Of a stretch of 64,000 bases of DNA, positions 1-64,000 are shown one piece after another. How positions within the stretch are numbered: the first letter of the stretch is position 1; each line of letters starts with the position of its first letter. This DNA is from Algimonas arctica (GTDB lineage Bacteria; Pseudomonadota; Alphaproteobacteria; Caulobacterales; Maricaulaceae). Both the position numbers and the translations under genes were made by a program. Under the pieces are notes generated by a model that was given only the letters and a program-made list of their open reading frames with translations, was not told the origin of the DNA and did not search any database. The stretch is taken from assembly GCF_014652695.1 (NCBI RefSeq), contig NZ_BMZH01000001.1, positions 310,001 through 374,000 on the forward strand, given 5' to 3'.

Positions 1-1163
1 GAGCCGGGAGTTCCGCTAATGCCATCGACAGTGTTGCGGAAGTCGCGATCCAATCAAAAGTGACAAAAAATTGGACTCTCCTTTCGTGGGTCGGGATGGT
101 TGCGGGCTTTATGATTGTGACGTTTTACTGCGTCGTCGCGGCTTGGGTTGTGCGATACATCTTCAAATTTATCGGGAATGACTTTGCGGGTTTAGAAGCG
201 GACGCCGTTGCGGGCGTGTTTGTCAACTTTATCTCCACGCCCATGCAAGTTCTGCCGTGGTTCTTACTTTTTGCGGTCCTCACCATTTGGTTGGTGTCGC
301 GCGGGGTTAATCGCGGGATCGAAATGGCGGCCAAGATTTTGATGCCCGTCTTTTTCGTCCTCCTTGTTGGGCTCGCGATTTTTGCGGTAGTCAGCAACAT
401 TGGGAATGGGGGAACGGGGCAAGCGCTCAACTTCCTTTACACGCCGGACTTCAGCAAAATTAATGGTGGCGTCGCCAGCGCGGCCCTCGGTCAGGCGTTC
501 TTCTCCGTTGGTATTGGCTCGGCGATTATGATCACCTATGGCTCTTATTTGCCACAGAACGTTTCAATTCCGAAAGCGTCCGTGATTGTTGGGCTGACGG
601 ATACAGCGGTTGCGTTGATTGCAGGCTTGGCGATTTTCCCGATCGTATTTGCATTTGGTTTGGCGCCGGGTTCTGGGGCAGGCTTGTTCTTCATCACTTT
701 GCCTAACGCGTTTGCGTCAATGGGCGCGGCCGGACCTATTATCGGCGCGGCGTTCTTCTTCCTCGCCTTCTTTGCTGCGATTACGTCCTCGGTCAGTTTG
801 CTAGAGCCGTCCGTCGCCTTTGTGTCAGAGCGCTTCAAGATGACCAAAGCCAAAGCGGCTTGGGTGGCTGGATCGGTCATGATTGCTGTCGGTTTAATCA
901 GCGTATTCGGTGTCAATCCGGGCGGTGATACCTATGCATTGGATGCGATCGATACCTTTACAGGGCAGGTCATGTTGCCGCTCGCCGGATTGCTGATCGT
1001 GCTCTTTGTCGGCTGGCGTGTTGATAAAGCGATTATTGCGACGGAGTTTGCAGACAGCAGAGCGCTCGGGAATATTTTGCTAATCCTGACGCGCTTTGTC
1101 GCGCCGGTCTTCGTTGCCGTGGTCTTGGTATCGTCTGTCTACGGGGCCTATTTCGCCTCATAA
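1..1163 (+). CDS. Sodium:neurotransmitter symporter family transporter, C-terminal part
   Basis: This is the 3' part of a sodium-dependent amino-acid-type symporter (NSS/SNF family) of the inner membrane; the 5' part lies outside the window. The frame is open from the first full codon at position 3, and the residues before the GTG at 60 (ending ...SVAEVAIQSKVTKNW) continue the family pattern, so that GTG is internal and not the start. About eight to nine hydrophobic segments remain, with the SNF-like stretch around 'SWVGMVAGFMIVTFYCVVAAW' and a helix with 'AAITSSVSLLEPSVAFVSE', which resembles the family's TM8 sodium-binding region. The substrate cannot be read from the sequence. No strong terminator follows. 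Confidence 0.9.
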   Translation, partial: AGSSANAIDSVAEVAIQSKVTKNWTLLSWVGMVAGFMIVTFYCVVAAWVVRYIFKFIGNDFAGLEADAVAGVFVNFISTPMQVLPWFLLFAVLTIWLVSRGVNRGIEMAAKILMPVFFVLLVGLAIFAVVSNIGNGGTGQALNFLYTPDFSKINGGVASAALGQAFFSVGIGSAIMITYGSYLPQNVSIPKASVIVGLTDTAVALIAGLAIFPIVFAFGLAPGSGAGLFFITLPNAFASMGAAGPIIGAAFFFLAFFAAITSSVSLLEPSVAFVSERFKMTKAKAAWVAGSVMIAVGLISVFGVNPGGDTYALDAIDTFTGQVMLPLAGLLIVLFVGWRVDKAIIATEFADSRALGNILLILTRFVAPVFVAVVLVSSVYGAYFAS

Positions 1164-1301
1164 GAGAAGCAATTTGCACTTCCGAACCTAACGAGCTTTT
1201 AACCGTCTTATTCAGACAAAGTTCAAGTCAGTCCTGTAAGGACATAGGTAACGTTAATTCAAATACTCTGCAGCCTTAACGCTGCAAGCCGGGAATGGAT
1301 A

Positions 1302-1919
1302 ATGAGAACTGGACTTATCCTTATCACGACGACCGCGCTGTTCTGTACGGGCTGCGCAACCGTTGATCTGCAAAATATGGCGGGGTCTTCTGACACGGCC
1401 TCGACGATGCAGTATGAGTCCGAGAGCAACGTCGTACAACGCGCCGTTGAAAAGCTTCGCGATGCCTTTGCATCACGCGGTTTCGGCGCCAAAACATCCC
1501 AACGTAAGATGGAAGCGGCCGCGGACATGCTTCTGAATGGCCTTTTAGCGCAGACTGTGTCCTCGGACGAAGGTGACTATGCGGCCACGCCTAAACCTGT
1601 TGCTGCGGTGATCGAAGATATCCAAATGGCCCGCGGCCACGTGGAGCAGACGACACGCGCAGCAGAGGTTTACTTAGAAGTCGCGCCTCAGAATCGCTCG
1701 CTTGATGATGAATTGAAAAGTCTTGAAGCTGCCTTGCTGGCCTCAGAACGCGCGACGCAATCTTTCCAATCCGCTTTACCCGATAGTAAATATGCCGACC
1801 TTGATGATCTTCGACGCTCAGTCGATGCGCTCCGCGATGTCACTGACGCGTTTGGTCAGCGAGTTCGCATGTCACACTCTGACAAGCTTGCGGTCGACGC
1901 GGCGTCACGCGTCGGATGA
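1302..1919 (+). CDS. Predicted lipoprotein, unknown function
   Basis: A 205-residue protein with a lipoprotein signal: a short basic start, a hydrophobic run and a lipobox-like 'LFCTGCA' with Cys at about residue 18. The mature part is hydrophilic, Ala/Asp/Glu/Arg-rich and probably largely helical, for example around residues 35-60 and 125-165. I do not recognise a family. It stands alone between the symporter and the Mla-like operon, 91 bp upstream of the permease gene and on the same strand, so it may belong to envelope functions, but that is only positional inference. The start ATG at 1302 fits the signal peptide well. Confidence 0.75.
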   Translation: MRTGLILITTTALFCTGCATVDLQNMAGSSDTASTMQYESESNVVQRAVEKLRDAFASRGFGAKTSQRKMEAAADMLLNGLLAQTVSSDEGDYAATPKPVAAVIEDIQMARGHVEQTTRAAEVYLEVAPQNRSLDDELKSLEAALLASERATQSFQSALPDSKYADLDDLRRSVDALRDVTDAFGQRVRMSHSDKLAVDAASRVG

Positions 1920-2010
1920 CTCTCTAGTTTTGCCGTAAATTCTATTTTTGTCTAACGGCTGACGGCTTTGGCCTCTTGACCCGGTCGGGGGTCTGCCGCA
2001 ATCCCGACAG

Positions 2011-3141
2011 ATGCTGAGCACCCCGGCAATCTATGACGTTTCGCTTCAAGGTACACGCTTGATTGTAAAGGCGCATGGGCATTGGACGGTTGAAACCGCC
2101 GCCTCAGTTTTTGAACGTTTGGACGCTGATTATGACGCGCTGAATTATGAATCAGTTGAGTATCATTTGCAGGGGGTCGAAGCCCTCGATACGGCTGGCG
2201 CGTATATTTTGACAAAAGCCGTGCGTGTCGCGGATGTTTGTAAATCGTGGGAGTTGATAGGCGGTACGCCAAGCCAACAGACCCTTTTGTCCGTCGCCGC
2301 CGATTGTCAAATGGGCGATCCGCCACGGTCGAAGCATCAATGGATTGAAACGCTTGATCGACTTGGCCGCGCAACCGTGCGGTTTGCGGATGAGACGTTC
2401 GCGACCTTGTCGTTCATTGGCCAATTCTTCGTTATGTTCTTTGGCGTCTTGATACGACCAAAGCGGATGCGGTTAAAATCGATCATCGCTTTGATGGAGG
2501 AGGTCGGGCTTGATGCGGCTCCGATTGTCGCCGTGTTGGCTTTCGCCATTGGGGCCGTGATCGCCTATATGGGGGCTAACTTGCTTGGGGCGCTCGGGTT
2601 TTCTGTTTTCATGGTCGATCTAGTTGGGATTTCCATGTTGCGGGAACTCGCGGGCGTCATCACCGCCATCTTGATTGCGGGTCGATCGGCATCGGCTTTC
2701 ACCGCTCAAATCGGCGCCATGAAAATGCGACAAGAAATCGATGCGATGACTGTCATGGGGCTGGATACGTTTGAGACACTCGTAATACCGCGCGCGATTG
2801 CTTGCCTGCTGACCTTACCGATCCTGACCTTCCTTGCGATGATTAGCGGTATTCTCGGCGGTCTGATTGTCGCTTGGGTCACGGAAACTCAAATCTCGCC
2901 ATTTCTCTTCCTCAGTCGCTTGCAAGAGATGGTGGATATTAAACATTTTTGGGTGGGAATGGTGAAAGCGCCATTCTTTGCCATCGTTATTGCGATTATC
3001 GGGTGTCGTCAGGGACTCGCGGTCTCAGGATCTGTCGACAGCCTCGGCTCACGGGTCACGACGGCCGTGGTGCAGGCCATCTTCGCCGTCATCTTAATTG
3101 ACGCGCTCTTCGCTATTCTTTTCTATCAGCTAGGTGTCTAG
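2011..3141 (+). CDS. MlaE-family lipid ABC transporter permease with N-terminal STAS domain
   Basis: A permease of the MlaE family that works with an MCE protein to move phospholipids or other lipids between the membranes. Residues about 1-110 form an STAS-like domain (a 'LDTAGAYIL' stretch matches the family's core), fused to the roughly 260-residue MlaE domain with five or so membrane segments and the family motif region 'RELAGVITAILIAGRSASAFTAQIGAMK'-like around 215-240. In Enterobacteria the STAS protein is separate (MlaB); the fusion is common in other bacteria. It is the first gene of a tight four-gene operon: the ATPase start lies 2 bp after this stop. Confidence 0.93.
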   Translation: MLSTPAIYDVSLQGTRLIVKAHGHWTVETAASVFERLDADYDALNYESVEYHLQGVEALDTAGAYILTKAVRVADVCKSWELIGGTPSQQTLLSVAADCQMGDPPRSKHQWIETLDRLGRATVRFADETFATLSFIGQFFVMFFGVLIRPKRMRLKSIIALMEEVGLDAAPIVAVLAFAIGAVIAYMGANLLGALGFSVFMVDLVGISMLRELAGVITAILIAGRSASAFTAQIGAMKMRQEIDAMTVMGLDTFETLVIPRAIACLLTLPILTFLAMISGILGGLIVAWVTETQISPFLFLSRLQEMVDIKHFWVGMVKAPFFAIVIAIIGCRQGLAVSGSVDSLGSRVTTAVVQAIFAVILIDALFAILFYQLGV

Positions 3142-3143
3142 TC

Positions 3144-3980
3144 ATGGATGCGCCTGATCCGAAACATACTCCGCCAATTTCTGCGACGGGAATTCTGACC
3201 CAGTTCGGTCCGAATATCATTCATGAGAATCTCGATTTCGAGATCAATCGCGGAGAGGTCGTCGGGCTTGTCGGCGGATCGGGGTCTGGCAAGACTGTGC
3301 TGATGAATACACTTCTGGGATTGAAAGAACCCGAAGCCGGAGAGCTTAGATATTTTGGCAAACGCCGAGCCGATTTGAATGCTGACGAAGAAATGAGTTT
3401 GAAAAACGACATGGGCGTTTTGTTTCAAGGCGGCGCGCTCTTCTCATCTCTCACTGTCCGCCAAAACATAATGGTGCCCTTGATCGAACATCACGACATG
3501 TCGCAGGACTTGATGCGCGAATTGGCCGATATGAAAATTCACATGGTCGGTTTGCCGCCTGAAAGTGCCATTCTTTATCCGGCTGATCTGTCCGGTGGCA
3601 TGAAGAAACGGGCGGGCTTGGCGCGCTCATTGGCATTAGATCCACAAATTTTGTTTTTGGATGAACCCACGGCAGGGTTGGACCCGATTGGGGCGCATGC
3701 TTTCGACACGTTGATCCTGAAATTACGCGAAGCGATGGATTTGACTGTTCTTATGGTTACGCATGACCTCGATAGTCTTTATGCGATATGCGACCGTGTT
3801 GCGGTGCTGGTAGATAAGCACATTGCAGTCTATGATAGCCTCGACGTGGTTGCTAAATATGATCACCCGTGGGTGCAGGAATATTTCGGTGGCCCGCGCT
3901 CTCGCGCAGCCATGGCCACGCCGGGTCACAAAAAGAGTATGAAAGGGGCTGCGTCAATGCGCGCAGCCGCAGGGCTTTAG
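3144..3980 (+). CDS. MlaF-like ABC transporter ATP-binding protein
   Basis: This is the cytoplasmic ATPase that powers the MlaE-type permease. It has a Walker A GGSGSGKT at 44-51, a Q-loop around 'LFQGGALFSSLTV' (93-105), a signature LSGGM at 149-153, Walker B ILFLDE at 169-174, and a D-loop 'AGLDP' soon after. The 'GGALF' variant after the Q-loop is typical of the Mkl/MlaF group. Its C-terminal tail of about 30 residues, rich in Ala, Lys and Met, extends past the usual end. It starts 2 bp after the permease stop and ends 3 bp before the MCE gene, so the genes are almost certainly co-transcribed. Confidence 0.95.
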   Translation: MDAPDPKHTPPISATGILTQFGPNIIHENLDFEINRGEVVGLVGGSGSGKTVLMNTLLGLKEPEAGELRYFGKRRADLNADEEMSLKNDMGVLFQGGALFSSLTVRQNIMVPLIEHHDMSQDLMRELADMKIHMVGLPPESAILYPADLSGGMKKRAGLARSLALDPQILFLDEPTAGLDPIGAHAFDTLILKLREAMDLTVLMVTHDLDSLYAICDRVAVLVDKHIAVYDSLDVVAKYDHPWVQEYFGGPRSRAAMATPGHKKSMKGAASMRAAAGL

Positions 3981-3983
3981 GGG

Positions 3984-4964
3984 ATGGAAAACAAAGCTAA
4001 TTACGCCCTGATCGGTGTTTTTGTCCTGGCCGCGCTCGCCGCGACGCTGGGCTTCATCCTTTGGTTGACCGGCTCGCAATTTGATCAACAGTTTGATGAG
4101 TATCAAGTGGCGTTCCAAGGCCCTGTCCGGGGTCTATCACCAGGCTCTGAAGTGCGCTTCAACGGTATCGGTGTCGGCGAAGTTACCAATATTCGATTGG
4201 ATCGGGATGATCCGAACACGGTGCTGTCCACGATTCGTATTGATGCCAACACGCCTGTGGACACCAAAAGTTATGCGCAACTTGAGCCACTCGGTCTAAC
4301 GGGATTGAATTACCTGCAAATCTTTGCTGGTGGCGAGAATTACACGCTGATCAAAAACTTGCCTGACAGTCCCGATGTTCCTCGCATTGAGGGCCGTAGC
4401 GATGCGCTGTCAGAGATTATCGAAGGCGGCGGGTCAGCCGTTGAACAGGCTCAACTCGCCCTGACCCAAATCAATAGACTTTTTAGTGATGAGGCTGTCT
4501 CAGATGTGCACGGTATCTTGTCTAACATTAACCGGATCACTGACGAGCTCGATGCATCTGACTTCGATATGAAGAATGTGAACCGCTTGATCAGTGATTT
4601 AGGTGTTACTGTGCGTGAAGTCGGTAATTTAGCGACAGCGGCGCAAAATACACTCTCGCTTGTTGACGGTGTGATCGAGAATGATGTGTCTGTCCTGATG
4701 GCGCGGGCGCAAACGACGATGGACGAGGTCGACAGCCTGTTAAATGCGCTCGAAGACACGGCTGGAAATGCAGATGAGTTGATTGTTGATACACGCGATG
4801 CTGTGAACCGCTTGTCCAACTCTGGTCTCACGGACCTTGAAGAAACGGTCGACGCCATTCGCCGATTGGTTTTGTCACTGGGTCGCGTGGCCGACGCGTT
4901 GGAACAAAGTCCGCTCGCGTTCATTTCTGGAACTGAAGCCGATGTCGTGGAGCTACCGCAATGA
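3984..4964 (+). CDS. MlaD-family MCE protein
   Basis: A membrane-anchored MCE-domain protein, the lipid-binding shuttle component of Mla-type systems. One N-terminal transmembrane helix (residues about 7-28) is followed by a single MCE domain (about 38-120, 'VAFQGPVRGLSPGSEVRFNGIGVGEV' region). A long helical, Asp/Asn-rich tail (about 150-310) contains repeats resembling 'LL..L..T...AD.L', likely the coiled part seen in longer MCE proteins. At 326 residues it is longer than E. coli MlaD (about 183) and closer to alphaproteobacterial or PqiB-fragment-like proteins. It overlaps the next gene by 4 bp (ATGA). Confidence 0.93.
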   Translation: MENKANYALIGVFVLAALAATLGFILWLTGSQFDQQFDEYQVAFQGPVRGLSPGSEVRFNGIGVGEVTNIRLDRDDPNTVLSTIRIDANTPVDTKSYAQLEPLGLTGLNYLQIFAGGENYTLIKNLPDSPDVPRIEGRSDALSEIIEGGGSAVEQAQLALTQINRLFSDEAVSDVHGILSNINRITDELDASDFDMKNVNRLISDLGVTVREVGNLATAAQNTLSLVDGVIENDVSVLMARAQTTMDEVDSLLNALEDTAGNADELIVDTRDAVNRLSNSGLTDLEETVDAIRRLVLSLGRVADALEQSPLAFISGTEADVVELPQ

Positions 4965-5602
4965 TCCGTAATTTCGCGCTATCCGTCGCCGCTCTCTCAA
5001 TAACGGCGTGTAGTATCATCCCCGATCCTGCTCCGGCGGAAATTATCTATCGCCTCTCTCTGTCCGGTGAAAGCGTTCCCGCGAATCCGCAAGCCACGGT
5101 TATCCGCGTTGACCGTCCAGCTGCGACCTCTGTGTTTAATTCGCGATCAATCGTTGTGTCCCCGGATGGGCGCCGCCTCTCGACTGCTGCGCAGGCGCAA
5201 TGGCCGGAAGGGACGCCGACCATGTTGCAGGGCGCGCTCGTTGATGCTTTTTCTCGTGAAGCGTCAATCGTTGGCGTTTTACCAGAATCGGGCACGCGGA
5301 CGGACACGCGCATACATTTCTCTATTAAGAATTTCGAAGCGCAATTTGATCGCGGCCCGGACTCAGCACCGCTCGCTGTTGTTCGCTATACTGTGACGCT
5401 GGCCAATGCGACCGACCGCCGTTTGATTGATACATTCGTCACGCGGCAGGAAATCCGGGCCCGTGCTGCGAGTGTCTCTGACATTGTTAAGGCGCTTGAA
5501 AAAGCTAATGACGCGGCGATGAGTGATATTGTGGCGTGGGTTGTTCAGGCCAATCGAAAAGGCTTGATTGCAGAAGCGATACCCGACCTCTCAGCCGGTT
5601 AA
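4961..5602 (+). CDS. ABC-type transport auxiliary lipoprotein (PqiC-like)
   Basis: A 213-residue lipoprotein of the ABC_trans_aux/PqiC-like family that accompanies MCE transporters, probably on the outer-membrane side of the periplasm. The signal ends in a lipobox 'LSITACS' with Cys at residue 17; the mature part has the alternating strands and 'VIRVDRPAATSVFNSRSIVV' type segment typical of the family. It closes the operon, overlapping the MCE gene by 4 bp, and its TAA overlaps the oppositely oriented DedA-like gene's stop in the palindrome TTAA (5599-5602). A separate MlaC-type periplasmic carrier is not seen nearby. Confidence 0.88.
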   Translation: MIRNFALSVAALSITACSIIPDPAPAEIIYRLSLSGESVPANPQATVIRVDRPAATSVFNSRSIVVSPDGRRLSTAAQAQWPEGTPTMLQGALVDAFSREASIVGVLPESGTRTDTRIHFSIKNFEAQFDRGPDSAPLAVVRYTVTLANATDRRLIDTFVTRQEIRARAASVSDIVKALEKANDAAMSDIVAWVVQANRKGLIAEAIPDLSAG

Positions 5603-6144
5603 GGGGTCTTTTTAAGGCGTCGGGCTCGCCGCACGGCGAAAGATAAGATCGCGATGGCGGCGACTGTTATGCCGATTGTCGCCATGATCATTTCGATTCG
5701 ACCACCGAAAATTTCACTCAACCCGTGACAGAGCGCGAAAATAACAACGCAATAGGGTAGGGCCGTGAAGAAGATAAACAGGCAGAATTTTGGGTAGCTG
5801 ACCATAAAATAACCGCAGGCGACATAGACTGGCACCCGTGCAAGCGGAACAAACCGCGCCGTTAGCAAAGTCATGTACAGATTACGTTTTACCTTGTCGC
5901 GGAACTCCGTGACATGCTCACGCTCGGCATAGCGTCTGGCGCGAGACGACGTATGCGCAGCATAGCCAATCCAATATTTCCAGATATCAGAGGCGAAAAG
6001 CCCCGCTAAGATCACAAAAAAGATGATCGGGAAGTGGTTCGGATCTGCTGCGGAGAGCGTTGCTGCGGCAATAACGGCGGCATCTTCTTGCACAAAGGGG
6101 CCGAAAAAGATGCCGATATAAAGTATCCAACTCGGGTCCATCAT
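5599..6144 (-). CDS. DedA-family (VTT domain) inner-membrane protein
   Basis: A 181-residue integral membrane protein of the DedA/SNARE-associated (VTT) family, thought to act in lipid flipping and envelope homeostasis. It has the family features: an acidic segment near the start ('GPFVQEDAAVIAAATL', with Glu-Asp), a middle 'ARFVPLARVPVYVACGYFMV' resembling the conserved R-F-x-P...G motif, and four to five hydrophobic stretches. I chose the ATG at 6144 (MMDPSW...); longer upstream reading in this frame has no family resemblance and would run into the trigger factor leader. It faces the Mla-like operon tail to tail with a 4 bp stop overlap. Confidence 0.85.
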   Translation of the reverse strand: MMDPSWILYIGIFFGPFVQEDAAVIAAATLSAADPNHFPIIFFVILAGLFASDIWKYWIGYAAHTSSRARRYAEREHVTEFRDKVKRNLYMTLLTARFVPLARVPVYVACGYFMVSYPKFCLFIFFTALPYCVVIFALCHGLSEIFGGRIEMIMATIGITVAAIAILSFAVRRARRLKKTP

Positions 6145-6394
6145 GCGCGTTCCTATGGCGGAAGAGGGGGCGGGCTGTCTTGGAAAAAAGTGACTTTGGA
6201 CTAAAAAGTGAGATAGGCGTGATGAGGCGTTATAAACTCTGAATTTTTTAGCTGAACTTTGCGCGTGCTTGATTGTTGAAACCCGACGTTTTGCATGGCA
6301 TAGCGCGCCGAACCTCAATCCGAGCCCGGCAGATGACTGACCCGGTATCAACCGGGCACATCGCATTGCCCACAGACTAGTCAGAGACAAGAGC

Positions 6395-7735
6395 ATGGAC
6401 ATCAAGGAACTCGAAGCCGACGGCTTGACCAAGAAATATCAGGTCACCGTCAAAAAAGAAGCGCTTCAAGACAAACTCGAAGCCAAGATAAAAGAGATGC
6501 AGCCGCAAGTTACCTTAAAGGGCTTCCGTCCGGGTAAAGTGCCAACATCACACATCCGCAAAATGTTCGGTCAGAGCATTATGAAGGATGTTGTCGAAGA
6601 GGTTCTCAACGAATCAAGCCAGAAGGCGATCAACGACAATAAGCTGCGCCCCGCGGGCCAGCCGCAAATCGATCTACGCGCCAATGGCGAAGACGTCACC
6701 CAAGGCAAAGCCGACCTCGAATATAATATGACGGTCGAAAGCATTCCTGAGTTTGAAACCGTCGATGCGACAACCCTCAAATTCACGAAACTTGTCACGG
6801 AATTGACAGACGAGTCTGTTGATGAGCGTCTGGCAGAACTCGCCAAGGGCCAGAAAACTTACAAGAAAAAAGCTAAAACAGCCAAAGCGAAAAAGGGAGA
6901 CGCTGTCCTGATCGATTTTGTCGGCTCTATTGATGGTGTCGAATTTGAAGGCGGCGCAATGGAAGGCCATCAATTGGTCATCGGTTCCGGCACCTTTATC
7001 CCTGGTTTCGAAGATGAACTGATTGGCGTGAAAGCGGGCGATGAGAAGGACGTTACCGTCACATTCCCTGCTGAATACCAAGCGGCTGAGTTGGCCGGCA
7101 AAGAAGCCGTTTTCAAAACAGTTGTTCACGAAGTCCAAGGTGAAAAAGACGCCGAGATTGACGACGCATTCGCCAAAAACTTCGGCATGGATGACCTCGA
7201 CGCTCTGAAAACAGCCATCAAAGAGCAAATGCAAACCGAGATTGATGAGCAGAGCCGTATGAAGCTGAAACGCGCCATTCTTGATGAGCTCGACGGCAAG
7301 CATGATTTCGAACTGCCCAAAGGCATGGTTGAGACTGAATTCACGAACATCTGGAATCAAGTCAAAGCCGAGAAAGAAGCCGGTCAGTTGGACGATGACG
7401 ATGCGGCGAAATCTGATGAAGATCTCGAAGCGGATTACCGCAAGATTGCCGCGCGTCGTGTGCGTCTTGGGCTCGTTCTCGCCGAAATGGGCCAGAAAGA
7501 GACAATCGACATCAGCAATGAAGAGCTACAGAGCGCTCTAATTGCCGAAGCTCGCCGTTATCCGGGTCAAGAGCAGCAAGTCATCGAGTTCTATCAGAAG
7601 AACCCGCAAGCCCTCGCTCAGCTCCGTGCGCCTATCTATGAAGAGAAGGTCGTTGCCCTGATCACAGAGAAAGCCACGGTCAAAGAGAAAAAAGTCGATC
7701 GCGACACACTCTTTGAAGAAGATCCAATGATCTAA
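6395..7735 (+). CDS. tig: Trigger factor, ribosome-associated chaperone and prolyl isomerase
   Basis: Trigger factor binds the ribosome exit tunnel and protects nascent chains. The ribosome-binding signature GFRPGKVP lies at 43-50 in the N-terminal domain; an FKBP-type isomerase domain spans about 160-245 ('GDAVLIDFVGSIDGVEFEGG'); the C-terminal helical chaperone domain fills the rest and ends acidic ('LFEEDPMI'). At 446 residues it has normal length. It precedes clpP and clpX in the widely conserved order, but a good terminator separates it from clpP, so it may be its own transcript. Confidence 0.97.
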   Translation: MDIKELEADGLTKKYQVTVKKEALQDKLEAKIKEMQPQVTLKGFRPGKVPTSHIRKMFGQSIMKDVVEEVLNESSQKAINDNKLRPAGQPQIDLRANGEDVTQGKADLEYNMTVESIPEFETVDATTLKFTKLVTELTDESVDERLAELAKGQKTYKKKAKTAKAKKGDAVLIDFVGSIDGVEFEGGAMEGHQLVIGSGTFIPGFEDELIGVKAGDEKDVTVTFPAEYQAAELAGKEAVFKTVVHEVQGEKDAEIDDAFAKNFGMDDLDALKTAIKEQMQTEIDEQSRMKLKRAILDELDGKHDFELPKGMVETEFTNIWNQVKAEKEAGQLDDDDAAKSDEDLEADYRKIAARRVRLGLVLAEMGQKETIDISNEELQSALIAEARRYPGQEQQVIEFYQKNPQALAQLRAPIYEEKVVALITEKATVKEKKVDRDTLFEEDPMI

Positions 7736-7757
7736 GCTTTAAAATTTACGTGTTTAT

Positions 7758-7787
7758 AGCCGCCCCACGTTGGGGCGGCTTTTTTTT
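7758..7787 (+). terminator. Rho-independent terminator after tig
   Basis: A perfect 10 bp stem, AGCCGCCCCA / TGGGGCGGCT, with a 3 nt loop is followed directly by an eight-T run. It lies 22 bp after the tig stop. Confidence 0.93.
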
Positions 7788-7889
7788 GAGCTGTTCACAC
7801 TTACGCGTTCACACGAAGGGAACCCTTGCGTGGTAAGGCTTGCATCGCAATATAGAGATTAAGACTCACCCCATATTCGAAAGCCATCA

Positions 7890-8519
7890 ATGTACGATCC
7901 GATTGATAAACTAAACTCCGTTACAAATTACCTGATCCCAACGGTTGTCGAGCAATCTTCGCGCGGTGAACGCGCCTTTGATATTTACTCGCGCTTGTTG
8001 CGGGATCGCATTATCTTTCTGACGGGTCCGGTCGAAGACAACATGTCTGCGTCCATCTGTGCCCAGCTTCTGTTTCTTGAATCCGAGAATCCGAAGAAAG
8101 AAATCAGTATGTATATCAATTCGCCCGGTGGCGTTGTGACGGCTGGCATGGCGATTTACGACACGATGCAATATATTCGCTGTCCCGTGAGCACCGTCTG
8201 TATTGGGCAGGCGGCGTCTATGGGCTCACTCCTGCTTTGTGCCGGCGCGCCGGACATGCGCGTGGCGTTGCCAAATGCGCGTATCATGGTGCACCAGCCA
8301 TCAGGTGGTTTCCGCGGACAGGCGTCTGATATTCAGCGTCATGCGGACGATATTGTCGCGATGAAGAAGCGCTTGAACGAGATTTATGTCAAACATACGG
8401 GCAAGAAATATTCGGTAATCGAGAAAACACTCGACCGCGATCATTTCATGACAGCCGAAGAATCCAAAGACTTTGGCATTGTTGATCACGTTTACGCTGC
8501 GCGCGGTGATGACGCGTAA
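7890..8519 (+). CDS. clpP: ATP-dependent Clp protease proteolytic subunit
   Basis: Serine peptidase that forms the double-heptamer chamber used by ClpX or ClpA. The catalytic triad is Ser110 (in GQAASMGS), His135 (in VHQPSGG) and Asp184 (in LDRDHFM). The 209-residue length and the N-terminal '[22 protein letters not shown]' are standard. clpX follows 206 bp downstream on the same strand, after a hairpin lacking a strong T run, so partial read-through is possible. Confidence 0.97.
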
Positions 8520-8537
8520 AGCGTTCAAACCGACTAA

Positions 8538-8561
8538 AATCCGTGCCGTCTGGCACGGATT
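8538..8561 (+). terminator. Hairpin after clpP, weak terminator
   Basis: A perfect 10 bp stem AATCCGTGCC / GGCACGGATT with loop GTCT lies 18 bp after clpP. Only 'TTGATCT' follows, so it may attenuate transcription or stabilise the 3' end more than terminate fully. Confidence 0.6.
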
Positions 8562-8725
8562 GATCTACAGTCAGGCTTGCATCTGCGAGCGTATCGGCGT
8601 GGATTACAGAATTGAAAGACGGTGTTTACGAAATATCGTCATATGAGCGTTAAGCTGATTCTTATATCGGCATTGAGATTGCAGGGGGTCTCTGCGGCGC
8701 AGGCTTTGTTGGGACTGGAAAGAGT

Positions 8726-9985
8726 ATGAGCAAGACGACTGAGAGCAAGAATACATTATATTGCTCGTTCTGCGGCAAGAGCCAGCATGAAGTGCGCAAA
8801 CTTATTGCGGGACCGACCGTATTCATCTGTGATGAATGCGTCGAGCTTTGCATGGATATCATCAAGGAAGAGGGTAAATCCTCCTTGTCCAAAGGGACAG
8901 AGGGCGTGCCAACACCGCAGGATATCTGCGCCACGCTTGATGATTATGTTATCGGACAGAGTTACGCCAAGCGCGTCCTCTCCGTTGCCGTGCACAATCA
9001 CTATAAACGCCTGAACCACGCCACGACCAACCCAGAAGTTGAATTGGCGAAATCCAACATCCTTCTCGTGGGTCCAACAGGGTGCGGTAAGACCTTGCTC
9101 GCCCAAACCTTGGCAAGAATTCTTGATGTGCCGTTCACAATGGCGGATGCAACGACGCTAACGGAAGCTGGCTATGTCGGTGAAGATGTCGAAAACATCA
9201 TTCTGAAACTGTTGCAGTCCTCTGATTATAACGTTGAGCGAGCGCAACGCGGTATCGTCTATATTGACGAAGTCGATAAGATCAGCCGGAAATCCGACAA
9301 CCCGTCCATCACACGCGATGTTTCGGGTGAGGGTGTACAGCAAGCCTTGCTGAAGATCATGGAAGGCACAGTCGCCTCTGTGCCGCCGCAAGGGGGGCGT
9401 AAACATCCGCAGCAGGAATTCTTGCAAGTCGATACGACTAATATCCTCTTTGTTGTCGGCGGCGCGTTTGCCGGTCTTCACAAAGTCATCGCCAATCGCG
9501 GCGACAAAGCCAGCATCGGTTTTGGCGGCACTGTGAAAGAAGAAGACTCACGAACTGTCGGCGATATCCTCCAAGGTGTTCAGCCTGAGGACTTGCAGAA
9601 GTTTGGCTTAATCCCTGAATTCATTGGCCGTTTGCCTGTGATTGCAACCCTGACGGATCTCGACGAATCCGCTTTGGTGACAATCTTGACGCAACCGAAA
9701 AATGCGCTCGTCAAACAGTACCAAACCTTGTTCGCCATGGAAGACGTCAAACTTAACTTCACGGATGATGCGCTCGACGCCATTGCCAAACAGGCACTCG
9801 CCCGGAAAACAGGCGCGCGGGGACTACGGTCCATCATGGAAGGCATCCTGCTCGACTCCATGTATGATTTGCCGTCCTATGAAGGCGTCAGCGAAGTCGT
9901 CATCAATGCGGAAGTTGTCGAGGGAGACGGCGAAGTCAAACCTCTCTTGATTTACGCCGAAGCGCCGGCTGAAAAAGCGGGCTAG
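8726..9985 (+). CDS. clpX: ATP-dependent Clp protease ATP-binding subunit ClpX
   Basis: AAA+ unfoldase that feeds substrates to ClpP. The N-terminal zinc-binding domain has Cys13, Cys16, Cys35 and Cys38; Walker A GPTGCGKT is at 116-123; the pore loop GYVGED begins at about 149; Walker B ends in 'IVYIDEVDK' near 177-185; the RKH loop is present in 'GGRKHPQQ'. Length 419 is normal. In many alphaproteobacteria lon follows; here the next gene is typA after a strong terminator and a 306 bp gap. Confidence 0.97.
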
Positions 9986-10005
9986 TCTCGCCAGACATTC
10001 TAATG

Positions 10006-10032
10006 AAAAAGCCGCCCAATGGGCGGCTTTTT
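10006..10032 (+). terminator. Rho-independent terminator after clpX
   Basis: A 12 bp stem AAAAAGCCGCCC / GGGCGGCTTTTT with a 3 nt AAT loop, T-rich on the 3' side. It lies 20 bp past the clpX stop and could work in both directions. Confidence 0.92.
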
Positions 10033-10291
10033 CTTTGGGTGATGCGAATTGGCCCTCAGGCTCGAGGCCGTGAGCCCGTGTATATGAACCGCGAGCCACG
10101 CGACCGTCTGTGAAACCGCCATGTTGCTAACGGCCGGGTGCGTATGCGGTGTGTCACGGATCGATATTCACGCCACTTAGACGAGGTCTGGTATGGTGCT
10201 GGAACGTGGCCGTGAGGGCTGAAATTAGAACGACATGACTAGGAACACCATTTGACTCCACACGAGGCTTGCATCCGGCCCGAACCCCGCT
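10033..10291. other. Gap between clpX terminator and typA
   Basis: After the clpX terminator, about 260 bp carry no credible gene. A short stem GGCTC/GAGCC (10059-10076) is present, but no tRNA or known RNA fold is apparent. The region presumably holds the typA promoter; I cannot pick out a convincing -35/-10 pair. Confidence 0.4.
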
Positions 10292-12145
10292 ATGGCCCGC
10301 GCCATGTCCGATACGATCAAATACCTTCGCAACGTCGCCATTGTGGCCCACGTTGACCATGGCAAGACCACACTTGTCGATAAGCTCCTGCGCCAAAGCG
10401 GAACGCTTGATGAACGCGGCGCGCTTGATGAGCGCGTTATGGATAGCGGAGATATTGAGCGTGAGCGCGGCATCACCATTCTCGCTAAGAACACGGCTCT
10501 ACGCTGGACAGCGCCTGATGGGCAGGAATGGCGCATTAATATCGTCGATACGCCCGGACACGCCGATTTCGGTGGTGAAGTGGAACGCGTCTTGTCGATG
10601 GTCGATAGTGTTGTGCTGTTGGTCGACGCCGTCGAAGGCCCGATGCCGCAAACATCCTTTGTGACTCGTAAAGCGTTGGAACATGGCCTCAAGCCCATCG
10701 TTCTCGTTAACAAGGTTGATCGCGCGGGTGCGCGTCCGGATTGGGTCGTCGATCAAACGTTTGATCTGTTTGATCGCCTCGGTGCAACTGATGAGCAGAT
10801 GGATTTTCCGACCGTATTCGCGTCCGCCATTAATGGTTGGGCCACGCATAAAGCGGGAGAAGTCGGCACGGACATGGTTCCGTTGTTTGAAACAATTGTT
10901 CAAAATGTTCCTATTCCGCCAGTTGATATGAACGGTCCGTTGCAGCTCCAAGTGAGCGCGCTTGATTATGATAGCTATAAAGGCGTGATCGGCATTGGCC
11001 GAATTCAGCGCGGGACATTGCGTAAAGGCCAACAAGTCATCGTTGCGGCGGCAGACGGCCCAGATCGCAAAGCGAAAGTCGCGCAGATTTTTGGCTTCAT
11101 GGGGCTGGATCGTGTCGAAACTGACGCGGCTACGGCCGGCGACATCATTACGTTCACTGGGATCGAAAAACTCGGTATTTCCGACACAATTTGCGATCCG
11201 GAACATGTGGAGCGATTGCCAGCGTTGACCGTGGATGAACCCACGATCTCCATGACTTTCCAGGTGAACGACAGCCCGTTTGCGGGTCGTGAGGGCAAAT
11301 ATGTCACCTCACGCAACATCAAAGATCGTCTTGACCGTGAATTGATCCACAATGTGGCGCTTCGCGTCGAGCAACTGGAAGAAGCGGATAAGTTCCGCGT
11401 GTCTGGTCGCGGTGAATTGCACTTGTCGATCCTAATCGAGAATATGCGCCGTGAAGGCTATGAAGTCGCGATTTCACGGCCACAGGTCATCAATAAAGAA
11501 ATTGACGGCGTACTTTGTGAGCCGTGGGAAACGCTGATCGTTGACCTTGAAGAAGGCACGGAAGGCATGGTTATTCAACGTTTGAATGAACGTAAGGGTG
11601 ACATTAAAAATATCATGCCGGACGGCAAAGGACGCGTTCGTCTGGATTATGAAATCCCGACTCGCGGCTTGATCGGGTTCCGGGGTGAATTCATGACACT
11701 GACATCCGGTAACGGACTACTTTACCACACGTTTGACCGTTACGCTCCACGCGCAGAGGCGGGGATTGGTCGTCGTCAAAAAGGCGCGCTCATCTCGAAC
11801 TCAACCGGCAAAGCGCTCGCTTTTGCGCTGTGGAATTTGCAAGAACGTGGCAAGATGTTCATCGGTCATGCGACGGATGTCTATGAAGGTATGATTATTG
11901 GCGTGAATGCGCGTGAGAATGATCTAACCGTCAATCCACTTAAAGGTAAGAAGCTCACTAACGTTCGGGCGTCTGGGACCGACGATGCGGTCGTTTTGAC
12001 AACCCCCGTCGATATGACACTCGAAATCGCGCTGGAATTCATCAATGATGATGAGCTTGTCGAAGTGACGCCCCTGAATGTTCGTGTGCGCAAACGCTAC
12101 TTATTGGAGCATGAGCGTAAGAAGGACAATCGCCGCGCGTCTTAA
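10292..12145 (+). CDS. typA: Translational GTPase TypA/BipA
   Basis: Ribosome-binding GTPase of the EF-G-like group involved in ribosome assembly and stress adaptation. The G1 motif is AHVDHGKTT (19-27), G2 lies in 'ERGITI', G3 is DTPGH, and G4 is NKVD; EF-G-like domains and the TypA-specific C-terminal domain follow ('[20 protein letters not shown]'). Length of about 613-617 residues is usual. The start is uncertain: ATG at 10292 or at 10304 ([10 protein letters not shown]), neither with a clear Shine-Dalgarno; the second matches typical TypA starts better. Confidence 0.96.
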
Positions 12146-12153
12146 TCAGCGGA

Positions 12154-12573
12154 CTAATTCCGCGTTATTTTAATCGGCGGACGTTGAAAACCATAAAGAG
12201 ACGCGGCTGATTTGATCAGTCGCGACTCTTCCGGGACATATTCATTATCCGCGACACTAATCGTGACGAGGGCATCGTAGATGGCTTCGCAGTGCTTCTG
12301 CTCCCGAAAGCGCGCTAGCGCTTTGAGCACAAGCGTATTGCCGCCTTTGTCCCAAAGTTGGTCTTCTAATGCACTCTTGTTATCGTTGAACCAGGCCGTA
12401 ATTTCGGCGTGTTCCAATTCATCTTTGCCAAAAAGATCGAGTAGACCGTTGGCCAATTCGATAAACACGGCTTGTTCAACGTCGCGAATTTTATGGTCAA
12501 TGATGACGGCAATCGCCAAGGGCATCAAAATATCGTCGACCGTAAAGTCAGGATTGAAATCAGTGGGGGCCAT
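12154..12573 (-). CDS. TerB-like (tellurite resistance B family) protein
   Basis: A 139-residue soluble protein resembling the TerB-like helical fold: 'LMPLAIAVIIDHKIRDVEQAVFIEL' near the start matches the family's repeated pattern of a hydrophobic helix with D-x-K-I-x-D-x-E that coordinates metal in TerB, and a second acidic element 'VADNEYVPEESRLIKSAASLYG' closes the protein. Tellurite resistance itself is not implied; solitary TerB-like proteins have no settled role. It starts 1 bp after the FAH-family gene's stop, so the two form an operon, and it runs toward typA with an 8 bp gap. Confidence 0.7.
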   Translation of the reverse strand: MAPTDFNPDFTVDDILMPLAIAVIIDHKIRDVEQAVFIELANGLLDLFGKDELEHAEITAWFNDNKSALEDQLWDKGGNTLVLKALARFREQKHCEAIYDALVTISVADNEYVPEESRLIKSAASLYGFQRPPIKITRN

Positions 12574-12574
12574 A

Positions 12575-13228
12575 TTAGATCATCCTCACGCGGATTGGGG
12601 CTAGCCCTTCGATACCGCCTTCGAGTTCGTCCCCAGCAACACAGGGACCAACACCTTCGGGTGTTCCCGTATAGATTAAATCTCCGGGTCCAAGGTCCAT
12701 ATCGCTTCCGATCTGACGGATTATCTCGTCCACGGACCAAATCATGTCAGACAGCTTGGCATGTTGTACGATCTCGCCGTTTTTACGCAGCACGATATGC
12801 GCTTTGTCGAGGGACACTTGATCAACCGGCGTTATGTCAGAGCAGGGGGCTGAGGCGGCAAAATCTTTTGCGCGTGACCACGGAGCCCCTTTTGATTTAG
12901 CAACGCTTTGTAGATCGCGACGGGTCAAATCGATCCCGACACCGTACCCAAACACACCGTCTGGACCGATGGCGGCGACCAACTCGATTTCGTAATGCAT
13001 GTCTGTGGTATTCGGCGGATACTGAATTTCGGACCCAGTCTCTACGAGTGATTCAGCTGCTTTCGTAAAAATCACGGGTTCAGAGCGATTTGGGTCGCCG
13101 CCCATTTCTTTGACATGCGCGGCATAGTTTCGCCCGACGCAGTAAATGCGACGAACGGGAAAACGCGCGTCGCTACCGATAATTGGCAGGGAGGCGGGAT
13201 CATGTGGCGGAAATGCATATTCGGTCAT
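12575..13228 (-). CDS. Fumarylacetoacetate hydrolase family protein
   Basis: A 217-residue FAH-fold enzyme. Members cleave or decarboxylate 2-oxo acids such as acylpyruvates or oxaloacetate using a divalent metal. Visible signatures are 'IYCVGRNYAAHVKEMG' at the start, the metal-binding 'DMHYEIELVAAIG', and 'DLGPGDLIYTGTPEGVGP' near the end. The size matches short FAHD1-like acylpyruvate hydrolases/oxaloacetate decarboxylases. I chose the ATG at 13228 (MTEYAF); a TTG at 13240 would add four residues. The exact substrate cannot be read. It heads an operon with the TerB-like gene. Confidence 0.9.
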   Translation of the reverse strand: MTEYAFPPHDPASLPIIGSDARFPVRRIYCVGRNYAAHVKEMGGDPNRSEPVIFTKAAESLVETGSEIQYPPNTTDMHYEIELVAAIGPDGVFGYGVGIDLTRRDLQSVAKSKGAPWSRAKDFAASAPCSDITPVDQVSLDKAHIVLRKNGEIVQHAKLSDMIWSVDEIIRQIGSDMDLGPGDLIYTGTPEGVGPCVAGDELEGGIEGLAPIRVRMI

Positions 13229-13278
13229 TGTTGGTCCCAAAGGTTACGCCTAGTCTAACAAATCAGACAGGAGGGGTC

Positions 13279-14172
13279 ATGGAAAAACGACGTACACCCG
13301 ATCAAAGATTTGACGCGCTACCCGATTATCCGTTCGCGCCACATTATACAGACCTCAGCGACGGCCTCAGATTACACTATGTCGATGAGGGGCCGCGGGA
13401 GGCAAGACCGGTTTTAATGATGCATGGAGAGCCTAGCTGGTCTTTCCTCTATCGCCATATGATCCCCCCGGTCGCGGACGCAGGTTTTCGAGCGATTGCG
13501 CCTGATCTAATTGGCTTCGGAAAATCCGATAAGCCGATGAAAACAAGTGATTATAGCTACACGGCCCATGTTGAATGGATGTTGGAATGGTTCGATAATC
13601 TGGACCTTTCGGGCGTTGTATTATTCTGTCAGGATTGGGGCGGGCTCATCGGTTTACGGCTTGTTGCCGCGAGACCGGATCGGTTTGCCGCCGTGATTGC
13701 AGGCAACACTATGTTGCCGACGGGCGAACACACGCCCCTGGACGCGTTCTTAGCATGGCAACAGTTTTCTCAAACAGTGCCAGAGTTTCCGACAGGAAAA
13801 ATCCTGCAAGGCGCGACCGTTCGTAATTTATCGGATGCAGAAATCGCGGCCTATGATGCGCCCTATCCGGATGAGAGCTACAAGGCTGGCGCGCGAATTT
13901 TCCCGGCTTTAGTCCCAACTTCACCGGATCACGACGGCGCGGCGGATAATCGTGAGGCGTGGAAAGTCCTGAACGCGTGGGATAAACCCTTCGTCACAAG
14001 TTTTTCCGATCAGGATCCTGTCACCAAAGGCGGTGACGCGGTATTTCAGAAACGCGTGCCTGGAACAAAAGGGCAGCCTCACCGCACGATCGTCGGCGGT
14101 GGGCATTTCTTGCAAGAGGATAAGCCAGACGAGCTGGCCTCGATTATCCTCGACGTCGCGGGAACGCTCTAG
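13279..14172 (+). CDS. dhmA: Haloalkane dehalogenase (alpha/beta-hydrolase, HLD-I type)
   Basis: An alpha/beta-hydrolase that hydrolyses carbon-halogen bonds. The nucleophile is Asp119 in 'CQDWGG', followed by the halide-binding Trp120; the oxyanion element HGEPSW is at 49-54; a second halide-site candidate is Trp160 in 'FLAWQQ'; the acid is probably Asp244 or Asp246 ('SFSDQDP') and the base is His276 ('GGGHFLQED'). This arrangement and the start 'RTPDQRFDALPDYPFAPHY' match the type 1 family. The ATG at 13279 has a strong AGGAGGGG Shine-Dalgarno; upstream codons in frame run into the FAH gene. Physiological substrates are unknown. Its TAG overlaps the SIMPL gene stop in CTAG. Confidence 0.9.
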   Translation: MEKRRTPDQRFDALPDYPFAPHYTDLSDGLRLHYVDEGPREARPVLMMHGEPSWSFLYRHMIPPVADAGFRAIAPDLIGFGKSDKPMKTSDYSYTAHVEWMLEWFDNLDLSGVVLFCQDWGGLIGLRLVAARPDRFAAVIAGNTMLPTGEHTPLDAFLAWQQFSQTVPEFPTGKILQGATVRNLSDAEIAAYDAPYPDESYKAGARIFPALVPTSPDHDGAADNREAWKVLNAWDKPFVTSFSDQDPVTKGGDAVFQKRVPGTKGQPHRTIVGGGHFLQEDKPDELASIILDVAGTL

Positions 14173-14888
14173 TCAAGGATGGCGTAACTCATCGTCACTG
14201 TTGAGCCGATTTCGCGCTCACCGGGGGCGAGGGGCGGCGCGGAATCTGCGCTCATGGATCGCGCCATCATTCCTTCATTGTAACGAATTGGGCTTGGGGA
14301 CGACCCTTCTTGCAATGACAGGAGGCGACCTAGGCGCACATTGGCGGATTGCGCCATCGTGCGGGCTTTAATTTTGGCTTTCTCAATCGCTGCGGCTCGG
14401 GCTTGGGCTTGTGCCGCTTCGGGCTCGCTCACGGTAAAATTGACACCGTTGATATTGTTCAATCCAGCTTGCAGCAATGAGTCGATAAGCTGACCTGTCT
14501 GGTTAAGATCGCGGGATGCAATGGTGATTTGATTGCTGGCACGATAGCCGACGAGCAGAGGTTGGCCATTGGTACGTTGTTCGTAATCGTATCGTGGGCT
14601 GAGATTCAAATTTGTGGTCGATATATCTCTTTCGGCGATGCCATTGGCCGCGAGTGTCGCAAAAACATTGCGCATCAACTCTGAATTCCGGGCCATAGCC
14701 TCTTGCGCCGTTTTCCCATCGCTCTGCACACCCGCTGAGACCGAAACGAGATCAGGAATAACATCAACGTTGGCAGACGCTGTGACATGAATAACGCCGG
14801 GCATTTCCGTTTGGGGGGAATGGGCGAGCGCTGCTGTGGGTAAAGCCATAGCCGCAGATACGAGAAGAGTGGGGAGAAGACGAGACAT
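14169..14888 (-). CDS. SIMPL (DUF541) domain periplasmic protein
   Basis: A 239-residue secreted protein with a cleavable signal (MSRLLPTLLVSAAMALPTAALA, cut after about residue 22) and one SIMPL/DUF541 domain. Hallmarks are the start 'IHVTASANVDVIPDLVSVSAGV', the 'Y.A.NQITI..RDL' segment, and 'ALRKA'-like 'AAIEKAKIKARTMAQSANVRLG'. Family members are periplasmic or outer-membrane proteins linked to oxidative-stress tolerance in some species; the molecular role is not known. The ATG at 14888 has an AAAGG Shine-Dalgarno. It runs tail to tail with the dehalogenase gene with 4 bp overlap. Confidence 0.9.
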   Translation of the reverse strand: MSRLLPTLLVSAAMALPTAALAHSPQTEMPGVIHVTASANVDVIPDLVSVSAGVQSDGKTAQEAMARNSELMRNVFATLAANGIAERDISTTNLNLSPRYDYEQRTNGQPLLVGYRASNQITIASRDLNQTGQLIDSLLQAGLNNINGVNFTVSEPEAAQAQARAAAIEKAKIKARTMAQSANVRLGRLLSLQEGSSPSPIRYNEGMMARSMSADSAPPLAPGEREIGSTVTMSYAILD

Positions 14889-14949
14889 AATAGACCTTTC
14901 GTTACAGTTCACCTTGGCAGATCAACGCGTGGCTGCCAAAGATGGATGC

Positions 14950-15747
14950 GTGGAATATACAGAGAAAACAGTTTTTATAACAGGATCTGCGCGGGGGATT
15001 GGTGAGGGGCTGGCGATCGCCATGGCCAAAGCGGGATGTGACATTATTGGCTGTGACCTGCGAGCCGACACACAAGCCGAGACGAAGGCTGCGGTCGAAG
15101 CGCAAGGGCGGGCATACCACCTCATTGAAGCAGACTTATCCAATGTCGAAGCCGCAATTGCCGCAACGCAACAGGCCACCGCGATTGGATTTGATATCCT
15201 CATTAATAATGCCGGGATCGCGACATCGGGCGAGTTTGATACTGTGCCCTTTGAGCGTTGGCGTAAAACCATAGATTTGAATATTATGGGGCTCATGGCG
15301 ATTACCCATACGGCCCTGCCGCACCTCAGAACCCGTGACGTCGCTCACATTGTCAATATGAGCTCCATTGCGGGCGTGGTGGGGTCGCCAGGAACAGTTG
15401 CCTATACGGCGTCCAAACATGCTGTGAACGGGTTTACGCGCTCGCTTGATTATGAACTATTAGAGACGCGAATTGGGGTGACGAGCATTCACCCCTCTAT
15501 GGTGAAAACACGCATGATTGACGGCGTGTCTCGCCCGAAGGCAGCGCCGGAAATTTCTGTGGATGATGTCGTTGTCGCAATTTTGGATGCGATCCGCAAA
15601 GAAAAACCGCAAGTGTTTGTGCCGAAATCTCTTCGCTGGAGCCTCGATATCGGCTCGCGGCTCTTTCCCGCACTCACCCGTCGTATGATGAAACGTAGCG
15701 ATAATCAGGGGTGGAAGACCGCTGATAAAGATATTCCTGATGCCTAA
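14950..15747 (+). CDS. Short-chain dehydrogenase/reductase
   Basis: An SDR-family NAD(P)-dependent oxidoreductase. It shows TGSARGIG (residues 11-18), an NNAG motif in the middle ('LINNAGIATSGEF'), and the catalytic Ser and Tyr-x-x-x-Lys ('MSSIAG...AYTASKHAVNG'). The C-terminal end 'SRLFPALTRRMMKRS' resembles SDRs acting on acyl or hydroxy-fatty substrates, but the substrate is not decided. Its start is uncertain: I chose GTG at 14950 because the Rossmann motif follows at the usual distance; GTG at 14929 is an alternative. It overlaps the carboxyltransferase gene by 8 bp, so the two are co-expressed. Confidence 0.88.
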   Translation: MEYTEKTVFITGSARGIGEGLAIAMAKAGCDIIGCDLRADTQAETKAAVEAQGRAYHLIEADLSNVEAAIAATQQATAIGFDILINNAGIATSGEFDTVPFERWRKTIDLNIMGLMAITHTALPHLRTRDVAHIVNMSSIAGVVGSPGTVAYTASKHAVNGFTRSLDYELLETRIGVTSIHPSMVKTRMIDGVSRPKAAPEISVDDVVVAILDAIRKEKPQVFVPKSLRWSLDIGSRLFPALTRRMMKRSDNQGWKTADKDIPDA

Positions 15748-17269
15748 ACACCCGACGGATTGGTCTCCGGAATTAGACCAAAAGACTCAGCGCGAGGCGT
15801 TTGCTGAAGACATGGGCGGGGCGGATAAAGTCGCGCGGCAAAAAGGCCGAGGCAAGCTGACAGCGCGCGACCGGATCGACGGTATTTTGGATGATAGCAG
15901 TTTTCGAGAAATCGGAAAACTCGCAGGGTCTGGGACGTATGATGAGGACGGCAAGCTCATTCACTCTGCCGCGTCAAATTTTATCTATGGCCAAGGCGCG
16001 GTCGGCGGTCGTCCTGTCGTCGCATCGGCGGATGATTTTACCGTGCGCGGCGGTGCCTCCGATGCTGCGATTTATCGCAAGTTCATTCACGCCGAAAAAA
16101 TGGCGTCTGAATTCGGGATACCCCTCATTCGTATGATCGACGGAACGGGCGGTGGGGGATCCGTCAAATCGCTGGAACAAATGGGCTATACATATGTGCC
16201 GGAAGTGCCGGGCTTCGAAGTGATTGTCGAAAACTTACAAACGGTCCCCGTTGTTGCTTTGGCATTGGGGCCGTGCGCAGGTCTGGGGGCCGCCCGCGTT
16301 GTGGCATCGCATTACTCCGTCATGGTCAAAGGCCTATCGCAAGTGTTCACGGCCGGCCCAGCCATTGTCGCGCCGCTCGGGGAAAGCCACGACAAAGAAG
16401 GACTCGGCGGCTCAGAAATTCATACACGTAACGGTGTCGTCGACGATGAAGCGGTTAGCGAAACCGATGCGTTCGCCCGTGCCCGCGCGTTTCTGTCTTT
16501 CTTGCCGAGCCGGGTTGGTGATCCATTGCCCTACGTCAAATCAAGCGATGATCCGTCCCGGACCGATGACAGTCTTCTGTCCATTGTTCCGCGGGACAAA
16601 TATCAAGCCTATTCGATGCGGACAATCCTACGCTCTGTGATGGATGAGGGCAGTGTTTTCGAGATTGGACGCAAGTGGGGCCGTGCCGCAATTACGGCGC
16701 TGGCACGACTAGATGGCTGGCCTGTCGCGGTTATTGCGTCCGACCCAAGCTTTCTAGGCGGGTCTTGGACGGCGGATACAGCGCAGAAGGTCAAACGCCA
16801 TGTGGATTTGGCCCAACAATTCGGACTTCCCATTGTGCATTTGGTTGATAATCCGGGTTTCATGATTGGTTTGGAGGCTGAGAAAGCAGCGACCATTCGG
16901 CGCGGCGTCGAAACAATGACGGCAATTTATACGGCGTCAGTGCCGTGGGCGAGCGTGATCATTCGTAAGGCTTATGGTGTCGCGGGCGCCGCGATGAGCG
17001 ATCACACGCGTTATCAATATCGGGCGGCATGGCCGAGCGGCGATTGGGGCAGCCTTCCCATCGATGGCGGTGTCGAAGTCGCGTATCAGTCCGAACTGGT
17101 CGCGAGCGATGACCCCGCCGCAGAACTGGCCGCAATCAAAGCGCGCTTGGCCGAAGTCTCATCGCCGTTCCGAACTGCGGAACGCTACGCGGTCGAAGAT
17201 ATCATTGATCCGCGTGAAACGCGCCCGTTTCTGACCAACTTCGTGAAGTTGGCCATGATACGACGCTAG
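15740..17269 (+). CDS. Acyl-CoA carboxylase carboxyltransferase (beta) subunit
   Basis: A 509-residue carboxyltransferase of the PccB/MccB-like family that transfers CO2 from biotin to an acyl-CoA. Two crotonase-like halves are visible: the first with 'ARQKGRGKLTARDRID' and the oxyanion Gly run 'DGTGGGGSVKSL', the second with 'LVDNPGFMIGLEAEKAATIRRG' and 'KAYGVAGAAMSDHTRYQYRAAWPSGDWGSLPIDGGVEVAY'. No biotin carboxylase or biotin carrier gene is in the window, so the partner is elsewhere or the protein is a decarboxylase-type relative. It overlaps the SDR gene by 8 bp and shares CTAG stops with the convergent flavin oxidoreductase. Confidence 0.92.
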   Translation: MPKHPTDWSPELDQKTQREAFAEDMGGADKVARQKGRGKLTARDRIDGILDDSSFREIGKLAGSGTYDEDGKLIHSAASNFIYGQGAVGGRPVVASADDFTVRGGASDAAIYRKFIHAEKMASEFGIPLIRMIDGTGGGGSVKSLEQMGYTYVPEVPGFEVIVENLQTVPVVALALGPCAGLGAARVVASHYSVMVKGLSQVFTAGPAIVAPLGESHDKEGLGGSEIHTRNGVVDDEAVSETDAFARARAFLSFLPSRVGDPLPYVKSSDDPSRTDDSLLSIVPRDKYQAYSMRTILRSVMDEGSVFEIGRKWGRAAITALARLDGWPVAVIASDPSFLGGSWTADTAQKVKRHVDLAQQFGLPIVHLVDNPGFMIGLEAEKAATIRRGVETMTAIYTASVPWASVIIRKAYGVAGAAMSDHTRYQYRAAWPSGDWGSLPIDGGVEVAYQSELVASDDPAAELAAIKARLAEVSSPFRTAERYAVEDIIDPRETRPFLTNFVKLAMIRR

Positions 17270-18357
17270 TACAGCGTCGTTAGCGATTTGGCGTCATAGT
17301 CGCGCACTTCATCGTCGCGGCCTTCAAGCACTTTGGTCGCCCATTCGGGATCTTGCAAAATCGCACGGCCAACGGCGACAAGGTCGAACTCGTCTTTTTC
17401 CAACCGTTCCATCAAATCATCGAGGGAGCGCGCGGCGGAGTCTTCGCCTTGAAACGCCCCAATAAAGTCTGACGATAGGCCCACACTGCCGACAGTGATG
17501 GTCGGCAGACCTGTTAGCTTTTTGGCCCAACCCGCGAAATTCAAATTTGATCCATCAAATTCCGGTTCCCAGAAGCGACGTTGTGAACAGTGCAAACAGT
17601 CCACCCCAGCATCAGCAAAAACACTCAGCCAATCGTCCATTTCCTGCGGGGTTTCAGCCAGACGGGCAGAAAAATCCTGTTGTTTCCACTGCGAAATACG
17701 AATGATGATCGGCATATCGGGGCCGACGGCTTTTCGGCATTCACGAATGATGTCCGCGGCAAACGTCGAGCGTTCAGCCAAACCGCCGCCAAACCTGTCT
17801 TCGCGCTTGTTCATCACGTCCCAGAAGAACTGGTCAATGAGATAGCCGTGGGCCGCATGAATTTCGATTGCGTCAAAGCCAAGCTCTTTGGCGTAGGCGG
17901 CTGAGCGCGCATAGCTATTGACCATATCGGCGACATCTTCGTCGCTCGGCGCGGGCATAACAGCTGTTCCTGTATGGGTAACGCCGGACGGGCTATCAGA
18001 CGGCGCGTCTGGGTAATGGCCAGTGCCGGGTTTCCGCATCATGCCCACGTGCCAGAGCTGCGGTGCAATGAAGCCACCTTCGGCTTTCACGCTTGCGACG
18101 ACGTTTTTCCAACCTGCAAGGGCTTCGTCATAAAATTTCGGGACGTTGGAATCATTCCCGGCGGCTTGACGGTCCGTGACCGTGCCTTCGGTCACGATAA
18201 GACCGACATGATTAGCCGCGCGACGAGCATAGTAATCCGCGACGTTTTGGCCGGGAACGCCGTTGGGTGAGAAACTCCGCGTCATGGGGGCCATGACGAT
18301 GCGGTTGGGAAGGTCGAGCGAGCCGAGTGAGTAGGGCTTAAAGAGGGGATTTGTCAT
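17266..18357 (-). CDS. NADH:flavin oxidoreductase (old yellow enzyme family)
   Basis: An FMN-dependent TIM-barrel enzyme that reduces activated alkenes with NAD(P)H. Features are 'LPNRIVMAPMTRSFSPNGVP' near the start, the substrate-gripping His pair in 'IEIHAAHGYLIDQFFWD', and the FMN phosphate site 'ITVGSVGL...AVGRAILQDPEWA'. Length about 363 residues is usual. ATG at 18357 (MTNPLF) fits better than the one three codons earlier; neither has a strong Shine-Dalgarno. The physiological substrate is unknown. It is tail to tail with the carboxyltransferase gene. Confidence 0.92.
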   Translation of the reverse strand: MTNPLFKPYSLGSLDLPNRIVMAPMTRSFSPNGVPGQNVADYYARRAANHVGLIVTEGTVTDRQAAGNDSNVPKFYDEALAGWKNVVASVKAEGGFIAPQLWHVGMMRKPGTGHYPDAPSDSPSGVTHTGTAVMPAPSDEDVADMVNSYARSAAYAKELGFDAIEIHAAHGYLIDQFFWDVMNKREDRFGGGLAERSTFAADIIRECRKAVGPDMPIIIRISQWKQQDFSARLAETPQEMDDWLSVFADAGVDCLHCSQRRFWEPEFDGSNLNFAGWAKKLTGLPTITVGSVGLSSDFIGAFQGEDSAARSLDDLMERLEKDEFDLVAVGRAILQDPEWATKVLEGRDDEVRDYDAKSLTTLY

Positions 18358-18429
18358 GAGAGCCATGTGGGCAAAGCAATGCCTCCGCGCAAGTCTGCAC
18401 GAAGGCTTATCCGTCCTGCGATATTGTCG

Positions 18430-18735
18430 CTACACGCCGATAATGTCCCGCATAGCACTTAGGTATTTGAGCCAAGCCTTCCGACCTGTAGCGGTCAGAT
18501 GGACGAGGGTCTGTGGGCGTTTGCCTTTATATCCCTTTTCCAACTCAACATAATTGGCGCTTTCGAGTTTCGTGAGATGTGTCGAGAGGTTTCCATTTGT
18601 CGTCCCGGTCTTTTCCGTGAGCTCTGGGAAGCTCGCGGGACTGACTGCAGAGAGATAAGCCATCACAGCCAATCGGATGCGCCCATGAATGACCTCGTCA
18701 ACTTGGCTGATGTCAAATTCCGGTTCTCTCGACAT
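18430..18735 (-). CDS. Winged-helix transcriptional regulator (HTH_34-like)
   Basis: A 101-residue winged-helix protein of the small MarR/ArsR-like group (HTH_34). It has 'VIHGRIRLAVMAYLSAVSPASFPELTEKTGTTNGNLSTHLTKLESANYVELEKGYKGKRP' with the recognition helix around 'NGNLSTHLTKLE' and a wing with K/R/P, then 'TLVHLTATGRKAW'. No sensor domain exists. It is the second gene of an operon behind a membrane protein (1 bp overlap, TGATG) whose promoter region contains two near-identical palindromes; I infer autoregulation and control of the divergent DUF2141 gene. Confidence 0.9.
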   Translation of the reverse strand: MSREPEFDISQVDEVIHGRIRLAVMAYLSAVSPASFPELTEKTGTTNGNLSTHLTKLESANYVELEKGYKGKRPQTLVHLTATGRKAWLKYLSAMRDIIGV

Positions 18736-19343
18736 CAGCGCGCTCTACGGTTTTCGATGAAGGATGGGATCACGCCTGAGAGGATGAGGAGAGCGCCCGC
18801 GACGAAATACATTTCGGGTTGCCGGACCATCATCAATGTTACCGCTGTGGCCACGCCGCTCATGACCGCGCTAAATTTAAGGTAACCATAGCCGGTCAAC
18901 TTCGCGAGCATGCCGTTAATCACGGCCGAGATGGCAAAGGCTGCGGGGGGGATAAAGTTGAAATCGACGGCCTCCGTCTGTCCCGTCGCTGCGCCAATGA
19001 CCAATGAAATCGCAAAGGTCGAAATCATTATAATGCCAGCGATCCAAGCGCCTTCGGCCGCACGATTAGCAAAGCTATGACAGCCAGGCTTCGTTGATTG
19101 CCCTCGGCTCAGTATAATTGTTAAAACTGTCCCAACGATGCCCTGCGTCGCCCAAATAAGTCCTGTCATCGGGGCGGGAATACCAATCCATCCCGCGACA
19201 ACCGCACCATGTATCATGAGTGCGACTGTTGTCAGGCTGGCCCACATCAAACCGACCGGACCACCCAACAGGGGAGCTTGCTCGCCCGCCTGAGCAATAC
19301 GGGTCGCATTTTCTAAGTCCTGAATAAGGGTCTCATTTGTCAT
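18735..19343 (-). CDS. Multipass membrane protein of unknown function
   Basis: A 202-residue protein with about six hydrophobic segments and a short soluble N-terminus (residues 1-25). I recognise no enzyme motif. Neighbouring is informative: it is translationally coupled to the HTH_34-like regulator and divergent from a secreted DUF2141 protein. In many bacteria small HTH_34 regulators sit with such membrane proteins, which suggests a signal-sensing or target role, but this is inference. The ATG at 19343 is followed directly by the likely operator region upstream. Confidence 0.7.
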   Translation of the reverse strand: MTNETLIQDLENATRIAQAGEQAPLLGGPVGLMWASLTTVALMIHGAVVAGWIGIPAPMTGLIWATQGIVGTVLTIILSRGQSTKPGCHSFANRAAEGAWIAGIIMISTFAISLVIGAATGQTEAVDFNFIPPAAFAISAVINGMLAKLTGYGYLKFSAVMSGVATAVTLMMVRQPEMYFVAGALLILSGVIPSFIENRRAR

Positions 19344-19360
19344 GTTCAGACTTTCTATTA

Positions 19361-19422
19361 AGTTTGTATTTCAAACTACAGTTGACATGCAAACTCAATT
19401 TTGTCAAGTTTGATTTACAAAC
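19361..19422. promoter_or_regulatory. Paired palindromes, likely operators of the HTH_34-like regulator
   Basis: Two matching inverted repeats lie in the 100 bp between the divergent genes: AGTTTG-TATTT-CAAACT at 19361-19377 and GTTTG-ATTTA-CAAAC at 19408-19422, plus a lone half-site CAAACT at 19390-19395. Centres are 46 bp apart. The shared GTTTG-N5-CAAAC core, the AT-rich spacer and the location fit dimer-binding sites of the winged-helix protein encoded two genes away; this assignment is inference. Confidence 0.75.
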
Positions 19423-19443
19423 CTAATTGTAAAGGAGACGAAA

Positions 19444-19911
19444 ATGGTTGCGATACTACAAAAAGGACTGGCCATAGCCCTCACAACAGGACTGACCCTA
19501 TTGATGGGGGTAGAGTCCGCTTTGGCAGTGGATGACACCGCGGTAGCTGTTCCGGTGACAATCACCCTAACCGATGTGATGGAGACAAATGTGCCACTCT
19601 ATATCTCGGTTCAGACAGAGGCTGAATATCAGTCCATGAAAGGTCGAGGGGCGGTCCTTAAAGAAACCAGCGCCGGAACGATCACTCAAACGGTTCAGCT
19701 TCCAGAGTCGGGCGATTATGCCGTCACAATATGGCATGATCTCGATAATGATGGTCGGTTTTCGATGACTGACCGTTACGAGGTGTTGGATGGGTGGGGA
19801 ACATCAGGCCAAGCGCGTCGGGATGCCGCCCCAACGTTCCAACAGTCCAAAATTAATGTTCCGACTTATGGGGCGTCTGTGACGATCGCGATGATCTATC
19901 CAAAACACTAA
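19444..19911 (+). CDS. DUF2141 secreted protein
   Basis: A 155-residue protein with a signal peptide (hydrophobic run to about residue 28, ending 'ESALAVDD') and a DUF2141 beta domain. The family mark is the 'IWHDLDNDGRFSMTDRYEVLDGWGTSGQ' region (around 96-125), with an Asp/Asn cluster like calcium-binding loops. Family members are periplasmic or exported; the function is unknown. AGGAG lies 8 bp before the ATG. It is divergent from the membrane-protein/regulator operon and shares the palindromic control region. Confidence 0.85.
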   Translation: MVAILQKGLAIALTTGLTLLMGVESALAVDDTAVAVPVTITLTDVMETNVPLYISVQTEAEYQSMKGRGAVLKETSAGTITQTVQLPESGDYAVTIWHDLDNDGRFSMTDRYEVLDGWGTSGQARRDAAPTFQQSKINVPTYGASVTIAMIYPKH

Positions 19912-19925
19912 TCCCTAAAACGCAA

Positions 19926-19963
19926 GCAGCGACCAGTCCGTGGAGACTGGCCGCTGCCTTTGT
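19926..19963. terminator. Hairpin between DUF2141 and trpA
   Basis: A long stem GCAGCG-A-CCAGTC / GACTGG-C-CGCTGC with one mismatch and a 6 nt loop, followed on the plus strand by CTTTGTCT. It is 14 bp past the DUF2141 stop and 80 bp past the end of trpA on the other strand, so it may serve both. Confidence 0.65.
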
Positions 19964-20038
19964 CTCAAGTGACTTGCGTCCCAAGAGAAAGGGCGACCTA
20001 GTGTATCGGGTCTCGCCGAACAAGCGTTGTGACCAGTC

Positions 20039-20821
20039 TTATTTTGCTGTGTGTGTGGCGTCGGATAGTGAGCGAACCAAAGCCAAGGCCGCGTCCTTAC
20101 CGTCTTGATGCAACGCTTGAACAATCGCGGTTCCAACGACGACACCGTCTGCATCCCGGGCGATCTCTGCGGCTCGCTCAGGCGTCCTGACGCCGAACCC
20201 AACAACGACTGGAAGCTTTGAGGCGTGTTTCACCCGTGCAACTTGCTCGCGCACAGACCCGCCGCTCGCAAGGGCGCCGCCCGTGACGCCGTTCATACTG
20301 ACATAATAGACAAAACCGGAACTACCGGACACGACTTTAGGGAGACGTTTTGCATCCGTTGTTGGAGTCGCCAGCCGGATCAATGACATTCCTTTGCTAT
20401 CCATTGCCTCACGCAAAGGGCCATCTTCTTCGGGCGGTAAATCTACAATAATCGCGCCGTCAACGCCGGCTTTTGAGGCGAGTTCCGAAAACGCTTCGTA
20501 GCCCATATGATAGACGGGATTGGCGTAGCCCATCAGGATGATGGGTGTGGATTGATCGGTTTCGCGAAAGGTTCGCGCCATGCCGATGACAGACGCGAGC
20601 GTCGTCCCGGCTTTGCGCGCGCGAATGCCTGCATCTTCAATGACCGGGCCGTCTGCCATCGGGTCAGTGAAGGGAAAGCCGAGTTCGATGATATCGACAC
20701 CGGCGCCGGGCAGGGCGTTCATCACGTCTTGCGCCGTCGCGAGGTCGGGGTCACCGCCCATGATGTAGGCAACGAAGGCGGGGCGACCTTTAGCGAAGAT
20801 CTGTTCAATGCGCGTGCTCAT
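20039..20821 (-). CDS. trpA: Tryptophan synthase alpha subunit
   Basis: Cleaves indole-3-glycerol phosphate to indole and glyceraldehyde 3-phosphate and passes indole to TrpB. The catalytic pair corresponds to Glu46 (in 'IIELGFPF') and Asp57 (in 'PMADGP'). Phosphate-binding '[14 protein letters not shown]' and '[11 protein letters not shown]' are near the end. It overlaps trpB by 4 bp and is the last gene of trpF-trpB-trpA. In many alphaproteobacteria accD and folC follow; here the operon ends. Confidence 0.97.
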
Positions 20822-22062
20822 CCGTCCGTCCCCGCCGCAATATCTTCACCGAGCGCGTCGGCGATTGTGAAGACGTCTTTATCGCCGCGTCCGCACATGT
20901 TCATGATAATGAGGCCGTCGGAGCCGAGTTCTTTAGCAATATCGAGCGTGCGCGGGATGGCATGACTGGGTTCTAGCGCCGGTAAAATGCCTTCGAGTTT
21001 CGCGCAAAGTTGGAAATGCTCTAACGCTTCATCATCGGTGGCGCTGACATACTCGGCGCGTCCCTTATCATGGAGCCAGGCATGTTCTGGGCCAATACCC
21101 GGATAGTCCAACCCTGCGCTGATTGAATGGGCGTCTGCGATTTGGCCGTTTTCATCTTGCAGCAAATAGGTGCGGTTGCCGTGCAAAATGCCCGGTGTTC
21201 CGCCCGTCAGTGACGCCGCGTGCAGGCCACTTTTGACGCCGCGTCCCGCTGCTTCGACGCCAATTAGACGCACATTCGTGTCCGGCACAAAAGCGTGGAA
21301 CAGGCCCATCGCGTTTGATCCGCCGCCAATACAGGCAACCAGCGCGTCGGGCAGGCGGCCTTCGGCCTCCATAATTTGGGCTTTGGCTTCATGGCCGATA
21401 ACGGCTTGGAAATCGCGCACCATGACGGGGTAGGGGTGCGGTCCCGCGACCGTGCCGATGCAGTAGAATGTTTCCGCGACATTGGTGACCCAATCGCGAA
21501 GGGCTTCGTTCATCGCGTCTTTCAGCGTTGCCGTGCCCGAATGAACGGCGCGCACTTCGGCGCCGAGCAGGCGCATACGGAAGACGTTGGGTTTCTGCCG
21601 GACAATATCCGTCGCGCCCATATAGACGATACATTCCATACCCAAACGCGCGGCAACAGTTGCCGTGGCGACGCCGTGTTGGCCTGCGCCTGTTTCGGCG
21701 ATGATCCGTTTCTTTCCCATGCGCTTGGCGAGCAACAGCTGGCCCATGCAATTATTGATCTTATGCGCGCCAGTGTGGTTGAGCTCGTCGCGTTTGAAGT
21801 AAATCTTCGCCGCACTCCCGGTCTCTTTGGCCGCATGTTCGGTCAGCCGTTCGGCGAAATAGAGCGGGGATGGGCGCCCGACATAATGGGTCATGAAATA
21901 GTCGAGTTCGGCCTGAAAGGCAGGATCGACTTTCGCCTCCGCGTAGGCCGCTTCCAGCTCTAAGATTGGCGGCATCAGCGTCTCGGCCACAAACCGTCCG
22001 CCGTAGTCACCGAAGCGACCGCGTTCGTCGGGCCAAGTTTCGTTTGTGGTGGGCTTATCCAC
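20818..22062 (-). CDS. trpB: Tryptophan synthase beta subunit
   Basis: PLP enzyme that joins indole to serine. The PLP lysine is Lys101 in '[10 protein letters not shown]'; the phosphate-binding 'GGGSNAMG' and 'LEPSHA' motifs are present. Length 414 is slightly above E. coli TrpB because of a short N-terminal tail before '[16 protein letters not shown]'. The start overlaps trpF by 8 bp and the end overlaps trpA by 4 bp, so translation is probably coupled. Confidence 0.97.
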
Positions 22063-22681
22063 GCAGCTGCTCCATGAAAGCGTTAATCAGAGTGGCGTCC
22101 TTTATGCCGGGTGACGCCTCGACACCAGACGCCACATCCACAATTGAGGCGCGTGTTTTTAGCGCGGCCTCACGAACATTGTGAGGCGTTAGCCCCCCCG
22201 CGAGAATGAATGTCTTTGGCGTGGGCGCAAGGCCCAAAATCGACCAGTCAAATGTGAGGCCATGACCGCCGCGTTGGGTGTCGCCTTTTGGCGCTTTGGC
22301 ATCGAATAAAAGCAAGTCCGCCGCGCCGCTATATTCCGTCGCCAACGTCACATCGTCGGCGCTCGCCACGGGCACCGCCTTAATCACAATGAGGCCGCGA
22401 CGGGCGATCTCTGCCGTGCGGGCCAGTGTTTCGGATCCATGCAATTGGATGTGGCTAAACCCCGCCGCCTTAATTCCGTCTACAAGCGCATCGTCCGGAT
22501 CGACCGTGACAGCGACCGTATGGGCTTTAACCCCGGTGATAAGCGCCGCAGCCTCAGCGAGGGTGAGCTTTCTGGAGCTGGTCGCTTCGACGATAAAGCC
22601 GAGGAAGTTCGCGCCCGCTTGTTCAGCCGCCGCGACATCGCCTGCGCGAGTCAGCCCGCAGATTTTGACCTGTGTGTCCAT
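22055..22681 (-). CDS. trpF: Phosphoribosylanthranilate isomerase
   Basis: TIM-barrel enzyme converting phosphoribosylanthranilate to CdRP. The general base Cys8 is in 'VKICGLT' and the acid Asp in '[14 protein letters not shown]'; phosphate-binding '[11 protein letters not shown]' is present. At 208 residues it is a standalone TrpF. It heads trpF-trpB-trpA. The cysteine-synthase-like gene ends 33 bp upstream on the same strand, so they may be transcribed together. Confidence 0.95.
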
Positions 22682-22714
22682 TGTGAGCGCGCATAGCGAC
22701 GCTCACACACAAAG

Positions 22715-23752
22715 TCACCCGACCACGTCGAACCCGTGCAGTTCAATGTCCGGCGAGAGGTAGCCGTCGCAAACCGGTTCGACTTTGGTCAAATCCGTCG
22801 ACAGGTATTTCTTTGAATCGTCGCAGAAGACCGTCACAATGTCGCCGCCCGCGTGGCCCACCTTGATCGCCCCGATCAGGTTGGCACCAGAGCTTATCCC
22901 GACGCCGAGACCGAGCTCCGCCGACAGGCGCTGCGCCATGATGATCCCGTCGCCATCATTGACTGAAATCACGCGGTCGAGGCTTTGCAAGCAGAGAATG
23001 TCCGGAATGAAATCATCCGAAACCCCCTGAATACGGTGTTTACCGACTTTATAGCCCGTTGAGAGCGTTGGGCTTTCGGCTGGTTCCAGCGGATGAACTC
23101 GGATCGACGGATCCGCGCAGCGAAGCGCTTTGCCAACACCCATGACCGTGCCGCCCGTTCCGACCCCCGCGATAAAGGCCGATATTTTTGCGCCCGCTGT
23201 GTCCATTTGCGCCAGAATTTCCGGCCCCGTTGTGCGGCAATGCGCGTTGCAATTATCCTCATTTTCAAACTGCCGCGGGAGAAACACATCATTACGCGCG
23301 CGCGCCATCTCTTGCGTCTTAGCGATACTACCCAAGAACCCGCCGTCCGCATGGCTCACCAATCGCACGTCAGCGCCGTAGCTTCGCATTAACGCGACCC
23401 GCTCGACGCTCATCCAATCCGGCATGTAGATCACGACCGGATGACCCAGTGCACGGCCTAAAGCCGCGACCGCAATCCCGGCATTGCCGCTCGTCGCTTC
23501 GACAATCGTATCGCCGGGGCGGAGTGCGCCGCTTGCATAGGCGTTGCGCAGCACTTCCAAGGCCATACGGTCTTTGATCGATCCCGACAGATTGAAATAT
23601 TCCAATTTAGCAAAAACCCGCCGCCGCGCGCCCTGATAGCTCAGATCAATCGCGATCATCGGCGTGTTGCCGATGAGTTTTTGCAGACAGGCGAACGGCT
23701 TGGGTTCCACATAGGGACGCGCGACATCGCGGAGTAGGGTCATATCGGTCAT
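22715..23752 (-). CDS. PLP-dependent cysteine synthase family protein
   Basis: A fold-type II PLP enzyme of the cysteine synthase/cystathionine beta-synthase group. With the ATG at 23752, the PLP lysine is Lys60 ('LSGSIKDRM'), and the substrate loop is 'TSGNAGIA' (87-94) where CysK usually has TSGNTG; the phosphate loop is 'GVGTGGTVMGVGKAL'. The Thr-to-Ala change in the substrate loop and the Lrp neighbour suggest a substrate other than plain O-acetylserine, but I cannot name it. Start is uncertain: in-frame ATGs also lie at 23788 and 23743. A divergent Lrp-family regulator begins about 90 bp upstream. Confidence 0.88.
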   Translation of the reverse strand: MTDMTLLRDVARPYVEPKPFACLQKLIGNTPMIAIDLSYQGARRRVFAKLEYFNLSGSIKDRMALEVLRNAYASGALRPGDTIVEATSGNAGIAVAALGRALGHPVVIYMPDWMSVERVALMRSYGADVRLVSHADGGFLGSIAKTQEMARARNDVFLPRQFENEDNCNAHCRTTGPEILAQMDTAGAKISAFIAGVGTGGTVMGVGKALRCADPSIRVHPLEPAESPTLSTGYKVGKHRIQGVSDDFIPDILCLQSLDRVISVNDGDGIIMAQRLSAELGLGVGISSGANLIGAIKVGHAGGDIVTVFCDDSKKYLSTDLTKVEPVCDGYLSPDIELHGFDVVG

Positions 23753-23843
23753 GATCGCAGAATAGCGCATCACGAATGTAAAATTCATCGCAGATGATGC
23801 GCTTTCACTATCAATATTCCAAAAATTATTCTACATAGAAACG

Positions 23844-24305
23844 ATGTTGCCGAAACTTGACCCCACAGATCGCGCGATCCTCGCAGCGCTACAATCTGAC
23901 GCCTCTCAATCGCTCGACTCAATTGCCGAGCGCTTGAATGTATCGCTCAACACTGTGTGGCGACGGGTACGCCGGCTTGAAACCGAAGCCGTGATCGAAA
24001 AGCGTGTGGCGCTGATTGATAATGAGAAAATCGGCCTGCCATTGACGGCCTTTGTGCAAATCCGAACCGACAACCATTCCGAAGAGTGGGCGTCGGACCT
24101 CACGGCGGCGGTGAACGCGATTCCTGAAATCGTTGAATTCTACCGATTGGCCGGAGACGTTGATTATATCTTGAAGATGATGATCGCGTCAGTCGCCGAT
24201 TATGACCGCGTCTATCAGCAGCTTATCTCCCGCGTGCAAATCTATAATGTGTCGGCCAGTTTCGCGATGGAAAAGCTAAAGTTCACGACTGAGCTGCCGC
24301 TGTAG
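23844..24305 (+). CDS. Lrp/AsnC-family transcriptional regulator
   Basis: A 153-residue feast/famine regulator: N-terminal HTH ('LDPTDRAILAALQSDASQSLDSIAERLNVSLNTVWRRVRRLE') and a C-terminal RAM ligand-binding domain ('IPEIVEFYRLAGDVDYILKMMIASVADYDRVYQQL'). The D-G-D-Y loop that binds amino acids in the family appears as 'AGDVDYIL'. It is divergent from the cysteine-synthase-like gene, a common arrangement for Lrp-type local regulators, so it probably controls that gene in response to an amino acid. Confidence 0.93.
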   Translation: MLPKLDPTDRAILAALQSDASQSLDSIAERLNVSLNTVWRRVRRLETEAVIEKRVALIDNEKIGLPLTAFVQIRTDNHSEEWASDLTAAVNAIPEIVEFYRLAGDVDYILKMMIASVADYDRVYQQLISRVQIYNVSASFAMEKLKFTTELPL

Positions 24306-24755
24306 CGCGGTCGCTGAAGCGCGGAATCAGGGACGAGGGGGCTTGCGACTCCCACGCCATGTGCGCCGGGACAAAAAGGGATGCTCCGAACGACATTTGG
24401 CCGCGCGGCTCATGGCGCACTTTCCGTCCTATTCCACCGTGTCCAAAGCGGACACCCCCGACGCACCGTCAGCTCGACAAACACATCAAATGGCAAGGAA
24501 CCGCGAGTTAAAGCCCAGTGGCTGGGCACTCAAAAGAAACACCGTGCAGATCGCCCGAAGGGCGCTTGCGCCCCGTCGATACCGTAACGACGGAATATCA
24601 CACCGACTGACCCCAGACGCTTCCCGCCGACTTGATCGGCCTGCCCATGGCCCGTAGGTCTCTAGCCTTGGAGTAGAGGGGGGGTGGCGAAGGTCGGATA
24701 GGCATGAAGTTGACGAAGAAAATTACTAATTGCACGACCTTAACTCAATCCCACG
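24306..24755. other. Gene-free stretch with clustered short stems, possible structured RNA
   Basis: 450 bp without a convincing protein gene. Between 24438 and 24593 there are four perfect short stems in a row: GTGTCC/GGACAC (24439-24455), GCCCAG/CTGGGC (24513-24527), GCCC/GGGC (24553-24563) and CCGTCG/CGACGG (24573-24593). I could not match it to tmRNA, RNase P RNA, SRP RNA or 6S RNA by sight. Arg-rich open frames exist but look like non-coding sequence. Strand and boundaries are unknown. Confidence 0.4.
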
Positions 24756-24792
24756 AAAAAACCCGCCATGCCTCTCGGCATCGCGGGTTTTT
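24756..24792 (-). terminator. Rho-independent terminator of the barrel lipoprotein gene
   Basis: Stem AAAAACCCGC / GCGGGTTTTT with an inner ATGCC/GGCAT stem. On the minus strand it ends in a T6 run 37 bp after the barrel gene's stop. It would also work on the plus strand for whatever lies at 24306-24755. Confidence 0.88.
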
Positions 24793-24828
24793 GCATCGCG
24801 TCAGCTCGAAAGCTGGGAGATTGTGTTC

Positions 24829-25695
24829 CTAGAAGCGGTAGCGACCGCGGAGCATGACAGGAACGGTCAGGTTTGAGCTGCCGTTATTGATACCGGACAG
24901 GATGCCAACGCCGCCACCGGGACCGAAGTCTGTTGTGTCTGTCTTGAGCGTGCCGCGATAACGCAGGCCTGTTTCTAGGGCCAAGGTGGCACGTTGGAAG
25001 ACAGGAGCTTCAACACCGACAAGGCCTGAGGCTGTTGGGATCCATCCACCTTGATACATGTTGGCTGTGCCGCCGTTCACGGCGCCGCCATTGTCGCGGA
25101 GGTTCTCGATCGTGATATCATCAATTTGCGCGGCACCGAGACGACCTTCGACATAGGGACGGAGGCTGCTGACAAACGGAGCGCTACGCGGGCGGAAATA
25201 TTGGCGGACACCGGCTTCAAGGCCGAAGGCTTCATAATCGCTGGCTGTGCCGCGCAGTGTATTCGCGGGTGGGCCTGTAAGTGTGCCGAGGGCGACGTCA
25301 TTGCCCGATGCTTTGGAATAAGACGCCATCATCGTGTATTTCCGGTTTGGGTTCGCGGCATAAGACGCGCCCAATTCGTAACGTGTTGCGGAATTATAGG
25401 CGTCCTTCATCGACACGGCGTTGGGTGTCAGTCCGGGAACGGCGGCGACATCGCCGGGCGTTGTGAAATCTCCGTCGACCATAAATTCTTGGCCGATAGC
25501 GCCTTCAACGTTCCATGTGCTGGAATGTGAGCAACTGGCGTTGCCATTGAGTCCCGCGTAGGGATTGCAACTGCCGTGGGCCGGGGCCGTGGAGTGACCG
25601 TAAGACGGGCCGTTGGAATATCCGCCAGAGCCGAAACCGAGCATAGAACAGCCGGAAAGGGCGATGGCGGCGGTGCTTGTGAGTAGAATACGCAT
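24829..25695 (-). CDS. Outer-membrane beta-barrel protein with lipoprotein signal
   Basis: A 288-residue protein. The N-terminus has a lipobox (AIALSGC, Cys at residue 16), then a Gly/Ser/Tyr/His-rich linker to about residue 60, then alternating beta strands with aromatic ends ('YELGASYAANPNRKYTMMASYSKASG', 'RPYVEGRLGAAQID', 'LALETGLRYRGTL'), finishing in 'VPVMLRGRYRF', a classic C-terminal Phe barrel signal. It resembles OmpA-like eight- to ten-strand barrels; specific function unknown. The combination of a lipobox with a barrel is slightly unusual. A good terminator follows. Confidence 0.75.
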   Translation of the reverse strand: MRILLTSTAAIALSGCSMLGFGSGGYSNGPSYGHSTAPAHGSCNPYAGLNGNASCSHSSTWNVEGAIGQEFMVDGDFTTPGDVAAVPGLTPNAVSMKDAYNSATRYELGASYAANPNRKYTMMASYSKASGNDVALGTLTGPPANTLRGTASDYEAFGLEAGVRQYFRPRSAPFVSSLRPYVEGRLGAAQIDDITIENLRDNGGAVNGGTANMYQGGWIPTASGLVGVEAPVFQRATLALETGLRYRGTLKTDTTDFGPGGGVGILSGINNGSSNLTVPVMLRGRYRF

Positions 25696-25854
25696 GATAG
25701 GGCGGCTCTTCGTTTCAAAAATTACGATTACAGCCTTGCAATGTTTGGGCCAAAACAGGGGTGAGACGCCTTAAGAGAGTAAATTTATGGTTATTAGGGG
25801 GTTAATTTTTGGAGAGGCCGCGCCTGAGGGCTGTGTGATTGTACTAAAGACATT

Positions 25855-25883
25855 AAAAAGGCCGCCCCCTAAGGAGCGGCCTT
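25855..25883 (-). terminator. Rho-independent terminator after groEL
   Basis: Stem AAGGCCGC / GCGGCCTT, extendable through a mismatch, with a T5 run on the minus strand, about 50 bp past the groEL stop. Confidence 0.88.
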
Positions 25884-25935
25884 CTGTAATCTAGGATGGG
25901 AATGCTCCACGGCATGATGTCGCCGTGGAAGGCGA

Positions 25936-27916
<1,981 letters not shown>

Positions 27917-27951
27917 GCTTTATCTCTCTCGATAGAGGTGAGTGATATGAC

Positions 27952-27978
27952 TTGGCACTCCCAGAGCGAGAGTGCCAA
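27952..27978 (-). promoter_or_regulatory. CIRCE operator (HrcA site) of groESL
   Basis: TTGGCACTC-N9-GAGTGCCAA: a perfect 9 bp inverted repeat with the canonical 9 bp spacing; only the third position differs from the standard TTAGCACTC/GAGTGCTAA. It begins 36 bp upstream of groES. HrcA is the known repressor of this element; hrcA is not in the window. Confidence 0.95.
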
Positions 27979-27987
27979 CAGGGCGCA

Positions 27988-28015
27988 TGTATGCAGGGTG
28001 GGGGAGGGTCGCAAG
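27988..28015 (-). promoter_or_regulatory. Possible heat-shock promoter of groESL
   Basis: On the minus strand CTTG (28015-28012) is followed 18 bp later by CATACA (27993-27988), loosely like the alphaproteobacterial RpoH consensus. Its expected start of transcription falls just before the CIRCE element, the usual geometry. Weak match; inference. Confidence 0.45.
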
Positions 28016-28122
28016 GGGCGGAGGGTGAATTTTGCGAAAGATATTATATTTCGCGATACCCTAGATATTTGGCTGCGTCACAGACTAAGTAGGGTCCAAC
28101 AGATCGCATTCAAGGATATCGC

Positions 28123-30990
28123 ATGACCCTTCGCACACTTCTTATTAGTTCGGCTGCTGCGGCGCTTCTTTCTGCGTGTGGAAATGAGATGCCGTCATCT
28201 GGCGCATCGGTTCCGACTGCATCGGAAGCCTCTGTTTTCACACTCGATTATGAAGCTTTCACGCTCGACAATGGCTTACAGGTTATTTTGCAGCGCGATG
28301 CGTCCGATCCGATTGTCGCGGTGAGCACGGTTATTCATGCTGGATCCTCACGAGAAAAGCCGGGGCGCACGGGGTTCGCGCATTTCTTTGAACATATGGC
28401 GTTCAACGATAGCGAGAATGTGCCGCGTGGGTGGAACCGGGGGCAGATTCCGAAATGGGGCGGACAGCGTAACGGCGGGACATGGAATGACGGCACGATC
28501 TATTACGAAGTCGTGCCCAAGGACGCCTTCGATAAGATCCTTTGGATCGATAGTGACCGCCTTGGCTATATGATCAATACGGTGACGACGGACGCGCTTG
28601 AGCGCGAAAAGCAAGTTGTGAAGAATGAGAAACGTCAGCGCGTCGATAATGCGGCCTATGGTTATACCAACGAAGTTATCCGCACGGCGCTCTACCCCTC
28701 GGATCATCCGTATAATTGGACGACCATTGGCTCACTGCCAGACTTACAAGCGGCCACGCTCGGCGATGTCCGCGAGTTCTATGACGATTGGTACGGGCCG
28801 AATAATGCGACGCTCTCGATTGTCGGCGATATCAACATTGATGAGACCAAGAAGAAAGTCGAGCTTTGGTTCGGTGAAATTCCCCGCGGGCGCGATATTC
28901 CGGTGCCTGTTCCGCAAGCCGTCACGTTAGACGCGTCCAAGAATCTGTTCTTTGAGGATAATTTCGCGAAATTGCCCGAGCTCCGTCTGACTTTCCCGAC
29001 TGTGGATAGCGCGGACACGGATAAGTATGCGCTCTCTGTTCTCGGCGAATTACTCGGCGGGAGCAAAACATCACCGCTCTATGTTGAGGTGGTTGAAACC
29101 GCGAAACTCGCGCCGAATGTCTCGGCTTGGAATAATGACGGGGAATTGGCCGGAACCTTCACGATCTGGGCGCGCGGAAAACCGGGCACGGATTTGGATG
29201 ATGTGATGGTCGCGGTGGATGCCGCCTTTGCGCGTTTTGAAGCCAATGACATTGATGCTGACACATTGTTGCGGATCAAGGCTGAGCAGGAAACGCAGCT
29301 TTATGCTGAATTCTCAACCGCACTGGGTAAGGCCAATGCAATGGCGCAAAATAATGTTCTCCACGGTGATCCTGCCTACGCCATCCAATCGGCTGCCGGC
29401 ATTAATGCCGTCACTGCGGAGGACGTCCGAGACGCGTATAATCGTTATGTCAAAGATAAGCCGAGGATCATCACCAGCTTCGTCCCAACAGGGCAAGCCG
29501 ATCTCGCGGTTGACGGCGCGGAACGCGCGACGGTCTGGATTGAAGAAGTTGTCGCTGGCGTAACCAGCGAAGAGGTGAGTGCAGGCGACATCGCCGACTA
29601 TGAAAAGACACAGACCGCGCATGACCGGTCGGAGCCGCCCTTTAGCGCGCTGCCGCTCTTGGAAATGCCGGATATCTGGACGCGAGACCTCGCCAATGGC
29701 GTGACCCTGCGCGGGATCGAGACGACTGAAATTCCGCTCGTTCAATTTGAAGTGGTGCTGCCCGGCGGACGCTGGATGGAAACACCGGAACAGAACGGCC
29801 GTTTGGACTTATTGTCCGATTTGATGAATCAAGGCACGGCGACCAAAACACCGGGTGAGTGGGAGCAGGCGGTCGGCCTACTCGGCTCTGGCATCTCAGT
29901 GTCAGCGGGAGCCGAGTCGCTCACCATCCGGGCCACCAGTTTAGCGCGTAATTTCGAAGCGACATTGGCCTTGATTGAAGAAGTGCTGACGTCCCCCCGC
30001 TGGCAGGATTCTGCTTTTGAGCGAGTCAAGTCGGCGCAACTGACTTCAATTAAGGGACGTGAAGGCGATGCGCGCTCTATCGCGGCGCTGGCTTATGACC
30101 GCCTCATTTATGGCGACACGCATCCGCTGGGGCGTCCGAGTGGCGGCAATGCCCAGAGCGTGGCGACACTTACTATGGATGATTTGAAGCGCGCTCATGC
30201 TGATGTGTTGAACGCTTCAGCGCGGTTTCATATCGCGGGTGATATTGATCCGGATACGGCCGAGGCCGCCGTCTCTGGTCTCGCGGCGGCGTTGAGCCCT
30301 TCGGCAAGTGATCGTCCGGATTACACGGTCCCGGCGCAGGATTATGCCGGCCGTGTCGTCTTCATTGATGTTCCGGGCGCGAAGCAGTCCGTATTACGGA
30401 TAGGCGCGCTCGTGCCGGATTCAAGCCATCCTGATTTCAAGAAAATTCAATTCACGAATGAGAAACTCGGCGGCGGAATTGCGGGCGATCTGGCTCAAAT
30501 CTTACGTATCGAAAAAGGCTATACCTATGGCGCTGGTTCATTTGTGCCGCGCAATTCGGTTGAGCGGCCTTTCACCATCAGCACGAGCGTTCGGTCGAAT
30601 GCGACGCAAGGATCGCTGGAAACGATCCGTGAGATGGTGCGGAATTATCCAGAGACACTGGATGCTGCGGCGGTCGAGACGACTCAGCAAAAGATCATCA
30701 AAGCATCCGCGCTGTCATTTGAAAGTCTCGGCGCAAAACTGGGCACTTTATCTGAGATTAGCCGTCTGGGATTGTCAGACCGCTATGTCGAAGAGGAACA
30801 AGCGCAGCTGGTCGAGATGACGGCGGATGAATTCCAACGCATCGCGCGGGACTACTTAAACGAAGACGCGTTCGTCTATGTTGTGGTCGGCGATAAGGCG
30901 ACGCAATTCGGACCGACACAGGCCTTCGCGACAGAGAGCGGCAAAGGCGACGTCATTGAGTTGGATATCTTTGGCAGTTCCGTCGAATAG
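28123..30990 (+). CDS. M16-family zinc metallopeptidase lipoprotein
   Basis: A 955-residue pitrilysin-family peptidase, exported as a lipoprotein (lipobox LLSACG, Cys at 19). The first M16 domain has the inverted zinc motif HFFEH (His87, Glu90, His91) and the third ligand Glu169 in 'EREKQVVKNE'. A second, inactive M16 half begins near residue 510 ('LANGVTLRGIETTEIPLVQFEVVLPGGR') and includes the R/Y-containing 'KGYTYGAGSF' region. Such periplasmic two-domain peptidases are often encoded as a pair; here one gene holds both halves. It has no clear operon partner. Confidence 0.93.
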   Translation: MTLRTLLISSAAAALLSACGNEMPSSGASVPTASEASVFTLDYEAFTLDNGLQVILQRDASDPIVAVSTVIHAGSSREKPGRTGFAHFFEHMAFNDSENVPRGWNRGQIPKWGGQRNGGTWNDGTIYYEVVPKDAFDKILWIDSDRLGYMINTVTTDALEREKQVVKNEKRQRVDNAAYGYTNEVIRTALYPSDHPYNWTTIGSLPDLQAATLGDVREFYDDWYGPNNATLSIVGDINIDETKKKVELWFGEIPRGRDIPVPVPQAVTLDASKNLFFEDNFAKLPELRLTFPTVDSADTDKYALSVLGELLGGSKTSPLYVEVVETAKLAPNVSAWNNDGELAGTFTIWARGKPGTDLDDVMVAVDAAFARFEANDIDADTLLRIKAEQETQLYAEFSTALGKANAMAQNNVLHGDPAYAIQSAAGINAVTAEDVRDAYNRYVKDKPRIITSFVPTGQADLAVDGAERATVWIEEVVAGVTSEEVSAGDIADYEKTQTAHDRSEPPFSALPLLEMPDIWTRDLANGVTLRGIETTEIPLVQFEVVLPGGRWMETPEQNGRLDLLSDLMNQGTATKTPGEWEQAVGLLGSGISVSAGAESLTIRATSLARNFEATLALIEEVLTSPRWQDSAFERVKSAQLTSIKGREGDARSIAALAYDRLIYGDTHPLGRPSGGNAQSVATLTMDDLKRAHADVLNASARFHIAGDIDPDTAEAAVSGLAAALSPSASDRPDYTVPAQDYAGRVVFIDVPGAKQSVLRIGALVPDSSHPDFKKIQFTNEKLGGGIAGDLAQILRIEKGYTYGAGSFVPRNSVERPFTISTSVRSNATQGSLETIREMVRNYPETLDAAAVETTQQKIIKASALSFESLGAKLGTLSEISRLGLSDRYVEEEQAQLVEMTADEFQRIARDYLNEDAFVYVVVGDKATQFGPTQAFATESGKGDVIELDIFGSSVE

Positions 30991-31236
30991 TGAGGCAATA
31001 CGCCCGCGAGGAGATACCCCCGAATAATCTTGTCGTGGGGGCTATCGCTAGATGACGTCGGTCTCGGAAACCTTGCTAAGTTTTGGAATGTTCAATGGCG
31101 AATGTAAGGGTGTCTGTCTTTTAAATAGGCCCGCATCAGCTTCTCTGGCCTCAAGGTATTCTGATGGTTACGAGATCAACAGGGAGAGAAAACGAGCCGC
31201 ATCCTATTTGAAGGGAAGGCGTCGGAAACGGCTCGC
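30991..31236. other. Gap after the M16 gene
   Basis: A C5/G5-based stem (about 31012-31045, GATACCCCC...GGGGGCTATC with a bulge) lies just after the M16 stop and may end that transcript, though without a T run. An 81-codon open frame at 31052-31297 has no family resemblance and no Shine-Dalgarno, so I do not call it. Confidence 0.4.
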
Positions 31237-31265
31237 AGTGAAACCGTGCGCTACACGGTTTCACT
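31237..31265. repeat. Perfect 12 bp inverted repeat
   Basis: AGTGAAACCGTG / CACGGTTTCACT with a 5 nt loop CGCTA. No T run follows on either strand, so it is a REP-like palindrome or protein-binding hairpin more than a simple terminator. It lies 23 bp beyond the stop of the 40-codon ORF on the minus strand. Confidence 0.8.
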
Positions 31266-31288
31266 TTGGCATAATGTCAAAGAACCAA

Positions 31289-31411
31289 TTAGCTTGATGA
31301 CTTCTGCGCGACGCCTTTCGTGGACTTAGACGTTGTTGCCTTAGACTCATCTGGCATAGGGATGACTTTAGGGGATTTTGTCTTTTTCTTGTCTTTATCG
31401 AAATGGGACAT
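31289..31411 (-). CDS. Short lysine/serine-rich ORF, 40 residues
   Basis: A 40-codon frame on the minus strand: starts MSHFDKDKKKTKSPKVIP, ends SKSTKGVAQKSSS. It is highly charged, with about ten lysines, no hydrophobic helix and probably no stable fold. A good Shine-Dalgarno AGAGGA lies 6 bp before the ATG, and palindromes flank it (tandem hairpins upstream, a 12 bp inverted repeat downstream), as expected for a small transcription unit. I do not recognise a family. It could be a small nucleic-acid-binding or stress protein, but that is a guess. Confidence 0.5.
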   Translation of the reverse strand: MSHFDKDKKKTKSPKVIPMPDESKATTSKSTKGVAQKSSS

Positions 31412-31429
31412 GACGTCCTCTTTTCATTG

Positions 31430-31471
31430 TACGAGAAAAGTGTCTCGTAACGCACGGAAGAATGTTCCGTG
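31430..31471 (-). promoter_or_regulatory. Tandem hairpins in the leader of the 40-codon ORF
   Basis: Two perfect 7 bp inverted repeats sit side by side: TACGAGA-N6-TCTCGTA (31430-31449) and CACGGAA-N5-TTCCGTG (31453-31471). They lie 19 bp upstream of the 40-codon ORF on the minus strand and could be operators or RNA leader structure. Confidence 0.5.
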
Positions 31472-31685
31472 AGGTCGAAGTCGGTATGAGTGAGGTTACT
31501 TACAAGTGGTTATGACGAGAGTTCGGACGAAATCTCAAATATAATTTTTCTGAGTTTGCAATCTTGTCGATAAGGCGTCGAGACGGGTCGCATTTCGATG
31601 CAAACGGGAGTCAGCTTTGCATTTTTGAGGCAAGGTTGAGCCAGAATGTCGCGACTCTCAGCCGATAATTCATGTAAACAAAAGC

Positions 31686-33128
31686 ATGTTTGAAAACCTA
31701 GATGCGATCCTATTGGCGCGAATTCAATTCGCTTTCACCATCGCGTTTCATTTTCTATTTCCGGCGTTCACAATTGGGCTTGCGAGTTACCTTGCGGTTC
31801 TCAACGGTTTATATCTTCGAACGAACAATCAAAAATTCCTCACCCTGTTCAATTTTTGGGTCAAGATATTCGCCGTCACATTTGCCATGGGCGTCGTGTC
31901 TGGCATCACCATGAGTTACCAATTCGGGACGAATTGGTCAGTCTTCTCGGATCGGGCGGGTCCCGTGATCGGGCCACTTATGGCCTATGAAGTCCTGACA
32001 GCGTTTTTCTTAGAAGCCGGTTTCCTCGGAATTATGCTGTTTGGCCGTTCACGTGTGGGGGCTGGCCTACACATGTTCGCCTGCACGATGGTGGCCTTTG
32101 GGACGGCGCTGTCGGCGACATGGATACTGTCCGTGAATAGTTGGATGCATACGCCGCAAGGGTTTGCGATTGCGGCCAACGGACAGTTTGTGCCTGTGAA
32201 TTGGCTTGAAATCATCTTTAATCCCAGCTTTCCCTACCGTCTCGCGCACACGCTGACGGCGGCTTACCTCACGACCGCCTTTATCATTGGCGGGGTGGGC
32301 GCGTGGCATTTGCTCAAATGTCACGGAACGGATCGCCAGCATGAAGGCGTGAAGACGATGTTTTCTATGGCGATGTGGATGGCCGTGATTGTTGCTCCGC
32401 TCCAGATATTCCTCGGCGATCTGCACGGTTTGAATACGCTGGAATATCAGCCGCAGAAAGTCATGGCCATGGAAGGCCATTATGAGAGCCATCCCCACGG
32501 CGCACCCCTATATTTATTCGGCATCCCGAACGAGGCGGAGCAACGGCTCGATTATGCCATTGCTATTCCCAAGGCGAGTTCGCTTATTCTCAAGCATGAC
32601 CTAAACGCGCCTCTGGATGGGTTGGATACAATCCCGATGGATGAGCGTCCGCCTGTCGCGATCGTGTTTTGGTCCTTTCGGATCATGGTTGGGATCGGCT
32701 TTTTGATGTTGTTTGTCGGCCTGTGGTCACTGTGGGCGAGGTTTCGAGGGAAACTCTATTCGAGCCGTTGGCTGCACCGCGCGGCTCTCTTGATGGGTCC
32801 CAGCGGTCTTGTCGCCGTACTGGCTGGCTGGATTACAACCGAAGTTGGGCGCCAACCTTATACGATCTGGGGGCTTATGCGCACCAGTGAAAGCGCGAGC
32901 CCGCTGGCGGCTCCGGCTGTCGGTGCGTCATTGCTCGCGTTTATCATCGTCTATTTCTTCGTCTTTGGAGCCGGTGTCTTTTATCTCCTTCGCTTAATGA
33001 AAGCAGGACCGAAACTGGGCGAGGAGGGTATGGCGGACGCGGACGGCCCAATCCGGACATCCGGCACCACGCCGGCGCAACAAACAAGCGCGCAAGATGA
33101 CCCCACAACGCGCAAAGTAGAGGGTTAG
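31686..33128 (+). CDS. cydA: Cytochrome bd ubiquinol oxidase subunit I (CIO type)
   Basis: Heme b558/b595/d subunit of the quinol oxidase in the inner membrane; reduces O2 without pumping protons. N-terminal 'LARIQFAFTIAFHFLFPAFTIGLASYLAVL' carries the heme ligand His22-like residue (HFLFPA); later 'GWITTEVGRQPYTIWGLMRT' is the typical GWxxxExGRQPW-like motif. The Q-loop between 'LEYQPQKVMAMEGHY' and 'PPVAIVFWSFRIMVG' is short, as in cyanide-insensitive oxidases (CioA). Length 480. cydB starts 3 bp downstream. Confidence 0.95.
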   Translation: MFENLDAILLARIQFAFTIAFHFLFPAFTIGLASYLAVLNGLYLRTNNQKFLTLFNFWVKIFAVTFAMGVVSGITMSYQFGTNWSVFSDRAGPVIGPLMAYEVLTAFFLEAGFLGIMLFGRSRVGAGLHMFACTMVAFGTALSATWILSVNSWMHTPQGFAIAANGQFVPVNWLEIIFNPSFPYRLAHTLTAAYLTTAFIIGGVGAWHLLKCHGTDRQHEGVKTMFSMAMWMAVIVAPLQIFLGDLHGLNTLEYQPQKVMAMEGHYESHPHGAPLYLFGIPNEAEQRLDYAIAIPKASSLILKHDLNAPLDGLDTIPMDERPPVAIVFWSFRIMVGIGFLMLFVGLWSLWARFRGKLYSSRWLHRAALLMGPSGLVAVLAGWITTEVGRQPYTIWGLMRTSESASPLAAPAVGASLLAFIIVYFFVFGAGVFYLLRLMKAGPKLGEEGMADADGPIRTSGTTPAQQTSAQDDPTTRKVEG

Positions 33129-33131
33129 GTT

Positions 33132-34145
33132 ATGGAAATCGTTCCTTGGCTCGCCTTTAGCTGGGCCTTCCTTCTGGCACTGGCCGTCTTTATTTATGTG
33201 GTCTTAGACGGGTTCGATCTCGGTCTTGGCATTCTTTATCCGTTCTATCCAATAAAACGCGACCGTGATCTTTTGATGAATACGGTCGCGCCTGTGTGGG
33301 ACGGGAATGAGACGTGGCTGGTGTTGGGGGGCGGGGGGTTATTCGCCGCGTTTCCAATGGCCTATAGCATTATTATGCCCGCGCTTTACGTGCCGATCAT
33401 GACCATGTTGCTGGCGCTCGTTTTTCGCGGCGTCGCCTTCGAATACCGCTGGCGGACAAAACGGTGGCTCAAATATTGGGACGCCGCCTTTATTGGGGGA
33501 TCGGTGGTGGCCGCCTTTTCTCAAGGGATTGCGTTGGGCGCATTGGTACAAGGCGTAGAAGTCTCAGGCCGCGCCTATGCGGGCGGCTGGTGGGACTGGC
33601 TCACACCATTCTCACTACTTTGCGGCGCTGCTGTTGTCATTGGTTACGCGCTGCTCGGCGCGACATGGCTGATCATGAAAACTGACGGACCTGTGCAAGA
33701 CCGGGCGCGGAAACTGGCGTGGGGCTTTGGCCTTGCGACGATCGCTTGTATTGCGGCAGTGAGTATTGCGACACCGTTCCTTGATAGCGTTTATTACAAT
33801 CGTTGGTTTGAGATGCCGGGACTGTTGATTAGCGCGCCTGTCCCTGTAGCGGTTCTCATTATTACGGTTTTGATGTTCAGCTCCCTACGGACACACCGGC
33901 ATGAATATCGCCCGTTCATACTCTCGCTGATCCTATTTGCGCTCTGCTTTGTCGGATTAGGAATTTCGATCTTCCCGGATTTGATTCCGCCGAACGTGAC
34001 GATTTTAGACGCCGCGACGCCTTATAATTCACAGATATTCATGTTTGTCGGGGCCGTCATCATGCTCCCCTTGATCCTGAGCTACACGGCTTACGCCTAT
34101 TATGTGTTCCGGGGGAAGACGGACCCGGATGAGGGCTACCACTAA
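33132..34145 (+). CDS. cydB: Cytochrome bd ubiquinol oxidase subunit II
   Basis: Structural partner of CydA, about eight to nine transmembrane helices. Family landmarks: 'AVFIYVVLDGFDLGLGILYPF' (GFDLG motif) at the start, 'NTVAPVWDGNETWLVLGGGGLFAAFP', and 'RGVAFEYRW'. 337 residues, CioB-like. Its TAA overlaps the ATG of a tiny membrane protein gene (TAATG). Confidence 0.95.
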   Translation: MEIVPWLAFSWAFLLALAVFIYVVLDGFDLGLGILYPFYPIKRDRDLLMNTVAPVWDGNETWLVLGGGGLFAAFPMAYSIIMPALYVPIMTMLLALVFRGVAFEYRWRTKRWLKYWDAAFIGGSVVAAFSQGIALGALVQGVEVSGRAYAGGWWDWLTPFSLLCGAAVVIGYALLGATWLIMKTDGPVQDRARKLAWGFGLATIACIAAVSIATPFLDSVYYNRWFEMPGLLISAPVPVAVLIITVLMFSSLRTHRHEYRPFILSLILFALCFVGLGISIFPDLIPPNVTILDAATPYNSQIFMFVGAVIMLPLILSYTAYAYYVFRGKTDPDEGYH

Positions 34146-34300
34146 TGCCACAGCCCACAACGGCCCAGCCGACAGAGCCAAGCGATCCGACGCCAGAGCG
34201 AAATTGGGTCAAGCGCGGGGCGTGGTTTGTTGGCCTCTGGTTGGCAGGGGTCGCGGTCGTCGGCGTTGTGGCTTATGTCATTCGTAGTATGATCCTCTAA
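34145..34300 (+). CDS. DUF2474-like small membrane subunit of cytochrome bd
   Basis: A 51-residue protein, start overlapping the cydB stop by 1 bp (TAATG). The first 23 residues are Pro/Thr-rich and soluble; one transmembrane helix follows, reading 'RGAWFVGLWLAGVAVVGVVA', then 'YVIRSMIL'. The pattern K-R-x-x-W...W...G-V-V-A...R matches small DUF2474 proteins that sit behind CIO-type cydAB, the analogue of CydX. Its role is probably stabilising the oxidase; this is known for CydX and inferred here. Short enough to be missed by gene finders. Confidence 0.8.
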   Translation: MPQPTTAQPTEPSDPTPERNWVKRGAWFVGLWLAGVAVVGVVAYVIRSMIL

Positions 34301-34351
34301 AAGCGGCTCTTGCTCCGTGCGGTGCGGCTGTTATGCGCAGTCTAGTTTGAT

Positions 34352-35701
34352 ATGAATTTCGCATCTGTCACATTTTTGTTTTTCTACCTGCCGATTGTCG
34401 TCGCGCTATATTTCATGCTGCGCGGACGCGGCGCGCGCAACGTGCTGTTGCTTGCGGCGAGTTTGTTCTTTTATGCCTGGGGAGAGGGGATGGGGCTGGC
34501 GCTCCTGTTGATCTCCATCGTGATGAACCATGAGTTCTCGCACAAGATCGCGAAGAACCGCAATCCGTGGCTCGCGATTGGGATCGTGGCCAATCTTGGC
34601 CTGCTGATCGCGTTCAAATATATGGGCCTGATTACAGAATCACTGGGACTTGCGCGTATGGAGCCGCGACTTCCCCTCGGCATTTCCTTTTTCACCTTCC
34701 AAGCGATGAGTTTGCTCGTCGATGTGGCGCGCGGGTCAAAACCGGCCCGCAATCCGCTCCGTACGGGGCTCTATATCAGCATGTTCCCACAATTGATCGC
34801 CGGGCCGATTGTTCGCTGGGATGAAATTCGTAATCAAATCGTACAGCGAAATGAAACGTGGGACCGGTTTTGTGACGGCACACGCTTGTTCATGCTGGGT
34901 TTGGCGCAGAAGGTGCTTATTGCGGACAGCGTCGCGAGAATTGCGGATGCGGCCTTTGGCGCGGATGCAGCAAATTTAGCCCCGGGGGCCGCTTGGCTCG
35001 GACTGGCCGCCTTTACGCTGCAAATCTATTATGATTTTGCCGGGTATTCGAACATGGCGATTGGGCTGGGCCGTGTCTTTGGGTTCGAACTGCCCCGTAA
35101 CTTTGAACATCCGTATAGTGCCGCGTCATTCCGCGAGTTTTGGCGGCGCTGGCACATGACCCTGTCTCGCTGGTTTCGAGACTATCTCTATATCCCTCTG
35201 GGGGGATCAAAAACGGGAGAATGGAGAACCTACCGTAATCTGTTGATCGTCTTTGTCCTCTGCGGCCTTTGGCACGGCGCAGCGTGGACGTTTTTATTGT
35301 GGGGCCTGTGGCATGGCCTCTTCCTGATTGGTGAGCGTTTGGCCGAAAGGTTAAATCTGCCAAAAGTCCCGCGGATTATCGGCGTCGCCTATACGGTCTT
35401 TTTCGTCGCGCTCGGGTGGGTTTTGTTCCGGGCCGACAGTCTGTCTCATGCGGTTGCCTATTGGCGCGCGCTTCTACCCGGCGGTGATGTGATGATCGAT
35501 GTCCCGTCCACCTCAGTTTACGCGATGATTATTGGCGGGCTCTTTGCCTGGGATGGCTGGAAAAAACTTGGCGCACGCCTCCCGACGCCTGCGCCGATTG
35601 GGGCCGCGGTTCAATGGGGTATGATTGGCGTGCTCACCCTATTTTGTTTTGCCGCTGTCGCCTCGACGACCCATCAACCTTTCCTCTATTTCCGGTTCTA
35701 A
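34352..35701 (+). CDS. MBOAT-family O-acyltransferase (AlgI-like)
   Basis: A 449-residue multipass membrane protein that moves acetyl groups across the inner membrane for attachment to exported polysaccharides. Signatures: 'LPLGISFFTFQAMSLLVDV' (107-125), 'FREFWRRWHMTLSRWFRDYLYIPLGG' (260-285), and the conserved histidines His308 ('CGLWHGAAWTF') and His321. It is translationally adjacent (1 bp) to an AlgJ-like periplasmic transferase. No polymer-synthesis genes lie nearby, so the acceptor glycan is unknown. Confidence 0.95.
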   Translation: MNFASVTFLFFYLPIVVALYFMLRGRGARNVLLLAASLFFYAWGEGMGLALLLISIVMNHEFSHKIAKNRNPWLAIGIVANLGLLIAFKYMGLITESLGLARMEPRLPLGISFFTFQAMSLLVDVARGSKPARNPLRTGLYISMFPQLIAGPIVRWDEIRNQIVQRNETWDRFCDGTRLFMLGLAQKVLIADSVARIADAAFGADAANLAPGAAWLGLAAFTLQIYYDFAGYSNMAIGLGRVFGFELPRNFEHPYSAASFREFWRRWHMTLSRWFRDYLYIPLGGSKTGEWRTYRNLLIVFVLCGLWHGAAWTFLLWGLWHGLFLIGERLAERLNLPKVPRIIGVAYTVFFVALGWVLFRADSLSHAVAYWRALLPGGDVMIDVPSTSVYAMIIGGLFAWDGWKKLGARLPTPAPIGAAVQWGMIGVLTLFCFAAVASTTHQPFLYFRF

Positions 35702-35702
35702 G

Positions 35703-36866
35703 ATGGAACGTTGGATCAGAAATATTGCCATGACGGGCTTGTTAATCGCCTTCTTAACCCCGGCGTTGGGCTTTGCGGTCAACGCGGTGCGGGGGTATGA
35801 TGGTATCAGCGCGACAGAGCAGCGCGTGCTAGCAAAAATTCCGTCCTTTCAAGGCAGTGCGCGGAGTTTCACATCTGAATTCGATGTGTTTCTTGAAGAT
35901 AATTTCGGCTTTCGGATGCTCTTGATTCGGGTCGCACGCAAAATTCGCGACAATTTGGGGGAAAACCCGCCGCAAGTTGCCGTCGGACAGGACGGGTGGC
36001 TTTTCTTAGGCAGTGCGTCCTATCAAGATGAGTTTGAAGGCTATGGGCGCTGGGACGCAGATCATGTGCAAGCGTGGATCGACTCCTTATCAGAAGTCAA
36101 AACGGCACTTGCCGAAAAGGATATTCCTTTCGCAGCGTTTATTGCCGTCGATAAGGCGCGCGTTTATCCAGAGAAAACACCACAAGAGTGGCAAGAGGGC
36201 GAACGCCGTCTCAGAACCGCCCTTCATAATCATCCTGATGTCGCGCGAACTGGGTTGATTGATGTGGAGCCTCTCGTGCAATCGGCTAAGGCGCGCGGTA
36301 AACAAACTTTCTATCTTGGGGACACCCATTGGACATCAGACGGAACCTATGATGTCGCCATGGCGGTTCTGGATGTGATTGATCCGTTATTTGTTCGTCC
36401 TCGATTTTTGCCCGACGCCCCTGTGCCGCAGATTGCAAACCGTGTGCTTGATCTAGAAGCCATGTCAGGCCGGGAGACCTCGCAGGAACCCACGCACGTC
36501 ATGATCAATTATCCACCGACGAAGCCGGGGTTCCGAACATCGCTCACCCTGTTGGATGACGGCACGCCTGACCCGGGACAATTTTCGACGATACGGATTT
36601 TGGGCACGGATAATGCGCCCCAAGGAACGTTGCTGATTGTTGGTGATAGTTTTGGGGATGCGATGGTGGGCCACTTTCGTCCGAGCTATTCCGAGATTAT
36701 CCGTATTCACCACGGTGCGCATTTCCGGAATGTCGCGTTGGCTGAGGTGCTTAGTTATAAGCCTGATGCGGTTTTGTTTGTGACAGCGGAACGTCAGGCT
36801 GTGAGCAAAGACCGACCATTCGCCCCATTGGTCGCCCCAATCCAAACTGAGACGACAACGCCCTAA
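35703..36866 (+). CDS. AlgX/AlgJ-like SGNH acetyltransferase
   Basis: A 387-residue protein with one N-terminal helix (residues 10-28, signal anchor) and a periplasmic SGNH-like domain of the AlgX/AlgJ family. Motifs are DTHW (207-210, catalytic Asp/His pair) and GDSFGDAM near 314 (nucleophile Ser). Together with the MBOAT protein it forms a two-part O-acetylation unit. The ATG at 35703 is one base after the MBOAT stop; an upstream in-frame start would overlap MBOAT and lose the signal anchor. Confidence 0.9.
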   Translation: MERWIRNIAMTGLLIAFLTPALGFAVNAVRGYDGISATEQRVLAKIPSFQGSARSFTSEFDVFLEDNFGFRMLLIRVARKIRDNLGENPPQVAVGQDGWLFLGSASYQDEFEGYGRWDADHVQAWIDSLSEVKTALAEKDIPFAAFIAVDKARVYPEKTPQEWQEGERRLRTALHNHPDVARTGLIDVEPLVQSAKARGKQTFYLGDTHWTSDGTYDVAMAVLDVIDPLFVRPRFLPDAPVPQIANRVLDLEAMSGRETSQEPTHVMINYPPTKPGFRTSLTLLDDGTPDPGQFSTIRILGTDNAPQGTLLIVGDSFGDAMVGHFRPSYSEIIRIHHGAHFRNVALAEVLSYKPDAVLFVTAERQAVSKDRPFAPLVAPIQTETTTP

Positions 36867-36977
36867 ACACACCTGTAATCGACAGCCATCCATTCTTGTC
36901 GATACACGCAAAATATTGCTAGGGACGCGCTTCGGTGCGGCACAAGGATGCGCCGAGATATGACAGGACACCGCATC

Positions 36978-38357
36978 ATGCAAAAATGGACCCCGTCCAG
37001 CTGGCGCACAAAGCCCGCTTTGCACATTCCAAATGATTATCCGGACGTTGACGCGCTCAACGCGGTGGAGAAAACATTGGGGGGATACCCGCCACTTGTT
37101 TTCGCGGGGGAGGCGCGTCGTCTAAAAGCTCGTCTCGCGGATGTGTCCATGGGCAAAGCGTTCCTACTCCAAGGCGGTGATTGCGCCGAAAGTTTCAAGG
37201 AATTTCATCCTGACAACTTGCGCGATATGTTCCGAATCATGATGCAGATGGCCGTCGTGTTGACGTATGGCGGGGGGCAGCCTGTCGTTAAAGTTGGTCG
37301 GATTGCCGGGCAATTCGGTAAACCGCGGAGTTCGCCGATTGAAGTGCGCGACGGGATCACATTGCCGAGTTATCGCGGCGATAATATTAATGGCATGGAT
37401 TTCAACCCGGAGTCGCGCATTCCGGATCCAGAACGCCTGCTCAAAGCCTATGGCCAATCGGCGTCCACCCAGAATTTACTGCGCGCCTTTTCGTCAGGCG
37501 GCTATGCCAATCTTCGCAATATCCACAAATGGACTTTGGGATTCGTGTCCAACACAGCGGTCAGTCAGCGCTATGAAGAATTATGCGATACGATCAGCGA
37601 CGCGCTAGATTTTATGGAAGCATGTGGCGTGACCCCACAATCGACGCCACAAATGGCGGCGACGGATTACTATACCTCTCATGAAGGGCTCCTGTTGGGC
37701 TATGAGGAGGCGATGACCCGGATCGATAGTACGACGGGCCGGTGGTATGACACGTCCGCGCATATGCTCTGGATTGGGAACCGCACGCGTCAACTTGACC
37801 ATGCCCATGTCGAATTTTTCCGCGGAATCGAAAACCCCATCGCGATGAAAGTCGGCGAGGGTTTGGACCCGGATGAGCTCCTACGGCTCACGGATGTGTT
37901 GAACCCTGATAATGAACCGGGGCGCCTAACCCTGATTTGTCGCTATGGGCATGACAAAGTTGCCAAAGGTCTGCCGACTCTGGCGCGCGCCATCAAATCA
38001 GCGGGCAAACATGTCGTTTGGTCCTGCGATCCGATGCATGGCAATACGGTCAAGACAGCTTCCGGCTATAAGACGCGCCCTGTTGATCACATTATGAGCG
38101 AAGTGCGCACCTTTATGCAGGTGCTGCATAGTGAGGGCTGCTGGCCCGGTGGCGTGCATTTTGAAATGACGGGTCAGAATGTGACGGAATGTGTGGGCGG
38201 CTCTGCGCGCGTTGTACGCGAGGAAGACTTGTCATCACGCTATCACACCCATTGTGACCCCCGCCTCAACGCCGATCAAGCGCTCGAGTTGGCGTTTTTG
38301 ATTGCCGAGGAATTGAACGGATACCGTAAAGCCGACGCCGCAAAATTAGCCGTTTAA
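36978..38357 (+). CDS. aroG: Class II 3-deoxy-7-phosphoheptulonate (DAHP) synthase
   Basis: First enzyme of the shikimate pathway, joining PEP and erythrose 4-phosphate. Class II family features: N-terminal '[20 protein letters not shown]', metal Cys in '[14 protein letters not shown]', '[17 protein letters not shown]', and '[20 protein letters not shown]', '[15 protein letters not shown]'. Length 459 with the ATG at 36978 (AGGA 9 bp upstream); earlier ATGs at 36948 and 36960 lack a site. Supplies the trpE and trpFBA pathway seen elsewhere in the window. Gene symbol by class convention only. Confidence 0.95.
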
Positions 38358-38400
38358 AACGGCTCACGCCAATGCGTGGGTCGCGTCATAATGGCGGCAT

Positions 38401-38430
38401 AAAAAAAGCCCCGGCGAATGGCCGAGGCTT
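38401..38430 (-). terminator. Rho-independent terminator after the HU gene
   Basis: Stem AAGCCCCGGC / GCCGAGGCTT with one mismatch and a 5 nt loop; on the minus strand it ends in seven T's, 24 bp after the HU stop. Confidence 0.88.
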
Positions 38431-38453
38431 AAATTCTAAAGTGTAGAAGAGAC

Positions 38454-38720
38454 CTAGAGGTCTTTCAGGCCAACACTTGGCTTGAACTGAGCCGAGGTCT
38501 TCGCCTTGCTCATCATTTCAGCGCCAGTTTGCGGGTTGCGCATTTTGCGTGACGGGCGGTGCTTGGCAATGAACTTGCCGAAGCCAGGCAAGTTGACTTC
38601 GTTGCCGGCTTTGAGTTCAGCTGTGATGATTTCCAGAGTGCCGTTGAGCATATCGCCTGCAGAGGATTGGCTCGTGTCGCAATGGTCGGCTAGTTTGGCG
38701 ACGAGATCTTTTTTATTCAT
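38454..38720 (-). CDS. hup: HU-family DNA-binding protein
   Basis: An 88-residue HU/IHF protein that bends and compacts DNA. It has 'MNKKDLVAKLADHCDTS' start, 'LPGFGKFIAKHRPSRKMRNPQTGAEM' arm region (family RxxRxxRNPxTG), and a C-terminal 'SAQFKPSVGLKDL'. The arm Lys/Arg pattern is slightly different from E. coli HU, fitting an alphaproteobacterial paralogue; IHF cannot be fully excluded. Shine-Dalgarno GGAG lies before the ATG. Confidence 0.92.
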   Translation of the reverse strand: MNKKDLVAKLADHCDTSQSSAGDMLNGTLEIITAELKAGNEVNLPGFGKFIAKHRPSRKMRNPQTGAEMMSKAKTSAQFKPSVGLKDL

Positions 38721-38968
38721 CGGGGAGCTCCTTCGATGGATTACTCTGCGGCGACGTGCCGAGAGTGTTGTGTTGTTTCTACTCGATTCCTCGCGCGTGT
38801 CACGAAAATGCCCGCAAAAGCTGGGTTTTTCAGCTGTATAAGCTGATATTACCCTATCAAACCTACTCTCGCCCCGGATTTGGAAGCAGAATCACGTGAA
38901 ATGACCCGAATCGTTCGTCTGACGAAAACTGTTCTTGTTCTGTCATCCCCCGTCCCTAAGACGGGCGC

Positions 38969-39871
38969 ATGAGCAGTCAATTGAAGGTCGGAGTCGTCGG
39001 TGCTGGAGTCTTTGCGGGCTACCATGCGGGGAAAGTCTTCGCGCATGATCGCGCCATATTGAGCGGTATATATGATCGACATGAAGCCTCAGCCGTGGCC
39101 CTTGCAGAAAAATTTAACACGTCAGCGTTCACGGATGTCGTCGAGCTGGCTAAGATATCCGATGCCTTAATCATTGCTATTCCCGCGAGCTTTCATACGG
39201 AAGCGGCATTGATGGGCCTTGATCATGACTGTCATTTGTTAGTTGAAAAGCCGCTAGCCAGTTCGGTTGAGACGGCCACACAGATCGTGAAGGGCGCGGA
39301 AAAAGCGCACCGCGTTCTGCAAGTTGGGCATCAGGAACGGATTGTCACGCAAGTAATTGGTCTTCACGCGATCAAAGCGCGTCCAATCCAAATTGATATT
39401 ATTCGACATACCCCCCGCGCGACTCGTAACCTTGATGCAAGTGTCGTGATGGACTTGATGGTCCATGATCTTGATTTGCTCAATGCGCTCTATGGTGAAC
39501 CGGACTGGATCAACACGGAGATGGGCAAGCGCGTCTATTCAGATGAATTGGACGTTGTCCGTGCCGAAGCCGGATTTGGTGAAATGACGGCCTATCTGTC
39601 TGCGTCGCGTGACGCAGACCTCGACCGGCGCTGGGTTTTACGCTACGCCGAAGGCACAATCGAGATTGATTTTGGGCAGAAAACACTGCGCCACGACACG
39701 CCCTTCACGCTGGATGCAGAGTTTGGTTCGCGCCCGCATGTTCAGGACAATCTCGCCGCGGCTTTCGATTGTTTTGTTCGCGCCTGCCTTGACGGGACAC
39801 GTCCATTGGCCACAGGAGGCGATGGGCTCGCCGCCGTTAAAGTCGCCGCGCAGATTGAGGGGACATTATGA
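38969..39871 (+). CDS. Gfo/Idh/MocA-family oxidoreductase
   Basis: A 300-residue NAD(P)-dependent sugar-type dehydrogenase. The Rossmann motif is 'VGVVGAGVFAGYHAGKVF' (7-24), then 'LVEKPLASS' (family EKP motif) in the middle and 'MVHDLDLLNAL' (H-D-L-D) as the catalytic/metal-like region. The substrate is unknown. In some alphaproteobacteria a similar gene sits near lipid A or UDP-sugar genes; nothing of that kind is here. It overlaps the serine hydrolase by 4 bp. Confidence 0.88.
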   Translation: MSSQLKVGVVGAGVFAGYHAGKVFAHDRAILSGIYDRHEASAVALAEKFNTSAFTDVVELAKISDALIIAIPASFHTEAALMGLDHDCHLLVEKPLASSVETATQIVKGAEKAHRVLQVGHQERIVTQVIGLHAIKARPIQIDIIRHTPRATRNLDASVVMDLMVHDLDLLNALYGEPDWINTEMGKRVYSDELDVVRAEAGFGEMTAYLSASRDADLDRRWVLRYAEGTIEIDFGQKTLRHDTPFTLDAEFGSRPHVQDNLAAAFDCFVRACLDGTRPLATGGDGLAAVKVAAQIEGTL

Positions 39872-41067
39872 ACCGTTTTTTGAAACTCATCCTGATCATT
39901 GTCGGGGCTGTGCTGCTCCTCGGTGTGGGGCTGTTCGTAACAAAGGGCGACGAGATCAAACGCCTGTCGGCCGTCAACACCATGTTCGATGCTGACAAGA
40001 TCGTCGATAATTTCTCCAATATGGATCGGGGATTTCTGGTCCATCCGCTCAATGTTCCTGTGTCTGACGATTGGATCGTCAATGAAGAGCCTATTCCTGA
40101 CACGGTTGATATTGCGGGAACTGAACGCCCGTTAGCGGATGTGCTCGAAGAGCTGGATACAACTGCGCTCGTTATCGTGCGGGACGGCCAAATTATTCAC
40201 GAACGCTACTATCTGGGTACGGGTCCGGATGATCGCCGCATTAGCTGGTCGGTTGCGAAGTCCTTTATGTCGGGTCTCTATGGCAAAGCCTTGGCCGAGG
40301 GAGATATTACGAGCCTAGACGATGAGGTTACGACCTATATTCCAGAGTTAAAAGGGACGGCCTATGAAGGGGCATCCCTCCGCAATATCCTGAATATGAG
40401 CAGCGGCATCCGCTATAATGAAGACTATTTGGACCAAAAGTCCGACATCAATAAAATGGGCCGGACGATAGCGCTCGGCGGATCCCTGGATAAATATACG
40501 GCAACCTTGATGGATCGACAGTTTGAGCCGGGATCGAATTGGCAATATGTGTCGATGGATACCCATGTTGCGGCGTGGGCCTTGCGCAATGCGACGGGCC
40601 GGACCGTGCATGATCTGTGGGAAGAAACCTACAGCCCACTCGGCTTTCGTCAAAAACCTTATTATCTGGTCGATGGTAAAGACGTCGCTTTTGCGCTCGG
40701 CGGTCTCAACCTGACGACACGGGATTACGCGAAATTCGGGCAACTCTTCTTGCAAAAGGGCGAGTGGAAGGGCGAACAGCTCATTCCGGCTGATTGGGTC
40801 GCGCAATCCACCGTTCATTCCGCACCGGCCATGTCAGACCGCGGTGTCGGTTATGGTTATCAATGGTGGGTGCCTATGCCCGCCGATCAAGACTATTTCG
40901 CCGTCGGTATTTACGGCCAATATATCTACATTGATCCGAAGACGAACATTGTGATCGCAAAGAATGCGGCGGATCGTGAGTTTATGTTCGCGGATGAAGT
41001 CGGCACCCATTCTATGAATAAGAACATCGAATTGATGCGCAGTTTAGCGGCGCAGCTGGCAAAATAA
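39868..41067 (+). CDS. Serine hydrolase (beta-lactamase/transpeptidase-like family)
   Basis: A 399-residue class C beta-lactamase-fold protein, anchored by an N-terminal helix (residues 5-25). Catalytic Ser128 and Lys131 lie in 'SWSVAKSF' (SxxK); a Tyr motif and 'YGYQWW' C-terminal segment follow. Members are esterases, peptidases or beta-lactamase relatives; the sequence does not decide. It overlaps the oxidoreductase gene by 4 bp, an unusual pair, and is tail to tail with the peroxidase gene. Confidence 0.88.
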   Translation: MNRFLKLILIIVGAVLLLGVGLFVTKGDEIKRLSAVNTMFDADKIVDNFSNMDRGFLVHPLNVPVSDDWIVNEEPIPDTVDIAGTERPLADVLEELDTTALVIVRDGQIIHERYYLGTGPDDRRISWSVAKSFMSGLYGKALAEGDITSLDDEVTTYIPELKGTAYEGASLRNILNMSSGIRYNEDYLDQKSDINKMGRTIALGGSLDKYTATLMDRQFEPGSNWQYVSMDTHVAAWALRNATGRTVHDLWEETYSPLGFRQKPYYLVDGKDVAFALGGLNLTTRDYAKFGQLFLQKGEWKGEQLIPADWVAQSTVHSAPAMSDRGVGYGYQWWVPMPADQDYFAVGIYGQYIYIDPKTNIVIAKNAADREFMFADEVGTHSMNKNIELMRSLAAQLAK

Positions 41068-41093
41068 AACCGACCTCGATGAGTGGGCCGGTT
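41061..41093 (-). terminator. Terminator after the peroxidase gene
   Basis: On the minus strand the stem AACCGGCC / GGTCGGTT (8 bp with one G-U) is followed by TTTTATTTT, 25 bp past the peroxidase stop. It overlaps the serine hydrolase stop on the other strand. Confidence 0.75.
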
Positions 41094-41118
41094 CAAACGT
41101 TGATCGCGCAAATCTGAC

Positions 41119-43137
41119 TTACGGGACGATGAATACATTGTCCTGTAGCTCATCGCCGATTGAGGTGTTGGCTCGAATAACACGGGCGAGGGTGGTGCCA
41201 CGCACGCGATCAATTTCCGGCGCGGTCAGATCATTCTGATACCAAAATCGGTCTCCATCGCGGAGGTCTGTAAACTGCCGCGTGATGATCGCATGGAACA
41301 GAGGGCCTAGGTGTGATCCCGTAATGGCGTCTTCTGACAATCCGCCAATCCAAAGATCAATGTCATCGACGGATACATAACTGGCCGATAGAGCCGCAAC
41401 GGTTGTTGCATCAGATGAAATCGCGTCAAAACTGACCAGACGCGGCAGCCCCATTGCCACCCGAACGGTATTATAGTCCGGTAGACCATGATCACGACCG
41501 CGTTGAATATTCAAGCTTGGCAAGTCGAGCCCGCCATCGCCCGGCGCGCCGAATAGGAAATTACGCAAGGCATTTGTAACTTTAGCATCCACGGTTTGGT
41601 GCTTCTGTGCTGCCAAGCCTCGGATAATCGGATCCAGCGAAGTTTCCGATGTTAGCAACATAGGGGCCGTGAAGAAGGCAGACGCGAGGTCGACATGCCC
41701 ATCGCTAATTTCATCGCCATTGGCGTCCAAGCGGAGCAATTGGTCATTCAGCATAGAGTGACCGAGCCGAAACGCGGCAGCGCTGAATGCGTTATAGATG
41801 CTGGGATCAAGCGTCGCGTCATAACCGCTATAGGCGGGTAGGGCGTTTGGACCGAGAAAGGCAGGGAGCCATTCTTCGACCGTAATGATCTGCAGTTTTG
41901 CGATCACGAGCCGTCGGGTCAGTTCGAAAATTTCATCTGCCGTATTCTCGGGGAAATCTTGCTCTAATTGCGCCGCTAGTCGATTATGCTCTCGGACCCA
42001 CAATGTGTGCATCGCGGCGAGGGCGAGTTGCTCATTGACGCGGATATCCCCGGCCAAAAACAGCTGTGTCGGATCAGAAATGAAGCCAATCGCATTGGTG
42101 AGTGAGTCCTCGTTAAAAGGCAGCAGGTTGCCGTCACTCGTTTTCATGTAAGGACTGTTCGTTCCAGCACGGAGCGCGGCATTGCGGGTGTTGTCTGACC
42201 CATAAATCATGGACCCATCAATCCAGCTCGTAATCTCATTTTCTTGCTCACGTGGCATGGCCGCGGTGATGCCCGTATCCGGATCGTAAAGAGCCCGGTT
42301 AAACCCCATCTCGACTGTGCCCGTCCCATCCGGGTCAAAGTATATGTCCCCGCTAGGAATAGCGATGTTGGCCGCTTCTTCCGCACCGTCGGTGAGGTCC
42401 ATATCGTGATCGAGGAATTGTCCCCATTGCCAGATGAAATCACTGCCAGAGCGTGTATTTGGCAGGGTTTCTCCAGCATTCTGATTGACGACGGCGTTTG
42501 AGACGACGCGCGCGCTCACGCGCGCACTGCCCGCCAGAGAACTGACGCCGTCACTATAGGCACTTGGCGCGAGGCGTTGTAGATGAATGAAGGTTCCGCC
42601 CCAATCGGGGTTCGCGATATTATTGCTAGTTCCGTCATAGGTCCGAACTTCACGGCTATCGAACATGCGCCGTGCGTCCCGATCATTTCGCGCATTGCGG
42701 CGACGATCCCGCCCGTTATCTGGAATGCCCTGTGGTGACGGGCCGACAGGTCCGTTTGCTTCGTCGATGATGGTGAAGCTGACTGGCTGTGCGGCTGTCT
42801 GGCCTAAACTATCTTCGGCAAAGAATAGCAGTGTCACTTCGGCATCGTTGCGCACACTTGGCAGCATAATCTCTGTCCGAAGTGCCGCCGCATTGTCGAA
42901 CCGAACCATTGGTCCGGAGAGTTGTGACCATTCTACCGTGATGCCAGACCCATTGGTCACGGTCCCGGACACAGTGAGCGTCGACCTTTCCAGTGCTGTG
43001 TGCGCCGCGTTGACGGTTAGTAAGAGCGGGAATGTGACGGCTGTTTTGGAGGTGGTGTCAGAACTATCATCCCCACCGCAACTTGCGAGAAACGCGGTGG
43101 TGGCAATAATGGCGCAATTTGAAAGGTACTGTTTCAT
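41119..43137 (-). CDS. Animal-type heme peroxidase, predicted lipoprotein
   Basis: A 672-residue exported protein. The signal ends in a lipobox FLASCG (Cys20); residues about 35-125 form an immunoglobulin/PKD-like domain ('LTVSGTVTNGSGITVEWSQLSGP'); a Arg/Asp-rich linker follows (142-165); then a full animal heme peroxidase domain. The distal His244 sits in 'WQWGQFLDHDMDLT' with the calcium Asp next to it, the catalytic Arg is in 'HTLWVREHNRLA', and the proximal His is in 'FRLGHSMLND'. Family members make hypohalous acids or crosslink tyrosines. A membrane-anchored, Ig-linked version is worth noting. No maturation partner is nearby. Confidence 0.9.
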   Translation of the reverse strand: MKQYLSNCAIIATTAFLASCGGDDSSDTTSKTAVTFPLLLTVNAAHTALERSTLTVSGTVTNGSGITVEWSQLSGPMVRFDNAAALRTEIMLPSVRNDAEVTLLFFAEDSLGQTAAQPVSFTIIDEANGPVGPSPQGIPDNGRDRRRNARNDRDARRMFDSREVRTYDGTSNNIANPDWGGTFIHLQRLAPSAYSDGVSSLAGSARVSARVVSNAVVNQNAGETLPNTRSGSDFIWQWGQFLDHDMDLTDGAEEAANIAIPSGDIYFDPDGTGTVEMGFNRALYDPDTGITAAMPREQENEITSWIDGSMIYGSDNTRNAALRAGTNSPYMKTSDGNLLPFNEDSLTNAIGFISDPTQLFLAGDIRVNEQLALAAMHTLWVREHNRLAAQLEQDFPENTADEIFELTRRLVIAKLQIITVEEWLPAFLGPNALPAYSGYDATLDPSIYNAFSAAAFRLGHSMLNDQLLRLDANGDEISDGHVDLASAFFTAPMLLTSETSLDPIIRGLAAQKHQTVDAKVTNALRNFLFGAPGDGGLDLPSLNIQRGRDHGLPDYNTVRVAMGLPRLVSFDAISSDATTVAALSASYVSVDDIDLWIGGLSEDAITGSHLGPLFHAIITRQFTDLRDGDRFWYQNDLTAPEIDRVRGTTLARVIRANTSIGDELQDNVFIVP

Positions 43138-43364
43138 GGATAGGTCTCTCGTGAGACGCTATCGCTAACGGTTGGGTTTTGCCCAAAACCTTACGGAATC
43201 ATGACGGGGAGGCCATAATGGGGGTCCTGATACACTTTATTACAAATGGATATTTCGTCAGGTTGTGCCGTCGTTCTCGTGGTTTCCGTCAGGACTGAAC
43301 GAATTTATCCTCAAGCAGGTACACCGCTCTTGGAATGGGTCAGGCACCGGACTAGAACGGACCC

Positions 43365-45026
43365 ATGACCGCGACCCTCCGTATTGCTTCTTGCCAACTC
43401 AACCCTGTCGTCGGGGATATTTGGGGCAATGAAGCCATGATTGAGACTGGCTATGCGCGCGCGAAGTCGGATGGCGCAGACATAGCGATTTTCCCGGAAT
43501 TGATGATCATTGGGTATCCGCCTGAAGACCTCGTTTTGCGTCCCACGGTGATTGAAGATTGCCGCAGAGCCTGCCAACGATTGGCGGCTAAAACAGTTGA
43601 TGGCCCGACGATTTTGCTCACAACGCCGTGGCGGATGGATGACAAGCTCTATAACGCGGCGCTCTGGTTAGAAGAGGGCGAAATTAAACATGTACGGCTG
43701 AAGCATCATCTGCCGAACTATGGTGTCTTTGATGAGGCACGCGTGTTTTCGCGCGGACCCTTACCTGACCCCATCGTGTTTAAAGGCGTGACGATTGGCC
43801 TGCCGATCTGCGAAGATTTGTGGCAGCCGGGCGTGGCTGACTATTTAGGGGATCAAGGCGCAGAAATTATGCTGTCGCCCAATGGTTCGCCGTGGCGCCG
43901 AACGGCGCATGCGGAACGCACAGCGGCACTGGGCGAAAAGGTGTTCAACGAGGGTCTGCCGCTGGTTTATGTCAACCAGATCGGCGGGCAGGATGAACTT
44001 GTTTTTGATGGGTCCAGCTGGTCGATGGCGGCGGACGGCACCATCGTGCAATCGCTCAAAAGCTTCGTTGAAGACTATGATGTCGCCGATTGGAAGAAAA
44101 TTGACGGCACCTGGACCTGTGTAACGGCGAAAATCGAAACGCATCTGTCAGGGCTTGAGGCCGACTGGCGCGCCTGCTGTTTAGGGCTCGGCGATTATGT
44201 GAACAAGAACGGGTTCAAGCAAATCATATTGGGACTATCCGGCGGCATCGATAGCGCCATTTGCGCGGCCATTGCGGCTGATGCGCTCGGCCCGGACCGG
44301 GTCTGGTGCGTGATGATGCCAAGTGAATATACTTCGTCCGATAGTTTGGAAGATGCGAAGCTTTGCGCGGAGGCATTGGAGGTACGCTACGATATCATTG
44401 CCATCGCGCCGGCGCGCGATGCCTTTGCTGACATGTTGGCGCCGCTCTTTGACGGGCTTCAAGCGGATACGACAGAGGAGAATATTCAGTCGCGGGTGCG
44501 CGGCCTGACCTTGATGGCGCTGTCCAATAAATTTGGACCGATGCTCGTCACGACGGGCAATAAAAGCGAAATGGCCGTGGGTTATGCGACAATTTATGGC
44601 GATATGGCCGGCGGCTTTAATCCGATCAAAGACCTTTATAAGACTGAGGTTTTCGACCTCTGTAACTGGCGTAATGACCATAGGCCGGAGGATTTGTTGG
44701 GGGGAAACTCACCGATCCCGCAACGTATCATCACCAAGCCCCCGTCGGCTGAATTGCGCGAGGATCAAAAAGATAGCGACAGCTTGCCGGACTATCCCGT
44801 GCTCGACGACATCCTGATGGGGTTGATCGAACAGGAGCTGCCTGTTGAGGCGATTGTCGCGCGAGGTCATTCTAGGGACGACGTAATGCGGATCCAACGC
44901 TTGGTTTACATCGCAGAATATAAACGCCGCCAAGCCCCGCCCGGCGTGAAAATCGGCACAAAAAACTTTGGCCGTGACCGCCGTTATCCAATCACCAACC
45001 GCTATCGAGATCGCTTTGATGACTGA
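43365..45026 (+). CDS. nadE: Glutamine-dependent NAD+ synthetase
   Basis: Last step of NAD synthesis. The N-terminal nitrilase-like glutaminase domain has Glu45 ('IFPELMIIGYPPEDL'), Lys113 ('VRLKHHLPNYGVFDE') and Cys149 ('LPICEDLW'); the C-terminal synthetase domain has the P-loop SGGIDS (292-297). Length 553 is normal for the two-domain type. It overlaps the VOC-protein gene by 8 bp. Confidence 0.97.
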   Translation: MTATLRIASCQLNPVVGDIWGNEAMIETGYARAKSDGADIAIFPELMIIGYPPEDLVLRPTVIEDCRRACQRLAAKTVDGPTILLTTPWRMDDKLYNAALWLEEGEIKHVRLKHHLPNYGVFDEARVFSRGPLPDPIVFKGVTIGLPICEDLWQPGVADYLGDQGAEIMLSPNGSPWRRTAHAERTAALGEKVFNEGLPLVYVNQIGGQDELVFDGSSWSMAADGTIVQSLKSFVEDYDVADWKKIDGTWTCVTAKIETHLSGLEADWRACCLGLGDYVNKNGFKQIILGLSGGIDSAICAAIAADALGPDRVWCVMMPSEYTSSDSLEDAKLCAEALEVRYDIIAIAPARDAFADMLAPLFDGLQADTTEENIQSRVRGLTLMALSNKFGPMLVTTGNKSEMAVGYATIYGDMAGGFNPIKDLYKTEVFDLCNWRNDHRPEDLLGGNSPIPQRIITKPPSAELREDQKDSDSLPDYPVLDDILMGLIEQELPVEAIVARGHSRDDVMRIQRLVYIAEYKRRQAPPGVKIGTKNFGRDRRYPITNRYRDRFDD

Positions 45027-45432
45027 CCCGTCAGGCAGAAAATCCGGGCTAAAACTTCAATTTTTCAGCTTTTTAGTGCCGACATACGAGGCCGGGATCG
45101 ACTTTTTCATCGATGTCCTTGGGTTTACGCTGATTGAAAATACGAAACAGAGCGAGACGAAGCGATGGGTCCGTGTGGTGGGCCCTGCGGGGGGAGGCGA
45201 AATTCTACTCGTCGTCCCGTCAACAGAGCGCCAAACGAATGCCATTGGGTCACAGACCGGTGGTAAGGTCGGGTTTTTCCTGTATGCCGAGGACTTCTCG
45301 GCGGAATATGATCGGCTCAAGGCACTCGGCCTCGACTTTCAGGAAGCCGTGCGCAACGAAGCCTATGGGCAAGTTTGTGTTTTCCGTGATCCGTTTGGCA
45401 ATTTATGGGATTTGCTCGGCCCGCCGTCCTGA
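45019..45432 (+). CDS. VOC-superfamily (glyoxalase-like) protein
   Basis: A 137-residue single VOC domain. It shows 'LQFFSFLVPTYEAGIDFFIDVLGFTLIE' (first beta-alpha-beta-beta-beta unit) and 'FRDPFGNLWDLLGPP' (the usual D-P-x-G-N motif). Only part of the typical metal ligands is visible, so it could be an enzyme or a ligand binder. ATG at 45019 overlaps the nadE stop by 8 bp and fits the domain start; upstream codons belong to nadE's frame-shifted reading. Confidence 0.85.
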   Translation: MTDPSGRKSGLKLQFFSFLVPTYEAGIDFFIDVLGFTLIENTKQSETKRWVRVVGPAGGGEILLVVPSTERQTNAIGSQTGGKVGFFLYAEDFSAEYDRLKALGLDFQEAVRNEAYGQVCVFRDPFGNLWDLLGPPS

Positions 45433-45500
45433 TCCCCTGACGCGCGATTAAATGCCATCGCCCACTGTTCACGGCAAGCGGGCCGCCCTATAGCGCGGGC

Positions 45501-46838
45501 ATGTCTACACGTGTCCGCTTCGCTCCCAGTCCAACTGGTAAACTCCATGTCGGTAATGTCCGCACAGCGCTGATGAATGTGCTGCACGCCAAAAGTACAG
45601 GTGGCGTCTTCATTCTGCGAATTGACGATACAGATGTGGCCCGCGGAACACAAGAAAACGAAGATGCTATCCGTGACGATCTGAATTGGCTTGGCCTGCA
45701 TTGGCAAGAGACATTCAGTCAGTCAAAGCGCTTCAACCTTTACGAAGAAGCGGCTGAAAAGCTTAAAGAATTAGGCTTTCTCTATCCGGCTTACGATACG
45801 GCGGAAGAGCTGGATCGCCAGCGTAAATTACAAGGCGTTCAAGGCAAACCACCGATCTATGACCGTCGCGCGCTTGAACTGACAGCGGATCAAAAGGCTG
45901 CTTATGAAGCCGAAGGTCGTCAGCCGCATTGGCGGTTTAAACTGTCTGGCAATTCGGTCAGTTGGGTCGACCTCGTTCGGGGTGAGCAATCCATTGAGAC
46001 GAGCAGCATTTCCGATCCGGTTCTGATCCGGGGCGACGGCACGTTTCTTTATACGCTTCCGAGCGTTGTCGATGATATTGATGCCAAGATTACCCACGTC
46101 ATTCGCGGCGAGGACCATGTCACCAATTCTGGCGCGCAGATCGAAATTTTCCGTGCGCTGGGTGGAACAGAATTAATTTTCGCCCATACGCCTTTGCTGG
46201 TGGATCGCGATGGCGGGAAACTGTCCAAACGATTCGAGGACCTTTCTCTCTCCATGAAAAAACTGCGCGAAGAGGGTTATGAGCCGATGGCGATCCTCTC
46301 TCTTTTGGCCAAAATCGGAACATCCGATCCGGTCGAAGAACGGTTCGCGTTAAAAGAACTGGCAGAAGAATTTTCATTCGAAAAAATTGGCCGAGCGCCA
46401 GCGCGATTCGACGATGTTGAGTTGCGGGCCTTGAACGCCAAGATTTTGCACGAAACGCCTTATACTGTGGTCAAAGATCGGCTCGATACGCTCGGCGTTC
46501 ATGGCGACGAAGCGTTCTGGCTGGCTATTCGGGACAATATTGAAGTCGTCGATGACGCGGCCGGGTGGAATGCGACGCTTTATGCGCCCATGGCGGGCGT
46601 GATTGACGCGGATGACAAAGCGTTTTGCGATACGGCTGCGGAACTCATGGACGATGAGGCCGATTGGTCCGAGCTTATTAGAAAGCTCAAAGACCATACG
46701 GACCGGAAGGGCAAAGGGCTGTTCATGCCATTGCGTAAGGCCCTCACAGGCCGCAACAATGGTCCGCAAATGGGGCCGCTATTGACCCTCATGGGCGCGG
46801 ATAAAGCACGGGCGCGACTGCGTGGGCAAATCGCCTAG
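45501..46838 (+). CDS. gltX: Glutamyl-tRNA synthetase
   Basis: Class I aminoacyl-tRNA synthetase. The HIGH-type motif is HVGN (16-19), typical of the alphaproteobacterial GltX branch, and the KMSKS-type motif is KLSKR (240-244). 'FILRIDDTD' and 'HVIRGEDHVTNS' are standard. 445 residues. Alphaproteobacteria often carry two GltX proteins; the second would be elsewhere. crtB begins immediately after the stop with no gap. Confidence 0.95.
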   Translation: MSTRVRFAPSPTGKLHVGNVRTALMNVLHAKSTGGVFILRIDDTDVARGTQENEDAIRDDLNWLGLHWQETFSQSKRFNLYEEAAEKLKELGFLYPAYDTAEELDRQRKLQGVQGKPPIYDRRALELTADQKAAYEAEGRQPHWRFKLSGNSVSWVDLVRGEQSIETSSISDPVLIRGDGTFLYTLPSVVDDIDAKITHVIRGEDHVTNSGAQIEIFRALGGTELIFAHTPLLVDRDGGKLSKRFEDLSLSMKKLREEGYEPMAILSLLAKIGTSDPVEERFALKELAEEFSFEKIGRAPARFDDVELRALNAKILHETPYTVVKDRLDTLGVHGDEAFWLAIRDNIEVVDDAAGWNATLYAPMAGVIDADDKAFCDTAAELMDDEADWSELIRKLKDHTDRKGKGLFMPLRKALTGRNNGPQMGPLLTLMGADKARARLRGQIA

Positions 46839-47765
46839 ATGGCTGACGCTCTGGCGCAGCAAGGTCGCGCCTCAATTAAAGCCGGCAGCAAAAGCTTTGC
46901 GCTGGCGTCAAAGGTTCTCCCCCCCCGAATTCGGGATGATGCGTCCATGCTTTATGCGTGGTGTCGTTATTGCGACGATGTGATTGACGGGCAGGACATG
47001 GGGCATGGTCAGACCCTTGATTACCGCGAGGGGCAGGGCGAGCGCCTCAGAGTTTTGCACGCCCAGACGGCAGACGCGCTCGCCGGTGAGGCCACAGATC
47101 CTATTTTTCAGGGTCTGGCGAAGGTTATGGAGCGCAATGCGATCCCGCACAGCCACGCCTTTGAGCTCCTCAAAGGATTCGAAATGGATGCGGACGAACG
47201 CGTTTACCAAACCGTCGGTGATATTCTTGATTATTCCTATCATGTCGCAGGTGTCGTCGGCGTGATGATGGCGATGATTATGGGCGTGCGGGAGAAGGCC
47301 ACTTTGGACCGGGCCTGTGACTTGGGCCTCGCTTTCCAACTGACCAATATCGCCCGCGACGTCATTGATGATGCCAAAGCGGACCGCGTATTTGTGCCGC
47401 AAGACCTTTTACTGGACAATGGCGCGCCAATTGAACCCGATTTATTGAGCCAACCGCAGAATTGGCCGGCGGCGCATGACGCGGCCACTGGTTTGCTGGA
47501 TGTGGCGGAGGGGTATTATGCCTCAGCTCGGACGGGGATTCGCGATCTTCCGTTTCGGTGTGCGTGGGCAATCAGCGCCGCGTTGAGTGTTTATCGTGAA
47601 ATCGGCGAAGTGCTTCGCCGCGAGGGCCCGGACGCGTGGCACGGGCGTGTCGGCGCGAGTAACAGGCGTAAGATGATATTGGCCTTAGCCGCCGGTGGTC
47701 CGGCCATGTTGCGTGCGCGCGTTGAAGAGACGCCAAGAGATGGATTTTACCAGCGTCCGCGCTGA
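46839..47765 (+). CDS. crtB: Phytoene synthase
   Basis: Joins two geranylgeranyl diphosphates to make phytoene, the first committed carotenoid step. First Asp-rich motif DDVID (46-50) follows 'SKSFALASKVLPP...MLYAWCRYC', the Erwinia/Rhodobacter-type CrtB pattern; second motif 'RDVIDDAKADR' is at 173-183, followed by VFVP. It starts directly after the gltX TAG. Other crt genes are not in the window, so the pathway must be completed elsewhere; a squalene-synthase-like role is less likely given the motif pattern. Confidence 0.9.
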   Translation: MADALAQQGRASIKAGSKSFALASKVLPPRIRDDASMLYAWCRYCDDVIDGQDMGHGQTLDYREGQGERLRVLHAQTADALAGEATDPIFQGLAKVMERNAIPHSHAFELLKGFEMDADERVYQTVGDILDYSYHVAGVVGVMMAMIMGVREKATLDRACDLGLAFQLTNIARDVIDDAKADRVFVPQDLLLDNGAPIEPDLLSQPQNWPAAHDAATGLLDVAEGYYASARTGIRDLPFRCAWAISAALSVYREIGEVLRREGPDAWHGRVGASNRRKMILALAAGGPAMLRARVEETPRDGFYQRPR

Positions 47766-47783
47766 TACAAATGCAATTCCAGC

Positions 47784-49250
47784 TTAATTCCGGTCGAACC
47801 GAACGCTTTGTTCGGCGGCTTTGAACAAGGCCGCCGCCTTGTGCTTGGTCTCGGCCCATTCATATTCTGGCGTTGAATCGAGCACGATTCCCGCCCCGGC
47901 CCGGACATGTAAGGTGTCGTCTTTCACGATCCCTGTTCGCAGTGCGATGGCTGTGTCCATGTCGCCATTGGCGCTAATATAGCCAACCGCGCCCGCATAA
48001 ATACCGCGCTTTTCGTCTTCCAATTCGTCGATGATTTCCATGGCCCGGACTTTGGGGGCGCCGGACACGGTCCCCGCGGGGAACCCCGCCATCAGCGCAT
48101 CAATGCAGTCGAGTCCCTCTTGGATTTCCCCCTCCACATTGGAGACAATATGCATCACGTGACTATAGCGTTCAACGATCGAGCGTTCTGTGACTTTGAC
48201 CGTTCCCGGTTTCACGACACGGCCAACATCATTGCGACCCAGATCAAGCAGCATCAAATGTTCCGCGCATTCTTTTGGATCAGCCAAAAGGTCTCGTTCA
48301 TTTTCAATGTCTTGAAGGGATGTCTTCCCGCGCGGACGGGTTCCGGCAATGGGCCTGATGGTGACGATGCCATCGCGCAGGCGCACAAGAATTTCAGGGC
48401 TGCTGCCGACAATTTGATGATCATCAAAGTCGAGGAAATAGAGAAACGGTGAGGGGTTCATCCGCCGCAATGCGCGGTATAAAGCAAAGGGACTGGCGAC
48501 CATGGGCGCGGAAAGCCGCTGCCCGATCACGACTTGAAATACGTCTCCGGCAAGGATGTAATCGCGTGCCGCTTTGACCCGCTTGGCAAAGACCGGCAAC
48601 GTTGTGCCTAGTGTCGGTATGATCTCTGGGATTTTAACGGTCGAGCTGGGAGCGGCTGGGGTCGGCCCATCAAGGTCTGTAATCGTCGCGTTAATCCGCG
48701 CGACCGCATCATCATATCCGCCGCCGGGCGGGACCAATGCCGCGACGATAATCTCTTGTTTGACTTGATCGAAGATACAGACAGTTCGCGGGCGAACCAT
48801 GATTGCGTCGGGTGTGCAAATCGGATCCGGATTCGGCGCACTTAAGACTTCCACATGACGGACCATGTCATAGCCTAAATAGCCAAATAGTCCGGCTGTC
48901 ATCGGCGGCAAATCATCGGGTAGATCAAAGGCACATTCGGCGATCAGGGCGCGGAGTGCGTTCAGAGGCTGTCCAGGCATGGCCATGTAAGCCGCCCCAT
49001 CGCGGGACAGTGACGCCTCTTCACCATTGCTGCGCCAGATCAGGTCTGGATCGAAGCCAAAAAATGAGAAGCGACCGCGTTGTTCACCGCCCTGCACGGA
49101 CTCAAACAAGAACGCGTAAGGCTTGCCGAGGGCCGCTTTGATGAACGCAGACACAGGCGTGTCGATGTCATTGATGACCCGCGCGAACACGAGTTGGGGG
49201 CGTTTTGAGGCGCGAAAGGCCTCTCGGGTTGGCTCTAACGTCGGGGTCAT
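47784..49250 (-). CDS. trpE: Anthranilate synthase component I
   Basis: Makes anthranilate from chorismate with glutamine-derived ammonia supplied by TrpG. C-terminal chorismate-binding domain with 'GSSPEILVRLRDGIVTIRPIAGTRPRG', 'LDLGRNDVGRVVKPGTVKV', 'AGFPAGTVSGAPKVRAMEIIDELE' and 'RAGAGIVLDSTPEYEW'. N-terminal domain carries the tryptophan feedback region. 488 residues. It follows ppiD by 18 bp; a trpG-trpD-trpC tail, usual in related bacteria, is missing here and the gene instead faces crtB. Confidence 0.96.
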   Translation of the reverse strand: MTPTLEPTREAFRASKRPQLVFARVINDIDTPVSAFIKAALGKPYAFLFESVQGGEQRGRFSFFGFDPDLIWRSNGEEASLSRDGAAYMAMPGQPLNALRALIAECAFDLPDDLPPMTAGLFGYLGYDMVRHVEVLSAPNPDPICTPDAIMVRPRTVCIFDQVKQEIIVAALVPPGGGYDDAVARINATITDLDGPTPAAPSSTVKIPEIIPTLGTTLPVFAKRVKAARDYILAGDVFQVVIGQRLSAPMVASPFALYRALRRMNPSPFLYFLDFDDHQIVGSSPEILVRLRDGIVTIRPIAGTRPRGKTSLQDIENERDLLADPKECAEHLMLLDLGRNDVGRVVKPGTVKVTERSIVERYSHVMHIVSNVEGEIQEGLDCIDALMAGFPAGTVSGAPKVRAMEIIDELEDEKRGIYAGAVGYISANGDMDTAIALRTGIVKDDTLHVRAGAGIVLDSTPEYEWAETKHKAAALFKAAEQSVRFDRN

Positions 49251-49268
49251 GCTGTTGACCGGAGGAGG

Positions 49269-51209
49269 CTAGTTCGCGGCGTCGAGATTGAGCACGGCAC
49301 GGACTTGATCGTCAAAATACATCTGTGGTTTATCGGCCAAGATTGCATCCTGATAAGCGCGGCTAATATCCAGAGCGATCTGCTCTGAGACTTGCCCCCG
49401 AATAATATCCAGCATTTGTCCGCCGAGTCGTTCACCCGCATTAGAAATCGTGTCCAAAACAGCAATTTCATAGCCGTTTGCGGTTCGGCTGACGCCGCGT
49501 GCGACATCACCGACGTCACCATCGAGTAAGCCAACGAGAACGGCCCCCGATACATTGTTAGGCGGTGCCGCGCGTTGCAGAGCGATTTGTTCGATTTGAA
49601 CGTTAAGTTCCGACGCCAATGTCTCTAGGCTTTCGCCCTCGCGCACACGTTTGGCCACGGCGACACCTTTTTGTGTCATCGCGTCAGCAACCTGCTCGGC
49701 TTTCCAAAATTGTGAGGCTTGCTCACGCACATCGTCAAACGCCTTGGGCGTGCTGTCGATGACATCCGTCACGCGTAGGATGGCCAGACCGCCGTTGGAC
49801 GTGGCGATAATGTCTGATTCAAACCCAATGTCGCCCGTAAAGACAGACTGTAACAGCTTATCATCTGACGCAATGCCCGGGATCAAGGTGAAGCCAGACA
49901 GGCGTATGCCGTCCTGCGTCGTGCCGTTCCGGTCAATATAAGGATAAGAGGAGAGCGGCACGCTGAGGTCTTCTGCGATCTCTTCAATCGTAGCCCCCTC
50001 TAAGAGCCGGTCATCTACAACGCGCTCATAATCATTGATTGTGCGCAAAGCTTGGCCTTCGATCACATCTTCCGTCAACTCTTCGCGCATCGATTCAAAA
50101 TCAGGCACGTCTGCGGGATTTACGGTGCGCACATAGACGACTTCGTATGTGCCGAACCCGGTCGCGGCGACTTGGGCTGTGCCTTCTGCGGCTTCAAACG
50201 CAGCGGTGGAGCTGTCGGGATTGATGAGCGCATCTTCTTTGATGCCGTTGAATTGGTCAGCCGATGGCAATCCCAATTCAGCGACGAGCGTGTCGACATC
50301 TTCGCCTGTAGAGAGGCGCGCGGCAACGCTGTTGGCTTGATCTTCCGTCGCGACAGAAATGACGCTGACATCGCGGGTTTCGACGGCCCCAAGCTCGCCC
50401 GCGCCAATCAGAGTATCAAAACGCTCGCGCAATTGTTCTTCAGTAATTTCAACATCTTGACGAAAATCGAACGGCTCGATTCGGATCATCAGAAAGCGTC
50501 GATATTCTGGCGCTGTAAAGCGCGCTTGGTTGGCCGCGATATAAGATTTTAAGTCGGCGTCTGTCGGCTCAGGCTGCGTCTCCAAAACGGAGGAGTCAAA
50601 GCGGATCAAACGGGCGCGGCGGATTTCATTGACGAATGTATTATATCGCTGTGCGTAATCACTGGGCGCGACAATACCGCCCATGATCGCGGGCAGGGTC
50701 TGTTGCTGCGTCAACGCGGTGATGACGTCTTTTTCGAAATCTGCTTCCGTCATTCTATTTTGGGCAAGAATGGTTTGCAGCGTTTGGCGGTCGAATTCCT
50801 GAGTGACTTGGTTGCGGAACGCCTCAATGCTTTCTGCATAACGCATCACATCGCGACTATTCACGCCAATGCCGAGGTCAGCGGCGTCGGCTTCAATGGC
50901 GAGTTGTTGTGTGAATTGACTGACGAGCTGCTGGGGGATGCCGCGATCATAAGCTTGTTGCGGGGTTATCCCTTCGCCATTTTCTTCAGCGAATTTTTGC
51001 ATTTCATTGTTGAAGCTATCCATAAACTCAGATTGGCTGACTTCGGCCTCGCCAACTTTAACAACGGCATTTGTGCTGTTGGGCGAGAAAACGTCCTCAA
51101 TGCCCCAAACGGCAAAGGCAAGGACGAGTATCCCCACAAGGACCCCGACCAAGATGGTCCGGATTTTAGAGAAGGGGCCCTTAGGGCGGTCATAAATGTC
51201 GTCAGCCAT
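49269..51209 (-). CDS. ppiD: SurA/PpiD-like periplasmic prolyl isomerase chaperone
   Basis: A 646-residue inner-membrane-anchored folding factor. The start ATG at 51209 gives 'MADDIYDRPKGPFSKIRTILVGVLVGILVLAFAVWG', a cytosolic stub plus one membrane helix, followed by an N-terminal SurA-like region ('VKVGEAEVSQSEFMDSFNNEM') and a parvulin-like domain. Upstream in-frame residues overlap the tpiA leader and lack family resemblance. It heads an operon with trpE, a pair also seen in Caulobacter-type genomes, and is divergent from tpiA. Confidence 0.9.
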   Translation of the reverse strand: MADDIYDRPKGPFSKIRTILVGVLVGILVLAFAVWGIEDVFSPNSTNAVVKVGEAEVSQSEFMDSFNNEMQKFAEENGEGITPQQAYDRGIPQQLVSQFTQQLAIEADAADLGIGVNSRDVMRYAESIEAFRNQVTQEFDRQTLQTILAQNRMTEADFEKDVITALTQQQTLPAIMGGIVAPSDYAQRYNTFVNEIRRARLIRFDSSVLETQPEPTDADLKSYIAANQARFTAPEYRRFLMIRIEPFDFRQDVEITEEQLRERFDTLIGAGELGAVETRDVSVISVATEDQANSVAARLSTGEDVDTLVAELGLPSADQFNGIKEDALINPDSSTAAFEAAEGTAQVAATGFGTYEVVYVRTVNPADVPDFESMREELTEDVIEGQALRTINDYERVVDDRLLEGATIEEIAEDLSVPLSSYPYIDRNGTTQDGIRLSGFTLIPGIASDDKLLQSVFTGDIGFESDIIATSNGGLAILRVTDVIDSTPKAFDDVREQASQFWKAEQVADAMTQKGVAVAKRVREGESLETLASELNVQIEQIALQRAAPPNNVSGAVLVGLLDGDVGDVARGVSRTANGYEIAVLDTISNAGERLGGQMLDIIRGQVSEQIALDISRAYQDAILADKPQMYFDDQVRAVLNLDAAN

Positions 51210-51285
51210 AGCGGGCAGCCTGTAGCAGACACGGCCCGACCTGCAAGCAGTTGCGTTCAGTCGTGTAACTTGCCAAATTAGGCGG

Positions 51286-51990
51286 ATGAAACAACTCATC
51301 GCGGCCAATTGGAAAATGAACGGACACCCGGATTGGGCGAGTAAGGTGCGGCAGCTCGCCAAACTCGTGCCCGCTCCCTCCGCCGAGATATTGATCTGCC
51401 CGCCGCACCTGATTCTGGATACGCTGTCGGCCGCAGCGGACGAGACCTCCATCGCGATTGGTGCGCAGGATTGCTCTGAGTTCAGCGCGGGTGCGCATAC
51501 GGGCGAATCAGATGCCGCATTACTGGCGGAAATAGGCGCCAGTTACGTTATTCTTGGCCATTCTGAGCGTCGCGCAGCAGGTGAAACGGATGCGCGCGTT
51601 AAGGCCAAAGCTGGCCGCGCCATCGAACAGGGGCTCCGTCCGATCATTTGTGTCGGGGAGAGTTTGGCACAACGTGAAGCCGGTTCTGCTGTCTCCGTTG
51701 TCGGTGCCCAACTTCAGGCCAGTCTTCCGGATGGCGGCGAATTTGATATTGCCTATGAACCGATATGGGCCATCGGTACGGGCAAAACAGCGACTGTGAC
51801 AGATATTGCAGAGATGCATACTGCGATTCGCGACATGGTAGGCGAGACCCCGCGCATTCTTTATGGCGGCTCGGTTAAGCCCGCGAATGCACAAGAAATC
51901 CTCGGTATTATGAATGTGGGCGGGGCTTTAGTTGGTGGTGCTAGCCTAGAGATGGAAAGTTTTGCGACAATCGTTCAAGCCGCTCATTAG
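51286..51990 (+). CDS. tpiA: Triosephosphate isomerase
   Basis: Interconverts DHAP and glyceraldehyde 3-phosphate. Active residues: Asn8 and Lys10 ('AANWKMNG'), His92 ('ILGHSERR'), Glu158 ('AYEPIWAIGTGKTA'), phosphate loop 'YGGSVKPANA' and 'VGGASLE'. 234 residues, slightly shorter than the 250 usual. Divergent from ppiD. Confidence 0.97.
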   Translation: MKQLIAANWKMNGHPDWASKVRQLAKLVPAPSAEILICPPHLILDTLSAAADETSIAIGAQDCSEFSAGAHTGESDAALLAEIGASYVILGHSERRAAGETDARVKAKAGRAIEQGLRPIICVGESLAQREAGSAVSVVGAQLQASLPDGGEFDIAYEPIWAIGTGKTATVTDIAEMHTAIRDMVGETPRILYGGSVKPANAQEILGIMNVGGALVGGASLEMESFATIVQAAH

Positions 51991-52028
51991 AGCCTGCATT
52001 GGAAGACGGTATGGGGCTGCAAGTGAGG

Positions 52029-52045
52029 TTAACGGCTCGCTAACC
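52029..52045 (+). promoter_or_regulatory. Possible CtrA-like site upstream of the PAN-domain gene
   Basis: TTAA-N7-CTAACC, a close match to the alphaproteobacterial CtrA pattern TTAA-N7-TTAA, 43 bp before the start codon. Such short sites occur by chance; treat as a hint. Confidence 0.35.
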
Positions 52046-52087
52046 ATAATAGGCCATGTCTTGCGACAATTGACTCGCGAGATCCTC

Positions 52088-53104
52088 ATGCGCTTAACTC
52101 TATTATCCTGTACCGTCGCCTTGATCGCCGCGCCAGCCTTTGCCGCTGACTTGGGAACTTACAGACCCGGCACGCCATATCATTCTGTGATCGTTCCGAC
52201 CGCCAACGTGTGCGAAAGCCAATGTGAGGGTGATGCACAGTGTCGAGGCTGGAATTATGTCAAAGCCGCGCAAACGGCGCCCGGTGTCTGTGAATTTCAA
52301 TCCACAATTAGCGCCCCAGTCTCCAGCGCGATTTCGATCAGTGGTGTTAGCGAATCGGCAATGCCGATGTCGACGCGTGTGATTGAAGGCAACACGAATA
52401 CAATCCGCGTCGGCACAGCCGTTGCACCGAAACCTATAGCCACGACACAGACGAGCCAAAGCGGACGTCAAATTGTACGACACCCTGTGCCAGAACATTA
52501 TTCTCAAGGGCTATATTCACAGCCCCCATCAACACCCCAGATGGGCTTTCGTCCCGCGCTTGATGGTTACACAGCGGCGCAGCCACAAATGACCCCGCCA
52601 ACATTGACGCGCGGACCAGCGCGACAGTCGCCTCAAATGCGCAACGTGCGCCCGACCGCTCCGCAAAACATGTCTCAGCCTGCCTATCAACCGCCGCAAT
52701 ATTCTCAACCTTATCAAGGACGTCCGCCGATTGGCCAACCTATAACGCCCACTTCTGCTGCGTCGGTCCAAGGTCAATATGCGCCGACCCCACAGATAAT
52801 TCCGGCGCAGACTCAAGCGCAAATCTATCGTCAGCCCCAAGGTCAAACGCAAGCTCATGGTCAGCCGCAGCCCTACATGCAGGCGCCGTCTCAGCCGATG
52901 CCGTCTCAGCCGATGCCAAGATCTTCAGTCAACAATCCGGTGAGCTGGGATTCGATCCGTCAGACACAAACGGCCCCGCAACAGCAGAGCCTCTATGGTC
53001 AATTAAATGATGATGTGCGTTCATCTGCGCCGATGCCGACTGTGCCGTCATATCCGACGCAGCCTGTATCGCAGTTGCCGCTTGCGGGGGCTCAGCCGCG
53101 CTAG
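52088..53104 (+). CDS. Secreted PAN-domain protein with Pro/Gln-rich tail
   Basis: A 338-residue exported protein: signal peptide to about residue 19 (LIAAPAFAA), a PAN/apple-like domain with Cys42, Cys46, Cys52 and Cys68 ('CESQCEGDAQCRGWNYV'), then a long low-complexity tail (about 160-338) rich in Pro, Gln and Ser with two tandem exact copies of a 15 bp unit at 52886-52915. PAN domains bind proteins or carbohydrates. ATG at 52088 sets the signal peptide; in-frame codons upstream overlap tpiA. Ends in a CTAG shared with the next gene. Confidence 0.85.
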   Translation: MRLTLLSCTVALIAAPAFAADLGTYRPGTPYHSVIVPTANVCESQCEGDAQCRGWNYVKAAQTAPGVCEFQSTISAPVSSAISISGVSESAMPMSTRVIEGNTNTIRVGTAVAPKPIATTQTSQSGRQIVRHPVPEHYSQGLYSQPPSTPQMGFRPALDGYTAAQPQMTPPTLTRGPARQSPQMRNVRPTAPQNMSQPAYQPPQYSQPYQGRPPIGQPITPTSAASVQGQYAPTPQIIPAQTQAQIYRQPQGQTQAHGQPQPYMQAPSQPMPSQPMPRSSVNNPVSWDSIRQTQTAPQQQSLYGQLNDDVRSSAPMPTVPSYPTQPVSQLPLAGAQPR

Positions 53105-53436
53105 CGGGCAACCATAACGACAAGACGGCGGACGCCAGCCACTAAGGCCGCGCCGCTGAGGCGGAACCAGGCAAAGACAACGAAAAAGACGAAACAGACA
53201 GACACAGATGTTTGCAATCGCAACGCCAATTCAGGTGATTCCATTCCAGCAAGCATTACGGTTTGTTCGCCCCCTGCGATGGCCGCGATCAGGCCAATGA
53301 AGAGCCACAATCCAACCCAATAAAAGTTGAGCAAAGGTGATTTTCGCTCATACGTCGCTGGCAAAAAGCATAGGCCCACGACAACAACCGTAATTGTGAA
53401 CATAATGAGCGAGGGGAGGTATGGTGTAAACGACAT
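53101..53436 (-). CDS. Small membrane protein, unknown
   Basis: A 111-residue protein with three to four hydrophobic helices ('LIMFTITVVVVGLCFL', 'FYWVGLWLFIGLIAAIAGG', 'SVCFVFFVVFAWF') and a basic C-terminus. I recognise no family. Its stop overlaps the PAN-gene stop in CTAG. Prediction rests on length, clean hydrophobic profile and the ATG near a GGGG-containing leader. Confidence 0.65.
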   Translation of the reverse strand: MSFTPYLPSLIMFTITVVVVGLCFLPATYERKSPLLNFYWVGLWLFIGLIAAIAGGEQTVMLAGMESPELALRLQTSVSVCFVFFVVFAWFRLSGAALVAGVRRLVVMVAR

Positions 53437-53509
53437 GGGGACCCTTAATTAGCGTGCCCGCCATACCCTGCAAGACTTCTGCCAATACAGGTCGAATGCC
53501 AATTTTGTC

Positions 53510-55099
53510 CTAACGACGCTCTTTTGTTGTCAAGAAACGGATGTCCGGGTTTTTCTCTTGCGCATAACCAATATCCCACGCTGATTTGGCCAGAAAAACA
53601 GGGTCGCCATCAATGTCTTCCGCCATGTTGACCGTGTTTTTGTCGACGAAATATTTGAGTTTGGCAGCGTCGTCCGATGTGAGCCAGCGCGCGGTTTGAT
53701 AGGGCGGCACTTCGAATTGCACACCCAGACCATATTCGGTTTTAATACGCTCGCGCATCACATCAATTTGCAGGGACCCGACAGCGCCGACGATCATATC
53801 CGCCCCAAGCGCAGGCTTAAACAATTGCGTGACGCCTTCTTCGGCAAGTGATTCCAAGGCTTTACGCAAATGCTTTGCCTTCAACGGATCTTCTAACCGC
53901 GCTCGACGCAGTATCTCTGGCGCGAAGTTCGGGATGCCTGCGAATTTAACTTTGCCACTTTCTGATAGGCTGTCTCCAACCCGTAAAACACCATGGTTCG
54001 GAATACCGATGACGTCGCCCGCATAGGCCTCTTCCGCTAATTCGCGGTCCTGTGCGAAGAACATAACCGGATTGTGTACATTCAGACTGCGGCCATCGAA
54101 GCTTTTGAGTTTCATGCCGCGTTTAAACTCACCGGATACCATCCGGTAAAACGCCACGCGGTCGCGGTGGTTCAAATCCATATTGGCTTGTACTTTAAAG
54201 ACAAATCCGGTGACTTCTTTATCTGTTGGATCGATCTGAATATTCTGACCTGCTTTGATGGCTGGTTCAGGTTGTGGTGGAGGCACCAGCTCGGCCAGCG
54301 CGTCGATAAGCTCTAGCACACCGAATTTGCGCAAGGCTGAACCGAAATATACCGGCGTCATATGGCCTTCGCGGAAAGACTGTTCATTGAAATCCGGATA
54401 TTCACGCGCAAGCTCCGCTTCTTCGCGAAACTCATCTAGCAACGCGTCATCGTTAAAATGTGTTGTGATGGAATCGCCGCCCACGGGCATCCAACTATGG
54501 TCTTTCCCTGATTCCGGCTTTTCAAACGCCAGAAACTTTTGGGTTCGCAGATCAACGACCCCTTTAAACCGTCGGCCGGATGCGGCGGGCCACTGCATTG
54601 GTACAACATCCAGCGCGAGTTTATCTTCAATCTCACTAATCAAATCGAACGGATCGACGCCTTCGCGGTCAAGCTTATTGATAAATGTGACAATCGGAAT
54701 GTCGCGCAAGCGGCAGACTTCGAACAGTTTTAGCGTCTGCGGCTCAATACCTTTAGCAACGTCGAGCACCATAACGGCGCAATCCGCAGCCGTTAGTGTC
54801 CGATACGTATCTTCTGAAAAGTCTTCGTGGCCCGGTGTATCCAGCAGATTGAAGGTCAAGCCACGATGCTCAAACGTCATGACGGATGAGCTGACAGAGA
54901 TGCCGCGTTCTTGTTCGATTTTCATCCAATCGGATTGTGTCCGGCGGGCTTCGCCGCGCGCCGCGACTTTCCCGGCCTGATGGATAGCGCCGGACGCCAG
55001 CAGCATATTTTCGGTCAGCGTCGTCTTACCCGCATCGGGGTGAGAGATGATGGCGAATACGCGCCGGGTGAGCGGCTCTGTCTGGAGGGCTTTGGACAT
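53510..55099 (-). CDS. prfC: Peptide chain release factor 3
   Basis: GTPase that recycles RF1/RF2 from the ribosome. G1 is 'SHPDAGKTT' (19-27), G3 'DTPGHEDFSEDTYRTL', G4 'INKLDREG'. With the ATG at 55099 the protein has 529 residues, the usual length; a longer upstream reading would overlap the divergent gene's control region. Divergent from the QEGLA protein gene, 140 bp apart. Confidence 0.96.
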   Translation of the reverse strand: MSKALQTEPLTRRVFAIISHPDAGKTTLTENMLLASGAIHQAGKVAARGEARRTQSDWMKIEQERGISVSSSVMTFEHRGLTFNLLDTPGHEDFSEDTYRTLTAADCAVMVLDVAKGIEPQTLKLFEVCRLRDIPIVTFINKLDREGVDPFDLISEIEDKLALDVVPMQWPAASGRRFKGVVDLRTQKFLAFEKPESGKDHSWMPVGGDSITTHFNDDALLDEFREEAELAREYPDFNEQSFREGHMTPVYFGSALRKFGVLELIDALAELVPPPQPEPAIKAGQNIQIDPTDKEVTGFVFKVQANMDLNHRDRVAFYRMVSGEFKRGMKLKSFDGRSLNVHNPVMFFAQDRELAEEAYAGDVIGIPNHGVLRVGDSLSESGKVKFAGIPNFAPEILRRARLEDPLKAKHLRKALESLAEEGVTQLFKPALGADMIVGAVGSLQIDVMRERIKTEYGLGVQFEVPPYQTARWLTSDDAAKLKYFVDKNTVNMAEDIDGDPVFLAKSAWDIGYAQEKNPDIRFLTTKERR

Positions 55100-55239
55100 G
55101 TGGGGCGAGGTAGCGGGGTGAGGGCGGACGGTAAAGCGCGCGATGCCGTTTAATCTTTGGGTTTTTCCGCGATAACATCGCGGAATAGCGACGCTCGCTT
55201 GTGTTTTGACAGGTCTTCTTTGGACTGCGAGGGAGCGCA

Positions 55240-56562
55240 ATGAGCAAACTATCGAATCTAAATTACAAGAAGGCCGTTAAAGCCGGAAAACATCTGGATA
55301 AAGCGGCAGCGTCATTACCCGTCTTAACGTCGATTGCCTGGAGCCCCGGGATGAAGACGGCGTTTCTCAATAAAGGGACGATGCCAAACCCTACTTATGC
55401 GTCTGTGCCAACAGATAAAGCGCGGGAGGAAATTTTGGCCGCGAGGGCCCTGATCGATTGCGATCACGTTATTGCGGAATGGTTGAGGCGCCTCAGCGAT
55501 TCTTTGATGAGCACGGTCGGGCTGATCGAAACGCGGGGAACGCCTGAGTTTTTTACGCATTCAACGGCGCTTTACGGACGGCCGACGCGGTTAATGCTTG
55601 ATGGTCAAACTAAAGTTCTCGATCTTGCCAAACATATGGACCAGTCCCTCGAAGGGCTCGATTTCGAACGGTTAGTGTTGGAGGGGGCTGAAAAACACCT
55701 GACGGACGCTCAGTTTGCGCGGCAGTTACGGGCGCGCTTGTCCCGGCATTTCCAGACGGATGCCCCGTCTGTTATTATTAGCCCGAACGTCACGGCCAAA
55801 GCGGCCGCGTCCTCTACCCGTATTCGTATCCGGCAAGGCGCAACCTTCACAGAACGGGATGTGGATCAACTCCTGCATCACGAAGCGCTCATTCACACGG
55901 CAACGGCGCTCAACGGAAAAGCGCAAAAAGATTTCCCGATTCTCGGGCGGGGCCATCCCGGCACAACCGAAATCCAAGAAGGGCTCGCTGTTTTTGCAGA
56001 AATCATCACGGGCTCTATGGACCCTAGACGATTTAAACGCCTGTCAGGTCGCGTGTTAGCGATTCAGATGGCTGTCGACGGGGCAGATTTCAAAGAGGTT
56101 TATGAGTTCTTCCTCAACCGGAATGATGACCCGTCCCAATCTTATGACAATACGCGGCGGGTGTTTCGCGGGGGCGTGATCTCGGGCGGCGCGCCGTTTA
56201 CCAAGGATATGGTCTATCTGAACGGGCTGTTACGGGTTCATAACTTTATGCGCACGGTTGTTCGAATGGGGCGGTCTGACCTCATTCGGGTTCTCTTCGT
56301 CGGCAAGATGGATATTGAAGATGTGCCAGCCTTGGCGCATTTGGCCGCAAACGGGCAGCTACAAACACCGCGCTTTATGCCGCCGTGGGTCAAGGATTTG
56401 CGTTTCCTCGTGAGCTACATGGCTTATTCGAGTTTTCTTAATCGCGTAAAGATGCCCGGCTTTCAAAGCTATTACGAAGAAGAACTCAAAGAAGTGCCGG
56501 ATGTCTGGTCGCTAATGGGGCACGAGCGCGTAGATCAATCGGGCGGCGACATTATTGATTAG
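55240..56562 (+). CDS. QEGLA/DUF1704 putative metallopeptidase (MATCAP-like)
   Basis: A 440-residue protein of the DUF1704 'QEGLA motif' family. Key residues: HEALIH at 214-219, an HExxxH zinc motif, and QEGLA at 246-250, whose Glu247 would be the third ligand; between them 'GRGHPGTTEIQ' is conserved. This is the same layout as the eukaryotic tubulin carboxypeptidases MATCAP/TMCP, so it is likely a metallocarboxypeptidase, though bacterial substrates are unknown. Older annotations link the family to flavohemoglobin expression. The 3' end overlaps the convergent regulator gene by 51 bp. Confidence 0.9.
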   Translation: MSKLSNLNYKKAVKAGKHLDKAAASLPVLTSIAWSPGMKTAFLNKGTMPNPTYASVPTDKAREEILAARALIDCDHVIAEWLRRLSDSLMSTVGLIETRGTPEFFTHSTALYGRPTRLMLDGQTKVLDLAKHMDQSLEGLDFERLVLEGAEKHLTDAQFARQLRARLSRHFQTDAPSVIISPNVTAKAAASSTRIRIRQGATFTERDVDQLLHHEALIHTATALNGKAQKDFPILGRGHPGTTEIQEGLAVFAEIITGSMDPRRFKRLSGRVLAIQMAVDGADFKEVYEFFLNRNDDPSQSYDNTRRVFRGGVISGGAPFTKDMVYLNGLLRVHNFMRTVVRMGRSDLIRVLFVGKMDIEDVPALAHLAANGQLQTPRFMPPWVKDLRFLVSYMAYSSFLNRVKMPGFQSYYEEELKEVPDVWSLMGHERVDQSGGDIID

Positions 56563-57039
56563 TGACGTTTCTTTTGTAAAATCAAACCCGTGTGGCGTTT
56601 CTACGAGAAATCGACCGGGTGTCGTCAGATCAGAGCGCGAGAAAATCAACGTCGTCCCGTCCGGAAACCCACTCGTAACATTGGCTTCGAGGGCAAAAAC
56701 CTGGGCGTTCTCTGTGGCTAAGGTAATATAGCGCGTTGGCTGCGCCTCAGTTGGGTTTTTCCCATCAAGGGGCCAGTCATAGACGGGAATATGGCGGATC
56801 GGTTTGGCGAGATATTGATTGGCGGGGTCTTGTCGGGCCGGTAACTCGCCGGACAGGAGCCATGTCGTATCGACCTTCAACGTTTCGGCAATCCGACTCA
56901 GCGCGTCAGGGCGCGGAATGTGTCCGCCGCGTTCCCAGTTTGCTATGGTCGGTTGGGAAACATCGACAAGTTTGGCAAATTCCGACTGTGATAGACCGTG
57001 TTTTTTTCGCGTTGTTTTTAGACGAAGTGCCAACGACAT
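56512..57039 (-). CDS. XRE-type regulator with degenerate S24-like domain
   Basis: A 175-residue regulator: N-terminal HTH ('LKTTRKKHGLSQSEFAKLVDVSQPTIANWERGGHIPRPDALSRIAETL', 7-55) and a C-terminal LexA/CI-type fold ('IPVYDWP' and 'ALEANVTSGFPDGTTLIFSRSD'). At the place of the nucleophile in 'GDSM' the residue is Asn, so self-cleavage is doubtful; it may bind a ligand or simply dimerise. Its coding end overlaps the QEGLA gene tail to tail by 51 bp, which links the two transcriptionally. Confidence 0.88.
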   Translation of the reverse strand: MSLALRLKTTRKKHGLSQSEFAKLVDVSQPTIANWERGGHIPRPDALSRIAETLKVDTTWLLSGELPARQDPANQYLAKPIRHIPVYDWPLDGKNPTEAQPTRYITLATENAQVFALEANVTSGFPDGTTLIFSRSDLTTPGRFLVETPHGFDFTKETSLINNVAARLIYALVPH

Positions 57040-57310
57040 AAGCTAACTTATATTTTTCTCGAATTAATCAACCACCCAAATTAACCTTTTGGAAGTAATT
57101 CGCTCGATTGTTCAAAGTCTTGGATTTATGATCTGGCGCTGAACCATAGAAATCGTGATAAGTCTTACAAATATTACATAAGAAAGTTGAACTGCGGTTG
57201 TTGTGTTTTCAACTGTGTTTCCTTAAGTGGAGGCTTGGGAAATGCTAAACAAATTGTCTTGATGTGCTCAAGCACCGAGGCAGATATTAAAAACTATAGG
57301 AAATACCACC
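57040..57310. other. AT-rich control region
   Basis: 271 bp between the regulator and the small conserved gene. It is clearly more AT-rich than the coding regions around it, contains TTAACC at about 57081 and several TTAAT/TTATA runs, and presumably holds two divergent promoters. No palindrome strong enough to name as an operator. Confidence 0.45.
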
Positions 57311-57511
57311 ATGAAGGGTGATTATTGCACGCGCGAAGGCGCCGAGCGTTTGAAGCAGCAAATTGAGGCCTATTGGGCCGAACGTGGCCATGACGTCAAA
57401 GTGAACCTTGTCCAAGGCGGCTTTTTGGCCTCCATGCGCTCGGCTCGCACCGATGTCCGCTCAAACCTCGTTAACGGTGTACCAGGCCGTGCCAAACAAG
57501 ACTTTGGCTAA
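57311..57511 (+). CDS. Small conserved protein, unknown function
   Basis: A 66-residue soluble protein: 'MKGDYCTREGAERLKQQIEAYWAERGHDVKVNLVQGGF' then an Arg/Ser-rich end. One helix (residues 8-26) followed by a strand and a flexible tail. It looks like the short proteins found singly in alphaproteobacterial genomes; I cannot name a function. AGGA lies 9 bp before the ATG. It is isolated between the XRE regulator and gph. Confidence 0.75.
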   Translation: MKGDYCTREGAERLKQQIEAYWAERGHDVKVNLVQGGFLASMRSARTDVRSNLVNGVPGRAKQDFG

Positions 57512-57534
57512 AATCTGGACCTAAAGCAATTGGC

Positions 57535-58260
57535 TTAGCGCGTTAGCGCTGAACCATATCGATTTATAAGGGCCGGTGTGAGGGTGCGGAATGTCCGCAA
57601 CCGCGCGTCGGCCCTTAATCGTATTTGCGGACTGTGGCTGTAGCCATAGGTCATTAAGACCGCAAAAGCGCCTGCGCGCTGGGCTGCCCCCATGTCAGGC
57701 AGACTGTCCCCGACCATCACAATCCGGGCGCTGTCACGATGTCCGGCCGCCATATAGACATGCCGCGGGTCAGGTTTCGCCCGGGGCGCTTCATCCCCGC
57801 CAACAATTGCGTCGAACCAATGCGTCATAGCCAGCTCATGCAAGAGGGGCCGCGCCAACCAACCAGGCTTATTCGTACAAACGCTAAGGCTGGCCCCCAT
57901 AGACTTTAGTTGATCAAGCGTTTTGATGACGCCGGCATAGGGGTTAGAATGCCGGGCAATGTCCTCGGCGTAGCGTTTCAGAAAATCCGCTTGCATTTCA
58001 TCCAGCCGAGCGGTGTCGACACTGTGATTGGCCCGCGCCAGCGCATCGCTAATCAACCGCCGAGACCCAAATCCCACGACAGCGCGCGCTAGCTTATAGT
58101 TGGTTTCGGGGAGCCCTTCAGTTGCGATGACTTCATTTGTGACGCGAACCAAGTCAGGAGCCGTGTCGACGAGCGTACCGTCGAGATCAAAACAAATCGA
58201 CAGGCCCGAAAGCGATGCTTTGCTAGTCGCCAACGTTTTCACTGAATCCACTCGTGTCAT
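57535..58260 (-). CDS. gph: HAD phosphatase, phosphoglycolate phosphatase-like
   Basis: A 241-residue HAD hydrolase. Motif I FDLDGTLVDT with nucleophile Asp25 and Asp27, motif II in 'SLSVCTNKPGWL', motif III Lys in 'APRAKPDPRHVY', motif IV 'VMVGDSLPDMGAAQRAG'. The fit is to Gph, which removes phosphoglycolate, but other small phosphates are possible. Its ATG is only 29 bp from the divergent glmU start. Confidence 0.88.
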   Translation of the reverse strand: MTRVDSVKTLATSKASLSGLSICFDLDGTLVDTAPDLVRVTNEVIATEGLPETNYKLARAVVGFGSRRLISDALARANHSVDTARLDEMQADFLKRYAEDIARHSNPYAGVIKTLDQLKSMGASLSVCTNKPGWLARPLLHELAMTHWFDAIVGGDEAPRAKPDPRHVYMAAGHRDSARIVMVGDSLPDMGAAQRAGAFAVLMTYGYSHSPQIRLRADARLRTFRTLTPALINRYGSALTR

Positions 58261-58289
58261 CCGCGTTTCTATCGTTTAAGCGCGCCTAT

Positions 58290-59663
58290 ATGACAATGAC
58301 AGATCGACCCTTCTCTCATAAATCGTCGCGTCCTCGTGCGGCCATAATTCTCGCAGCGGGCAAAAGCACGCGCATGAAGTCCTCTAAATCCAAAGTTCTG
58401 CATGATTTGGCGGGTCTGAGACTCATCGAATGGGTGCGGACGTGTGCCTTAGAGGCAGGCTGCGAGCGCATCATTTGTGTTGTGGGTGACGCCAATCAGG
58501 ATGTGAGAGACGCCGCCGAGGCGCTGTCTATGGAAATTGCCGTGCAAGAACCGCAGCAGGGCACAGGCCATGCCGTTGATTGTGCGAAAGATGCCGTCGG
58601 TGACTTTGAGGGGGATATCGCCGTTTTATTTGCGGATACCCCGTTGATTACGACGCAAACGCTTAATTCTGTCTTTGAGGCTTTGACCGAGGCGGATGTG
58701 GCTGTGCTGGGTTTCGAGGCCAATGTGCCGGGCGCATACGGGCGCTTGATCGAACGCGACGGTACACTGGAAAAGATTGTTGAGGCCAAAGAAGCGTCCG
58801 CCGAAGAGCTGGCGGTGACTCTCTGCAATAGCGGTGTTTTGGCTTCGCAATCGGGACGACTTTTCAAAGCCTTAGAACAGGTCACAAATGAGAATTCCAA
58901 AGGTGAATATTATCTCACCGACGTGATCGAAATTATGCGCAAGGATGGCGGTTGCGCGCGTGTTGTCCGAGGCCATGAAGACGAGATGTTAGGGGTGAAT
59001 TCGCGCGCCGACCTTGCTGCGGCAAATGCCTCCTTCCAAACGAATATGCGCAATATGGCGCTCGAAGACGGTGTCACGCTACGGCATCCGGAGACGGTGT
59101 ATTTCAGCTACGATACCGTGATTGAACGCGACGCGGTGATTGGCGAAAACGTTGTTTTTGGCCCCGGAGTTATCGTGAAGTCCGGCGCAACCATTCATGC
59201 GTTCTGTCACATTGAAGGCGCGACAGTCGGTGAGGGCGCGTCCGTCGGTCCGTTTGCGCGGCTCCGGCCCGGAACAGACCTCGGTCCTGATAGTTTTATC
59301 GGAAATTTCGTGGAAGTGAAAAACACGAAAGTGGGGCGCGGATCCAAAGCCTCCCATCTGACCTATCTCGGCGACGCTGTTATCGGCGCGGGCTCCAATA
59401 TAGGGGCGGGCACGGTAACCTGTAACTATGACGGGTTCTTCAAACATAAAACGACGATTGGTGACGGCGTCTTTATCGGCACGCACACATCGCTTGTTGC
59501 GCCCGTGACCATTGGCGATGGCGGTTTTACCGCGACAGGGGCGGTAGTCACAAAAAATGTTCCTGCGGATGCCCTCGCCATTGCGCGTGTGGATCAAGTC
59601 AACAAGCTGGGCTGGGCGGCTCGGTTTCGCGAGGCGATGAGTAAACGGAAAGCCAAATCATGA
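58290..59663 (+). CDS. glmU: Bifunctional GlmU, UDP-GlcNAc biosynthesis
   Basis: N-terminal uridyltransferase ('AIILAAGKSTRMKSSKSKVLHDLAG', 18-42) and C-terminal left-handed beta-helix acetyltransferase ('GENVVFGPGVIVKSGATIHAFCHIEGATVGEGASVGPFARLRPG', 'NFVEVKNTKVGRGSKASHLTYLGDAVIGAGSNIGAGTVTCNYDG'). Supplies UDP-GlcNAc for peptidoglycan and LPS. ATG at 58290 chosen; 58296 also possible. Overlaps rpiA by 4 bp. Confidence 0.96.
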   Translation: MTMTDRPFSHKSSRPRAAIILAAGKSTRMKSSKSKVLHDLAGLRLIEWVRTCALEAGCERIICVVGDANQDVRDAAEALSMEIAVQEPQQGTGHAVDCAKDAVGDFEGDIAVLFADTPLITTQTLNSVFEALTEADVAVLGFEANVPGAYGRLIERDGTLEKIVEAKEASAEELAVTLCNSGVLASQSGRLFKALEQVTNENSKGEYYLTDVIEIMRKDGGCARVVRGHEDEMLGVNSRADLAAANASFQTNMRNMALEDGVTLRHPETVYFSYDTVIERDAVIGENVVFGPGVIVKSGATIHAFCHIEGATVGEGASVGPFARLRPGTDLGPDSFIGNFVEVKNTKVGRGSKASHLTYLGDAVIGAGSNIGAGTVTCNYDGFFKHKTTIGDGVFIGTHTSLVAPVTIGDGGFTATGAVVTKNVPADALAIARVDQVNKLGWAARFREAMSKRKAKS

Positions 59664-60370
59664 GTGTTGCCAAAGAAAACGCCGCGCTTGCCGCGCTTGA
59701 ATTTGTCAAAGATGGCATGGTGTTGGGCCTCGGATCGGGTAGCACCGCCGAAATCTTTCTCGAAAAGCTAGGCGACAAGGTTGCGGGCGGCCTCAAAGTG
59801 TCCGGTGTCCCGACGTCGCAACGCACCGCCGAGGTCGCCAGAGACGCGGGCATCCCTTTATTGAACCCGGACCGTGTTGAGCGGATCGATCTCACGATTG
59901 ATGGCGCCGACGAAGTGGATCAAGCGTTTCACCTTATCAAGGGTGGTGGGGCGTGCCTCTTGCGAGAGAAGATTATCGCCAATGCTTCCAAAAAGATGCT
60001 GGTGATCGTTGATGACCGCAAGATGGTGGAAACCCTCGGCGCGTTTGAGCTTCCGGTGGAAGTTGACCCCTTCTGTCTCGGTCTGACGGCGCAACAAGTC
60101 TATGACGCGCTCTTAAAATCAGGCTGCAAGGACGGTGTGACAACGTTACGGCAAACCAAGGATGGCACCGGACCGCTCGTGACCGATGGCGGTCATTATA
60201 TTCTCGACTGCCATTGCCGCGAAATTCCCGATCCGGTTGCGACTGCGCGCGCCTTGGCCGCTATTCCGGGTGTGATGGAAACGGGTCTGTTCATTGATCT
60301 CGCAGATGTCATTATCATCGGCGAAGTCGATCATGCTAAAGTGCTTGAAATTAAACGAGATACACCATGA
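59660..60370 (+). CDS. rpiA: Ribose-5-phosphate isomerase A
   Basis: Interconverts ribose 5-phosphate and ribulose 5-phosphate. Landmarks: 'VLGLGSGSTAEIFLEKLG', 'LTIDGADEVDQAFHLIKGGGACLLREKI', 'DGGHYILDCHC'. 236 residues. Sits between glmU and gor with 4 bp overlaps on both sides, one operon. Confidence 0.96.
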   Translation: MSVAKENAALAALEFVKDGMVLGLGSGSTAEIFLEKLGDKVAGGLKVSGVPTSQRTAEVARDAGIPLLNPDRVERIDLTIDGADEVDQAFHLIKGGGACLLREKIIANASKKMLVIVDDRKMVETLGAFELPVEVDPFCLGLTAQQVYDALLKSGCKDGVTTLRQTKDGTGPLVTDGGHYILDCHCREIPDPVATARALAAIPGVMETGLFIDLADVIIIGEVDHAKVLEIKRDTP

Positions 60371-61749
60371 GTGATTACGACTACGATTTATTTGTTATTG
60401 GCGCCGGGTCCGGTGGGGTTCGGTCTGGCCGTCTCGCGGCCCAGCTCGGTAAGCGCGTGGGTGTAGCGGAAGAAAGCCTTCCGGGTGGTACCTGCGTTGT
60501 GCGGGGCTGTGTGCCTAAAAAATATCTCGTCTATGGGGCTGACTTCGGTGAAGCGATCGAAAAATCGAAAGGCTTTGGTTGGTCGGTTGAGAATGTGACT
60601 TTTGATTGGGGGACACTCCGCGACAATATCCAGACCGAAGTGAATCGTCTGTCTGGGATATATTCGACCATACTTGAAAAAAACGGGGCTGATCTCTTTC
60701 GGGAACGCGCTGAACTGGTCGATGCACACACGATCCGTCTTTGTAAGAGTGGAGTGACAAAAACGGCAGAGACGATTCTCATCGCCGTGGGGGGCTCGCC
60801 GTGGTCACCCAACATAAAAGGTATCGAGCACGCCATTGTATCTGATGATATTTTTCATCTCCCTGAACAGCCGAAACGCATGTTGATTATCGGTGGCGGC
60901 TATATCGCGTGCGAATTTGCCGGCGTGTTTGCCGGCTTAGGGACAGATGTTATCCAAGCCTATCGTGGCGGTCGCTTGCTAAATGGATTTGACGCCGAAG
61001 TGCGCGATGAGGTCGGTGCTCTTCAGAAACGAAACGGCATTGATACCCGCTTTAACATAAGCCCAACAGAAATTCGTAAGACCGATGGCGGGTTCATCGT
61101 GGCATTTAGTGATGGATCAAAAATCGGCACAGATTGTGTTTTGATGGCGACGGGTCGGCGTCCAAAGACGGATACGCTGGGTGTCAAAGCGGCTGGGGTT
61201 GACGTTGATTCAAACGGGGCTGTGAAAGTCGACAAATTTTCGCGGACGACACAGCCGAATATCTATGCTGTTGGCGATGTCACCAACCGGATCAACCTGA
61301 CGCCCGTGGCCATTCGCGAGGGCGCGGCGTTTATCGAAACGGTGTATAAAGACAACCCAACTGCCTTTGATCACGATAATATTGCCTCCGCCGTATTCAC
61401 CCGTCCTCCGGTCGGGACATGCGGAATTTCAGAAGGTGAGGCGCGTAAGCGGTATGGCGACGACGTCACCGTTTACACGACGAGTTTCCGGCCCATGAAA
61501 AATGTTCTGTCGGGTAGCGAGCACCGTTGTTTCATGAAGGTCATTACGCAGGGCAAGAAAGAGATTGTGATCGGTGTCCATCTTGTCGGAGACGATAGTG
61601 CCGAGATGATCCAAATGGTCGGGATCGCGATTAAAGCGAAATTAACCAAAGCTGACTTTGACTCGACCTGTGCGGTTCACCCCACAATCGCCGAAGAAAT
61701 TGTGACGCTTAAACCGCGTGAGCTGAATAAGACCACGGTCGTCACATAG
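60367..61749 (+). CDS. gor: Glutathione reductase
   Basis: FAD-dependent disulfide reductase. The redox pair is Cys43 and Cys48 ('GGTCVVRGCVPKK'), FAD motif 'VIGAGSGGVRSGRLAAQLG' (10-28), NADPH motif 'IIGGGYIACEFAGVFAGLG', and the C-terminal base His in 'CAVHPTIAEE'. 460 residues. Third gene of glmU-rpiA-gor. Trypanothione reductase-like enzymes are the nearest alternative; glutathione is much more likely. Confidence 0.95.
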   Translation: MSDYDYDLFVIGAGSGGVRSGRLAAQLGKRVGVAEESLPGGTCVVRGCVPKKYLVYGADFGEAIEKSKGFGWSVENVTFDWGTLRDNIQTEVNRLSGIYSTILEKNGADLFRERAELVDAHTIRLCKSGVTKTAETILIAVGGSPWSPNIKGIEHAIVSDDIFHLPEQPKRMLIIGGGYIACEFAGVFAGLGTDVIQAYRGGRLLNGFDAEVRDEVGALQKRNGIDTRFNISPTEIRKTDGGFIVAFSDGSKIGTDCVLMATGRRPKTDTLGVKAAGVDVDSNGAVKVDKFSRTTQPNIYAVGDVTNRINLTPVAIREGAAFIETVYKDNPTAFDHDNIASAVFTRPPVGTCGISEGEARKRYGDDVTVYTTSFRPMKNVLSGSEHRCFMKVITQGKKEIVIGVHLVGDDSAEMIQMVGIAIKAKLTKADFDSTCAVHPTIAEEIVTLKPRELNKTTVVT

Positions 61750-61760
61750 GGTTGTGGCAT

Positions 61761-61791
61761 AAAAAAAGCGCGGCGATCAGGCCGCGCTTTT
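61761..61791. terminator. Rho-independent terminator between gor and hemerythrin gene
   Basis: Stem AAAAGCGCGGC / GCCGCGCTTTT with a 6 nt loop, A-run before and T-run after, so it can stop transcription from both sides of this convergent pair. Confidence 0.92.
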
Positions 61792-61807
61792 CAAATGTTT
61801 GGGTGAC

Positions 61808-62266
61808 TTAGTCAGCCAATTCTTCTTGTTTTTGAATTTCAGCGTCCTTGCGGTCGTTGAATTCCTTCAGAGCCTTTGTTTCTTGGGCGTCTGACAAAGT
61901 GTCCTTGGCGGCTGGGAAGAATTCGTCCTCTTCCTCATCCACATGGTGGGTGACCTTATGTGCCAATTCACCGAATAAATCGTCCCAGACGTCGGCGCTT
62001 TGATCCATCGCGTCTAGCTTTTCGATCATCTCGTGCATTTGTTGATGTTCTTCTACGGCATGACGCGTGTCATCTGTGCCGTCCGGTTTAGCCATCAATT
62101 TGGAGTAAAAGGCTTGTTCTTCAGCCGAGGCATGGGCTTCCAACTCGACTTTTATGTCTGTCCATAGGGCAGCGCGTTTTTCAGAGCCGGGCTTTGAAGC
62201 CTTAATAGATTTGATCAATTCTCGTTGTTTATCGTGATCTTTTTCGAGGCGTTTATAAATATCCAT
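61808..62266 (-). CDS. Hemerythrin-like (HHE) protein
   Basis: A 152-residue four-helix protein of the hemerythrin family. Candidate di-iron ligands are His11, His45, Glu49, the His pair in 'EEHQQMHEMI' and 'THHVDEEEDEFFP'. The C-terminus is acidic/Lys-rich. It could sense or store O2/NO or iron. ATG at 62266 with AAAGGA; the upstream in-frame stretch overlaps rpoH's end and has no family pattern. Confidence 0.88.
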   Translation of the reverse strand: MDIYKRLEKDHDKQRELIKSIKASKPGSEKRAALWTDIKVELEAHASAEEQAFYSKLMAKPDGTDDTRHAVEEHQQMHEMIEKLDAMDQSADVWDDLFGELAHKVTHHVDEEEDEFFPAAKDTLSDAQETKALKEFNDRKDAEIQKQEELAD

Positions 62267-62336
62267 GATGTCCTTTCCGGAGGGCGTTGCATTTGAAACA
62301 ACAACGACCTCCGGATCGGTTTCGTTCCCAAATGCT

Positions 62337-63290
62337 TTAGTCTGCCTCAATGAGGCCGACCTTGCCGGCCGCTTCAACCATCGCCTTCTGAATTTTCTCA
62401 AAAGCCCGTGCTTCAATCTGACGGATACGTTCGCGTGAGACGCCGTAAACCGTAGCCAGTTGCTCTAGCGTGAGTGGCGCTTCGGATAAGCGGCGCTTCA
62501 TGAAAATATCGCGTTCGCGGTCGTTTAAGTCGCCCATAGCGTCTTGTAGCAAATCCATCCGGGCATCATGTTCTTGTGTGTCAGCCAAGGTCGACTCTTG
62601 GCTTTCCGTGTCATCTTCGAGCCAATCTTGCCATTGGGTTGATCCATCCTCAGCGCCAATTTGGACATTCAGCGATGCATCACCGCCGCCCAACATGCGC
62701 CGGTTCATGGAAATGACTTCTGTCTCTTTCACGCCCAAAGTCGTCGCGATTTTACTGAGGTGTTCTGGCTTAAGATCGCCGTCCTCAATCGCTTTCATCT
62801 CGCCTTTCATGCGGCGGAGATTGAAGAAGAGTTTCTTCTGCGCGGCGGTCGTGCCCATTTTGACGAGAGACCAAGACCGCAGCACATATTCTTGAATGGC
62901 GGCTCTGATCCACCACATGGCATAGGTCGATAGACGAAAACCGCGATCGGGATCGAATTTCTTGACGGCTTGCATGAGGCCGACATTGCCTTCGGAAATG
63001 ACTTCGCCGATGGGCAAGCCATAGCCGCGATACCCCATCGCAATTTTGGCCACAAGGCGCAGGTGAGATGTTACCATCTGCTCTGCCGCGTCGGTATCGC
63101 CATGTTCGGCCCAGCGTTTCGCGAGCATAAACTCTTGCTGTTTCTCCAGCATCGGAAATTTTCGGATTTCCTGAAGGTAGCTATTGAGCCCTTGCTCAGG
63201 CGACAACGTTAAAGACAGTCCGCCTGTATTGCCGGATTTCTTCTTCGTTTCTGTGCCGCGTCTTGCGCTTAAGGTTTTACTGTCAGCCAT
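62337..63290 (-). CDS. rpoH: RNA polymerase heat-shock sigma factor RpoH
   Basis: Sigma-32 family factor that drives heat-shock promoters. Landmarks: 'LVAKIAMGYRGYGLPIGEVISEGNVGLMQAVKKFDPDRGFRLSTYAMWWIRAAIQEYVLRSWSLVK' (regions 2.1-2.4), the RpoH box QKKLFFNLRR (151-160), and region 4 'LTLEQLATVYGVSRERIRQIEARAFEKI'. 317 residues. Likely activates groESL and clp/ppiD genes elsewhere in the window. Not in an operon with its neighbours. Confidence 0.97.
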   Translation of the reverse strand: MADSKTLSARRGTETKKKSGNTGGLSLTLSPEQGLNSYLQEIRKFPMLEKQQEFMLAKRWAEHGDTDAAEQMVTSHLRLVAKIAMGYRGYGLPIGEVISEGNVGLMQAVKKFDPDRGFRLSTYAMWWIRAAIQEYVLRSWSLVKMGTTAAQKKLFFNLRRMKGEMKAIEDGDLKPEHLSKIATTLGVKETEVISMNRRMLGGGDASLNVQIGAEDGSTQWQDWLEDDTESQESTLADTQEHDARMDLLQDAMGDLNDRERDIFMKRRLSEAPLTLEQLATVYGVSRERIRQIEARAFEKIQKAMVEAAGKVGLIEAD

Positions 63291-63560
63291 TGGGTGGTGT
63301 CCTCCTGACGGAGTTATGTAGGAATTCTATTCGTGATTTAAAGTGCGTTTAAAGCGAAGATCGGCCGCTTGAAAGACGCGATATTGTGATCAACCTATCT
63401 TCTCCTTAACATTTGTGCGGCGTGGCGTCTTGAATATCTACAAGGTATTTTTTTCGGGTCAGGCTTGGATTGCCATCATGGAGGCCGGGCATTGGTGGTA
63501 TATGTTGGTGTCGGGGTCTTGCGGTGGACGAACCGCAGCCTTCACGATAAAGCGCCGAAT
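63291..63560. other. Gap between rpoH and queF
   Basis: 270 bp of divergent control region for rpoH and queF. No convincing gene and no clear known motif. Confidence 0.4.
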
Positions 63561-64000
63561 ATGAGCCGATATAATAAACTAGATCAATTAGGGGCAGATA
63601 GCCCACTGCCATCATCTCCAGATGAAGCGGTGTTAGAACGTGTCGCGAACCCGTGCAGCGAGCCGTATATGGTTCGTTTGGTTGCGCCCGAGTTCACGTC
63701 AATTTGTCCTGTCACAGGGCAGCCTGATTTCGCCCATTTGGTCGTTGATTACTGTCCGGATGAATGGATCGTAGAAAGCAAAGCGTTCAAACTTTTCTTG
63801 GGGAGCTATCGAAACCACGGCGATTTCCACGAAGCCTGCACGACGGGAATCGCGCAACGGCTCGTGCGCGAAATTGCGCCCAAATGGCTCCGTATTGGCG
63901 GTTATTGGTATCCGCGCGGAGGTATTCCGATTGATGTGTTTTACCAATTTGGCACGCCACCCAAAGGTCTGTGGATCCCCGATCAGGGGGTTCCACCCTA
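63561..64000 (+). CDS. queF: NADPH-dependent 7-cyano-7-deazaguanine (preQ0) reductase, cut at window edge
   Basis: Reduces preQ0 to preQ1 in queuosine synthesis. The covalent Cys49 is in '[13 protein letters not shown]' with Asp56 nearby, and the family motif ESKAFKLF (72-79) matches E(S/L)K(S/A)hK. '[10 protein letters not shown]' and '[12 protein letters not shown]' are also typical. 146 codons are visible and the frame is open at position 64000; single-domain QueF has about 155 residues, so only a few residues are missing. The ATG at 63561 fits; no start upstream looks better. Confidence 0.93.

Follow-up and report, generated by a model that had tools for sequence, protein, structure and literature searches.

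What kind of system is encoded where a small winged-helix regulator follows a membrane protein gene at once, and where matched palindromes separate this pair from a divergent DUF2141 gene? The locus lies in the window, i.e. the whole stretch of 64,000 nucleotides (64 kb) of the Algimonas arctica genome which was analysed. The original prediction had described it as a self-contained module of three genes, in which the membrane protein or its ligand controls the regulator and the regulator represses in both directions. The underlying observation holds, with the corrections given below. The features are the following:

17266..18366, minus strand: Old Yellow Enzyme (Oxidored_FMN) gene, next downstream of the regulator and on the same strand
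18430..18735, minus strand: HTH_34 winged-helix regulator, 101 aa (HTH_34 Pfam match)
18580..18597, minus strand: codons 47-52 of the regulator, encoding Asn47 to Thr52 where the recognition helix begins; residues 47 and 52 covary with the putative operator
18735..19343, minus strand: membrane protein, 202 aa, N-terminal helix, GG linker and six TM helices (structure model)
19362..19376, no strand: candidate operator palindrome GTTTG-TATTT-CAAAC, exact match, proximal and extra, near the predicted transcript start of the membrane gene
19380..19394, no strand: degenerate copy of the candidate operator, 2 mismatches
19382..19387, plus strand: TTGACA, predicted -35 of the DUF2141 promoter
19402..19407, minus strand: TTGACA, -35 hexamer predicted for the membrane/HTH promoter on the strength of the consensus and of its conservation among relatives
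19405-19410, plus strand: CAAGTT, weak -10 of the predicted DUF2141 promoter
19408..19422, no strand: candidate operator palindrome GTTTG-ATTTA-CAAAC, exact match, distal, one half of the conserved pair
19444..19911, plus strand: DUF2141 protein, 155 aa, an N-terminal signal-like stretch followed by a beta-sandwich (Pfam match)

The HTH_34, membrane and divergent DUF2141 genes are all where they had been placed, and the announced overlap of one base is genuine: the stop codon of the membrane gene ends at 18735, where the ATG of the HTH gene begins. The Old Yellow Enzyme gene, which lies 63 bp past the regulator, was outside the coordinates originally considered. The regulator matches HTH_34 (PF13601) over the entire profile (1-80 of 80) with 93.6 bits, above the gathering score (cut-off 27), and stays under the cut-off both for the PadR model (16.7 bits, cut-off 27) and for the ArsR metalloregulator subfamily model NF033788 (27.3 bits, cut-off 55). 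The Pfam scan found no LytTR domain in it, its domain being HTH_34. It has no ligand domain, in agreement with the claim that it is devoid of a sensor domain, and does not have any cysteine. The 202-aa membrane protein, which had been left unassigned, indeed has no match in Pfam or NCBIfam, while the DUF2141 protein scores 41.9 bits against PF09912, above the gathering score (cut-off 24.4).

We searched 60 genomes of relatives with the membrane protein and found matches in 44 of them. Thirty loci were kept, including the window's own: the HTH gene directly follows the membrane gene in 29/29 of the others, and the intergenic gap between the two is of -11 to +11 bases in 30/30. Across the 29 other loci the regulator identities are of 51 to 73%, those of the membrane proteins only of 25 to 42%. 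A search with the regulator only, in named genomes, confirmed 541 loci. In the best 80 of these 541, which were picked by HTH similarity alone, a homolog of the membrane protein is found directly upstream in 80/80, the match being partial in L052 and covering less than half of the tree columns in L049. These 80 loci come from Hellea, Litorimonas, Robiginitomaculum, Hyphomonas, Henriciella, Maricaulis, Parvularcula and others, together with some gammaproteobacterial MAGs. Because every locus chosen by its HTH has the membrane gene directly upstream, we conclude that, at the level of gene order, the true unit is the membrane/HTH pair, an obligate pair. The proposed three-gene synteny stands for this pair, which is constant, but not for DUF2141, which accompanies it in 16/94 distinct loci only; the three genes are not an inseparable trio. 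In L022, L024, L029 and L034, two membrane-protein genes stand in tandem ahead of the regulator.

The regulator was found in 225 of the 299 genomes of the window's order (E <= 1e-15) and in 16 of 289 genomes of the class at large (E <= 1e-12). Its frequency in the order makes it look more like a core gene than like an accessory immunity gene. The module is also seen in gammaproteobacterial MAG loci (L052, L054, L056, L057, L062, L065 and L073; Porticoccaceae and others), of which 6/7 carry the AGTTTG form of the candidate operator. As these loci are nested among alphaproteobacterial ones in the tree, a transfer is suggested, by which the module would have moved between bacterial classes. Three further records, L109, L111 and L121, are titled Acidobacteria or Sulfopaludibacter, yet fall inside a Hyphomonas-like clade; they are probably wrongly binned contigs.

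Since the 16 loci with DUF2141 are a minority of the 94 and are all of the non-Asp47 type (defined below), we regard DUF2141 as lineage-specific cargo of the putative operator. Elsewhere in relatives (30 DUF2141 loci examined), the GTTT site was found at 0/21 of the genes with a profile match, and one DUF2141 locus has a CTTT match. The structure model (pLDDT 81.4, from 12 sequences) is a beta-sandwich, and the protein is a probable exported one. Its weak pilotin- and starch-binding-domain-like neighbours were not taken as a guide to function. In the section of PMC5989583 which deals with it, DUF2141 is co-located with crtG and its function is given as unknown. In 11/29 other relative loci (12/30 in all) the regulator is likewise followed, on the same strand, by an Old Yellow Enzyme gene, which is probably a further cargo, co-transcribed with the regulator. 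At the same place and on the same strand, 11 Henriciella-like loci (L070, L076, L079, L081, L083, L086-L090, L118) have an exported beta-gamma-crystallin-like gene, and in 5 loci an MsrB-like gene comes after the regulator, both names resting on visual inspection of the sequences and not on a family search. It appears from these neighbourhoods that the switch is constant and that its cargo varies. One may speculate that the Old Yellow Enzyme and MsrB-like cargo hint at envelope redox or electrophile stress.

Two exact GTTTG-N5-CAAAC sites had been reported between the divergent genes, with no like sites noticed elsewhere. Both are present, at 19362-19376 and 19408-19422, and no other exact match occurs within the 64-kb window. 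Counted over the whole genome, exact matches number 6 and those of the reversed control pattern 5, so that the motif by itself shows no genome-wide enrichment. Outside the window there are four exact sites, each within a mechanically called reading frame and with a spacer that is G+C-rich or mixed, and the wider regulon which we sought genome-wide was not found (145 one-mismatch matches, 157 for the control). The notable feature is not the bare motif, it is that the motif occurs twice, at a distance of 46 bp, between genes that diverge. These two copies had been taken as the pair. A degenerate copy, overlooked until now, occupies 19380-19394, at 28 bp from the 19408 copy, and 28 bp is the commonest spacing in relatives (13 of the 21 loci with two AGTTTG-kind sites). 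The geometry conserved in relatives is consequently that of 19408 and 19380, and not that of 19362 and 19408; the 19362-19376 copy is an addition.

The conservation check which had been called for was run on the upstream regions of the relatives. Within 220 bp upstream of the membrane gene, a strict palindrome of either kind (GTTT or CTTT) was found in 85/94 distinct loci, to be compared with a mean of 0.02 and a largest value of 1 in 200 rounds of dinucleotide shuffles. In L022, L024 and L029, the paired sites, read by eye, precede the extra first membrane gene; L018, L040, L110 and L111 have a site with one or two departures; and in L049 and L052, among the 94 distinct loci, no site was found.

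A sigma-70 scan reported no promoter in 19300-19500, so the promoter hexamers listed above were deduced from conservation. In loci of the Asp47 class, TTGAC precedes the CTTT of the palindrome by 25 bases in 41 cases and by 24 in 20, counted from its first base, and such a spacing is seen in 64/122 loci, which would put TACTTT at the -10 position. In the GTTT class, TTGAC is present in 18/40 loci, and in most of them (14 cases) it lies between the sites, 13 bases ahead of the promoter-proximal one; the 22/40 others have no TTGAC in the 150 bp examined. In the window, TTGACA is found on both strands between the sites, as expected for two divergent promoters under an operator. As for the claim that the regulator acts both ways, its geometric part stands, the sites overlapping promoter-like elements in both directions; repression would be a further step, for which the placement of the sites on predicted promoter elements speaks.

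To which protein do these palindromes belong? We found that Asp47 of the regulator pairs with ACTTT[AG]-N5-[CT]AAAGT, and Asn, His or Gly at the same position with AGTTTG-N5-CAAACT. After extra loci were added, 173 distinct loci were scored, and residue 47 agrees with the arm in 165/165 of those which are classifiable. The 8 unclassified loci comprise four with Asp47, one with Asn47 (L052) and three Gln47 paralogs (L186, L197 and L198), at which no such palindrome was found. Among the four Asp47 loci, one has a mismatched site, and in three (L255, L256, L259) the usual palindrome is replaced by the same half-sites pointing outward (AAAGT..CTTTG or AAAGTACTTTA). At residue 52, Thr or Val tracks a G-C or an A/T-containing inner pair in 143/156. 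One of the peptide patterns of the locus search favours Asn or Asp at 47, which biases the residues sampled but not the palindrome paired with them. On a tree built without the recognition helix, residue 47 changes at least 3 times and residue 52 at least 8 times, and no significance was reached in sign tests on independent pairs (for residue 47, 2 independent pairs on starred branches). This shows a clean association arising from few independent events, and does not constitute a statistical proof. From the conservation of the palindromes and from the covariation of their arms with residues 47 and 52, we conclude that the regulator very probably binds them.

The membrane protein had been predicted to have six helices, and a confident AlphaFold model, calculated with 78 sequences from the window and the other loci (pLDDT 94.2, pTM 0.87), agrees with this: it contains a helix at residues 3-21 and then six more helices of TM length. 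The charges place the TM2-TM3 loop and the C-terminus in the cytoplasm, which would put the N-terminal helix there too. The most conserved parts include this helix and, above all, the GG linker before TM1. According to the model a single helix (3-21) precedes TM1, where a HAAS domain would have three. The Pfam scans of 30 and then of 78 homologs gave no family which was convincing or present in more than 2 members and no SdpI family, and DUF1700, DUF1129 and DUF1048 are absent from the matches listed for the 78 members (25 of the 26 families). Fold searches against solved structures found no match at E <= 0.001. VIA-align put TMEM45A on top (Z 10.8, 3.9 A, 170 residues) and also returned SatP (Z 9.1, 4.8 A, 157 residues); no function was taken from these likenesses, which may only reflect an arrangement that helical bundles have in common.

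We therefore propose, and hold to be fairly probable, that the locus is an autorepressed two-gene switch leading from the membrane to the promoter, with the repressor under the control of the membrane protein. The genes of the six-TM protein and of the HTH_34 regulator would form one operon and be translated together. A dimer of the regulator would sit on the palindromes, over the -35 and -10 elements of two promoters, its own and the divergent one of DUF2141, and would repress both. The six-TM protein would bind the regulator through its cytoplasmic N-terminal helix and GG linker; it is this helix which may contact the regulator. A signal from the membrane or the envelope would make the six-TM protein take the regulator off the DNA, or release it, and the cargo would then be expressed, which here means the exported DUF2141 protein and probably also the Old Yellow Enzyme encoded downstream. 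The sequence itself shows the pairing, the conserved sites, their covariation with residues 47 and 52 and their position relative to hexamers of the -35/-10 kind, and from it DNA binding and repression, as opposed to activation, can be well deduced; the control exerted by the membrane protein and the nature of the signal are inferred.

A regulator beside a transporter is a very common arrangement, and ArsR-family metal sensors are of the same size as our regulator. The locus could hence be of an ordinary local kind, the HTH protein sensing a cytosolic ligand and repressing DUF2141 together with a transporter-like membrane protein, which would be an effector and not a sensor. The channel SatP (5ys3) is among the Foldseek neighbours of the membrane model (TM-score 0.41, none of the neighbours having an E below 0.1), which goes in this direction. 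We nevertheless find this reading unlikely, given a regulator without sensor domain or cysteine which falls short of the ArsR model, and a cytoplasmic N-helix and linker which rank among the most conserved parts of the membrane protein. The other HTH_34 regulators also go against it. A second HTH_34 gene with a strong match lies on another contig of the same genome (L011, C5 207500-213500); it has Gln47 and comes after the gene of a 196-aa multi-TM protein, which may be distantly related to the membrane protein of the window (hhalign probability 78%, E 1.8e-05). No GTTT or CTTT palindrome was found upstream of this paralog, which is followed by an XRE-like regulator and a further membrane protein, both identified by eye. 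When this paralog is put together with others from the class and the phylum, a protein with at least 2 TM segments (by a simple hydropathy count) is directly upstream in 19/23 strong HTH_34 loci outside the module, L163, one of the four misses, being at a contig edge. MarR-like controls, which are weak matches from the same searches, have a multi-TM gene directly upstream in 1/18. The partners are diverse, with 2 to 7 predicted TM segments, six of them belonging to no Pfam or NCBIfam family, and such a diversity fits sensing by the partner better than a single transported substrate. HTH_34 thus seems, from these neighbourhoods, to be a family of membrane-coupled regulators.

The regulator might alternatively be an activator which the membrane protein keeps inactive, with positive autoregulation, as in the LytTR Regulatory Systems, which are two-gene systems of a regulator and a membrane inhibitor in the excerpts of PMC6193735 at hand. 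We judge this improbable: the inverted repeats overlap -10 and -35 here, which is the position of a repressor, whereas LytTR uses direct repeats upstream. That the pair is of the SdpI-SdpR kind, the membrane protein conferring immunity and at the same time serving as the receptor of an extracellular toxin or peptide, would follow the same logic of a polytopic membrane protein and a small autorepressor (PMC1626106, in the portion consulted) and is very improbable, with no SdpI family in the Pfam results for the 78 membrane homologs, no toxin-like neighbour that recurs when the adjacent genes are clustered, and a core-like regulator.

Returning to the autorepressed switch, our findings point to a widespread and little-described way of passing a signal from the bacterial membrane to genes. 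In the open-access literature, no paper on HTH_34 or PF13601 was found under the terms tried. We give an even chance to the broader proposition that the HTH_34 family is a general signalling dyad of Pseudomonadota, in which the regulator is translated after an orphan multi-TM protein with an N-helix, there is no phosphorelay, the cargo is lineage-specific and a two-residue code (47, 52) reads the DNA. If the switch is real, it gives a function to family-less six-TM proteins across a whole order, it accounts for HTH_34 regulators without sensor domains, and it defines a class of membrane-coupled regulators having the logic of two-component systems and no kinase.

How does the pair compare with known systems? 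The dyads of HAAS and PadR-like wHTH proteins, proposed as an alternative to two-component systems (mSystems 2024; PMC11237479, as far as its consulted portion goes), also have a stand-alone winged-helix regulator always beside a multi-TM protein, and the signal would be relayed by the cytoplasmic N-terminal part of the latter, as we propose here; they differ by their PadR regulator, which is HTH_34 in our case, and by a three-helix HAAS domain in place of one short N-terminal helix. In Bacillus subtilis, SdpI sequesters the autorepressor SdpR (same portion of PMC1626106), and these two form, as is proposed for our pair, a two-gene operon of a small autorepressor and a polytopic membrane protein. 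Judging by the name of the operon, sdpRI, the regulator comes first there, while the membrane gene is first here, and neither an SdpI match nor a toxin operon was seen in our case. The LytTR Regulatory Systems share with our proposed switch the two genes, regulator and membrane partner, the autoregulation and the absence of a phosphorelay; they have another DNA-binding family and, in the same excerpts of PMC6193735, direct repeats upstream of the -35, where we see inverted repeats on promoter-like hexamers. In Listeria, the PadR regulator LltR, a DUF1700 membrane protein and a DUF4097 exoprotein depend on one autorepressed promoter (PMC6624303, in the part which describes this operon), much like the HTH, membrane and DUF2141 genes; there the families are others, the regulator comes first and the exoprotein is inside the operon, whereas it is divergent here. 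With another DNA-binding family, no HAAS, no SdpI match and inverted repeats on its promoters, our pair belongs to none of SdpI-SdpR, HAAS-PadR and LytTR, and its proposed logic is like theirs.
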